A DNA stretch of 64,000 nucleotides from Nymphaea colorata (lineage: Eukaryota > Streptophyta > Magnoliopsida > Nymphaeales > Nymphaeaceae), in NCBI RefSeq assembly GCF_008831285.2, contig NC_045142.1:811001-875000 (forward strand), read 5' to 3'. Position numbers and translations under genes: made by a program. The notes beneath the pieces are model-generated. The model was not told where the DNA came from, did no database searches, and saw only the letters and a list, made by a program, of their open reading frames with translations. Positions 1 to 64,000 of the stretch are shown here, piece after piece (position 1 is the stretch's first letter; the number at the start of each line of letters is the position of its first letter).

Positions 1-3000
1 TTGATGATCCAGAAAAAGGGCACTTCATTTGGTGCCTTTTTATCAATTGGATGACTGTCTCGTAAAGAAAGAAATGAAATTCAAATGAGTGGTAGGTGTC
101 TAAAGGTTGTTGCTCATATATGGAAAGGGATGCCTTAAAATTGAAGGGGGAGCCCCACTAAATCTTAGCAATATATGCACCAAGAGACAAGGGAATCAAT
201 TGGCCCATAAAGTCTAATCCCCAGTTCAAGTAATGGAAGCAAAGACATCTTTCTAGTAGATCAGGCTTCAAATAAATAAAATTCTTCAACTGAACTCCTT
301 TGCATTTACTAAAAGGGATGCTGGATCAACCTTTAAGCAAAAAAATGCCTTCAGTTTGAACACCTTAATCTGTAATCAGATTAAGTATAAAAGGTTATGT
401 GTCAGCTAAGAAGATGTGCGAATGAAGGTTTCAACGGATGCAAAACCCAGAAATCTGAACTAGAAACAGACGCCATAGTCTGAGTCTAGATCTGTCAACG
501 AAGATGGAGTAAAACCAGAGTGAACTTAATTTACCGGCCTGTTCGCTCCATTGTCACTGAAAACGAGTTTTATTTGAAAAACAAAAAACGAAAATAAGCC
601 AGCCGAAAAAATGGGGAAAGATACGTTTTTTTGAAAAAAAAAACCGTCAAAATGGAAAAAAAGGGAAAAGTATTATTTGTGTTTATTCATTTTTTCCTTT
701 GCATTTTCACGTTTTTTTTCTTTCTTTTTTTTATTGCAGACAAAATTTGTGAGAATGGTTCGATCAGCTTGGGTGCGGACTTGAGAACGATCTTTAAATA
801 GAGAAAGGTCAATAATTCGATGAGGCAAGTATCTTGGCATAAACTTATTAAGGCTTGCCTCACCCAAGACTGCTTGTTTATATTCCACTAATCTGTATCG
901 ATTCCATTAAACTAGCAGATGTCTGTGGTAATGAACTCTTATCTTCATCTACAGGTAGCCTCCCTGCAAATGATAAGTTCACGAGGAGTTAGCAAAATTA
1001 ACGAGAGAACAAGTTGTCATGAGTTATAGCCATATCACGACCCTTTTTTAGAGCCAAAACTTCCTTGTGGTTAGAATCAACAACATAAGAAAAAGAAGAC
1101 ATCACAAATTTAGAATTATAATAACAAACGAGGAAAAAAAAAGGCCCTTTTCCCATGGAAGTAAGCCTTTTAGGCTGAACTTTGTATATTGTTGCCCTCA
1201 TAAATCTCTCTTCACTTCTACAATTTCGAATTTTAATTCCACCAAAATGAAAGTTTCAAGGATGCAAGAAGCTTTTGCTCCAGAGTTCACCACTGTCAAG
1301 AAACAGATCTTAAAGTCTATAAGACACCAATGTAGGCATGTCCTTACTCTTAGAGTGGTTCCCTTTTCCCCGAAAGAAATTAAAGATCTATAGTTTCTAT
1401 TTCCCCTTCTTTTGATACTGAAGCTGATCAGGAAACGTGAACAGAATACCAAAGAACGTTCAAGACGAAATGCGGAACTTAGATGAGAAATTGAGAGAAT
1501 ATTGAAAATGTACGTGAATCTAGTGCACGCTCTAGATGAGAAAACGAGGGAGTTAATGAAAATGTCTTTGATTCTACTGCTCTCTTCTCACTTTTTTTAT
1601 TTTTTCTAAAAGAAACCCGTTTTGAAGTATAGTTACTGTAATTACTTCTATTTTTTGAAACGTGTATCAGTCAATAATCAGCATAGCAAATTATACTTGA
1701 CACCTTGCATGCTGTGTTCATCCATTACATGCACATATCTTCCTGGCAGTAGGGCTGCAAACACACCACCATTTGAGATATCCAGATTTGGACATGCATA
1801 TTAGCCAAGCTAAACATTTTCTAATTTAGCGTTTTTCAGATGCTGACGAATTCTGGATCAATATTTTAAGTTGCACATGCCATTTAGGTGGCAATGGCAA
1901 TAAACTCATGGCTACTTCATACTAGTCTTTTATGCTAACATCGGGTTTTTTAGTAGATTGTAATGTCGTCTCCCTGATCGCCATTTAAAAAAGATCTTAA
2001 AACAACAAAGCAGCGCTCATGAATTATAAATGTGTTTTAAGGACATGCATCGTAAACATAAATATGTTTTGTCGAACACATTCTGAGGGATCTAAATATG
2101 AATCTTAGGAAGGATGCTGAATTTTTACTTGGTTGACACCTTCATCAAAATCAAGTTTTTAATTAGTTTTAAAAACTTGGTCTGTACACACCAAAAACCT
2201 GGTTTTTGTGAATAGTTCTGAGGGAGATCAGGTTTTTATTTCCTTTAACAAAACCAGGTTTTATCAAAACTGGGTTTTCCTTAAACAAGTTTTGATGGCA
2301 CCCAAAGAGGAAAAAAAATTTGATTTTGGAGTGTCATCTAGGTTTTTCTTCAAATCAAGTTTTGATGGCATTCAAACACTCTAAAACCCCTAAAACCCCC
2401 TCCGCACATTAAAACTTATCAAGAAAGACATTACTGCACATGAGCCGAGTCGAGCCCGAGCTTGGCCAGCTCGAACTCGACTCAAAAAACTCAAGCACAA
2501 GCTCGGCTCGAACTCAAGTCGAGCTCCTTATGACAAGCTCGAGCTCAAACCCATTTAACTCGTTTAGGCATTAACTGGTGTAACTCATGTAACTTGTGAA
2601 GATTTATTTTTACCAACAGGTTATATCTGGCCAAACTACAACCCGGTTCATATGAAGAAAACACTGTCTGTGAGTTGGTTCCAGATCTCAAGCATTTGGA
2701 TCCGTCGGGGTTAATTGAGTATTTTATCCACAAGAGGCAGGGGCTTCAAGGCAGCTTAGTTTCCGAAACGGTACCTTTCTGTTCTACATTTCTTAGTATG
2801 CACTCAAATTTTGTCCACGAACGCTCAGTTCTGGACGTAAAAAAACTTATTTCAACTGATCAGCAAGCTGACCTTGAAGCTTGTCTATGCTCGTTATGAC
2901 AGAAGTCTTATTAAACTTTAAAAAACTCATATTTTAAATATATTAGACCATGTAAAACATGTTAACATACTTCTTTGGGAGATAAACAAGTTATGATATG

Positions 3001-3180
3001 TTTCACATTATAATGAAACAATGTCATGGTACCTAAAACCCATCCAGTCTCCCCATGTCAATTGTTTGACTTGTTTGAAGGACAAAAAATGCCATGCCAG
3101 GCATGAATTTGAGATTTATAAAATTTTGCCCTTTTTATGAAATATGAGCTTAAGTCCTGGGTTTAAACGGAAAATATTGC
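1..3180. other. Upstream intergenic DNA, no gene recognised
   Basis: AT-rich spacer with poly-A/T runs and only short ORFs that resemble no family I know. The stretch 2140-2400 holds several repeats of TTTTGATGGCA-like and CCAGGTTTT-like words. The stretch 2440-2560 is dense in alternating GAGC/GCTCGA words. Both look like degenerate repeat-element DNA rather than coding sequence. Confidence 0.5.
2440..2562. repeat. GAGCTCG-rich degenerate repeat
   Basis: Dense, partly palindromic GAGCTCGA/TCGAGC words that can fold on themselves. Similar tracts are common at the ends of plant DNA transposon remnants. No clear ends or target-site duplication were found, so the class is not assigned. Confidence 0.4.
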
Positions 3181-3212
3181 CCCTTTATATTCTTCGGTAA
3201 GGTTTTCGCCAT

Positions 3213-3220
3213 TAGGGTTT
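3213..3220 (+). promoter_or_regulatory. Telo-box-like element in the eL36 promoter/leader
   Basis: TAGGGTTT is the reverse complement of the plant telo-box core AAACCCTA. This element is typical of promoters of plant ribosomal-protein and translation-factor genes. It lies about 570 bp before the eL36 start codon. Just downstream, at 3253/3254, GCAG|GTACCT could be the donor of a 5' UTR intron whose acceptor is the TCTAG at 3769-3773, nine bases before the ATG. The UTR intron is inferred. Confidence 0.5.
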
Positions 3221-3782
3221 CTTTTCGGGAGTTCAGTCGCAGGCAGGCAGGCAGGTACCTCTCTCTCCCCCGCGCGCTCTCTCTCTCTTTCTCTTCCTCT
3301 ATCAAAATGGTGAACCTTGATCTTCTCGTGGAAGAAAATGGCTTCATTTTGACATTCTTCTTCGGTTTGATTCCATTCTCTACTTTGTTTTCTAGGTTTT
3401 TCCTTGCAGCATTCCTGGTAGTTACTTTTGTAAAGTCATGGTTTTGTGGAATGTTTGAAGGGACCGTATTTTTCCCATGATTGTCTTTCTCCATATTTCT
3501 GCCTGAAGTGTATTAATACCTTGTGTTGTTTTATGGAATTGGAGATGCCTCACGTGGACACTGTTGCTGCACTGCTGTGTTTCTTTCTATGGTTATCCTT
3601 TCGGGATGCAGTTTGGTTAGGATGAATTTCCCGGTTTTTTGAGAGTTTAGGAACCGGAATGCAGCAGCATTACTATTTTATTGTTTCCTCAAACTAAGAT
3701 TTGTTTGTTCTTGCGACGACGAGATGTTTGTTGACGTGCTGACATTTGAGTTATTGTTTATTTGACCTTCTAGTTGGTGAAG

Positions 3783-5500
<1,718 letters not shown>

Positions 5501-7521
5501 AGGAAATACTGAGAGGGTTCTCATTCAAGCAAAAATCGGTCATATGCATTTTTCAGTATTTTTTTCCTCAGATTTGTTTAGGATACCCGTAGTATTTTGG
5601 ATAACTTTCCTGGACGCATCTTTGTGCTCTAAGTGGCATTGAATGGAATTTTCATGTTTGAGATTTTGGAGATACTGCTACTACTTCAATGACTTCGAAT
5701 TGGTATTTTTCATTCATTTGCTGCTTGTGAAACATTCGCGAATCCTGCAATTCAAACAGAACGGGTGTGCATGTTGACTCCAAAACCTTCTTTTCTAGCA
5801 AAGAATCCATAATGCTTATGTTCTCTGGTCACTTTATGATCTCTAAGCTTTTCCGTTTTCCCATAACGAACGTCGATGGTTAGTAGTGTCGTAATTTATA
5901 AGTCGGGATTGTTGGCTAGTCAATGAACCAGCTATTGGTTCAGAGTTATAACCTTGGTTTGTCCTGGCGTTTTAGTGCTGCTTCTGTCCATTACGAACAG
6001 GTTGTAGGTCTTTTTTCTTTTTTCGTAATTCGTTGGGATGTTGGATTTCAGATTTTATTTCATTACCAAATCCCCCAAATTATGTTGGGGTTCGGTAGTT
6101 GGACGAACAAATCATTTGGGTCCATACTCAGGGCGCAGGGGGGGCAAATGCTTCGCATTTCAATTCGAACGTGAGCGTCATTATTGAACTTCGTTAGAAG
6201 GGAGTCAATAAGATTACGAAATGGAAGCCTGCTTGCACGAAGGTTCAATAATCCATTGAATCCTGGTGTAGCACTTAACTGTTAATGCCATGTAACCTGG
6301 TGTGGACCTAAAATGTTGGGATCTAAGAGAGAGAGACAGAGAGATACATTGCAAGAAGTCTAACTTCAGAGTTGAAACCAAAAGTAAAATACTGGGAAAA
6401 TAGATAATGTTAAAGAGAAGCATATAGCAGCATACGTTGTCGAGCGGTCTCTTTCAAAGCCCTATGAAGGGCACAAATATATCCTTGAAAATAGCATTAT
6501 TCTAGCTATCCACAGAGCAAGCCAGAAGTAATGAAGCACATGTAATCAGAGAGAAGAACATCTGAATGGATTTCCAGTGATTTCAGCTTTGTAACAAAGC
6601 TCTATGGTCTGCAGACTGAGACATTACAGGTCACCAGCAACTCTGATTTTTACAATTTCCTGAAGTTTCAGCAGGAGCTTTGCACCGAACCAACACTTAA
6701 ACTGGTCCACTATGAAGTACAGAATTTTCCATTTCAAGAGAGTAAACTATGCATTTTTGTGCAGAAAATTCACAACTACTGCCTAGCAATGGCAGTCTTG
6801 GCATGCATGGGAAAAGATGGCAGAAATGTGATATTGGCAACCTGGTACTGTGTCAAACAAACGTGATTTGGAGTCAGACTACAGTAAGCATCATGCTGAT
6901 TCCTGATCCACAAGCATTTCCGTGTAAAAGATCTAGGAATTACCTTCTTAGTTGTTCTGCTTTGAGTCATCAATAGCAATTACCTATAACTGTATGCCAT
7001 GAAACAAGTTCTCATTTTTGTGATATGTACATATATTTGTTCATGCTTATCAGGAAAGCATTAAATTTGGAATAATAAATTTACCTTCTCTGCAAGAAAT
7101 CTAATATCTCATGGAAAAAGGCCAGTCCACTGCTTTATCTGCAAGAAATCCATTGCTGGGTTGAGCACCAATATCTTCCACTACATGGCTTGGTTGAAGA
7201 GAACTTATCCCTCACAAAATCCTTCAAATAATTTTTGGTACACATTAAACTTCTTTGGTAAGAACAACTTTTACTTGCTTAACTTTAATATAATTCTTGT
7301 CCTCTAAACTAGAAGAGAAAAGAAGATACACCTGAGAATCTGAGACGTGCTTCATGCAATAGGTTCATGGTGCTCCATCTCAAACTGCCGTTTTGGCCTA
7401 TTTGAAAGATGAAAGAGATGCTACCATGTTGGCTTGCATGTGGATTCAGAATGGTACCATCAAAATCACGTTTATTATATGCTAAGACAGGACCATTTTG
7501 ATGTGATTTGTTATATCTTTA
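5501..7521. other. Spacer between eL36 and the S-acyltransferase gene
   Basis: About 2 kb holding the eL36 3' UTR and, on the minus strand, the 3' end of the S-acyltransferase transcript. No further coding exon was recognised. AATAAA on the minus strand at 7471-7476 and an overlapping TAATAAAG at the stop codon could serve as polyadenylation signals for the minus-strand gene. Confidence 0.5.
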
Positions 7522-10500
7522 TTAGCTACAGCCTTTTAGGAAGTCCAAAATATTCAGTAATATGCCTTTGTCATACGGGTTCTGAAACTCCATTTGAGGA
7601 AATTGCCCTGAAAAATGAATAGAAAGGCACGTACATTCTGTAAAATTGCATGTCCATTTGGTTAAGCTATCCAGCAAAGCATTCCTGTGTCCCAACTTTT
7701 TTAATAAAATCTCAAATAAATGCCAAATATAGGATGAAAGAACTCTCACCTGATTGAGATTGTAAAGTACGATGGAACTCTGGGTACGTTGTCCAGTTAA
7801 TCTGCTTAAATATATTTTCTGTGAACCACAAAATGAAGAATAAAAAAAGCAAGAAGCAAATATTTTGTTTGGTCATTTACCCACTCATCGGTTTTAATGT
7901 TGAAACAGATACAATACACATGCCACATCAGGAATATCACCTGAAATAAAAAATAAACTAGGTTAGAGATTCTACCTTGTGGAAAATTTTTCTTCCAGTT
8001 TCCTAGAGAGAAATTTCATGAAATTTGTTTTGCCAACTATAATTCACCATAACGTTAAAAGTAACATCAATTAGGTGTCATGCTCAGCCTAGTTGATGGT
8101 AAAAAGGCAAAATCAGGAGAGGAAAAAGATTGTTGAAAGCTATATAAAACATGTTATAGAGCTACATGTAATGATTGTTCGAGATGTAGGTGACTATAGA
8201 TACATGTACTAATACATTGCACAACATAAACGGAAAAGAAAATTACTTTAGTCGTTGTCATGATACTGAGATTGGAAAATATTGCAGTAATATCTGCAAA
8301 AAAATGTAAAGAAAAAAACGCAAAATAACAAGATATTTTTTAAACTTCCAAGATTTACCTGAAAACACAAACATAAAGACAAGTACCGCCTAAAGTAATA
8401 TGCCAATAAAAACTTAAGAATGAGATTTATGACAATGACTTTGATACACCTGAAAAGTTGCTATATATTCTACTATGTAGTTTTGTCCTCGCCTATTTTA
8501 AGATTCCAAAGAATTTTTGTTTAATCGCAAGCTCTATTGCCCAAATCTTTTTTCATTGGTCGTCCAGGGTAATCCTATTTTCAAGATCATACACACAGCA
8601 TTTGTTGTTAATATACACGTTCCATATAAGACAAGCAGACCTGCCACAGAACTTGGAGAATTGAAAAAAGCATCGTACTTATCACCAAGTTCCTGGAGAT
8701 ATCCATCTGCAGAAAGAAAAGGTAGGACACAAGATGTCAATAAAACCATGATGATCATATCTCAAGCAAGCCATGAGTAATAGAAAGAAAAAGGATTTCT
8801 AGGAATAATTTTATCAAGATTGAAGAAGTGCAACAGTAGGCCTCCCATTTATGCAGCGAAGACACCAATATTTAAATAAAAAATATATGCTGCACAGATG
8901 CAGCCAAGACAGGCCAAATGAGAGTCGCTAGAAACTAAAAAAGAGTTTTCAATATGTTCTCACCCATGAAGACTGCATGAGTAATGCAAATGAATGAATT
9001 TGGAGACCCCAAATTATGGAGTCATCTCTTAAAATGAAATCCAGATTCCAACCCATGGTTTAGCAAGGGATTTCATGTTTGCAAAATGTTGACGATAGAA
9101 AAAGAAGACTTCTCTGTTTCTACTAGTATATGCACTGAAGATCTTAGAAATGTGAGCGTATTGCATCATCATTAAGTTTACATAAGGGCCTATTTTGCTG
9201 CTTGCAAAGTTAAATATCAAAGAAAAGCTATTGGTAAACAGATGAAAGATGGACACCATACCTCCAATCTACTTTTTGGCACTGCGTAGACCTCTGACAC
9301 AGCTGCATCAGAAGGCAACAGACTTAAAAATAAGTTAGAGAATCAGCACGAATGAAATGTCACTAAATTATTTTATCAAGATACAATAGCATTAGCATGC
9401 ATTCATCCGACTCATTTGACAAAACAAATAAGGGTCTTTCTTTTTAAGCCATCTTACGTAAGGGATTGAAACATTCATCACATTTATGACACTGAACAAA
9501 ATTGAATATTTTCTAAACAAGTTTGTCTGCAACTCCATAAGCCACTCAAACAGTGAGCACCCTTTCCTTCTACTGCTTCAAGGACATCCAAGAAAAAATT
9601 TTGGAAAGCATGAAAGTGCCAATCACTAGATTATCCCTTGAACTCCAAGAATATGCAATAGCACCATTAGTCAAGGAAAATTATTTTGAGCCTCAAGAAG
9701 TTGATACATAATAAATGACTAAAAAACAAGCAAAACAATTTAATGATTATAAATGGTAAAATTAAGGGAGCATGTATGAACAAGAACTTTGAGGAGAAGT
9801 GCAAAGACTGGAGGATGAAGTGGTCTGTGAAAACCAAAGAGCTAATGCAAGGTTAGACATTGTTACACAATATTCTCTACATAAAGAAGAGCCAAACCAT
9901 ATGTCATTTACATTCGTCACTATTGCAATTTGAGATCATAAAAACAGCGATTATTTTATATATGTGCATTACGTCATGAATTTTCTACAATTGTGACAAA
10001 AAAAGTGTATGTATGTACTTATGCATGCATGCATGCATGTATGTATGTATATGTTGGTCAGTAGACTTGTCTTTCCCTTTTCAAAATACATTTCCAGACA
10101 CCACTGAAATAAATTGCAACATTTGGCAAGAACATCAAAACGAAGCTATTGCAAAACATCACTACAACTGAGAATACAAGCAAACAAGGGGATGCCCTGA
10201 ACTCGGGATTTCACAATCAAGATACACTATGCCTCGAACCTGAAAGCATCTGAAACCAGTTATATGCATCCTATAGAACGTTGGGATCTCATAATCCCCT
10301 GGGAGACTACTTCAACCAGGACCTAAGAAAGCAGAATTTTTCAAATACTGATCATGTTCTTCCTGCATGCGAGTCAAGATAATACGTATTGATCTTAACG
10401 GGATAGAACTTGACTTGTACTTCATTCTAACTATTCTTGCGAAGATGATTGAATACTTACACTTTCTGAAGTTTGACACCATATCTTGCTATCTAACAAA

Positions 10501-13500
10501 CTATCTCAAATATGAAACTTACGGAAATTAAAAGCAGTACATACTCCTGAATGTATAGGATCAATTAGTTAAAAGCAAGATTTAGCACTACTACATTGTT
10601 AGATAATGCGGCAATATATTTTCACTAAAGCAATTAATTACTTACACTGAGATGAAAACTTTATAAATGATATCTCAGAAAGGATAAAACCAATCAGGAG
10701 GAGAATAAATAAGCGATGATTCTTTAGGCCTGTGAACCAGAAAAAGTACATGTATTAATGTATATTATCAACAACCGCATACTAATGAAGGGCTGAACAG
10801 AGAGTAACAATTGCTAGCAGGAAATAGAGCATAACAAAAGAATTGAACATTACCTATGCAATTTCCAAATGCAGGACAATGATGGTCAAATCCCTTTATA
10901 TGTTTCTTGCACTTCTTACAATACCTAACCCTAATCTGTAAGCATAAATTCTGAGAATGAAAACCAATCACTAAGCTTTTTTTTTTTCTTCCCAAACAAA
11001 GTAAACAGAACTGTGAGAAATCATACAGTTAATTCTTTTCCTACCACATTCAGTTAAGATACAAAGTCATCTACTGTAGGGTTCCGAGCTTGCATTTCAA
11101 GGACGTATCCCTTCACTTATTCTAGCTCTATTCTTTCTTGTCCAACTTCTCTCCTTTTCCTTTGCCTTTGTCTTGTCATTTGTGCTTTGACATTCAACTA
11201 TAGTCACAAATATCATTTTTCAGGATCAGAACGTTCACACCATTGGGGAAAAAGTAGTTACCCCCTACGGGTACCCGTCCCCTCTTTCTCAATTCAACAT
11301 TGACTATCCTGATTTCTCAAATTGTCAATTGACCTAACAAAATGAATGGGCAATCAAATGACCCTTGTGACCGCCTCTGGCTCGCCGCTGCCCGGCTCAA
11401 CGTGCCTGAGATTCTGGCTGGCTTTCCCCACTCATGGTTAGTATGGGTGAGATGGGAACATGGACGTCCAAAAGGCACATGATTTTCGCATGTTAAATGG
11501 CAAAGCTTTTCTTGGGTATAATACCACGAACTTGAAAAATGGGGAAAATACGAGAAAATTATGGATTTTTTTTTTTAAAATAAAAAATTTAAAAAATTAG
11601 GGGAAAATAAAGTAACTGCAGAAATAGCAAGACAACATAAAAAAATAAGTAGATAAGCAACAAATAAAAATTAGAAAATGGAAACAAGCATTTTGACATT
11701 AAAAACTGTGAAAACAAGAATGTTAAAAGTTAAAACAGCACGTTTCAAACAGTATTTTTTTGGCATTTCTTTTAAAAAATGGTGTTTTTTGATGTTTTAT
11801 TCAGCTGACTTATCTTTTTGTGTTTTAATGCATTTTTTCCAAAAAAAAAAACACGTTTCCAATGCTAGTTATGTGATATTCATGTTTATATGAATTTGGA
11901 ATGGAAGAGACAGGCCTTTTCATTTTTGTGTAAGGGACTGTTATTTGCTAAGTCACATGGGTATGAGTACGGAGATATGGGTTTAGACACGACAACTTTA
12001 AAAAATATGGGCATCGGGGTACAACAAGATATATATATATATATATATGGAAAATAATACAAAAAAAAATGAAAGTAACATGTAAATGAACAAGTGATGT
12101 AAATAAAAGTGTTACATGTTAATGAACAATAACTCTAAAAAAACATAATGACAACTGAGTGGGAAAAAATTAGATCAAGCAAAAGTTTGGATCAGTTTCA
12201 ATGTCAAAAGTACTAAAGTGTGTCGAAGTACCCACTTTGGCTACAGGTATGGCGACATGTGTGCGTGTACCTTATTAAAGTACCCATGTGACTTAGGTTA
12301 TTTATCAACCATGAATTTTTTAAACTGTACTTGTAAGACACCCATCGGTACCACCATCGAAAGTTTTGCACCAACTTCGGTTTTGTTTTCAATTACATTG
12401 CATGTAAACGTCTGTGCATACAGGTTTTCATTTACAGGTAACTAATCGAAACAAAAAGTAGACTTCTGACCTCTGTGGTGTACCCACTTTCAGTTAGACT
12501 GTCTTGGTCGTTAGATAGCAAAACTGAACCATATGCAACATATCCTGGATCTCCACGAAGAATGCTGCACAAGAATGTGTACAGATTATTTATAATGTTT
12601 ATACTTTCAAACATATAAAATTTGGTAATGATGCAGAAAATGCTGCCAAGCCTAGCAGCACAGGGCAGTGGAAACAAGAAATAATGACATCCATATAAAC
12701 GCTTGATTTGCTACAGAAAAACTGCCAAACTGCTATATGAATATCATTATGTTCATCCCAGAAAGAATATTCCTCAACAACTAAATTGAAAAAGACATAA
12801 CAAGATGCAACTGTGAACTGCCAGTGTAAGACATAGTCTAATGTGTCAAACAATCTCTGCACACTAGATAAAAAAAAAAAGAGTCACCAATATATTAGAC
12901 GAAAGGAGTAAGCTAGCATCTCCATTGGAAACATGACTTAGGAAAGGATGGCTAAAAATTACACACATAAACTGCAAATTATGGACTTCAATAAGTAAAA
13001 GAAGTGCATGACAAGTTTTACTGAAGAAAAATGATAAGCTTATTCAAATGCTAATAAAGAATATAGAAGGGCATTTATCAAATAAAAAGAAATGACGTTA
13101 GACCAAATTAAGTTTGTAAAAAGATTGTTCAATAATTTTTTTCCTAAAGCCAAAAATGCATGTAAAACTGTTCTTTTGAGGTCCCATGGGAAATAGAAAG
13201 AACCGAAGCAGCATTGAGCTAAGCCTGATCCAGCTTCATAATCCAAGAATTTGTACAAATCCCACGCACATACACCAATTTGCTTTTTAGATCTAAAGAC
13301 TAAATTTCAAAACGGATGCACATCTCATCAAGATAAAATAGAAACAGTAAATTCTAAGATATGCGCTATATCTTTCGTGGGTTGAAGATATGTATGTCGA
13401 CATCTTTTGTGGGTTGGGGGGTTGGTCTACAGAATACAGCACATGATTTTTTTTTCTTTTTCATCTCAGCACTCTAAGAAACGCTTCAACTTGGTATCGA

Positions 13501-14716
13501 GGTTGTGAGCCACTCATGAAACTTCAGCTTGGCAAAATTTAAATATAAAGCTCAACTATGCATTGGATATACCGAGATTTGCATCATTTGTAGTTTGCAA
13601 GTGTCCCAGAATAAATTAGAGAATTAATAAAAACTTGAAATGACGAAGACTAACCTATAGAGGCCAAAAACAAGCAATGCACTTTCAGCATATAGAGCAG
13701 CATTCACCAGCAAAGAAACTTCTGCAATTCAATAACAAAAAGAAGTTAACAAGTATTAAATACACAAGCAAAATAAGATTGCCCTAGATCACCTCGATCT
13801 TGACCTCCATGGATGGAACAATGAACCTGTACCAGCATGTTTTGTTGACTCCGTATCTTAGGATTGCTTTCAGAATTCCAGTAAATTAGAAGTGTCAAAT
13901 TTCATGGTTTAGCTCTTATACAATATCAGGGTTCGAGAGCCGTCAACTCTGGCATGCTTGCTTGAGATCGCAGTTGCGGAATTTATTGACTTCACAAAAA
14001 AGAATAATGCAATTTCCAACTACAAATGCTTTTTTTGAATAAACTGGGATACTTCGAACATCTTTTTAATCGTTTTACCTACATATTACCAAAACTAGGA
14101 GAATTCAAGAAACTCTAGTTATCTATTACCCAAATACCACGTTTACCGAACATGGCTTTCAGACTTCCTTTTTAATCCAAACAATCTCCACCAGAAGCAA
14201 TCAATTGTCGAGTAACACAACTTCGTAATTCACCAAATTCCATCCTAACCAAACTAGCCCGAACAATAAGCAAACTCAAACAAACACATAGAAAACGATA
14301 GTGCATTTCGAAGCACACCTTGCCTGATAAACACCGTGTAAACTCCAAAGACGAAGAAAATGTTGAGGAAAACCAGTGCCGGTGCCGATGCCGATACCCG
14401 AAGAAGGCGTTTTAGAACTCCCCCGATCACAGCCACAGCAACCAAGACAAGAGCTTCAGGGTCATTTTCCATGGCAATGCAAACCCAGAAAATTAGAATG
14501 CAGAAAAAAATGACGTAAGGGGATGATGTTTTCATTGTTCGGAAAAGTACCTGAAACGGGGAGCATGACGAACAACGAGGAGGAATCACAGAAAATGGGC
14601 ACCAGGGAAAGCGAGAATTGGGAAATCGATACGAGGATCGCAGAGACGACGAAGGGGCGAAGGGAATCGGTGGAAACTCTCGGGCCCCAAAGAAATCCTA
14701 ACCCGAGGAGAGCCAT
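7522..14716 (-). CDS. DHHC-type protein S-acyltransferase (palmitoyltransferase), 11 exons
   Basis: DHHC enzymes transfer palmitate from acyl-CoA to cysteines of target proteins at cellular membranes. Exons, 5' to 3' on the minus strand: 14716-14551, 14453-14319, 13721-13655, 12564-12471, 10935-10854, 10729-10646, 9302-9262, 8706-8641, 7940-7881, 7801-7750 and 7607-7522. Every phase joins, giving 310 residues. Visible features are about six hydrophobic segments, the DPG motif (GDPGYV, about residue 128), the cysteine-rich core RYCKKCKKHIKGFDHHC with DHHC at about 171-174, CPAFGNCIG, a membrane pair (HRLFILLLIGFILS; ISTMLFSILQVLWQVIF), and NIKTDEWINW in place of the TTxE motif. The tail FQNPYDKGILLNILDFLKG matches plant relatives. 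The fourth donor (GAG|GTCAGA) is the weakest call. Plant numbering within the PAT family was not assigned. Confidence 0.9.
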
Positions 14717-14918
14717 TCCGGTGTTTGGGCGACAAGCTTTCTCAGAAAAAAAACTTTAAACGGAGATGTGCCGATATTTTCTGGCGTTTGAGCGCCGATA
14801 TTTTTCGGCGCGTGAGTGCCGATATTTTACCGATTGAAACATTTTGCTACCTTGCTCCCTCCATACGGTTTCTCGACCGCGCTCGTAGCCAGACCTACCA
14901 GGTTTTAATTGGTGTAAA
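14717..14918. promoter_or_regulatory. Shared head-to-head promoter region with three 24-bp repeats
   Basis: Only 202 bp separate the start codons of the divergent S-acyltransferase and microprotein genes, so their promoters and 5' UTRs must overlap or abut. Inside lie three adjacent 24-bp units at 14769-14792, 14793-14816 and 14817-14840. Each begins with (T/C)GCCGATATTTT; units 1 and 2 end in GAG, and unit 3 diverges after the core. No clear TATA box was seen. Confidence 0.6.
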
Positions 14919-17578
14919 ATGACCAGCAGGAAATTCGGTGGGCGTCAGCCGACGGGTACTCCGTCCGTCGGTTGGTCGGCCGTCGTCGTCATCGCGTCGC
15001 TGCTTGCTGGCGCCTCCGTCGTCCACAACATTTTCAAGCCCGATTTGGTAGTTTTCTTTCATCTTCTTCCATTCGATTTGTTTGCTTCTATCATCAATAA
15101 ATGAGCTGTTATTTCTTTTTAAATTATCTTGTTCCTTCACGGAAAAATTGCAAGAGTTGGGGATCGCAGAAGCGGCTCATTTTGGTGCCCAACTTTGCTG
15201 TTTGGTGTATGTTTTTTCCTTGAACGAACCATGCAATGATCAGTGGTTGTTTCTTTTAGATGAGCTTGCCCAGACGTTAATGGGTTACTCAGTTGGGGAA
15301 CAAAGAAATAACTCATTTTGGTAGCCAGACTTGGCTGCTAGTGTGCTGTTGCTCATTGAATTTGTCGTTTACTGAGTACCAAGTTCACTGGTTTTCTTTT
15401 TCTTCTTGTTGTGTGATGATGGTCAAGGTGATTTTCTGGTAATATCGCTTGGATTATTATCTAGAGATCATAGAGTTTAGAAGGATTAAGAGCCTAAACT
15501 TGTAGTCTAATCCCTTCATCTTATGTCTTACTCAGTATTTGCATAATGTGTGACACTGTTTGCTTCTTTAACAACATTTACATCCATACCATTCTTTTGG
15601 GATAACGAGAATTGATTGGTCAATACAACATGTTATATTTCTTAGTCTGCATCAACCTCCCAGTCTAGAGACTTTTAATCGGGTTGATGTATAACCTGGA
15701 CCAGCAATAGGGTCAGCTGATTTTCACAGTTTCATGAACTTTCGGCTGGTAAAAAGGTTACGGTTAAATGTGTATGAAGTATAAATTGTGGGGGTGTTAT
15801 GGTAACTTCAGTTGATTTATCATTTATGCATAAAAGATTAGTAGTTTACTGATTTTTCCTTATCGCTATTAAGCTCTCCAGCTGCGTTTATCAATCATTA
15901 CAGATTTACACTTAAGATTATCTCATACCCACATTATTTGCTTTTGATTTTCATCCAACAGTTTGCACTCAACAGCATGACATGGATCCTATTTCTTGAG
16001 GTGTTTTTGACTTGTCTTCTTGTGCCACTGTTGATACACTTCTGCTCATTTCTTGGCATATGAAGCATATGTGGACAGGGATCTGTCGTGTAAAGAGTGT
16101 TTCTCTGTCAATATGCTTTTATTGATGCTTATTTTAGTTATATGCTGTACAATGCAATGCATCCTAGCCTGCAGATTAGGTCTGGTTTGTCCATGATGAA
16201 GATTTGCCATTGTGGGGGGTTCTCAGGATGCTGCTCATCTGTGGAAATTGAATGATTCATAAATGTCGTGGTTGAATTCTTCACCCTCAAATGGGTTCCA
16301 GAAACCATTAACATCAGAGTGCAAGTATTTCCCAACCACTATTATATCTTCAAATACAGAGGTTTAACAGAAATTGATCATCATGTAGTGAAACTCGCAC
16401 CAAGAAAATGTCATGAAATTCTTCAATTGGGATGCATCTAAATTTAGCAATTTATCAAGTTTCTGAAACCAATCTACAGGCAGAACGAAAAAGGGAAGCT
16501 GATTGTGATTGTAACTTGCAAGGATGGCCTTCAACAATTTCATCAATATATATAGGAAACCGTGGATCTATTCATGCCTTTTTCTTTATTAAGCTGTCTG
16601 CTTGAGGGTTTCTAGGCCTTGCTATAGAAAGGGGCACCTGAAGAAGTTGCATTGTTTTAAGACTAGTATTCATCCCTCCACTTCTGATTTGTCATATCCA
16701 GATCTGGCACAAGAAACTCCTTGAGAATCTTCATTACAAGCTGCAACTTGAAGATCTAGAGGCCTAAGGCTCTGGAAGCCCTTACTTCCATCTCTTTCCA
16801 TCTTTAGTGAGATTGCTATTCCAAGAACAATCTATATTTTCTTCTGTTATCCTATAATATGGCATTGTTGCAACAGTGCCATTTTCAATATGCTATGACA
16901 GTAGAAAAACTAAGAAATGTCAATTGGCCTAGGTGTTTTATCCATGCAAATAAAGCTTTAAAGAGTCTTCTAATAATTTATGCTGGCTTGGTTAATATAA
17001 TATGTGAATGATAATAAAGAACCAAAAGCTGGATCATGCATGTGTCTACCTAACTCTTCCAGTTAGCTTGCATTCTTGTTCTAAGTTTCATCGATCTCAT
17101 AACAATGGTTTCTAGATTTTTTGCGGTCACTATCTAGTCATGTAAATCTGCTATAACAGCCTTGGTATTTTGCTTCCGTGCATTCCTCCTTGAGAAGGGG
17201 AGTGTACAGATCATGCATGTGTCTACCTAACTCTCCCAGTTAGCTTGCATTCTTGTTTTAAGTTTCATCGATCTCATAACAATGGTTTCTAGATTTTTTG
17301 CGGTCACTATCTAGTCATGTAAATCTGCTATAACAGCCTTGGTATTTTGCTTCAGTGCATTCCTCCTTGAGAAGGGGAGTGTACAGATCATCATCCACAA
17401 TAGCATGGCAAACATCTATTATAAGATATACCCTGCTTTAACGGTGGCCAGAATTTCAGGGGTGCCATTGAGAGATTTGCTTACATATGTTTCACTTACA
17501 ATTCTGAAATCAGAACTGTCGAAAAGCCAAAATTGTTAAGATCAAATATATGGAGAAACCAAATTCTGCTCTCTCTTG

Positions 17579-17609
<31 letters not shown>

Positions 17610-18982
17610 GCACACGCACACACACACACACTCACACATGTGCCAACAGACAGAGGTAAGGCTTAGCTATGCTTCCAAAAGGAATAGGGGCATGGTATGG
17701 GCTGTGTCCATCTTTTGCTATTAATTCTATCTTCTGTGATTCAAACCTTACAAACATGAAACATGATACTTGTAGTTTATTTAGTTACTGAATAGTACAT
17801 TTTCTAATGTTTAAGGCATAAATAGACTTACGCACAAGGGCCATGTATACCTGGTAGGTGGGTTAGCTTAAGGCCCCCAGTTGAAGGAGCCCTGGAGTTC
17901 ATTGCGTTGTCTGTGCATCATCTTCCCCAAGGTTCACGATGAGGGGTAACACAAGGATTTTACACCAAGAGATAACTGGAATTGGAACACGACATTGAAT
18001 ACATGTGCCTCTTGGGTCTCATGCCAACATATCCAAAGCACTTGTAGTTTCCCGTATGATCAAAGAAAATAAGAAGCCAGTCTTGACATAAGACACTGCG
18101 GCCATGTTGAACCAATATTTCGCCATGAAGGAATCAGGTATTTGCAATTAAAGGTTTCAAATATAAGCACGTTTTCTAGCAAATGGTGGCATTATTAAAA
18201 CATCTAAAATGCAAGGTTAGCAAAAGAAAGAACTTTTGCTACTATGATTTTCATGGTTAATCTAGACTTCTTCCATAATTAAACTAGGGAGAAGTAATAT
18301 TTTTTCTGGATATGATCAAGATGGTTTCCGAGTTATTTTTTATCTTCTTAGAATCCAATTCATGACAAATTACTTCTAGTTAATAAAATATGTTTATATT
18401 AGAGAAGTCCATCATATTCTATGGTGACCTTTGTGCTGAGATTTGTTCCCTTTTAGGTGTTACAACTTACAAGCATATGCATGCCTGTTTTCTTGACTTA
18501 CAACTAGTGATGTCATCTAAGACACTCTCTCAAGATCTTTAGCTGCCAAACATTAACTGCTGTAGTTCACTTTATTGTGAGACGGGAGGCTGAGGGCATG
18601 TAGGTGTGGACTCTTTGCTTGTTCAGACAATCATCGTATCTTGTCACATCTAATCAGCAACATGATTCTTTTGAAAATAGCAGTTATTAAATGGGAGCCT
18701 ATCTTGACAGGTGATTTCACAAGGTCAGTTTTATGCCTTCAGGAATTTGACATATTGAGGACTGATTCATAAAAAATTCATTATTCAAAGTCAGTGAGGT
18801 CTATGATTTCTTTTATATTTCTTGGAGCATTGTGGAATCTTCTTATGATAGAGTAAGTGAGGTTATGATGGAGCAGTGGCTGATCCCCTGCTAACTATTC
18901 CTTTAAATTGATGCAGACATTGCCACCAGTAGAGCAAGTTGAGGAAGGAGATAAAGCACCCACGAATTTTAAAGGTCGATAA
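14919..18982 (+). CDS. UQCC6/Brawnin-like mitochondrial membrane microprotein, two exons
   Basis: Exons are 14919-15047 (43 codons) and 18917-18982 (21 codons plus TAA), joined in phase 0 over GT-AG, giving 64 residues. The N-terminus (MTSRKFGGRQPTGTPS) is polar and basic. One hydrophobic helix (SAVVVIASLLAGASVVHNIF) follows, then KPDLTLPPVEQVEEGDKAP. The pattern ASLLAG-VVH-(basic/aromatic)-PDLT(I/L)P is the hallmark I remember for animal Brawnin (UQCC6, DUF4516), an inner-membrane factor for assembly of respiratory complex III. The plant role is therefore inferred. The intron is 3869 bp, about sixty times the length of the second exon. Exon 2 alone is too short for ORF scanning to find. Confidence 0.78.
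17032..17391. repeat. Two-copy 177-bp tandem duplication in an intron
   Basis: Copy 1 spans 17032-17208 and copy 2 spans 17209-17385, with the first bases of a third start (GATCAT) at 17386. The copies differ at only a few positions, for example CTCTTCC against CTCTCCC and GTTCTAAG against GTTTTAAG. High identity points to a recent event. It lies inside the large intron of the Brawnin-like gene. Confidence 0.95.
17570..17636. repeat. Compound (CT)n(CA)n microsatellite
   Basis: A CT run passes directly into a CA run interrupted by CG and CT steps. It lies in the intron of the Brawnin-like gene, so length changes would be neutral with respect to coding. Confidence 0.95.
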
Positions 18983-21900
18983 TATTGCAAGCATGGAAAC
19001 AGAAGATATCTGGACAAGGATGATGCTTTAGAAAGATTTCAAGATGGCTACCTTTGACTTATTTTGTATGTCTCATTACAGACTGGGAAATGTAAATGCA
19101 GAAAGCCGGCAGAGGAAAACAATTACCATTGGTGATTTCATTGTTTTCATTATGGAATCTCTTAAGACATGCCACATATTCTCTCTGCAAACAGCACATT
19201 ATTCTGCATGGCATCGCTAATGGGCCATTTGGCAACAGTAATCATATGAAACACTCTTTATAGTATTTGAAATCTGTCCCAATTTCTAGGGCAGATTCAT
19301 GAAACAGTTACAAATTGTTTCCATTACCAAACTGCCCCCAAGATACAAGTTCAATATTGATCAAGTTTATATGATCTACCTGATATTACTGGTCTTTGGA
19401 AATATCTGTTCATCGCGATCTTTGAAAGTGCATCGTGTGAAGAAGCTGGTCGCAGTACAATTCCCTCAGTTGATTTTTTTTTTGTCCTTTTCCCATCTCT
19501 TCTTTGAGGAAGCTTTTTTATATTCTTTTCCGTTTGCCTTGGGACGGCGTCTCCTAGTTTTACAGCACCGACTGCAGCATAACCTGGTTGATTAGTCACT
19601 TAAAGGGTGATACGGCTTGGTCTTATGTGTACGCTAGACTGTTAGTATTGATTATGCGCGTGCAGCACAAGTTTTTAACATGTTAAATCGATAAGAACCT
19701 TTTACAACGTTTAAGCTTTTTTTTTTTTTATAGTCAAATAGTTTACATTTCTAGAGTTTGTATGGCACTGACATTTTTATGAGAACGACTCCAGAATGTC
19801 CTCTTCCAAAATAACGTTTCTCATAACTGGTGTTTGTTGATTCCGAGATTTAATGACATCACGTATAATTTTCTGTTGGCATTTCTTAGGTTATAATTTC
19901 CTTTAGAATTTATTTCTAAAGTCTGATCTTGGTGAAGTTTTTTTTTTCCCCACTCTTTTGTGATATCTAAGGAAACATTGGGTTGGGTATTAGCAAGATT
20001 GGCTAAGGACCGAAGGGAGAAATCAACTTGGCAACCTGATCCAACATTGGCTTTTACATTACGGTGTCTGTTTTCTTAATGCACCTAACAGTCACAATGA
20101 AGAGCCCTGGTTGAATCCACTTTTCCACAGCTTGAAGCTAAAAACAAAGCGCAAAATGACAATGCTGAGCTAAAGAGCGTCAGGGGGAAAAAGCTTGAGA
20201 GTCTCCCAAGAAAAAGAAATAAAAGATACACTAAAATAACAGATAAAGAAGAACGGGACCCATAAAACTTCTGCATTGAAAGTTTTAATAGAGAGAACCT
20301 CGAGTAAGTACCGGCATCTGCTTGCTTTCCCCTTTATTGGTGAAGTTGAGGACCATATGAATGCAAAAATAGAAACTGTTTACAGAATAGACTATGATTT
20401 TAGTTTCAAAAGTGTAAGAATTCGGAAGTACATGCTTTGTAAGGCCTCCCAAGACCACAAAAAACAAATGTTTTTCCTTACTTTAAGGCCTCTAAAAGTG
20501 ACCCTGTTTATGGTTCTTTTCTTACCTCTTTTCTCTTTGTGTCCATTTATTATGGCCCCGGTCAATCTTGTGCTATCTTTGGTATATTCCAAGCTTATGG
20601 CCAAAGCTAAGTTATGTCTGTGACTTTGCTCTTTCCATAAGAATTTGCAACCTATGAGCATCTACACCACATTGATGAGATCTAGCATGTGATTGGGATG
20701 CTTTCATTTGTTTTCTTCTTTACGGTACAAAAGGACAATTCATGTTTCAACCTGACCTCAATAACTTATCATGACCTTTACCAACATGAAAAGATGTTCA
20801 GTTATTATAATATGTGAGAATGCTATGGGTAGAGAGTTGGGCTTGAGATCTTCAAGTCTAATGGCGTTAAGGGTTTCATATATAACGTAACTTTATTCTT
20901 GATGTGTAGAGAATACTTTAATCCTTTTCATTTAACATGTTCTTTCCAATTGGCTGACCATATGGTTTGGTAGACCATATCAGGTTATTGCCAATAAATG
21001 CACTCTAGGGACCATTTGGAAAACATTATGTTACTGTCTTATGCACCTAACCCAAAAATTAGTTAGATTCACTTAACACTTTAAAAAGTTATTCATGCAG
21101 ATTTATGAGATGATAACAATGTGTTACTCATGCGAAACAGCCCCTTAAGTACTGAATTCGCAAGGTGTGTTGGTCCTGTTGGACCCCTTGCACCAAACTG
21201 TGTGAGGGGTATTTACATCTTTTGAAAGAAAAAATTTTCACATTTCATTGCCCTTAGACAGGGTTCTTTTTTTCTTTATTTTTCTTAATGCAGGGGCATT
21301 TTAGTCATTCAGGTTCCAACAACTCTATTCCCCCACCCGGACATGTAGCCTGCCTTGCTGAACTCTAGAATTCTTCTTCAACTTGAACATATGAACTTCG
21401 GCTGCCGGAGGCTCAGCAATTCACGATATTTGCTAAAGAAAAGGACCGTTGGGGGAAAATATGGAAACAACTGGATTTGGATTTCCGACATGACAAGTAG
21501 TTATTCTCTTCACAGCTACTCCCCATATTTGTAGGTATATTATGTTCTAGAAACTCAACATGCAGTGTATAATAAGAACATAACCCGTTCGATAAAAAGC
21601 ATATTGAAATAAGAATATTCTACATAAAGTTGATCATTAGTGATCCAAGTTAAACGAACCACAGGTTAAAAGATATAGGCTCGTTTGCTAGAATTTTACG
21701 AGTGGAAGTTCAGTGGGCTCATAGGAAATGACAAACCTAGCTAGCTATGATAGATGTGAGGTATCAAACAATGTCACAGAAACAGCACCATATTTGCTCC
21801 AGTGATTGTTGATCACCTGTGAATGGTAAGTTCCAGCTGCAGGTCTCTCCGTTAAAAAGGAACAGTAAGAACTGATCCCGCCATATATCCAACACGAAGA

Positions 21901-24871
21901 TGAATCGAGGGCAGAGAAGATCTATACTGTTCTGCAGAAAAAATGTGATTAACTCTCCGAATAATTTATGATATGATCCTTCTCAGGACGCAAGAAACCT
22001 GATGTGGGCCTGCTCCGATACGGCCCGACCAAACCCATATTGGCCTTTCGAATCAGAATCCTCATTCATGGTGAAGAAGAAGATCTAAGAAGAAAAAGAC
22101 AGATATGCAGGGTTGAGCGTCATGGCTTAGAATAATTAGATGCGATCCAAAGTTGCAGAAATTATGATTAGTAATTTTGTCTTGTTTTCCGGGAGAGAGA
22201 GATAGAGGATGACGTAGTACTGCTATTTCAAGGAAAAAAGAAGAGGAAGTACTCACTCAGTTGTCTTGTATGGATATCCATATCTGTATAATGCAGGTCC
22301 ACCCCTTAGACAATATAATTGAAAAATCGAAATCCTTACTTGGTCCAAATGCTGCATGTATGTATTTTTACCTCAAACAGTCTTATGAAACAGTACTAGA
22401 ACTAAAATAATTAGAAAAATAATCCGATTTTAAGATTTTTTTTGGGCGATAATAATCTGACGACCCAGCTAATTATTGATCATTTTAAAATGACAAATAT
22501 ATAAGGTCGGTGGCTTTTATGATAATGAAATTTAATATTCTTGGCAAAGATAACCATAACATGTGTTCTATATATCACTGATTTATGCATTCCTTGACTA
22601 ATTAGTATACGCATATAGGTTTTCTGAAAACTTAAAAAAACAATGGCTTAGCTTAAAAAGAAAAAAACCATCTTCATGCATGAAAGAACATGATTAGATG
22701 TCTATTCTTAAAATTAACAAATCAATCGCAACAAATATGTCTGTGTTTTGCAGTTTCGGTCACTTTAGAAGCTACTGTTTTTAAAACTCAGAGGAGATAG
22801 AGAAAATTAATGACGGGTACTATTATGCAATAACGAAGCAACAAAGTAATCCCTTCACCATCGTGCCAAGCACCACCACAAAGAGGAAACAGTTAGAAGT
22901 CCTTGACCACACTGAACATGCATGCTGTCGGTTCTGATCTTGTTAAGACGAAACATGTTTACTTTAGAAGGTTTTCTGCACTTCTTTTTCGTTTTCTTTG
23001 TCATGAAAACAGACAACAAGAAAAGATTTTTCCATCATTTTTTTCCCTGCTTGCTGCATCAGTCGATGAAGGAAGCATACCTTTTCAAACTTCTATATTC
23101 TATGCTGAAAAAAGCAAAGCCCTCTCCCCGAGTGTTTCTGCAGTCCTGTTCACATAAGAATATTTTTTCTTTCCTATATAACTTCACTTTCACACACTAC
23201 TAGAGCAGATGATTAGTAAATGGGGATCCAATGACTCCTTTTTCTTCTTTCTTCCAATGCAGTAAACTTCGAGAAAAGATTATAAAAACATCCCGGTAGT
23301 TTCCGGACAGTTTGGAAGTGTGTGTGTGTGTGTAATCCGCTTTTTCTCCTTTAACAATTTGTTATTTTTCGGGATTGAATGCCTCAGCCTCTGGTCATCA
23401 GTCCACAAATACGCGTAGATTAGTTAGGGAAATCCAAAGTGGCCTTTATGTCTCAATGATCGCAAACTTGAAAATTATCGAGATAAATACTAGCACCACG
23501 TCTGTATAGAAAATTGTATTTCTTTTCACAGTTTCTTTCCTTAATGTTTTGAAGAAATGACTTGAGTTATAGATGATTCTTGGTTATTTTACGGCCTGCT
23601 GCAACAAAAACGTCCATTTCAGAAAAGGAAAATCCATAACTGATCATCTTCTAGATCTCACAGACAGAACTCAATCACTCAAGTGGATTTTTAAATTTTT
23701 GATATAATAGTAGTTCCCACTAAGATCAAGTTGGTCTCCCATGATTCCATTTCCTCAGTGAATCGTTTCTGCAAGTGTTCTTTCTTTCTTCTAACCGACG
23801 TTATGGCTCCTTTTGAATTCAATGCAGCACATTAGCTTTCCTCTCTCGCTTAACCACTCTTTCTTCATTGGTGCACAAGCAAAAGTTGCTAAACTGGGGA
23901 AACATCTTAACGTGTTTGAAAATTTGAAGATAATTAATTAATGAATCACGAATTACTATCACTTGACACAGAAGGCTTACGTTCTAACTGGTGTTGCGCA
24001 CCGATCCTTTTCATATTTTATTATTGTCACAGGCGCCGTACATAGTTGGTGTTCAAGGTTAAAAAGAAAAAAGAAACAATACTGTATGAGGACAGTGTAT
24101 GGATATGGGAGTGCTCACACAGTGGGATGTGAGTCAACTTAGCTTAATGTTCCTTAATTTCGTCTTCCATTTGGGCATGGCATGCCTGGTCCCATGATGA
24201 GCAACAGATAGAAGACAAACAAGAATTTGGATTATATGATCCTTGACGTCACTCTTTAATGCATTTCTTCCATTCCTTTTTCAATTGGTAAACTGAGATT
24301 AAGCAGATTTCTCCTTAGATTTATGTCAAGAGACAGAATTCTTGTGAGTCGAAGTGAGAGCTCCTCCAAACTTACAAGTTCTAACCGAGTCCCGTTCCTG
24401 CCAGGTGGATGAAATGAATGGACAACGGGTAAACTGACTGCTTTCGTTGATTTTGGTAAGATCTGGAAGCAAAGGAGAATCATCCCAACCGGTCCGCAAC
24501 CCTCCAATCAATATCCTTATGTACCAAACAAATGGGTGGTGCTCTTGAATAGTCCAAAGTTTAATCTTACAACTTTTCTTATAAATAGCCATCATGATCA
24601 TGCATGTGGATCAGGCCTTAGCGATTTGGATGCTGATCTTAAATAAAGGAAGATCATGCAACGTCTGTGCTGTCTGATTTGATCTGATTCAGTAGAAAGA
24701 TCTCACAACGACAATAGAAGTGGATCGACAATGTTAATGATGATAAAAAATAATCATTATATGTTTGGTTTTTAAGTTCTTGCTGCATTGAATTGGCCAA
24801 AATCTGCCTTTTCAAGCACTTAGACTATCAAAACCGGAACATAATTGTCATGTAAACTGACTTCCATGGCT

Positions 24872-24898
<27 letters not shown>
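24872..24898. repeat. (GA)n microsatellite
   Basis: An uninterrupted GA dinucleotide run of about 27 bases in the gene-poor spacer. Confidence 0.95.
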
Positions 24899-24902
<4 letters not shown>

Positions 24903-25050
24903 AAAAGGGAAAGTTGATGGATCGGATCGGACTATTCATGAGGCTGATCCACGTGAAGATGTTAACATTAGGCATAGAATTTTGGGCTGCGGCCAGTCTT
25001 GACAGCCGTACCAACAACATAGACAAGCACCTCATCTCTCTTTCCGACCA

Positions 25051-25121
25051 CTGCTGCTGCTATTGCTGCTGCTGCTTTTCTGTTGCTGTTGTTGTGGATG
25101 ATGATGATGATGATGATGATG
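25051..25121. repeat. TGC and GAT trinucleotide repeats
   Basis: Interrupted CTG/TGC triplets at 25051-25075 are followed by GAT repeats at 25097-25121. Translations give poly-Cys, poly-Asp or poly-His tracts in short ORFs. No surrounding protein-like sequence supports coding. Confidence 0.85.
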
Positions 25122-25998
25122 AACACCCATAACTGGCTTACCTATGAAGAAGATTCTTTTTCTTTCCCTTTCTTCTTTTCCTTCTCTTTCTTTCTTTTCC
25201 TTATTCACTAACCGAATCTGCAGCTTCATTACCCGTGGTCATCTTTTTGACTGCTTTCAAGGTTTACCAAACTGGCCTTCATGTCAATCTGCCATACCCA
25301 CAATCAATTACAGCAATCTATTGGCCTCTTATGATCTCCCAATGATAAAGGTACATTATTCTCTCTCTCGCCCCCTCTATCTCTTTTTTGTTGGTAGGGC
25401 TGCTTATGTTTCTCTAGTTACCAAAGAATGCAAGACAATGATGATATGGCATCTTTCTTTTTTCTGGTGATGATTAAACATGCTTAAGATGTTAGATTGT
25501 CATATGTGTGGGTCCAAATTCCATATGAATCCCATGCCAATGCAGTGTACAACGTCACACTTATGGCCATACTCAGTAGGAAGACGCTGTCAAAGAGTCG
25601 AAGAATTCACACAAACATAATAGAGTCCAAAAGAAAATTAACATTCATACGGTCCTAATCATCCATTACAATTTAATGGTATGAGTAAGCGTCTAGATCA
25701 ATGGGATAAGAAATTCAGGAATATATGGAAAGTGGAAGCAAAGGATCAGTGAAATATATATCTTCAGTATCCAAATTCCAAGCCAAGAAAAAAATCAATG
25801 AGTGGATGAGGTAGCAGATACTCATCAGAAGGTACATGATTGTTTGGTTGGTTATTCATGACGGGAAAGAAAGGGTGGCAGGGGGTGGGGGGACCTCGAC
25901 CCACCGGCCACCACCCACTAGAGAGCAGAAGAAGCAGCAGCCGCTGCTGGCCTGCTGCTGCAGAGTGAGGGGGGAAGTGTGCTGCTTTTTCGCTTTAT

Positions 25999-26001
<3 letters not shown>

Positions 26002-26029
<28 letters not shown>
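26002..26029. repeat. (CT)n microsatellite
   Basis: A CT run of about 28 bases. A second CT run lies at 26268-26302 and a third at 26739-26770, so this kilobase is a cluster of pyrimidine repeats about 1 kb downstream of the Dof gene. Confidence 0.95.
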
Positions 26030-26265
26030 GGTTACCAATCTGTCTCGGGGACCGGGAAAAGGAGGTACCCCTCACATGGAAGAAAAGGAAGGGTGGCAGA
26101 GCAACTAAATTAACCAAAGTTGAGGGGAAAGAGAAGACAGGCGCATCTGATGATCAATTACCCGCGAACAGGTTTTCAAGATTTTGATTCCCATGACTTT
26201 TGTTCGGCGTCGTTAACAATTTTCTTTTGCAGGTGGAAAAGAGAGATGTCCTAGACACTATCATA

Positions 26266-26267
<2 letters not shown>

Positions 26268-26302
<35 letters not shown>
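26268..26302. repeat. (CT)n microsatellite followed by a short TA run
   Basis: CT repeats with one TTT interruption are followed by a C run and TATATATATAT. Confidence 0.93.
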
Positions 26303-27382
26303 CCCCCTCTGTATATATATATTTACATATTTATATATGCATGCAGTGCAGCAGTGTACACACAACTAGCTGACGAGAAACATTTAATGGGAAAAGGATG
26401 TACATGTTTCTTCCTTTAGACAGATGCATTCAGGAACACAGGAATTCACATACGCACAAGCTCTCTCTGTTACAGAACAGACACATACAATCACATCACT
26501 GGCTGCGCCAGCCTTGTGCACGAGGGGCTTCAAGGATGACAGTCTTAACATATACACGCATATTTTAGCAGAGAATTCACTCATCACTCTCTCTCTCTCA
26601 CTCTCACTCTCAGCGCAGTAATGAGAAAAAAACATGAAGCATATCAAGCGCATATCTAGTCTCTTTATACACAAACGTCTTTAAACTTTAGCAGGCACCA
26701 TGATTGAAACAGGCCTTCATAAAGAAGCTGACACTTGGGCTCTCTCTCTCTCTCTCTCTTTCTCTCTCTTTTTCAACAGTTACGTTCGTTATAAACATGC
26801 AAAGAAGTGAAATAGAAGACGAGAACTTTGAATTCAGATGACTCAAAACGAGCAATATTGCTCCATCTCCTCGCTTCAATCTACAACCGAGAAGGAACAC
26901 CACAACATTCTTGCCCACTTTATGAACTCACTTGAAATAACATCCTTCCTTGTGAATTAACCGATTTTTTCATGTTGGTGCCTCTAGATGTAATCCAAGT
27001 GCACAATGCAACAAATTCGATGGATACAAAAAAGAAAAGGAGAGATGTTCATTGCAAAATTGAAAGCAACACTTGAAGTCGAAGGAAAAAAAAAATAGCT
27101 AACTTCTAACTTGTTACATACTTATATTCAGCTTCCACGGATTTTGTGTTTTTCCCCGGTTCAACCACAGAAAAAGGAAACCAGAAAAAACAAAGAAACA
27201 AAGAAATAGCCTCTCTACTCTACAGATCCCAACAATTAACATAATTGAAATACCCAAGCTGCCTACTTTTAAACACAAGGCCGTTGTTGTCTTATGAGAC
27301 ATCACCAACTCCTAATGTCATGTGCAGACTGTAATCACCTGCAGTAATTCAGTAGATCAAAGTTTACTCCGTCAGATTGGGA

Positions 27383-28595
27383 TCACAAGAGTGAGGTTGT
27401 TGTGGACGGAAAATCCTGAAAATCTCCCCATCCGTTGCCATTCCAATATGCTAGATTCTGTGACTGATTATCCTCCATTTTAATTGAGGCACCGCTGTTG
27501 CCCAAATGGCTCGGTGGCTTTCCTCTCAGCTGATCAGAAGCGCCTGTGCCAAGATACTGGTGCTCCACTAATCCTTCCCCATCAAACGGTAGCAGAAGCT
27601 GGGGCTCTATGTGGACTAAACCTTCAGGCCTTGAGAATGGTGCCGGAAAATGCTGCTGCATCCTCCAATGCCCAAGGCTACTGTTTTCTGCCTGCTCATT
27701 TGGTGCCATAAAATCTAAACCTAAGGAGTTTCCGGCGCCGGTCGACAATAAATCCCGACTCGGGAAGGCCAATCCAATACCCGTGCCCCCATTGCTATAG
27801 TCCGAGAAGCCATGAATTGTAGAAAGAAAAGGAAGCATAGAAGGTGGGGGAGGATGGTTGTCGATCCCAATGATCTCACCGGTGCAGTTACCGGATGAGA
27901 TGATAGTTGCACCACCAGAACTGGTAGCGCTGCTGGTCTCGATAGCCCGAGACCTGTTGGTATTGCTATTATTGTTGTTGCTGCTGTTCTTGCTCCTCTT
28001 GTTCCTTCGGCAGCCGCCGCCGACGGGGACATTCCGGAGAGCTCCACCCTTAGTCCAGTACCGGCGGCAAGTCTTGCAGAAGTGTCGCGGCTGCGAGAGG
28101 CTGTAATTATTGTAATAACAGAATTTGGTGTTAGTCGATTCGCACCGAGGGCACTTGAGGGACAAATCCGGCGGCTGAACTTTAGCTAGCCGAGCTCGTT
28201 CCGCCATCAGGGTCGGCCTCGTCGAGCTGCCGGAGATTGCGCCACCGACTGTAGTTGGAACCATTTCCGAGTGTGGCCTCTGAAGCATCGGTACGGGAGG
28301 GTTGTCCGCAGCCGAAGATCCACCAGTACCACCAACCAAAACGCTGCCTCCGCCACCACTTCTAGCAGCAGCAGAACCACCACCCCCTCCCGGCTGATCC
28401 TGATGGAATTCGACAACACAACGTTTAGTAAAGAAAAATCTAAAGATCGCTAGGGATATTCAAGCGGCCGAGAGCAAAAAGGTATAAATTTTTCCCCTCT
28501 CTTTAGAGAAAATCTTTCTCAAGGAAAGCAATGGAATTTCTTACCTGCTGCCAGTTGGGTGGATCTAAAAAAACCGGAATTCCAGTAAACACCAT
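27383..28595 (-). CDS. Dof zinc-finger transcription factor, two exons
   Basis: Dof proteins are plant-specific nuclear factors that bind AAAG cores through one C2C2 finger. Exon 1 is 28595-28545 and encodes [17 protein letters not shown], the N-terminus typical of the DOF5.1/DOF2.4 type. After GT-AG splicing in phase 0, exon 2 is 28399-27383, giving 355 residues in total. The finger spans about residues 98-154, with cysteines at about 100, 103, 125 and 128 ([20 protein letters not shown], then [15 protein letters not shown]), and a basic [11 protein letters not shown] tail. Gly/Ser-rich linkers and an Asn/Ser run follow. The C-terminal [12 protein letters not shown] motif and hydrophobic TSLL end also fit this subgroup. 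The intron is 145 bp. CT/GA-rich tracts upstream of 28600 may be in the 5' UTR or promoter. An exact ortholog was not assigned. Confidence 0.96.
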
Positions 28596-30763
28596 CTTCT
28601 TAATTTGCTTCTCTTTCCTCTCCTTTTCCTTCCTTTCCCTTTCTTTTTTTTGCCTCCCCTTCCTTTATCTTCCTCTCGTTTCTTCTTGGTGGAGAAGTGA
28701 ATCACCAGAATAATATGGAAAGAGTTGCAGATGTGGTGATAGATACTTAGAGAAGAGAGAGAGAGAGAGAGGGAGGGAGGAAAAGAAGGAGGTCTTATTG
28801 TGTGTGTGTCTGTGTTTTTTCTTTCTGTGGTGGGGAGAAGAATATTGGAGTTGCTTCAGCATTAAGCTTCTTCTGAGAGTGCAGTGCTCCCCGGAAAAAA
28901 GCGAGTGGGCTTGTGCATGTAAAGTGGGGAGATTGAAGAATTTATGTTTTTTTAATATAAAAGAAGTTGAAAGAAGGCCCCTTCTCTGAGTCCCAACCAT
29001 ATAATACTGTAAATTTGTTCTGCAGAAATTAAGTATTCTATTTACGCATGAAAATAATAACAATAATAATAATGTTTAGTGTTATATATACAAGTATAGT
29101 AACAGTGATGAAAAGGTTAAGTTGTGGTGGGGGGCCACCTTGGTCTTCCCTCCATCGATCCGGTCGGCTTGTCATGGCACGTTATATTCTACTCGATGAT
29201 GGCCGATTGCCCGGCCCATGACGAAAGACGAATAATTTCTTAACCTGTCCTTTCTCACTTTCTTTCCTCTACTGTTTCTCCCTCTCTCTTTATTTGCTTC
29301 CTCCTTTCCTTTAGTACGAAACATGCAATGCTACCATGCTTTTGCTCGAGTCATGCTGCTTCGAAATGCCCAACATATCCTTTAGTAGCCAGCTGGTTTT
29401 GAGATTCCCCAACTAAGAGCTAGGGTTTCCATCTTAAGTCCCTGGTTAGTTACTTCTATGATCAAATGGTTATTTCTTTTTTTTTTATTTTGTGTCACTA
29501 AAAACCATCTTACAAAATATATATTTGCAATGACTAGTTGTTTGGTCACAGTCTTAAACGAAAGGATACATCTTTTGCGATGGTTGTTAGAGACACAAAA
29601 TTAACCATCTAGAGGAAGAGAGAGCTGGCTGATTTGAAGTGTAAGGTGGATATCAATCTGTAGCTGATAAGAGAAGGAGGCGATCGCGTCTGAAAACCCT
29701 GTCCTCTCGTACCTGCCACTGGCAACTGATGAACAACAAAAGAGAGATGCTACTAGCAACTGATGAACAGAGAGAGGGAGAGAGATCTGCATCTATCTAT
29801 TTTTTGTGTGATCATGAAATGAATGGCTGAAAGTGTAGGCGCCAAGCGCTTGCTGCTCCAGAAGTGACAGAAACAAAATAAAGAGTCTATCATGTAAAAT
29901 AAATGTACCCTTCACCGGAAATTATAGCAACATGCACGGCGTCACTACTTTCCGCAGTTCTAACTAATTAAAATGGTCTTCACCAGTGGCGGAGCCAGGA
30001 TTTTTTGGTCGGGGGCCACTTAAATCACCAAACGGCTCCAATACAAGCACAGTATGTGGCTGGACATGGGTTCAACTTCATTGCAGTGGAATGTTTGAGG
30101 AAACCCACACTTAGGTCCACTACTGGTCTCAACTGTCCCAAACGCTAAACTTTCGGTGACGGATTCATCAGATGCACAAATCCATCCTCCATTAGTGGAC
30201 TCCGCTTTTCCCCAAATTCAACTTAATTCTGCTGTGCCTGTGGAACCTCTAGGCCGTTGCTTAAGTTAAACCCCTAAGGATGTAAATGGTTTGTTGCTAC
30301 ATCTTCACTCTAGCTAATGTGGCCTTGCTTTACACATTTATCATGAATGGTTATACAGTGTTGCCGAAACTCATAAAAATGTCTTAAAATGAAACAAATA
30401 AAAAGCGAAAGCAACTTTTCCAATCATAAACGGTTTGGGCTGATTTACTAAATTTGTACACATCCATAGGGTATATATAAAATAGTAGTGCGATGATTAT
30501 ATATTCCGAAGAAAGCATGAAACTAAAATTGTGACTGTATTATGAATACCCTAGAGGTATGCTGGTGGGATTTCTTGCTTCATTAATATCATGACAGAAG
30601 TCTCATGGTATGCACCACTTATCTACATTATAATCACAAGTATATAGATCTCATTATTCAAAAACTCAATGAGGGAAAAATCCCATCCGTGCTTCACAAT
30701 ATTGATTATATTAAGAAAATCTTCCGATAAGAACTTGTCCATGTGCTTGTGTATACGTGTGTT

Positions 30764-30765
<2 letters not shown>

Positions 30766-30798
<33 letters not shown>
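30766..30798. repeat. (GA)n microsatellite
   Basis: An uninterrupted GA run of about 33 bases that follows a short GT-rich stretch. Confidence 0.95.
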
Positions 30799-30801
<3 letters not shown>

Positions 30802-33380
30802 AACATAGTAACTAATATTATAAGACACTGATTGATGACATTACATGAACATGATATGGCATGGTAGATTTTAGGATATTTTATACTTGTTCTGGCATTG
30901 TAGAATATTTTCACAGATTCGAACATATTTGTGGCCGGGAACTAAAAATTAATATGCCGGGATACCTAACAAGCAGAATATATACATGGATTTGAGATAT
31001 TGACGCATCATGGAATGTGCATTCACCAAGAAATGCCCCAACCTATGATCTTGTGTACCATAGCACTCCCCCTTAGAGAAACGTTTTATAAGCATCTGGC
31101 ATCATTAGGTGTACATCTAGTTTTTTCATAATTTACTGTTAAGAGAAAGATATATGGGAACACACATGGCTAGCTCATGCTTGTTGGGCATGCGGCATCT
31201 TTACTGTACCCAAAGTTGAGCACCTGATGCCCTAAGACTGGGCTTTCTGCAACTGGGGATGACAGAGTCTGCTTCACATACAACTAATAGATGCCATTCT
31301 AGGAAGAACGATCTGATAATTTTCATGCAACGAAAATTGTTAGATACCTTGGTCCAGGTTCTCTAGTTCATCAAAATCATATCCAATTCAGCCATATGAA
31401 CGTGAACCAGCTACAAGCTCCAAAGGCTTATCATTTATGGATCTTACCATTCTCTTTTTATGTAATTACATGGTGTTTTGTTTATGGAAGACCTTATAGA
31501 CCGATAACCCATAACATCTTATATGTTCATTGAAAGTATGGTTTTAGTAATTAATTAATCCTTAATATTTTGAGAACACTGGCACTCAATGAGATTAACT
31601 GCATGGGAAAGGAAAGGGGGTTGATTAAAGATCACAGATTTGTAATGGTTTAGTATCAATAATGTGGTAGTGTTTATTTAAATGGTGTTTTGTATTTAAC
31701 TACAGTGCTGGATCGATATAATGCAAACAATTAAGCAACGAAAGAGTCCAAACAATGGGTTTGCCTAACAAAGATAATAGAATCAAAATTGATCATGAAG
31801 GAACTAAATAAAGTTCATTGTCAAGCTAGCGCTGCTGTGTAAGTGAACATGTCATAACAATCACAAGGGAGGCTAGCTAGCGTGCAGGCATATGCTTCAG
31901 TACTCCACATAGAGGCAAGTGTTAGAACGATCAATTTTGGTTGAGGGGCACCAATAGTCTAGATTTTAAATCTTAAGGGGCACCTATATATAAATATATA
32001 AAAATATGGAGCTTTAAAAATATAAGTAAATCAATTTGTATTGACTGGCGTGGGCACACCTGCCTGGCTGCCTCCACCCACTGGTTGGAACACCAGTGTT
32101 CCTCGAGAACCCTGGTAGTTGCAGAACTAGGAGAGGCCACTCATCAGAAGCAAACACTGGACATGCTAACATATTAGACATAGTATCTAGAGGTATTATC
32201 GACATAAATCTTGCGTTTCTCACTCTACTTAAGAGTGTGTTTGATGGCTTGGGACATTCTTCACTTAGGATGATGATCAGAACTGCTTGTAAAGTCCTTT
32301 CTCCTCTAAATACAGGAGAAATTAATGTCCGCACACAAACTATTTCCCCGTAAATGTTGAAAAAAGAGAAGAGGGGTCAACAAGAGTTTTATACATGTCG
32401 CCAAATGTGGGGCTTTGAAACTTAAACAATATAATCAAGAATAGTTGGTCTTTTATAAGAACAACGATTCGCTCAACTCGAAAACAGATTAAAATGAACA
32501 AGAACACAATAATAAGATTCAACAATCCGATTCCAGCACACCATGCATTAGATCGATCCCAACAAAGTTTGGGGTTTTTGGAGGTTCGTTCGATAACCCA
32601 GGGAGGGAGGAAGCCGACGGCACAATCAACGAAAAAGATCGCATAGAAAAAGATTTATGGTGCAGCTACTGCTTGAAAGCTTCTTTGGGGTGTTTGACCA
32701 GCACATGGACCAATACTGGTCCTAAGTTTAACAAGGGCACGCTGGAAAGAACTAGGGGTATTTTGGTAAACTCACTTTAAAAAGCAGATCAATGAAGCGC
32801 GTTTCGACTTGACAATTATCCTTGCTGCGTGGTTCCTATCTGCAGAGACATGTCCCTGCCCCACACCCTACCTAGTGGTCCGTTTTGCCCCAAAAGCGAG
32901 AGAAAGGCTGTCTCCGCGTGATTGTTTTGGGGGGTAGAACAGAATGTCACCCGTTTGAGTGTCAAAATTGACGATGTTCTTTCCCAAAATTTCTATTGCA
33001 CACTTAAAAATAGGCGAGGAAAACAAGTTACGAAATATGCTAATATTTTGTCGTAAACATTGTACTGTCTCATGGTGTTTGTATATACAACTTAAACGAG
33101 CTTTCAAGAGGTGCTAGGGAGGATTGACAGGAGTGTCAACGACATTTTGTTTAAGATTATTACTCCAAAAGTTTAGTTTTATATTTAAATTTGTGAAAAA
33201 CTTTGAGAGACTTAAAACATTTGATTATCATGGTTGGTAGCCTTTTTGAAACAACAAACAAAATGGCCAAGATGTGGACTGGGATCCATGAGACTAGAGG
33301 TCTGAGTTTGACGTAAAAGTAAGCTGGGTTGTTGCAATGATCCCACATATGTGAGTGTGTGTGCTTTAAGGGAGTTGAAT

Positions 33381-33520
33381 TGCAACATCCCGAAAGTTTA
33401 ATCATGTATTATGACTTATAAATGAGGTTGTAATTAAGTATTGTAACATCCCAAAAGTTTAATCATGTATTAAAGTTATGAAGAGTCTTAGATGGCTTAT
33501 AAATAAGGTTGTAATTAAGC
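33381..33520. repeat. Imperfect tandem pair starting TG(C/T)AACATCCC
   Basis: Two units start at 33381 and 33442. They share AACATCCC, AAAGTTTAATCATGTATTA and TTATAAAT(G/A)AGGTTGTAATTAAG. TGTAACATCCC resembles the start of some plant LTRs, but no LTR end, primer site or coding remnant was found. Confidence 0.7.
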
Positions 33521-36171
33521 AATTGCAAATCTTGGTTCATAACCTTTTTGATATTAAAACCAAAACTGTTAGAAGATGGGTTGTGATTTATGAGAGTGCG
33601 CCCAGGTCGTTGTCCCATCTGTTGTCCCATCTATGAAAAAGTTTCATGTATTTTTTTTTTTCTTTCAGTCTCATGTATTTGATGGACGAAATATACTCTA
33701 GGTTTGAAAACAGTAAATTAAATGAGAGAATATTACAACAAACCAACTTATTGACATATCAAAGTGGTGCGCGTCTGTCTCTCTCTCCCTACATACGAGT
33801 GTTTCATCTATTATTGTAAAGTCGCTGAGAATCCAGCTAGTGTGAATAATATCAGTTTATGGAGACCAAGGTCAAATGGGTTCCACGGGTTTCAACTTGC
33901 ATTATACTTTACAGGTTTTTTGGGTTGTTGAGATAAGATTGACTTGAAGTCTCTCTGGCTTAACTTTTTTGTTCGTGGTTTATATTAGACAAAGGGGAAT
34001 AAGTTCTGACCATTTAAGTCTTAACTAGACAAGTGAAAGGCGATCACTCACACTGTTTATTTAGTAAAAGTTTTAAGCATTAAGTCTACCTAAGGCCTAT
34101 TTGCTCATAGTGGCTCAAGAATATATAAGGTCAAACATTTGTCTAAAATGTTTGTTCCTTATCTTGCATGACGCATATAAACATTATTCATTGGATTGGA
34201 TCTATAACAAGTCAAGACTGCTTCTGTTGCTTCTGCGTTGTCGTATACTTTCGAAAGGTTTTCGTGCTTTTGACATGGTTGACATAAATATTAACTAATT
34301 TAATTATATTGTTTTAAATTCTTAAAAATCTGGTATGAGAAAATAAGCGTGATTGATGCTGCTGACTAACTCAATATTTAGAAAATGTTACTAAAATCAT
34401 CATGCCATTAGAATGTCGAAATGTTGGACGTCTAAAAATAAAAAAATTTATTGGTGAAAGCGCCATATATAAATAGTTTGGATAAAAATACCAACTATTA
34501 TTGCATCATATACTACTGCTAATGCTCCTGCGACAACTATTTTTTGACGTTATATTTTTCATTGGTAGTCATCCAACAGACAAATTTGAAAACTCATATA
34601 TATATATATATATGAATTGAGATGCAATTAAATCGGTGGCTCGGGGGATGGGAAGAGTAATTACGAAGGAAGAGAATGGGAGAGAAGCGTCCGTGTGCGG
34701 CGTGTGTGGATGAGTAGACGTCGCCGTCACGAGATCATAAGAGAGATGCTGCCGGTCGGTGGATTCCTTCCTTCTCCATTGCCGTCTTGCCTCGTGGGCT
34801 TAAAGCGCCGCCACTATCGCAACACAATCTTTCTCTCTTCTCTCTCTTCCTCAGCCGCGGAGTCTGCGGTTTGGGGGCTTTGCTTACCGAATTAAGCATT
34901 CAAAATATCTTGCCACATATGTTTCCGCAAGTAAATTAAGTTCAACATATCAAGCAAACAGAAAAAAATGATAAAAGGGGTTAGCTTTTAATCACTTAAT
35001 TTTCTACTTGGCAGCCTCTCCGAATCTCTCCAATTCATTCCTTGAGGCGTTCATACATGGCAGTTTCTTGCAATTAATGGATTGAAAATTTGACATGCCT
35101 TACGTGCCGAGTACTTCAATCTGCAACCAAATTCAGATGGATTATCAAATGGAACCAGGTTAATTAGGAGTAGGTCAAAACATAATACAGTTAGCTATCT
35201 ATTCGTCTTGGGTCGATCCAATATGTATGTTTTTGTCATATTTAAACACATCAAATAATATTATATATCTCATATGAAGCTTTTCCAAGGAATCATCGTG
35301 AGATTGGACTCAACAGGAAAACAATACAATACTCACAGATAGAGATCTCATACACTTCCATGGTCCAATTTGCTATTAGAGAAGTGCAAAACTACACATG
35401 AGTGAGAGCACAAGACATGATTTCAATCTTTTCCTTCCCTCAGCTAGCCCTTTCAATTTTTGGGGTTTTTGGCACATGTATGTTCATGTACCCACTACCT
35501 TTTCAGAAAAAAAAAACATGAAAAAACGTTAAAACCAAGTCAATCAAAAAAAGAGGAAAAACACAAAAATGAGAAAAACGCAAAAAAAAAAAGGTGCGCA
35601 AGTTTTATTTTTATTTTTATTTCACGTTTTTTACAGTTTTTAATTGCCATATTTTTATTTTCATATTTTTCACATTTTATTTTTAGTTTTTTTAACTTTT
35701 TTAAAACCTCCAAGATTTTCAACTTTGTCGTATTATGGCTGAAAAAAATCTTGTCATTTTATACCTGAAAATGATCTTTGTGACAATGCGCTTCAAGAGG
35801 TGGTTGCTTACCGCAAAAGTGGGTTTTGATCCTGTCCATCCTAGGCACATCCAAGAAGAAGAAGAAAAAAAAAAACTCTTAAGATCGAAGGAAAGTGTTG
35901 ATCAGCCCATTCCAATGCTTAAAACCTGCCTTGATCAGCATCAACAATAATTCTTGAAAGCATGTTTCATCCGTAAAAATGTGTGTTCCTAATTTTTGTG
36001 CCTCTCTTCACCACAAGTTCTAGCTCTGCCATTGGAGGTAATAGACTATATGACATTCAAGAGATTAGGGGTCCAACTTTCAAAACCCACTACATGTGTG
36101 TGTGGTGTGGCGCTTCCGTGCAATTCAAAGGCCTGGAAGTTCGATATCTAAATCACGATTCATGTAATTAA

Positions 36172-36220
36172 GATGAGAAAGCTAACATATGATTGCTCAT
36201 AAAATCCGGTCGATGCATCA

Positions 36221-36306
<86 letters not shown>

Positions 36307-36399
36307 GACATTGTTTTGGAAATTCGGTATCCAGCCATATATAATTTGTGAAAACCGGCCAATTAAAAGAATGAGCAATCATATGTTAGCTTTCTCATC
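36172..36399. repeat. Foldback element: perfect 29-bp inverted arms around a (TA)n core
   Basis: The arm at 36172-36200 is the exact reverse complement of 36371-36399. Between them lie a TA run of about 80 bases (36224-36303) and a short unique stretch. A direct repeat of CCGGTCGATGCATC occurs just inside the left arm (about 36207) and again just outside the right arm (about 36417). TATAATTTGTGAAAACCGG also occurs twice, at about 36340 and 36401. The structure could form a long hairpin. Confidence 0.93.
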
Positions 36400-37854
36400 G
36401 TATAATTTGTGAAAACCGGTCGATGCATCTACAAAGGTATAAGCATGGAGAGTCAGAAAGCGTGAAAGTATTACATTATTCATCACTGTAAGGTTATGGC
36501 CAATGCAAAAAATTTCTCCATGACAATGATATGCACTATGACATACAGGAGATCTGCATGAATCATTTCCGTCATCTGTTCACAAGCAACAAATTATGAA
36601 CGTAATATTTGACAAGGACTTGCATTTGAAACTTTAGTTAAAACTGTGGGACATTCTTTGAGGGCACCCGTCGTTACCAATCCAAAGTTCAGCCACGGAA
36701 AATTCTCAAAAGAAAACTGCACGAAATGAGGGACCGAATTATAAGATCAACAAGAAAGAGGATTCATCAGGCAACTGTTACATTTAAACGAAAATTTTTT
36801 GTATCATTTTAATGCATAGGATATCTATTTATCAATTACATAATTATTACAAAATTTTTTTGATACGTCGTGACAATGCATGTGTATAGGTAAAAGAATT
36901 GGTTAAGGATAGTGAAAATATACACATCGCGTATTGGGTCTGAATCAGATCCCATATTTCAGGAAAACGACACACCTTCCAATCAGATTTAAATGCCGAT
37001 CACTTCAATGGCCTGGCCTTGTAACACAGATGATAGGAGATGACTCGCTTAGCTCATACTTCCATGTTCCATCTTCTCCTACTTCTTGGTATATCTACAA
37101 CACGATAATACAAAGGTACTCCAAATTTGTGAAATCAAAGCATAATCTATCGTCTCAATGTTCAACATTTAGCTTCCAATTAAACAGAAAATCGCCTCCG
37201 ATGAATTCTGTATTTGGGCAGTCCCATGACAAGTTTGATGTTTGCAGGTCAGAAATGTTATTGGTTTTATTTTTGGCATCTAAATGCAGCTCATAATGCT
37301 TGTCATGAGCTTTATTATCATAAGCAAGGTAAGGTAAAGGGAGTAAACCAACGGAATCATGCCAAGTGAAGAGACGTTCCGCATATTGAAGCCCAGATTT
37401 TTCTTATTCTTGACAGTCTAAACAAGAGGGGTTAAACCAGTGCAGACAGGTCTTCGTCATTGAAGGGGCAAACAGAATTTTAACTTGAAGTTCCTGCTCA
37501 GGTGGACATTATACACCTCTTGGACGCAACCACGTCATGACTTACTAGTGAAGGAATCTCCTAGAAAGGAAGAAACATCTTTCTAGAAAATAATGTCTGA
37601 TTTTGGTAAACAATGAGCAGATGCTCAACAAATATAATGAGTATAATAATTAAGAACTCAATCGTTCAGACTGCGTCAGATCTCAACTCATCGGATAGGA
37701 CCCATGCCTGATTAGTGAAACCAATAAGTGAACTAGGTCGGCGCACATAAGATTCAACCTTTGTGATTCCTTTCTCTGATTAGACAACATCGTGTGTGGC
37801 CGGTGCCGCTCCTCTGCGTTTGTGGTCGTAAACATGCAGGGGCACAAGTGTGTG

Positions 37855-38086
37855 GAATTTAGTGAGGTCCATCTCGTTAAGGACTTCTTGGTTGGTGCTT
37901 TTTTGGAAGCCATTCATCTTGAAGGGACATTGTGTAACGGGTATACGGTACCCCACTTGGGTCTCAATGCAGCATCGAATTTAGTGACACCCATCTGGTT
38001 AAGGACTTCTTGGTTGGTGCTCTTTAGGAAGCTTCAATGTAAAGGGAAATGGTGTAACGAGTATATGGTACCCCACCCAAGTCCCC
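37855..38086. repeat. Two-copy tandem duplication, unit about 122 bp
   Basis: Copies start at 37855 and 37977. They share GTTAAGGACTTCTTGGTTGG, GTGTAACG(G/A)GTATA and GGTACCCCAC. Several substitutions and small gaps separate them, so this is older than the 177-bp pair. Open frames across it are not protein-like. Confidence 0.9.
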
Positions 38087-38579
38087 TCGACATAACCCAA
38101 AACCCTAGAGGCAAGAGGAATGAGAGGGCCTTTTATGTCTTTTTTGAGCGGTAGATTGTTATGCACTTGCTCACCTAAGAAAGGAATGGTGCAAACCATG
38201 CCCTTGATTTTTCTCTCATATAATTTTGCCAGCAATCCAATGTACAAATCCACCTAGAATGGCTCTTGTAGGCTTGGACCCGCTGGCTCCAAGTGAAAAG
38301 CTCGACTCCATTTCAGCCACTCACTGTCAGACCGCAGAATCATTGATAACGAGCGAAATTTACATTTCTTAAAACATGGTTCGAACCAACGGAGACAAAA
38401 AGGATGAACCATACTTCTTGCCATCTGCACTATCTCTCTTCAAGTTACTTGTATTTCTATTGGTGTCACTTTCTGGTGTTTGTTTCCGTTTTTCAATTTA
38501 TGTCCTTGTATGTTTTCTAAATGCTAAAATCCTTGGCCTTGTCGAGCACAAAACTGGGATGCCAAGTCTACAGTAAGGC

Positions 38580-38828
38580 TTATGTGCTATATGTTAAACA
38601 TATTGCCCTGGCACATCTTTGCCAGAGACCATCGGCTACATCTGATGAAGTAGCGCTTAATGCAAAAACAGCCAATTGGAAAGCAATAATCATCCGTGTA
38701 AACATCCAAGCCATCGAAGTAACCTCTCCCTCCCTCTCATGAAATTGTATACTCAACGTTGTGAACCTTCTTAAATATAATAGATGCCGAGGAAGATGAT
38801 ATTTTCTCATCATCATTTCGGCAACCAC
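38580..38828 (-). other. Open frame of unknown status
   Basis: The translation includes MAWMFTRMIIAFQLAVFALS and then ATSSDVADGLWQRCARAICL, which looks more protein-like than its neighbours. No family was recognised, and flanking splice sites or further exons could not be fixed. It could be an exon of an unseen gene, a pseudogene piece or chance. Confidence 0.15.
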
Positions 38829-39042
38829 CTTATTTGACTAAATGGAGCACCACTAAAGAGACTATTGAACCATCTAAGACCGCTGGTGCTTTGAAATGCC
38901 TGTTCATGCTAAGCATGAAAAAAGAAATTGAAAGTACAGAAACCAATTTTCGACTCGATTGGGTATTGGAAATGAAGTATCCAAATCATATATCTTTGAA
39001 TATGAGAAAGTTACTTTGTTCAATATAAGCTTGTGCATGAGT

Positions 39043-39069
39043 GCACACACACACACACACACACACACA
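39043..39069. repeat. (CA)n microsatellite
   Basis: A CA dinucleotide run of about 27 bases in spacer DNA. Confidence 0.95.
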
Positions 39070-40503
39070 AAGTATGTAATGTTCCTGGTAGACCAATCCT
39101 GCAAAAAAAATCCTCCAACATAAAAAATGCTCGGAACCAGATTTGCAGTCAGATGGTTGGTCCCTTAGAACTTCCTGCGTTCCGAGAATGTACTTTAGTC
39201 TTCATACAAAAAGTTGCCATATCTCGATAACGATGGAAATTTATCTTGTTTGTCGGTGACAGAAAAAGCACCAAGAGAGTCATGTCTCCCTCACAATGCA
39301 AGTCCAAGATTCCTGCTACCACCCATGGTCAAAAGATTCGTCTGGGAAACTTTTGGCACGTCACAGAAATTTTGAACAATCAATCCATTGCTTGAACGGA
39401 AAGGTCCAACACTGCTCTCACAGTGCAAAAACAACGCACACACAGGTGCAGACTGCAGAGAGAGAGAGAGAGAGAGCTTTACTTGATCAATTTGCTTTCT
39501 GGATTTTGATAATATCAAGCCATGTTCCTACTTTTTTTAGCAATTGGGCCAGTTTGACCATGAATGTTTGCTGCTTCCATTTTGAGTCTGTGAAAACATT
39601 TTGACAAGGACATCCCGCTTCATAGGGAGTGTTCCGCTAAAAACATCTGTACATAGAAGCCCAACCACATATAACTGGTCTTTTTCCACGTATTGGGGTG
39701 AAATAAACCATCCTGAAGCAAGAGCTAGAAAAATGGAAGACGAAACGACAATTAAGATAAGCGCTTGAGCTTAATTGGGACACGGACCGCTAAATTGCTG
39801 CTTGAACAGGTTCCTAACTCCATTTTCCTTGAAGGCCTTGTGTCCATTATCACACACTTGCTGCAATCACTATTTGTACTGTTGAATAAAATGGAAAGAA
39901 AAGAAGAGAGAAAACCCTCTGGAAGACCAACCCAAAAGGCAGAAAAGAAAGCCTACAAAAATGCCTGCCTGCTCAGCCACATGATTAAATCATGTTCTGC
40001 CATAAATGATGTTCACAAGCCATCATAATTTCAACTCTGAAGATACAAACAACATACTCTGGAAACATATAATAGAAATTAAGAGCGATAATTTCCGCTT
40101 GTGTGAGAGCAATGTCAGGACTAACAGCATCATGTACCATACTCAGTTTAGGAGCATCAACTGAGAGGTTATTTACAGAAGTAATGAACTATATACAAGT
40201 ATATACAAGCTTGTAAACGTTAATGACTGGTGACTCATTTTCCATAACAATCAACATGGAATAACATTATTAAATGCATTAACCACCAAAGACAGATGTC
40301 ACAAGGACATGAAAGTCTACATTAGATTTTGTCAACTCTGACAATGGCAACTCACCATTCCATCTGCATATACAAGCATGTAAAAATAGTGTCTGGAGAT
40401 ACATTTTCTGCATGAATCAATATGGTAAATATTATGTGCATGTGTTTGTGCGTAAATGTGTTGTGTTGTGCGTGCATTTGGGTTAGTCTATTCATGTGTG
40501 TGT

Positions 40504-40702
40504 GAGAGAGAGAGAAAGAGAGAGAGAGAGAGTAAATTTCACGCAAGAGGAGAGGAAAATTCTGAGAAAATGTTGGCTAAGGACACACCCAAAGGCACCA
40601 CTATATCTGCATTGAGAGAGCTCAAATTTCACGCAAAGGAGGCAGAAATTTCAGTGGAAATGTCAACTGAGGACATACAAAGGCACCTGTGTATCTGCAT
40701 TG
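40504..40702. repeat. GA microsatellite followed by a two-copy 90-bp tandem repeat
   Basis: A GA run (40504-40532) precedes two related units at about 40534-40614 and 40624-40702. They share AAATTTCACGCAA, GAGGACA/AAGGACA, AAAGGCACC and TATCTGCATTG at matching offsets. Confidence 0.85.
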
Positions 40703-42917
40703 GTGTTGACATGTATCTCTTTTCTCGTTACTTGGAACGCATGTGGTACTAGTCTTAAGAATCTTTATTTGATGAACCCTCATATATCCAACAGCTTTCA
40801 TTTACACAAGAAAGTGTGATATCTAACAAACAGTCTGTCTTGTCAATATGTTCATTTCATGAACAGTAGGTGCCTGTATTCTGCATTTACACTACTCACT
40901 GCAAAATGAGAACTTGACGTCATGTTATCTCATCGTTTAAGGGACAGCAACATATCCAGATATTTCTGGGAAGAATTAAATCCATTCTTGGTTGTGCCAA
41001 AGATATAGTTAACAAAACGAGCTACAAGGAGACGAAAAAACATCCATCCTCAAGTATTATAAGAAATAAATGCCACCACAGGGAGATCAACATCATGTTC
41101 AGACTTCAGCGCAGCAACCCTAACAAATCCAAAATTTTCATGTAAATAACCACTAGAAAACTGCTGCTAGAAAATAATATGAAATCCAATCAGCTTCAAT
41201 GGAGAAGGTGCCTCCCTCCCAGTTTTTCTGTTATTTTTTTCCGAGTCCATCTTAACTCATTTTCAAATTTTCTCCCAAATCCCACCCCACCAAAATACCA
41301 TTCCGTTAATCAGAAGAACATCCTTCCTTCAGAATCAAGAGTTCTCACCAGACCAAACATGAGCACGGAGCACCATGGACACTTTTCATGCAGCGAAAGG
41401 CCATGAATAGCATAACATTATTTACCTTGATTACAAGGATCATGAATCGGCACATTGCTTCTTCTCTGCTTCAAGTATAAAACACATGGCTACCCTACCA
41501 GGGCACCACCATAACTTAGTCACAAAAAGTGCTCAGTCAGCTTGAACAAGAACTGTGAAGCAGCACTGTGCAAAACAAGTTGGCAGCAGCAGGAATGGAG
41601 AACTAAGGAAATGCAGGATATCGACTGTTGAAGCAACTGGCGGACAAACCCTTTTTCTTTCACTAGATGGCATATTGATCTTCTAATGCCTACTTTGTGT
41701 GTCAATCACTCCATAATTTTTTCCGATTACTGCGTTTCATTTGATGCAGAGAGTATTATATATAAATGTCATTCAAGTAAGATATTGCATATGTAACATA
41801 CTTATGAAATTGCAAACGAGAACATTATGAAGGAAGCACACTTTGTTTTTTTGAGAAACATGGCACTGGTTCAATTACTAACAGTCAAGTGAGTTAGAAC
41901 AGCTTGAAGTGACCTGCTTTAGTTTGTAGATCAGATGTGATGCTATGCAGTAGGCAAGCTTCTGCCTAAGCCTCCACAAAATCCCTTCACCCTCCCTAAA
42001 AAGATGCTTCAATGGACACTTGGTTCCAACATATGGGAAAAGGCAACGCCAGAACTTCCTGTGATTTTATCCCACTGAACAAGCGCAGCACATGTTTTCT
42101 TTATATGCCAATCTTGTACTTATCTCCAAAGCATCATGCTAATATCAAAACTGCTCTGTATCAGCTAGACAGAAGAGACCAATAATCACAACTTGACAAT
42201 CAGAGAGCAAGAACTTTCCTTTCTCTTCAAGAGTGAAAAAGCAAACTTGCATTCAGTCTACCAACTCACACAATTTTGGACATATCTAATTGTACTAGAA
42301 TAGAACTGTTATTCTCGCTTAGTAGTTTCTGTTACTTTACCATCTTTCCTCCGTCATTCTCAAGCTCTTTATATAGGATGACGAAGCAACTTCACAAGTG
42401 TACATATTGAAACCTTAGGATGATAACCTCAATACTAGTACCAGAGCACCATGAAACCAGTCACGAATGGCTGGAAGTACCAACAACTTTTACTGTAGTA
42501 GGCAAGCCGGGTTATCAGAACCTACCAGTTTATGCCGAAACATGCAACCAAACATTGAACTTCTGACTTCTTCCACCTTAAAGGTTTTAAAACCAAAGCC
42601 CCAGCCAGGTGGTGGACGTAGTAGCTCTTGTTGGCAGGAGGCACCCGTCAGACCAACAAGCATCTCAAGCTTGGAGCTACTTATGAAAAACATGATACTA
42701 AATCAAGGGCATTCACCATGAAGGCCCAGGTAATTCACCCGCAAAAGAAAAGCTAAGAAGTCTATTCATCACCAGCAAGCAACAGCTGTGTAATAAAGAA
42801 ACAGAACAAAAACCAGGTTAGAAAAGAAGGAAAATACATTACGAGGAAATCCACAGTAAAGCAACGACAGTAGCCAGCATATATCATCCACATTAAACGC
42901 ACAGTGAACAAACTCAC

Positions 42918-43068
42918 CAATTTCTTTGGATTCAAATTTCCAAGTTGCAGAAGAGGTCAATTTCAAGTCTCGCGAACTGTTAAGGGTATTTTCGTCCATG
43001 TATAACTCAGGAACATGTCCGTCCTCTGTTCCCAACGGCTTAATAATCACATGCCCTGTGACCACCAT
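42918..43068 (-). CDS. Possible first coding exon of an unrecognised gene
   Basis: On the minus strand an open frame begins MVVTGHVIIKPLGTEDGHVP and continues through ELYMDENTLNSSRDLKL and ATWKFESKEI. It reaches a good donor (GAAATTG|GTGAGT) at 42917. The composition is protein-like, and its position head-to-head with the DUF2279-like gene, with start codons 310 bp apart, fits a real gene. The frame is open further upstream to 43137, so the start is uncertain. I recognise no family and could not place the downstream exons. The frame at 42490-42693 on the same strand is one candidate. Treat it as hypothetical. Confidence 0.3.
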
Positions 43069-43378
43069 AGACCCTAATTCTAACTCCTTTACCAAATCTG
43101 TCTGTCTCAGACAAAGGGGAGCGGAGAACGACCGCAAACTACAACCTTTTCAACAATTCCAGCACACATACTCACAGAAGCGGGTTATTTTGCACAATTC
43201 CCAGGGGTGTTTCCGTCCACCAGCGAAAGTCGGCACATTCTGGACGCCGAGTCCGGTCGCGCTCCCCCCGTCCCAAATCTGAACTCCCCCCGTCTCCTCG
43301 CTGTGGATCGCTGGAACTCGACAGAGCGGAAGAAGATCCCGTCGATCGACCTTGGCTCCGAACCGGTGGCTGGAGAGG

Positions 43379-43735
43379 ATGCAGACAGACGATGAGTGGC
43401 TCGCTCCGGACAAGCTCTACCACGTGCTCTTCTGCTTCTTCGTTGCCCTAGCTTCCGCGGAGCTCACGCGCCGCTGCGGCCACTCCTTGCTGCGGAGGCG
43501 GAGCATTTCCATCGGGAGCCTCGTTTCTACGGCAGCCGGAGCCGCGAAGGAGATCGGAGATGAGATGGGCTTCTGGACCTCAGGCGGTGGCTCCATCAAG
43601 GACGCCGTCGCCGACCTCTCCGGCGTCCTGCTCGCGGCGACCATCCTCTGGGCCTTGGCCTTGCCTCCGCCTCCGCCTCCTCCTAAGGGATCGCACGAAG
43701 ATCCCTACCGATTCCACGGGGATTCTGCCGTCTGA
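43379..43735 (+). CDS. DUF2279 / YfiM-like small membrane protein, single exon
   Basis: Single exon of 118 residues starting MQTDDEWLAPDKLYHVLFCF. The motif order matches the DUF2279/YfiM-like family as I know it: DKLYH at the start of a first hydrophobic helix, a middle AAGAAKEIGDEMGF box, and KDAVADLSGVLLAA at the start of a second hydrophobic helix. A poly-proline run (PPPPPPP) and a short polar tail end it. Two membrane helices are likely. The function is unknown; relatives exist in plants and bacteria. The GC content is clearly higher than that of the surrounding spacer. A TTG-initiated extension from 43352 is possible on paper, but the ATG at 43379 is the plant-like start. Confidence 0.8.
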   Translation: MQTDDEWLAPDKLYHVLFCFFVALASAELTRRCGHSLLRRRSISIGSLVSTAAGAAKEIGDEMGFWTSGGGSIKDAVADLSGVLLAATILWALALPPPPPPPKGSHEDPYRFHGDSAV

Positions 43736-45129
43736 AACTCTCCCCTCTGCCTCTGATATTTCCGGCTATTTTGCCGGTGCCGGGATCTGTAAGCGAGGAC
43801 ATCTTTTGCCGCCGGAGGAATGACTAAAATGTTCATAACACGATCGGTCAATGCCGATTAGGGGTTTTGACTCCGATAAAAGAACGAATGAGATTCGTGC
43901 CCTTTGTAAATACTAAATAGTTGTAAATGCTTCGCCAAGCTGTTCATCATGAGTGACAAATGAATGAATCAGTTTACGGCTCAAGCCCCTGGCGCCCAAC
44001 CTTTACCATTCTGAAATTATGAAAGGTAGGTTGTTGCCCCTCGGCTCTCTCTCAGACTCTCAGTTGTTGAAGGCTTTTGAGATTATGTATGAATAGGAAA
44101 ATTTCTTTGATTTTTGTTAATCTTCTTGATTAGGCAGATTTCCAAGAGAATAATTCCCTCAGGATTTGCTTATAAAAGCCAGTAAAGTAAGAGAACTTGG
44201 CAATTTTGTAAAAAGTTTTTTGGGCTATGTTTGAAAACCGAGGCTGATCTGAAAATTTATATCTATATTAAACTAATTTTTTTAAAATTTACATATAAAA
44301 TTTTAAGAAATTATATGGACACCGTAAAAGGACATCTTGGATCACAAATTTGAATTAGGTAAAATCTATTAGGTTGATCGTGATCAAGATCAGGCTGATG
44401 CTCTTCTTGACCTTCATTGCGAAGAACCAAAAACGAATTCCCCTTCTGGTCGGTTCCAGTATTGTGAGGCCAACCAGTTTCGGTTTACTCCCTCCATCGA
44501 CTGGAGGAGGATCTGCTGGAACAGATGCCTCCGAGGAGCACAATCACTATCAATTCACTTTTGCATGCATAAGTAACCAGAGAAAAATTAAGTGGAGCCG
44601 AAGTAAAGATCCCAGCGAATCCATACCTGGCACACGCTTTGGTGAAATTATTGACATCTCAACCATGGCCGCCCAACATTTGTAGAGTAGCATGGACGGT
44701 GCTAGAGATAACTCTTCATTTCACTCTCTTTTTATCTGCACTCTTCTTCCATCATGCCATTTCTAAACCGCTTTTTTTTTAATTTTTTAATCAAATAGTG
44801 CGTATTTTACCATTTTTAGTACGGCTGTTTTGGCCATTTCACACCACCTCAGCAAGAGCTGTTTGGCAGCAAACCCAGACTCATATGCGACGGGGAGTAC
44901 CCCAAAATACTCTTATCAAAGTTAAAAAAAAAAAAAAAACTTTTAAAAAATGTAAAAAGCATTGTAAAAAAGTAAAAGTTTAAACTACCTATTATTTTAT
45001 AAAAAAAATCAAAAAATACCTTCCTCTCCTATTGTGCATACTTAGTGCGTGCAAGCTTTTATGTATGCAACTCAATCTGCTACAGTGGGTGGAGAAAAAG
45101 CACATGGGAGTTGGGGTTTGATTAAGCGA

Positions 45130-45535
45130 GTGGATGTATGGCTTCATCATCCAGCTTTTGGTTTTAACGATGCAAATTTCTCATTTTCTTTGTAGTGTTA
45201 CAAAATGATTTTTTTTCCCCCTCTTCTTGTCAAAATTTGGGTTTATATTGATTTTTTAGACCATTTCCCTTGTGATCCAGAGAGAGAGGTACGCGAGATT
45301 GCAACCACGGAACATGGGTCTATGCGCGCTGCACCTAAGCTTTGCTGAGACTGTACCAACACAGGAATTAAGGTAGTGGATGTAAGGCTTCATCATCCAG
45401 CTGTTGGTTTTACCGATACGAACTTCTCATTTTCTTTGTAGTGTTATAAAGTGACGTTTTTTTTTCCTCTTCTTGTCAAAATTTTGATTTATGTTGGTAT
45501 TTTTCCGTGTGAGAGTTAGACCATTTCCCTTGAGA
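45130..45535. repeat. Diverged tandem pair, offset about 246 bp
   Basis: Copies at about 45130-45275 and 45376-45535 share GTGGATGTA(T/A)GGCTTCATC, CTCATTTTCTTTGTAGTGTT, CCTCTTCTTGTCAAAATTT and TTAGACCATTTCCCTTG in order. They are separated by unrelated sequence. Confidence 0.88.
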
Positions 45536-46274
45536 TTGGTTAATTTCAGAAATGGAAAATAACTACTTGCATCTCATACTTTTGTTCAATCAATTAATTA
45601 ATGCTGCCAATGTTAGCATATATATGCATGTATGTGTAAGAGAAAAAACGAGAAAGGCGACTGTCCTTCTCGTTTGGTAGCACGGGATCGCAACAGGGAC
45701 GGAGACGAGAGTCGACGATCAGGGGAACAAGCTTACTCCTTTCTATGTCGCCTTCGGTGACCGAGAGCATTTCGTCAGAGACCTGAGAAACGTAACTCAA
45801 TTTTCAGAGGTCACTCGGCAATGCCTTAAGCTGCCAAACCCTCGAACAAGTATTGAATGTTCATGTCAGTAATGTGTTTCATAAAAATAAAGTTGTTTCT
45901 TGGTCCTTTTTCAACTTTCATTAAAGATTAACAAGTTCTCTAAATTCTATAAAGGGCTACAAATTTTTCAATTTCTTGGTGTAGGAGTTTTTGTGAATTT
46001 TTTATTATCAGAATAAACAATAAAGAATCTACGTAATGAACCTAGATGCAACAGGAGATCACATCATACAATACAGTTGCAATAACAATGAGTGATCAGA
46101 CTTAGCTATATCTAATTTTAGAGTATATAAATCGGAAGTGGAGTATCTGAGTTACCTCATTAGATACTCTAGAAGCCACTTTCCTCATTAATAATAATTG
46201 AAGGAAAAAAAACATTCATACGAACTATCACATAACAGTTTTATTTAAATTATTGGATAATTTAGTCACTATAA

Positions 46275-47252
46275 GGCTGCGTTTAATTACAATAGATTTG
46301 AGATATGCCGTTTGAAGTCTGACCTTACCCCCGCTCCCCTCTTTTCTCTCTCTTATCGGACCTCAAATCCATGATTTTTTACACTACATCACGGATTTGA
46401 GAGATCCACATTAAAGGGTGGATGCCGAAATCCAGCAGTTTGATATTCCAGCTATCGTGAATTTTAAATTCAATATCCATGGATCAAACGCAACCTCAGG
46501 TTTTGGCTTTGTTGTTCTTCTTATTGAATGTTCATTGAACATTCAATTAGTAGAGAGAACTGCCTTAAAACGATTCAATTATTGATTTATGTTATTCACC
46601 TATCGACGTGATTACTTAAGCTCTAAAGCTCCTTCAACTTGCCTTCAAACGCACGTGCCTTAGCTTGTTGATTTTTTTCAGCCACCGAATCACCCGCTTG
46701 ATTGGACATATCGTTGTAGGTTGGAACATCAACATAACTGAACACATCGACAAATCACATGACTATTATAGTCTGATCTTAGGTCCTTTTGGTGACATGT
46801 TAAATTATTTTATTTGAAGTTCTTGATTTGGCAAAGAGGAAGACGCAGGGATGAAGAGTAGAAGGCAGACAAAGAGAAGCAGCCCAAAGGAGGAAGAGGA
46901 ATACGGAGGCCTTGGATGGAGAGCAGGAGAACAAGAGGCAGCGACAGAGAAGAAGTGAGCTTCGGAGAAGAAGGGAGCTTGCAGCGACAGAGGAGAAGGT
47001 GGCTTCAGGCGAAAGGGAAAGACGCGAGGGTTTTGACAGAAGGGGAAACTGAGAGAAAAGGAGGAAGAAATTTTAAAGTCGGAGGTCGGACCTCCGACTT
47101 TTTTCCGTGGATATTTTACCCCCGTCGTACGAAGAATTCGCGTGAATCTTTCACGCATTTGATGTTCTCATGGTATGGCGGTTGAAATTTCAACCGATCG
47201 TACACTTTTCAACCACTCCTCATTTTTTACCCCTGCAATCAAACGCAAGCCT
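46275..47252. mobile_element. Probable TIR-type non-autonomous DNA transposon
   Basis: The left end GGCTGCGTTTAATTACA and the right end, read inverted as AGGCTTGCGTTTGATTG, form imperfect terminal inverted repeats. A second inverted match ends at 46498, so a smaller 224-bp copy may be nested at the left. No transposase was seen, and target-site duplications are not clear. An internal perfect palindromic word, GGTCGGACCTCCGAC, occurs near 47084. Confidence 0.5.
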
Positions 47253-47626
47253 AATGCAGAAAATTACAGGAACAAAGTAGATCCCAAGATCAAATGAATG
47301 CTGAGACCTGAACTTGATTCATATAGACCCATCTTCTAATCCACTAGGAAGCTTTTTAAAGAAGTTTCTAATTTTACCAAATCCTCATCCCAATAAATGA
47401 CATTGTTTAGAAAAACTTCTCTATATTAGTCTAAACTCAAACGATCTCATGATTCATTATCATGAAATGGGTGCTAACCATTGTTATTAAGAAAGAAGAA
47501 ATAAAACCATACAGGAAAAGATTTAGGGTTTCTTCACCAATTAAGCAAAGAGAATGCTAATCATTGTTTGGAAGAAGAAGCAGAAGCATATTGGAAAAAG
47601 ATTTGGGTTTTCTTCACCAATGAAGC

Positions 47627-47654
47627 AGAGAGAGAGAGAGAGAGAGAGAGAGAG
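47627..47654. repeat. (GA)n microsatellite
   Basis: A GA run of about 28 bases. It follows two related stretches containing CTTCACCAAT(T/G)AAGCA at 47530 and 47612. Confidence 0.93.
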
Positions 47655-47724
47655 TTACAAGTAGAGGGAGAGAAGGAACTCATAGGCAAGCTGACGATGC
47701 TCTTCTCTGAGAACAGTGAGCAGC

Positions 47725-47766
47725 GTCCACCGTCGCCCTTCACATAAGAAAAGGGCGACGGTGGAC
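47725..47766. repeat. Perfect 16-bp hairpin with 10-base loop
   Basis: GTCCACCGTCGCCCTT at 47725-47740 is exactly complementary to 47751-47766. The stem is GC-rich and stable on paper. It sits in a GGC/GCC-rich patch whose right side (48000-48093) carries GGGCC-type transposon-end sequence. Confidence 0.9.
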
Positions 47767-48788
47767 CATGGGCGGAGCGGCGAAAGGGCAACGGTGGCGA
47801 GTGGCCCAGCGATGGAGCGGCGACGGTGGCGCCGTTGCTGTGGCAGACTGGCTGGTAGCCGGTGGCACATGGTCGCTGTCTCTCCCTGTCTCTGCCTCCC
47901 TCGAATCCTTGATGCCTCCCTCCGCCTTCGATGGAAAGAAACGAAAATGTGATTAACAAAAAGGAGAGGGCGCTGCACGCAGGTGAGGAGACGCCCGACC
48001 TAACGGGCCGTCGGGCTGGGCCAGGCTCACCCAAATTGAGCCCGATAACATGATTTTTTGACCCGGACCCGGCCCAGCCCGACGCCCAGGCTTAATTTGG
48101 TAGTCTGTTGTCTATTAATGGGATGCAATGCCGTTAGTTGTTATTTAATTGGCTATGAAAGGAAAGAAACTTGAATCCAGAGCCAAGCAGAATGCCATGT
48201 TCCATTCACCGCCTGGTTCGTTGGCTAGCTGAGAGAGCTGACTCTGTGGGATTGGAAGAGCACCCATCGATCTAAAGTGAAAACCTCCTTTAGGGCGAAT
48301 TGTCTTCTGGATTCCAAGTCTTTTCTAATCAGGAACAACCTAAAAGGTTCCTGAAGATGGAGCTGGAGTCATATAATATATATTATCGGGTTTTTTTCCA
48401 AAAAGTCGGATTTTATTTGACAATGGAACCAATGCATATTGTGAGATGAACAATACGCAAAATAGAGATGCATCGATGAAGGCACGGACTAAAACACCAC
48501 TTGCGTTATAGATTAGAAAGTATTCCGTAACGCCGAACAGACGCTACGATGTCGTAGGAAGTGCGCAATCTAAAACACAAACTGTAACGCATTTCGGCCT
48601 GCGTTACTGAGTGATTTGATTTATTAAGATTGATGAGCAATGTAGCAGGCCCTTACTTACTAACATTGTGATATATTTTAAGTGTATGCTCCCTTCAGTG
48701 AGTTGCTTGAATCAATAATATGGAAGAGATTGTTGCTATATATGGCATGTTTACTACACTTCCATGTACAAATCAATAATTTTATTTT

Positions 48789-49670
48789 AAGGCTGGGCAT
48801 CGGGCCGCCGGCCCGGTAAAAATGTAAAAACCAAAGCCCGGTAAAGGAAACGGGCCAGCCCGAGGCCCGGCCCATTTAGAAATGGGCCGCGTCGGGCCCA
48901 TGCAATATCGGGCCTCGGGCATAAATCAAAGCCCGAGGCCTGGCCCGGCCCGATTATTTAACGGGCCGGGTGGGTTGGGCCGAGCTTTCATTTTCTTCAT
49001 TTTTTTCCTCTTTTCAAGTTTCTGAAAACCCTAACCCTTCTCAACCCTAACCCCAATATCGAAAAGAGTCAATATGAAACTGAGCAATGGAAGCTAGCCG
49101 CCGCCATCCACTTCCCACCACCAACCTCTGTCGGCTACAACGGACTCTCCACGGCCTTCTTTCTCTGTCGCCTTCGCCCAACACCTCCTCCTCCGATAAG
49201 CCCAACGCCTCCACCTCCGCTTTCTCCCAATGCCTCCTCTTCCAGTGAGCCCAACACCTCCTCCTTCGCCTTCGCCCAATGCCTCCTCCTCCTCCGCCTT
49301 CGCCTAACGCCTCCTCCTCTGACAAGCCCCTTCCTCGCTGGCGCTGCCGCTCTTCGCCCGCCCTCCCTGAGTCTCTGAAAGTTTGTAACCTCAAACACCT
49401 ACTTCGGTCCTCATCAAAACAACGAAAAGAAGAGGAAGAAAACCCTAACTCCCTAACTCCATTTATTTTTAAAATAAATAAATAAATTTGTTGTCAAGCT
49501 TTTCGGGCCCCCGATAATCATAGTCAAAGGCCCGAGCCCGGCCCGTTGATTATCGGGCCGGGCTGGGCAAAAGAAAAAAGCCCAAAACTCAAAATTTCAA
49601 GACCCAGGTCTGATCCCAAGTCGGGCCAGGTACCAGGTACCGACGGTGGCCCGGCCCAGTGCCCAAGCTT
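48789..49670. mobile_element. 882-bp TIR element with GGGCC-rich ends
   Basis: The left end AAGGCTGGGCATCGGGCC and the right end, read inverted as AAGCTTGGGCACTGGGCC, are imperfect terminal inverted repeats. About 150-200 bp inside each end is packed with CGGGCCCGG-like words. The middle (49180-49330) is an imperfect CCTCCTCC/CGCCTTCGCCCAA minisatellite. No transposase frame was found. A matching terminus lies at about 48070-48093, so the family has another piece nearby. This is likely a non-autonomous DNA transposon, possibly hAT-like; no 8-bp target duplication was confirmed. Confidence 0.6.
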
Positions 49671-50742
49671 AAACAATTTTAGGCTCTAATCGGTGGCAGT
49701 CATAAGATAAAATGGGAAAATATCAATAAAAAAAACAATGTTGTCAACTTTAGAGATTGCTGCTGTAAAATCTATAAAAACTAAGTAATTGAACCGGCCA
49801 GACTTCTCATCCAGCTAGCAAAAAATATTGTTATATACATTTTAATAAGAACAACTAGTTTAAAAATAATTGAAGAAAATCATACCAAAGGAGCAGTACG
49901 TAACGTGGCACCCTTGTGCCACTTATTCGATTTGAATCAGTCAACGGAGGTCGACTTTTACAATTTTTCTTAAAGTGCATTAGAGAAATGACAGAAGAGG
50001 TTGATCAACCAAGTTGCTTTTGGCCGCTAGATATATTCTGAGTTAGATCCTTATGGTCCAATTATTTTATTTGAAGTTGTCGATGTATGCCTTAGTTCTT
50101 GTTTGTATAACCGGATGATTGTTCTGGAACAGATTTCACCAATCCCAATATGTTGTTTCAAACGTCTTTTCTCAACGTCATTTTGATTATGATTTGTACC
50201 ACGTATTTCCATTCACGAATTAGTGGTCTTGTTACGCTAGTTCATAGGTTTTCAAACTAAAGATTAGAGATTAATAATGTTGATCATTAGCTGTTTAATA
50301 CAAATTAAAATATTTTCTATCCGTCAGGCATCAAATTATTCTTCATGTGTTGCAAATATGACCACGGAATGCCTCAAGGATGAGGAGGTCAGGCCACTTG
50401 CTGCACGGTCCATGTGCACCAAAAATTGTGTATATGGTTATGCAATGACCAAAATATCCCAACACCTCCTTATATTTTTTTGTATTATTATTTTTTGAGT
50501 ACATGCTTTTTTGTGTCTAACAACTCAATCATCCTGATACGAGAAGGCATAAATCAACAACTGGTCCTCCCCTTTTACCAAAATCCTTCCACTATTATGT
50601 GGAAATTTTTGAAGGTTTGAACATGAACGTGGCTGAATATATTGGAAAGTATAATTATAAAGCCTAAGTTTGCTGCTTTAGATGGAGGATGTGAAAAACT
50701 CATTTCCAAGTTGATTATAAGTAGAACATATTTCAAGGAAGA

Positions 50743-50767
50743 CAAAAAAAAAAAAAAAAAAAAAAAA
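50743..50767. repeat. Poly-A tract
   Basis: About 25 A residues in spacer DNA 240 bp beyond the minus-strand HSP70 stop codon. It could be a retroposon tail, but no element body was recognised next to it. Confidence 0.9.
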
Positions 50768-51010
50768 GAGAGACACAACATCCACATATGGTATCTGTTC
50801 CATAGAAGCACGCAATAGTTGCAAGTAAGCTGAGAAAGGCACAATTACGAACCATAAAACCAAGTTAATTATTCCCAAATTGAAACCCATAAACAATTAA
50901 ATCCATCTTTGTTATTCGAGATAACCATTTGTTGATTTTGGTAGTAGCATCACCTCAAGGGAAAACGGTCGAACTTCTTCCTTGATCCGTTTCGGCGACC
51001 TCCGGCAGTG

Positions 51011-54000
51011 TCATGCGCTGCTGTTCTGTCCTGGAGGTACTGTTCCCGCCAACCCACCATCGGTAGGAGGGTCATTGGCCCGAGCCATCTCGTCTTGTCC
51101 ATCAGACGCAGAAGAAACACTGGTTTCGGGATCCGGTTCACCCTCAATGTTGGAAGTAGGAACATGTAACTCTTTGGTTGAAACGTCATCTTGATTACCG
51201 GAAGAGGCGTTGTTACCAGGATTTTCATCAGAGAGAGTCGAACCGGAACCAAAGTTGGCATCAGGAGAGGACGTGTGGGACACCTGATCAGCCATCGAGC
51301 TACCACCATTGGGGGAAAGATCACGAAGATCGCCTTTGGACTGGGTTCTGCTGTTGGAAGGGGAACCCTCGGCATTAGTTTCGGCCACGGCACCATGACC
51401 CTCCTTTTCTTCGTGATCAGTACCGCCACAATTGCTAGGATGATTGTCAGAACCAACGCCAGCTCCAGGCGAATGTCCTTTGATTTCCATATTATGAGTA
51501 GCACCACCGTCTAAATGGGTGGCGGCCTCCGTGGTTTCAGCACAAGCGCTACTGTCGTCCGGAGGAGGACGTTTGATATCTTGAGATTGAGAATCAGCAC
51601 CGGCAATGGCGGGAAAGCTTCTGTGCTCACTCTTGGCATGCAACATACGGACCAACTCGTTGTAAGTATTCTGAGCCACAGCGACCGCCCATTCTCTTAA
51701 TTTTGATAAAATTTTAGGGAGGAGAGCAGTATCCACATTGTTGCAAATCGTCAATTTCGTTTCGCTCGTGAATTCAACCTTAGAGTTGGTGGGAGGAAAC
51801 GTAATTCCAATTTTTGAAGTGGCACCGTCATTGAGAAAAAAGCTCTCAACCACCAATTCAGGACTGCCATGATAAACTTCGTCGGCGTCATTTATAGGAT
51901 GAATGATGATCTCACTACTGATATTCGACTCAGTAATATCATCTGATTGAGGCGGGTTGGCCTTAGATATGCAATTAATGCTGCTACAACCACAGTCGCT
52001 GGCTTTAACACTGGGACCAGCACCGCGATTGGGAGAGAGGTCACTGCTCCTCTCCTGCTCTTCTTCCTCACGAATCTTGTTGAGGATGTGACCGCACACA
52101 TTTTGCAACTCGACCATCTTGTCCCTGTACTCTTCCGCAGGTACGAGCTGGTGAGTTGCCAACCATTCGATGCGGTTCTCGATGGCAACCTCAATCCTCT
52201 TTTTATCGGCAGAATCCAGCTTGGTCTCTATCATCTTATCATTGATGGCCTTCCTCGAATCGTAGATATACTTCTCCAATGAGTTTTTTTCCTTTACCCT
52301 GTTCTTGTGCTCCTCCTCCTGAAAGTTGTACACCTCGGCGTCTTGCGCCATCCTTTTTATCTCGTCTCGATTTAGCCGACTTGTGGGGACGGAAACCATA
52401 GTTTTTTGCTTGGTGTTTGTGTTCTGAATTGAGACACTCAAAATACCATTTTCATCAATATAGAAGCGCGCCCTGGCATTCGGAGCAAATTCACATTGTG
52501 AGCGTAATCTTTCGAGAAAGTAGTTGTCCTTATCCTCATAGACATCAAGAAAATGTACGCATTTGTCCCAGGGGAAAATGAAAGGTTTCACGGGCGGGAT
52601 CGCGGTGTTCTTTGGAAACGCAGTTTTCTGATTTGTGCCATTGACAAAGATATTAAAGTCCAAAGCAGTCACATCTTCAAGGGCCAGTTTCGGCATCTCT
52701 TCATTGCCCTCCCTTGTCAACATGGCTGCTTGGAGCGTGGCGCCATAAGCAACAGCCTCGTCGGCATTTATGGCCTTGCAAAGTTCCATACCAAAGTACC
52801 CAATCAACATTTCTTGCACCATCGGAATTCGAGTCGATCCACCAACCAAAAGGACCTCGTCGATGTGCCTTGGGCTCACCTTGCCGTTCCTCAGGCACTT
52901 CGCAACAATCTCTTTGCACTTCATGAGAAGACGATTGTTCAACTTCTCAAACAGGGAGCGAGTGATGGTGGCGGAAAAGTCGATTTCTTCGTACAAGCGG
53001 TCGATCTCGATGGTGGTTTCTTTGGTCACAGTCAGTGCAATTTTCGCTTTCTCACATGCAGCCTTTAGACGCATGACCGCCCTGGAGCTGCAACTTATAT
53101 CCCGCTTATGCTTCTCCTTGAACCTCTCAATAAAATAGTCAACCATGGCATCGTCGAAGTCTTCGCCACCCAGGCAGGTATCTCCTTCCGTGGACATGAC
53201 CTTGAAGGTTCCCTCATCGATATTCAGCAGAGAGACATCTAAAGTGCCACCCCCGAGATCAAAGACTAGGATGTTTTTCTTGCCCTCCCACCCCACATCC
53301 CTGACGAAACCATAGGCAAGGGCAGCGGCACTGGGCTCATTGATAAGGCGCATGACATTCAATCCGGCGATGGCACCAGCGTCCATGGTGGCCTGGCGCT
53401 GAGCCGTGTTGAAGCAGGCAGGAACGCTGATGACAGCATTCCTGGCAGTGGTGCCAAGATAGGCCTCGGCGATGTCGCGCATCTTTGCGAGAACCATCGA
53501 TGAGATCTCCTCTGGTGAAAAGAGCTTATCCTCACCCCTGTAATTGACGCGTATCATATAGCGGCGCTGCACCTGAGGTTCGGAGATCACCTCGAAAGGC
53601 CAGAGCTTCTTAATGTCCCCGACCGGAAATTTGCGGTCAAAAGGGCGCCTACCCATCAAGCGCTTGATATCTACAATGGCAAACACAGCAGCTTCGAAAC
53701 ATGTAAAACCAACCGACACATGGCAACCTCTACAAAGTAGTGCAGGTACAGCAAAATCGTTCATCGTCTCCGAACGCGGAAAAGAACAAGGCCAAAACCA
53801 TAAAAGTCAAAAAAGAACCAACCATTTTTCCGAACGATAATTTTACCTTAAAAAAACGAAGAACACCAAAAAGTAAAAGAGAATCTGCCCCGTCGGAAAG
53901 AAGACGATTCTCCGAACACGGGATCTACTTCCCACTAGGGAGAAAGGGTTGCGGAAGCTGACTAAAATAGCATTAACGGTTAAGGCACCGATGGACTAAA

Positions 54001-54560
54001 AAAGAACTTGGCTGTCATGGCTTTCGAAATTATTAGAAGGCGTTGGAAATCGAACGACGAAAATCGGCACAACAATACAAATATATATCGTAACAAGGTC
54101 AAATTGAGTTTACACAAGTAGGAAACATCTGCTGCTGGTGTTTGGAACTTGATTCGTATTGGACAATTATGTGTAATACCGCGAATCTAAATGTGTGTTT
54201 TGCCTTAATCTAATTTTTTATGTTTTTTCATAAATCTTTGTTTTTTTCTTGCCCCTCTTGAGAGTGAGTGAGAAACATTATTCCTAACAAAATCTAATCA
54301 AAACAGGTAAAGCACAAAAGAGAGGAAAAAAAATGGCAAAACTCACTGAAAATGGTTTTAGTGGAGTTGAAAGCAGCACGGCTCTTTGCTTCTTCGCCAA
54401 TGCGACGGCCTGTATCAGGGAAGGCAACGTAGGAGGGAGTTTTCTTGAGGCCCACTTCATTTGGGAGGATCTCGACCCTGCCAGACCGCCACACTCCCAC
54501 ACAGGAGTACGTCGTCCCCAGATCGATGCCGATTGCAAGGCCCGAATCCTTTTGCGCCAT
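51011..54560 (-). CDS. Divergent HSP70-family protein with long C-terminal extension
   Basis: Exon 1 is 54560-54347 and exon 2 is 53670-51011, joined in phase 1 inside the codon before IKRLMGRR. Cytosolic HSP70 genes have an intron at this same site. The product is 957 residues against about 650 normally. The ATPase domain is well kept: [14 protein letters not shown] near residue 12, [25 protein letters not shown], and [13 protein letters not shown]; the lysine of EEAK and the glutamate of NEP are present. The linker DLLLLDV is replaced by [11 protein letters not shown], and the substrate-binding domain is strongly diverged. A charged lid-like helix region runs to about 611. A roughly 345-residue extension follows and ends [11 protein letters not shown], without EEVD. 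The second exon is one uninterrupted frame of 2660 bases, which argues against decay. It is likely cytosolic or nuclear, since no signal peptide was seen. Confidence 0.9.
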
Positions 54561-55081
54561 TAGCAAATTAATTAGGAACTACTACTGTCACGGAAGGATT
54601 TCAAGCAGCACAAAAATAACAGCGCTATCAACACTGGATGAAGAATTCAGATGATCTTATGGGCAACGAATTATATAGCCCATAGGTTCCATTGTCTATA
54701 TTTACTATTGTCCATGGTCGCCTATCAGTTCGACCATTTTCGGTCAATTAACTTTTTCAAATCCAGTTGTATGGACAGGTGAGAAACAGTTGAGGAGAAA
54801 AAAAAATTAGGGAAAGAGAGAGAGAGTGTTGTGCCCCCCCCCCCCCCCCCCCCCCCCATATTTATGACTTTTTGCATGCCAGAACAACTAGAATGATCCG
54901 ACTCTTTAAATCTGATGGCTAAAAATCCTCAAAACTATGTGCGTTTACATACAAAAGGTCGCAAACTGTTTTGATTTTGAAGCATTACGGCATCGAAGAA
55001 CTTATAAGGCTCCCCGACCGTTTCGATCTGCTATATATGCGTATATTGCTTCTGGTGTTGTGGTAGCTTCCCGGAGGAATA
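54561..55081. promoter_or_regulatory. Shared 521-bp promoter region of the divergent HSP70 pair
   Basis: For the minus gene, GGCTATATAA (54671-54680 read on -) is a TATA candidate about 115 bp before its ATG. For the plus gene, CTATATATGC at 55031-55040 lies about 45 bp before its ATG, and CTTATAAGG at about 55003 is another option. No clean heat-shock element (alternating GAA/TTC with 2-bp spacing) was found by eye; GAAGAATTC at about 54639 has the wrong spacing. A 24-C tract occupies the middle. Confidence 0.6.
54834..54857. repeat. Poly-C tract
   Basis: About 24 consecutive C residues, preceded by a short GA run, between the two HSP70 promoters. Long homopolymeric C runs are rare in plant DNA, and the true length may be uncertain from sequencing. 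Confidence 0.9.
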
Positions 55082-57602
55082 ATGTCCAGCAGAGATGAGC
55101 GTCCGGCTGCCGTCGGAATAGACCTTGGAACGACGTACTCCTGTGTGGGAGTGTGGCAGCGAAATAAAGTTGAAATCATCGCTAACGAACAAGGGAACAG
55201 GACGACTCCCTCCTACGTGTCCTTCACTAAAACAGAGCGCCTTATTGGAGAGGCTGCCAAGGCCAACCTCGTTAGGACCCCCAGCAACACCGTCTTCGGT
55301 GAGTTCCCATGCTTTGATGTGAAATTGTTCCACAGAAGCACGCGCACCTTTGTCACGAAAATTTTAGCCTCCCCAATGTACCAGAATGAGAAGAAACCAG
55401 ATTGTAGAGGTTCGGTGGGAAAACCAGCTGCGGCCTCTCTCTGCCTTTCGTTCATTGGTTTGAACTAGGGAGGTTTCCTCCCGAATAAATTGACTATACA
55501 TCAAGGAAAGGGAAGGGAATCACATTCTCATATCCTGAATTATTACAAGAATCACGCTTATCTTTGTCACGAAAATCTCAGGCTCCTGAATACCTTATTG
55601 ATTTTTTGTGAAGTTCCAGACCCAATTTCAGCCTGTTGTAGTGTCTCGAAACTATTATAAACCTCGGGTTTCTGCATGTATATATGATAGAGTATAACCC
55701 TTTTTGTCTTTCCTTTAATTTCTACTTTGTTGAAAGAAGAAAGACATTTCATCAAGCTCTAACCTGCACTAACTTAAGATATAAGGATAATTTTGTTTCA
55801 AATTTGAAATGGCCGGATTCATGGTGAAGATGATTTGAAGAACATGAAAGAATGGCTTCCTTAAATTTCTATAAATGGAAATGCAAAAGAATGCTCGATT
55901 TAAAAGGTGACGAAATTATTTTGTCTGTTTTTGTTTTGACTACATAATTTGAGGTCCATTGGTTGCAGATGCTAAGCGGCTCATCGGCAGGAAGTTCAGC
56001 GACGAGACCGTGCAAAGCGACATTAGGCTTTGGCCGTTCAAGGTGATCGCAGGGTCAGGTGACAGGCCGGTGATCGTCGTCGAGTACAAGGGTGAGGAGA
56101 AGCGTTTCGTTGCAGAGGAGATCTCGTCAATGGTTCTCAACAAAATGCGTGAGATTGTAGAGGCCTATCTTGGCACCAAGGTTGTTAATGCCGTGGTTAC
56201 GGTCCCTGCCTACTTCAATGACTCTCAGCGTCAGGCCACCAAGGATGCTGGCACCATTGCTGGCCTGAACGTTATGCGCATCATCAACGAGCCCACAGCT
56301 GCCGCCATCGCCTATGGCTTTGATAAGAACGTTGGGAGCAGAGGCAAGAAAAACATTCTCGTTTTCGATCTTGGTGGTGGCACCTTTGATGTATCAATTC
56401 TCACTATGGAAAAGGGAACCTTTGAGGTCAAGGCCACCGGAGGGGACACTCATCTTGGAGGCGAGGACTTCGACAACCGAATGGTGGACTACTTTGTTGA
56501 GCAAATCAAAAGAAAGCACAAGAAGGATATTAGTACCAACCATAAGGCGCTAAGGTCTCTGAGGCTGCACTGTGAGAAAGCCAAGCGTGTTCTCTCTGCC
56601 AACAATGTTTACGAGGCTGTTATAGAGGTCGATGCACTCTATGAAGGAACTGACTTTGCGTCCTCCATATCCCGTGCATGCTTCGAGGATCTCAACATGG
56701 ACCTGTTTAGGAAGTGCCTGATGCCTGTAGAGGACTGCCTGAAAACTGCCAAGATGAACAAGAGTTCCATTGATGAGATCGTCCTGGTTGGTGGGTCGAC
56801 TAGAATACCTAAGGTCCAGCAATTGTTGCAGGAATTCTTTAACAACAAGGAGCTGAGCAGGGACATAAACCCTGACGAGGCTGTTGCCTACGGTGCTGCA
56901 CTCCAAGCGGCCAAGTTGAATGGAGAGGGTACCCGAGAGCTGACAGCCATTACTGTCGTGGACGCCACTCCTCTTTCCCTTGGTATTAATATCAAAGGCG
57001 ATATCATGAGCATTATCGTCCCAAGAGGCACCCCCATTCCAGCCAAGGAAGAGAAGGTATTCACTACGTCTCGTGATGACCAGACAACTGTGACGATCGA
57101 GGTCTATGAGGGTGAGAGAACAAGGACATGCGACAACAACCTGCTCGGAGAATTCGAGCTGTCTGGCATCCCTCCAGCTCCTCGTGGAGTTCCCAAGATC
57201 AATGTGTGCTTTGAAATTGACGTAGATAGCATATTAAATGTCTCCGCAGAGGATGATTGTGCGGGACAAAGCAATGGTATCACCATTACAAATGAGAAGG
57301 GGCGGCTGAGTGAAAGGGAGATCCGAAAGATGGTGCGGGATGCAGAGTGGTACAGGTCAGAGGATGAAAGGTACAGGAAGAAGATCGAAGCAAGAAACAC
57401 ATTGGAGAACTATGCCTATAGGATGAGGAACACCATGAGGAATGAGAGAGCTGACACAAACCTCTCCTATGCAGAAGTAAGAAACATTGAGGACATGATC
57501 CAACATGTCTTATCATGGTTGTTAGATCACGAGGAAGCCGAGGCTAACGAATTTGAAGAAAAGATGAACGAGCTTAGGAGTGTGTGCAGACGAATCACCT
57601 AG
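55082..57602 (+). CDS. HSP70-family chaperone lacking the EEVD tail
   Basis: Exon 1 is 55082-55298 and exon 2 is 55969-57602, joined in phase 1 to make the aspartate of [12 protein letters not shown]. This is the conserved cytosolic HSP70 intron site. The product is 616 residues. ATPase signatures are intact: [42 protein letters not shown], and [14 protein letters not shown]. The substrate-binding domain keeps TPLSLGI, GTPIP and VYEGER. The linker reads [10 protein letters not shown] rather than DLLLLDV, and the usual N-terminal half of the peptide-binding region is shifted ([19 protein letters not shown]). The lid is short and ends [10 protein letters not shown], so the C-terminal region and EEVD, which binds TPR co-chaperones such as HOP and CHIP, are absent. 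It is nearer to canonical HSP70 than its minus-strand neighbour. Confidence 0.94.
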
Positions 57603-58500
57603 CTAGCACGAATGTTAACCGTCAGACCGAAGACTTCATTTATTGTGTTCTTGATTTCAGTGTTGTTTATTTGTCTCCCAGAGTTTCGTTGAGATTGTCA
57701 GACTGTTCGTTTTCCCTTGATTGTAAGCGCATCTTGATCGGTACGTCTGCTTGTGGATGAGGGAGTTGTTTCTTATTTTCCGGCAGTGTGGTGTGTGCTC
57801 CGTTCGTGATTTTTTCCATTGGAAAATTTGTAAGGGTTGCTATTATGTCCTTCTGGGTCGAGGGATCCCTTGCTTATAGTTTCTTCAATTTAATAAACAA
57901 TGCAGAGCAAGTGCTCGGATGGCTTCAATGTACCAATGCAGAGCAAGTGCTCGGATGGCTTCAATGTACCCTGCAATGTTGCTCTTGGAAATACATCGTG
58001 ATTATGACAAGTGATCAAGCCCTCCCTTCTAATTTTGAGCTATAGCTTGAATTGATGCTCCATTACTGGGGGGCAAACGTAAGCGTCACAAAATATTCAA
58101 ACCACGTTACCTCCGTTCTTCGATGCAATGCACATGCTAATTGACTGGACATTGGAAGATGTAGCAAAGAAGCATGCTATGCCTGCAAACCTTGAGAACA
58201 GTGTTGTTTATTTCATGTCTAACTTACAAGCTTCCATGGGAAAACGTGCAGTCAAACATGTCCTCGTCGGTTACTCTTCATTAAGGTGCTTCTTTGTGGT
58301 TTGATCCTTTTTCCAGAAGCTTTACATTTCTATGGATGTCAGATTTCTGAAGATGAGCCATTTCAGCCTGTGCCTGCTCATTATGAGGTGGTGAAACGAG
58401 AATACCATAATCCCAACGACCCCGCATGTTTCTGATATTCCGCTGCAAAGCCTGTCGGGGTAAGCCCGCATCTTTTATTAGAAAAAGAATGGATTATGTA
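57603..58500. other. 3' flank of the plus-strand HSP70
   Basis: Probable 3' UTR, then spacer. It contains an exact 36-bp tandem duplication at 57898-57933 and 57934-57969. No coding exon was recognised. Confidence 0.5.
57898..57969. repeat. Exact 36-bp tandem duplication
   Basis: The unit begins CAATGCAGAGCAAGTGCTCG. Two copies follow head-to-tail with no difference, about 300 bp after the HSP70 stop. The absence of mismatches suggests a recent slip or break repair. Confidence 0.95.
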
Positions 58501-58528
58501 CAGAACAAAAACGGAAGAAGGATCACCC

Positions 58529-59090
58529 TTAGCTGCTCGGTAGGGTGTCCCAACAGACCTCTGTTTCAGCAGAGACGGATTTCAACAAAAGAGTAGAGAT
58601 CAGAGACGCAGGACTACATTGAGTAAGCCAAAATAATTTTCTGCAGCAGAAAAGCGAAGTCTTTCGGGTGGGAGCCGAGGAAGGTCGGGAGAGAGTTCTA
58701 TTGAGGCAGTTTCTCCAGCTCCGGGGTCCAACCAAGAGAGCAACTCCGTCCCTTGAAAAAGGGGTCTTCAGAATAATATCCTCCACCACATGTATCCACC
58801 TGCCTTTCCCATTCAGTTGGAAATGCCAAAAGCCACGTTGAAGAACTCGTTGGAAGAGTGGATGGCCAAATGGACTGAGAATTTTCAAAATGTTGCTTAT
58901 GACCATTGGGAGGGTAGAGTGCCAAACATTAGAAAGCCAACCTTTTCTGAAACTTGTAGCTTTCCATTTGATCACTGTTGCTATCAGATCTTGTGCGGCA
59001 GCTGTGTTCGTATTAAACCTACCACCAATCCACTTGCACAATTGTTTCGTCCACGTTAGGAACATAGACTCAACATTTTGGTTGCCATGA
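58529..59090 (-). pseudogene. Probable LINE retrotransposon remnant (zinc-binding reverse-transcriptase tail)
   Basis: The minus-strand frame includes ESMFLTWTKQLCKWIGG and later ATSFRKGWLSNVWHSTLP. This resembles the zf-RVT region after the reverse transcriptase of plant LINEs, typically C..C..E..HLF..CPF...W.W, followed by a helix leading to IWKERN. The frame opens only at 59065 and lacks the upstream endonuclease and reverse-transcriptase parts. It is a decayed 3' fragment at best, and the assignment rests on motif resemblance only. Confidence 0.45.
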
Positions 59091-59148
59091 CAATGACTAA
59101 GTCAGATTTAGTTGTCTATAATAATCCTTGAGCGAGCTTCATTTAGTG

Positions 59149-59997
59149 TTCGAGGCCTGGAAGGCCATAGAATTTCGTAGAAAGCAAGCAATATCATTGA
59201 ACATTGACCAAGTTATGAAATTTAATTCCGATTGGAGCGAGCGTAAATGTGTTCCTTTTAGAAAATTGATGAGGCGACATTGACGCCCACCAACCATGAG
59301 CGTATACCGTGGCATCGACGCTGCCATGAAAGGGCATCTCGCATCATATAATGTTAAAATTGACTATGGGCCTCATTTGACTTATAGAATTGAGAGTTAA
59401 TTAATATGATGAAGCATCCAAACTCCTTTCGTCATTAAGTGATAATTATTGTCAATACTAAACTCTACGAGCATTAAATTTGAATCTGATTTAAGGTAGA
59501 GCCCGGATGAAATTTATAGTTCTAAAAAAACTGCTGCTGACTTTAGAACCATATATTTAAAAATCAGAAGGGAGGAATGCGACTAATTGAGATCTGTAAA
59601 TTTTAAATAATTTTTTTTTGTAATGAAAGAATCTATGGAATGAAAAAATCCTTGATCAAGGATTTATAATGCGGGAATTTGAGATACCAAAATCTCAGAT
59701 CACCTGATCTGATTTTAGATATATCTGAGGCAATCAAAAGCCCCTTCATTGGCTTGGCCAGCTGGAATTTGTTATGCGAATTAATTAAGATTAATAAATA
59801 AAAGGCGAACAATTGCATCCAAATTAAAGCAAAAAACAGCTCTGCCCCAAAATGAGGTTAAAGGTGGCGCTAGAAAACTGTGAGCGTAAGCTGTCTTGTA
59901 TAAGAACACGAAATGATGTAACGCCAAAGGATAACCACAAATCCTATTGAATAAGCAAGTCTTTGCGCAACGACTATATTTGTTGAAGTTAGTTGCC
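59149..59997. repeat. Copy A of a duplicated 0.85-0.9 kb block
   Basis: Pairs with 60537-61447. Matching landmarks in order are GAGGCCTGG, AATTTCGTA, ACGCTGCC(A/G)TG, GCATCTCGCA, ATATAATG, TGCTGCTGACTT, AATCTATGGAATGAAAA, AACAGCTCT and CTAGTTGCC/TTAGTTGCC. Divergence is moderate, with many small indels. No ORF is conserved between copies. Confidence 0.85.
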
Positions 59998-60536
59998 ATG
60001 ATCAAATGACCGAGTCAGGTCTGACCCTTCGTGGACAAATTGTTAAAATATGGAACCTATTCTCATGTGAGAGGAGCTCAAGAGACCCTTTAAAAAATTA
60101 CGACAAAGAAATGTTAACTCAATTTGCAGACTTGTCTCCTTCCACTATGCACTAACGCAAATGCCTTAAGCAGCCAAACCCTCAAACCGGATGCATTACG
60201 CTGTATTAATTTTCATGAATGTCTTGTATGTAGTCCAAACAATCATGATTTGAGTAATTCTTTGTGCTCCAAACAAACATGATTTGAGCAATTTCATTTT
60301 TTCCATCCAAACAAGTTTTATAATTAAATTCTGTGAGTGAACTTCTTACTTGTTTATGTAAGATTTTTTTTTTGTTACCTACAAATAACAAATCTCAATT
60401 TGGTCCGGTTGCCTTGGGAAATGAGATGTAGAGTGTATTTAATAAGAAAAACCAGTTCATATGCTCATAAAATACAAACTTTGCACGTGCAAATAGAGCA
60501 CAAATTCGACATCACATCGCACAAATTCGTGAAGTG

Positions 60537-61447
60537 TTTGAGGCCTGGCCTCGGAATTTCGTACGAAATCACGCAATGTAAATGTACTTTGACCAAATTA
60601 TGAAATTTGGTTCCAGTTGGGCTTTCTTTCGAAGAACACAAAATAAACTAAAGGAGGTAACTGGTCAGAATGTGTTCTTTGCAGAACTTGTATAAGGTAA
60701 GATAATGACCACCATGAGCACGTAACGTGGGAACGACGCTGCCGTGGGACGGCATCTCGCAGCATATAATGTAGGAATTGTGACTTAATTAAATATAATG
60801 AAGCATGGGAACTCTTTTCATAAAATAATTAATAAGTGATAATTATTGCTAGACCAAGTCAAGGACAATATTAAACTTTACGAATCTTAAATAACTTAAA
60901 TTTGAACCTGTAGGGCCCTGCTGAAATTTATAGTTTTAAGAAGCTGCTGCTGACTTGAGAACCAAATATTTAAAATCTCCAATATTACGCCTCAAAAATC
61001 TATTCCCTGGAGCTTATATTGGAAGGAGAGAATATGACCTGAGATCCCTAAACTTTTAATAAATTTATATGTAATGAGAGAATCTATGGAATGAAAATTT
61101 CAATTCCTTGATAAGTATTTATAATGTTGGATTTTCAGATATCAAAATCACATATTACCTCTGATTTTAGATCTAAGGAAATCAGACGCCCCTTTATTTG
61201 ACCTGGTCTGCTCGACTTTGTCATGCAAAGTAATTAATAAACAAAAGGCGAAGAATTTATATCCAAATTAAAGCCAAAAACAGCTCTACCCAAAACGAGG
61301 TCAAGGGTGACACTTGACAACTGTCTCATTGCAAGCTTTCTTGTATACAAAACAAGAAATGATACAAAGCCAAATCATAAATTTGTGCACCACAAATCCG
61401 ACAAGATAAGGCAAGTCTTTGTGCGACTTTTCTGGACGCTAGTTGCC
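60537..61447. repeat. Copy B of the duplicated 0.85-0.9 kb block
   Basis: Same strand order as copy A. The offset is about 1388 bp at the left end and about 1450 bp at the right, so copy B has gained about 60 bp. The two could be arms of a non-autonomous LTR-type element or a simple segmental duplication. No primer-binding site or polypurine tract was recognised. Confidence 0.85.
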
Positions 61448-64000
61448 TCGAAATAACCAAGGTACTTGGGCCAGCCCACCTTACCAATGTCATGTCATAT
61501 TGGATAAAAATGTTCTATCTGCACCCTTTGATGAATTAAGGAAAAGTGTTTGGCCTTTGTTTCATGCGGTACATATCCTGTTTGTTCTGTACATTATTGT
61601 CTGATGTTTTTGTCTTGTGTTGTATCTGCTTTATTTGTCTCCTCTGCCGTTCGTCGCTTGTGGGTCAAGTCCATTCGTCTTGTCCATTGTTTGCAAGCAA
61701 GAACTCCCAGCTTGTCAAAATCTCATGTTCTGGCCAGTATCTGTTCTGTGATATCCTAAAATTCAGAGATATTCATAACATATATATCATATCATAACAA
61801 AGTCTAGTTTACATTCCATAACAAAAACCTGTTGTAACCACTATTAGCTCAGCGAATCGTCATGCAAATGCATAATTGTTGATATCTTACCATGGCAAGA
61901 CTTGTCCCGTAATCTATAACAGAAAATCTGTTTGCATTCCGAAAAGTGTTACATGATTCCATAACGAAAACATAGCTAAATCAGCACATTCCGTTAATTA
62001 ATCTATCTAATACTACAATAGCATTAAAATCATAACCCATTGATAGGCTTACATTAAACCACAAGATCAACATACAAAAGATTTTAAATATTCACGCACA
62101 TGTAGGATTGATACAAACGTTTATAGATCCAAAGGCAACAAGTCTAGGCCCACTACGAGCAAGGCAACAAGACTTGTAAAAACCCTGGTTTTTCTAACGA
62201 GTTTTCAAATCTTGGATTCCCTTCAAGGGGATTGTGCTGTTTCTTTTCTGTTGATTATTCTTTAATTCTTTCCTAATAAAGGTAGGGGCCTACTCTGCAG
62301 CATCCGTTCATCGGAATACTTGGTTTGCATGTTTAAACTAGGTTTTTACTTTTTGAAACCTGGTTTTAGTTTTGATGACAAAAAAAAATTGAGTTTTTAG
62401 GAGTGCTTGAGAAAAGCAAACTCAGTTCAATGTATAAGGCCGTTTGATGGCAATGAAATGCGCAAGAACAGGACATGCTCGTTCCATTTATTAAAATGTG
62501 TATCGAACACTGTTCGCGGAACAGCATGGACAAAGCAGACATTGGGACATGGGTATATATCTTTCCTGTCCCAGTGTCTCTCTCTCTCTCTCATTTCTCA
62601 CCATGAGTCGCTTGCACACTGCTCATCACTGATGCTATGGAGATGAAGTCCATCACTCACCATGAGTCACTGCTCACTGCTCCTCACAATGCTCGAGCGA
62701 CAAAGTCCAACGATTGATCGCCATTTTCACTCTTTCTCCCTCTCTGAGTGCCTAGATTTCTCGCCCATCTCCTGCTGCTCACAGTGATTTAGCAAGCCTG
62801 GCTGCTCTTCACCATCAATGTTCATGCTTCTCCCAATCTCCATCCTCTGAATGAGGGCTTTAGGGTGGAATAGAAGAAATGAAGCATATCCAAGGCAACA
62901 AAAGAGTGGGTGGTAAACATAAGGTTAAATTTGTTTTCCTCCATATTCTTTTCTTTCATGTTCCTTTGAACCGTTTGGAGTCTTCCGGTTGTTTTTCGAT
63001 TGATTTTATATGTTTTTAGGAGCGACTGATTAGCTGATTGTCAATGCAAAAATGCCGCCTCAAGTTGTTTATGGTGTGGGTGCTTTGTCCACCGATTTCC
63101 ATTGAAAACACTATGAGTTTTGCTATTTTGTTAGTTTTTTTTTTCAGTGTCAGTCATTTAACTTACGTTATGTCTCATTTTTGTTTACAGAGGATTCTTT
63201 TAGCTTTAGTTAGTTAGGAACTGACCAGTTTTTCACAAAAGCCAGCAAGATTCTTACTTCAATTTGTACTTCTCCCCCTTCTATTGCCAATCACCATTGT
63301 TATTCTTAAGATATACAAGCATTGGATTTTCAATTGGTAATTTTGTATAAAAGCTACGTTCCATTTTTGCTTGAATGTGCTATTCCAAAATCTGTTCTTG
63401 AACTCATGGACGTCAATTAGGTTTGACACTTGAATACTTGATCTCCATGCAAAGTTAACAAATTTCTTTCTCCCATCAAAATTTTGAGCTTGTTTTCGTT
63501 GGGTTGTAATTTATTACTTGGCTTCCCTACTTCTACAGTTCTCTACTATGCTTGTGCCAATAGATATTTATTTCAGGTGTAATGCTTTAATTGCTTTTTT
63601 TTTTGTTCCTTTTCTTTAATATGCTGCAAATTTGCATTTCATTATTTAAAACAAATAGCTTTTTTTTTTTTTTTTGCCAACAATAGCTGATCATAGGAGA
63701 ATAAGATGGGCTGGACCCATCTATGTTTAATACATATTATTTTCTGGCTTTGCTCAGATGCTTACTATGGAATCAATATTTGTAGATGATCAGAAGACCT
63801 TCAACTAAAGCATGGCTAACCATGGACTGCTAAGCAGCACATGTTAAAAGCTAGAAATTGATAGCAACATTGTTGATTAGGAAATGGTTGACAAAGCACC
63901 TTTTGAAATAAATCTTGAAGTAATGTACCACATAAGACTATTCATGTTTCATGAACTGTTTTTGTATAAATAGCAAAAGTTAATTTTTTATGAGTTAAAG
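61448..64000. other. Right-end spacer
   Basis: No recognised gene. The stretch 62330-62460 contains TTTTGATGACA, CCTGGTTTT and CCGTTTGATGGCAATGAAATG words akin to those at 2140-2400. A CT run lies at 62577-62592, and an imperfect tandem repeat (TCACCATGAGTC) starts at 62598 and 62657. Several T-rich homopolymers follow. The window may end inside a promoter or intron of an unseen gene. Confidence 0.45.

What the first reader, a model, noticed from the sequence alone, without database searches (positions are those of the whole stretch)
51011..52055. HSP70 with a novel C-terminal extension of about 345 residues
After the normal end of the HSP70 lid the frame stays open for about 345 more codons. 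The first part (about residues 640-760) alternates hydrophobic and polar residues and includes [13 protein letters not shown] strands ([13 protein letters not shown]), [10 protein letters not shown] and a helix-like [20 protein letters not shown]. It could be a small folded domain. The rest is a Ser/Gly/Asp/Asn/Pro-rich disordered tail with repeated DLSPN words. No HSP70 class I know has this layout. The long intact frame suggests selection.
Basis: partly seen in the sequence, partly recalled or inferred. Interest (0 to 1): 0.85.

Follow-up and report, generated by a model that had tools for sequence, protein, structure and literature searches.

The report
Water-lily HSP70 with extra C-terminal tail
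A water-lily gene in a small cluster of unusual heat-shock chaperone copies codes for an HSP70 that has lost its normal ending and carries a long, mostly disordered-looking tail; the layout is already described from laurels but was said to occur only there.

Summary
Two exons (54560-54347 and 53670-51011, minus strand) code for 957 residues: an HSP70 core (1-612) and an in-frame 345-residue extension (613-957). The extension reads as coding: no stops, strong three-base periodicity, none in the intron or 3' flank. It has no Pfam match, and its first 163 residues have no convincing match among solved structures. The genome is very probably Nymphaea colorata (a contig carrying atpB has exactly its plastome length, 159,842 bp). 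The gene lies in a 30-kb cluster of at least six EEVD-less HSP70 copies. Three of these six carry an extension at the same place: this one, one other intact frame of 784 aa, and one broken copy. The class is in print: 'Type IV' of the T1 truncated cytosolic Hsp70s (PMC10687569), reported there only from Laurales. So this is a member or look-alike outside the stated range, not an unknown layout. Our extension is not significantly similar to the other two; those two show dN/dS about 0.68, against 0.35 in their cores, and neutrality is not excluded. Likeliest role: a disordered interaction or tether tail replacing the EEVD tail. Decay after tandem duplication is a serious rival. No structure could be predicted.

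The parts
54347..54560 (-). exon 1 of the extended HSP70 (residues 1-71 and first base of codon 72)
   Evidence: ATG at 54560, donor TTTTCA|GTGAGT, cytosolic HSP70 N-terminus
53671..54346 (-). intron, GT-AG, at the position equivalent to DAKR (here IF|NIKR)
   Evidence: junction; no coding periodicity; the same intron position is reported for full-length and T1 genes, absent from T2 (PMC10687569)
52049..53670 (-). exon 2, HSP70 core part (to residue 612): NBD with ATPase motifs kept; altered linker; shortened SBD-beta; divergent lid
51014..52048 (-). C-terminal extension, residues 613-957 (345 aa)
   Evidence: no Pfam match; only itself in the genome at E<=1
51620..51922 (-). residues 655-755, the less polar part of the extension (35% FILVWYMC); possible small domain or interaction segment
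   Evidence: fold not tested
51641..51712 (-). residues 725-748 [24 protein letters not shown], helix-like stretch
   Evidence: hydrophobic moment 0.36, 445 of 5000 shuffles as high: weakly amphipathic only
51014..51619 (-). residues 756-957, Ser/Gly/Asp/Asn/Pro-rich acidic tail (net -24, 12% FILVWYMC); ends PGQNSSA, no EEVD
51011..51013 (-). stop codon TGA
54671..54677 (-). TATA-like box TATATAA about 115 bases before the ATG, in the 521-bp space between the two divergent genes
   Evidence: motif match only
55082..57602 (+). divergent neighbour HSP70 (exons 55082-55298 and 55969-57602, 616 aa), ends after the lid, no extension, no EEVD; 47% identical to the core
   Evidence: exon ends read by me

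Best explanation
A member of the T1 group of truncated cytosolic Hsp70s in Nymphaea colorata, with the layout called Type IV (atypical lid plus C-terminal extension, no EEVD). Shown: the gene model, the coding character of the extension, the loss of EEVD, the degenerate substrate-binding region, and a cluster with two further extension-bearing copies. Inferred: the protein can still bind and split ATP (the motifs are kept); having lost EEVD it should not hand clients to HOP/Hsp90 or CHIP; the extension is a mostly disordered, acidic tail with one hydrophobic, helix-prone stretch that takes the place of the EEVD tail and tethers the chaperone to a partner or client, or keeps it soluble, so that it acts as a specialised holdase. 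The partner is unknown. The extension probably arose once in the ancestor of the three extended copies and then diverged fast; this step is not shown by sequence similarity. My confidence is about 0.9 in the identity part, about 0.45 in the tether-tail mechanism.
For: Open, periodic frame. HSP70 E=1.5e-135 for exon 2. DAKR-equivalent intron and cytosolic N-terminus. No EEVD, whereas the three full-length genes whose ends I looked at (two on C6, one on C4) end in KIEEVD. ATPase motifs [24 protein letters not shown] and GGSTRIP kept. Cluster of at least six copies on C5, 862-892 kb, 3 of 6 with an extension starting right after the lid. The two intact extended genes split off together from the six other rows at 100/100 (unrooted tree). 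GC3 falls near the boundary in all three: ours 0.64, 0.55 and 0.65 in residues 72-380, 381-540 and 541-625 to 0.46 and 0.41 in 626-760 and 761-955; second intact gene 0.685 to 0.398; broken copy 0.578 (lid piece) to 0.362. Published class with this layout.
Against: Our extension does not align significantly with those of the other two copies (local 101 and 708 of 1000 shuffles as good; global 50 and 210 of 1000, hhalign P 0.14), so one origin rests on place, tree split and codon-use boundary only; the split joins the two longest branches and could be long-branch attraction. The survey reports Type IV only in Laurales. No Laurales sequence could be compared. No RNA or protein evidence. The second intact gene has lost ATPase residues (FGLGGGALN for FDLGGGTFD), which fits decay as well as a new job.
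Confidence: 0.6

Rival explanations
1. Decay after tandem duplication: the cluster is a set of surplus HSP70 copies drifting under weak constraint, and the extension is a read-through tail with no selected function that happens to be still open.
For: Long branches for the two intact extended genes (0.62, 0.61; other cluster rows 0.31-0.37; full-length genes 0.002-0.09); the broken extended copy and another cluster member whose frame changes; dN/dS of the extension between two paralogues 0.68 by NG86, bootstrap 0.43-1.07, 6.5% of 400 replicates at 1 or more, 0.87-0.94 by YN00; ATPase residues lost in the second intact gene; T1 transcripts reported as scarcely detectable in Arabidopsis and extremely low in three other species (PMC10687569).
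Against: Strong codon periodicity across 345 codons. In a simple simulation of neutral change the frame of our extension stays open in 4 of 5000 runs at 0.45 changes per site (half the divergence from the second intact gene), but in 84 at 0.2 and 448 at 0.1, so this counts only if the extension is old. For the two alignable copies over their own divergence 738 and 542 of 5000 runs stay open, jointly about 0.016; with all change put on one copy 193 of 5000. ATPase motifs of our gene kept, and NBD dN/dS between our gene and the second intact one is 0.23-0.39 by three methods.
Confidence: 0.33
2. The extension is a captured piece of another gene (exon fusion), with residues about 655-755 a small folded domain.
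For: Fall of GC3 near the junction in all three extended genes; residues 655-755 are 35% FILVWYMC against 12% in the tail.
Against: No second copy of the extension in the genome at E<=1, no Pfam match, no match of residues 613-775 to solved structures better than E 0.94. The other two extensions are not significantly similar to it, and the 784-aa gene lacks most of the stretch before the helix. The helix is only weakly amphipathic.
Confidence: 0.15
3. Gene-model artefact: the HSP70 ends near 52050 by a splice, and the rest is another gene or an intron.
For: Donor-like sites lie near 52072 and 51916, and an acceptor-like site ends at 51351.
Against: The same read-through layout in three paralogues, periodicity in the same frame, no stops.
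Confidence: 0.04

Closest known systems
T1-lineage truncated cytosolic Hsp70, Type IV (Groups B and C of Lauraceae), PMC10687569
   Same: Cytosolic HSP70 core, atypical lid, no EEVD, C-terminal extension, DAKR intron, tandem cluster with extension-less members; the paper says N. colorata has one T1 cluster syntenic with the Laurales clusters (presumably this one; not checked).
   Different: Reported only in Laurales and with an extension conserved among species; here it is in Nymphaeales, 161-345 aa, and not recognisably conserved between this gene and the other copies. Homology to the Laurales extensions could not be tested.
T1-lineage Type II (deleted C-terminal domain, atypical lid)
   Same: The divergent neighbour 55082-57602 fits this type.
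   Different: No extension.
Full-length cytosolic HSP70/HSC70 ending in EEVD
   Same: NBD and overall plan; three of the genome's own copies end in KIEEVD.
   Different: SBD-beta shortened, linker altered (PKLALEDV for QDLLLLDV), EEVD tail replaced by 345 residues.
T2-lineage truncated Hsp70 (C-terminal extension with helices; PMC10687569)
   Same: Truncated, with a C-terminal extension.
   Different: T2 is said to lack the intron and the lid and to have a Ser/Thr-rich N-terminal region; this gene has the intron and a recognisable lid.

Membership tests
HSP70 (PF00012) | Pfam profile match and ATPase motifs | tested here: met
   E=1.5e-135 for exon 2; motifs kept (which motifs matter is recalled)
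cytosolic Hsp70T, T1 lineage | lack of terminal EEVD | tested here: met
   ends PGQNSSA; three full-length copies in the genome end in EEVD
cytosolic Hsp70T, T1 lineage | intron at DAKR (absent in T2) | tested here: met
   GT-AG intron at IF|NIKR; rule from PMC10687569
cytosolic Hsp70T, T1 lineage | groups with T1 sequences in a tree across plants | not testable with these tools
   no plant proteins on hand; within the genome it pairs with the second extended cluster gene, 100/100, unrooted
cytosolic Hsp70T, T1 lineage | tandem cluster (a common feature in T1-rich species and N. colorata, not a strict definition) | tested here: met
   at least six copies in 30 kb on C5
T1 Type IV | atypical lid followed by an extended C-terminal domain | tested here: met
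T1 Type IV | extension conserved among species | not testable with these tools
   no Laurales or other Nymphaea sequences available; against the cluster's own copies the similarity is not significant
T1 Type IV | Leu-rich helix in the extension (Group B only) | tested here: inconclusive
   helix-like [23 protein letters not shown] present, moment not exceptional; the paper's alignment was not seen

The most novel reading that the evidence does not exclude
The extension-bearing (Type IV) Hsp70s are not a Laurales invention. They were present in a T1 cluster in the common ancestor of water lilies and the other flowering plants and have been kept since as chaperones with a fast-evolving tail, with at least one partner in the same cluster that looks ATPase-deficient.
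Probability: 0.3. Interest if true: 0.55.

Novelty: new variant of a known kind. Interest (0 to 1): 0.4.

Why it matters
A survey of 192 genomes placed extended T1 Hsp70s in Laurales only; this cluster shows the same layout in an early-branching flowering plant that the survey included. If the extensions are homologous, the class is far older than stated. If not, HSP70 duplicates gained C-terminal tails more than once. Either way the three extended and three tail-less copies side by side make a ready test of what such a tail does.

Tried and rejected
Pfam on exon 2, the whole extension and two pieces of it and on the two paralogous extensions: no match in the extensions; exon 2 also gave a below-cut-off Skp1_POZ match (E 0.0081) that lies in the lid, taken as chance. 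PDB sequences for residues 613-775: best E 0.94, rejected as chance. tblastn of the extension against the window and the next 30 kb: itself, otherwise E 1.6 or worse. Extensions against 13 other fetched HSP70 loci at E 0.01: no hit. Extension against the whole genome: only itself at E<=1. Homology of our extension to the other two: not significant, though the programs line up stretches such as PNGG.S....V..TS. DLSPN repeat: near chance. Heat-shock elements in the 521-bp space between the divergent genes: no GAANNTTC or TTCNNGAA.

Considered and rejected: Lauraceae as source (suggested by the paper) after the plastome length pointed to N. colorata. Pairwise dN/dS between our gene and the second intact one was not used for the extension: dS is 0.75-1.24 in the NBD and up to 2.7 beyond it, near saturation.

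Not obtained: a structure model (structure prediction busy), hence no fold search; a genome-wide search with the broken copy's extension or with the core.

Full report
What is there. On the minus strand, 54560-54347 and 53670-51011 form a two-exon gene with a GT-AG intron; the protein has 957 residues. Exon 2 matches HSP70 at E=1.5e-135, and the two alignments shown to solved cytosolic HSP70s run to residues 604 and 605. I take residues 613-957 (345; 52048-51014) as the extension of the finding. My first model was one base off, corrected.

Is the extension coding? It has no stop in frame, against 14.4 expected; 0 of 3000 dinucleotide shuffles were open, and the other two frames of that strand have 4 and 38 stops. 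Phase composition carries 0.099 bits (shuffle mean 0.004; 0 of 500 reach it), more than in the core (0.067), while the intron (237 of 500 shuffles as high) and the 3' flank (285 of 500) show nothing. Each of three sub-regions passes on its own (0 of 500 each). The first 42 and last 202 residues are 71% and 72% S/G/D/N/P/E/Q/K/T, the tail with net charge -24; residues 655-755 are less polar. DLSPN occurs twice; 203 of 2000 residue shuffles also hold a repeated 5-mer (all). Disorder is inferred from composition; no predictor was run.

Where it is. The held genome has 407,766,735 bases in 783 contigs; the window is contig C5, 811001-875000. Of the 18 contigs whose length I saw (C1-C17 and C783), C1-C14 exceed 12 Mb, C15 is 7.3 Mb, and C783 is 159,842 bp and carries a plastid atpB frame (gene recognised by me from the translation). 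Table 1 of PMC8466565 gives 159,842 bp for the Nymphaea colorata plastome (passages seen), and PMC7015852 gives 409 Mb, 804 scaffolds and 14 pseudo-chromosomes (passages seen). I take the species to be N. colorata, as an inference; the contig counts differ (783 against 804).

The cluster. The genome search for Pfam HSP70 returned 65 matches, a lower bound by its own note. On C5 between 862 and 892 kb they fall into six copies: this gene; the divergent neighbour (616 aa, 285 of 610 residues identical); a broken, 5'-truncated copy at 876.9-878.9 kb; a copy at 882.5-884.5 kb whose frame changes inside exon 2; a copy at 886.5-888.5 kb; and an intact 784-aa gene at 889624-892395. Three of the six run past the lid into an extension: this gene (345 aa), the 784-aa gene (161 aa) and the broken copy (213 aa). 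The other three stop after the lid. None of the six ends in EEVD, while the three full-length genes whose ends I looked at, two on C6 and one on C4, do. Other HSP70 pieces on C5 (509-511 kb and about 1039 kb) hold stops and gave no extension match. In an unrooted tree of eight cores, this gene and the 784-aa gene split off together at 100/100, on the two longest branches (0.62, 0.61). The broken extended copy was left out of the tree; the copy at 882.5 kb entered only with its longest open piece.

The extensions compared. The 784-aa gene and the broken copy share 55-56% identity across their extensions. Ours does not reach significance against either (local: 101 and 708 of 1000 shuffles as good; global: 50 and 210 of 1000; hhalign P 0.14). 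GC at third positions falls near the boundary in all three: ours from 0.64, 0.55 and 0.65 in residues 72-380, 381-540 and 541-625 to 0.46 and 0.41 in 626-760 and 761-955; 0.685 to 0.398 in the 784-aa gene; 0.578 to 0.362 in the broken copy. Between the two alignable extensions NG86 dN/dS is 0.68 (142 codons, bootstrap 0.43-1.07, 6.5% of 400 at 1 or more), and in their core pieces 0.35 (0.27-0.48). YN00 gave 0.87-0.94 for the extension. One of the two is a broken gene, so part of this divergence may be neutral. In simulated neutral change the 161-aa and 213-aa frames stay open in 738 and 542 of 5000 runs (193 of 5000 with all change put on the 161-aa one). Ours stays open in 4 of 5000 at 0.45 changes per site, 84 at 0.2 and 448 at 0.1. 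The first figure for ours holds only if the extension is older than the split from the 784-aa gene, and the simulation uses no real mutation spectrum and no indels.

What the core can still do. ATP-site motifs are kept (IDLGTTYS, the NIKR lysine, [23 protein letters not shown]), the linker is altered, and about a dozen residues of SBD-beta, including part of the usual [10 protein letters not shown], are missing against the C4 full-length copy (which residues matter is recalled knowledge of HSP70). The 784-aa gene reads FGLGGGALN where the others read FDLGGGTFD or FDLGGGTLD, so its ATPase is doubtful.

Known class. PMC10687569 (abstract, Results sections 15, 18, 19 and 20, the first of two parts of the Discussion, and passages elsewhere; figures and supplements not seen) sorts truncated cytosolic Hsp70s of 192 plants and algae into T1 and T2. 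T1 Type IV has an atypical lid followed by an extended C-terminal domain, no EEVD, and was found only in Laurales. The same paper says N. colorata has one T1 cluster syntenic with the Laurales clusters, without giving types for it in the text I saw. It reports T1 transcripts as scarcely detectable in Arabidopsis and extremely low in three other species, and suggests protein interaction for the Leu-rich helix of Group B. In the listed rows of five literature searches (25 of 96, 25 of 30,404, 20 of 49, 15 of 271 and 10 of 21 papers; titles and abstract openings only) I saw no paper on extended HSP70s in Nymphaea, which is weak evidence of absence. Phoebe bournei (Lauraceae) has 45 Hsp70s, 25 of them on chromosome 2 (PMC12189233, passages and Table 1).

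Reading. The layout is real and belongs with, or imitates, T1 Type IV. I think the tail is a disordered interaction tail in place of EEVD. Drift in a surplus cluster is nearly as easy to believe, and only comparison across water lilies and Laurales, plus RNA, can separate the two. No structure model could be obtained.

Noticed in passing
G000:C5:889624-892395 (L010:4624-7395): Intact 784-aa HSP70 paralogue with an extension whose phosphate-binding loop reads FGLGGGALN instead of FDLGGGTFD: probably ATPase-deficient, yet with an open frame.
   Followed up: partly
G000:C5:876883-878915 (L009:1883-3915): Broken, 5'-truncated HSP70 copy in which the last 400 codons, including the 213-codon extension, are still open.
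   Followed up: partly
57898-57969: Perfect 36-base tandem duplication 0.3 kb downstream of the neighbour HSP70.
   Followed up: no
about 54833-54857: Long G homopolymer between the two divergent HSP70 genes; a possible assembly weak point.
   Followed up: no
27386-28459 (-): Dof zinc-finger transcription factor gene exon (PF02701, E=8.8e-34).
   Followed up: no
43283-43732 (+): Open frame with a weak, below-threshold match to DUF2279 (E=0.0039) and a proline run near its end.
   Followed up: no
55334-55377 and 55548-55591: A 44-base direct repeat (80%) inside the intron of the neighbour HSP70.
   Followed up: no
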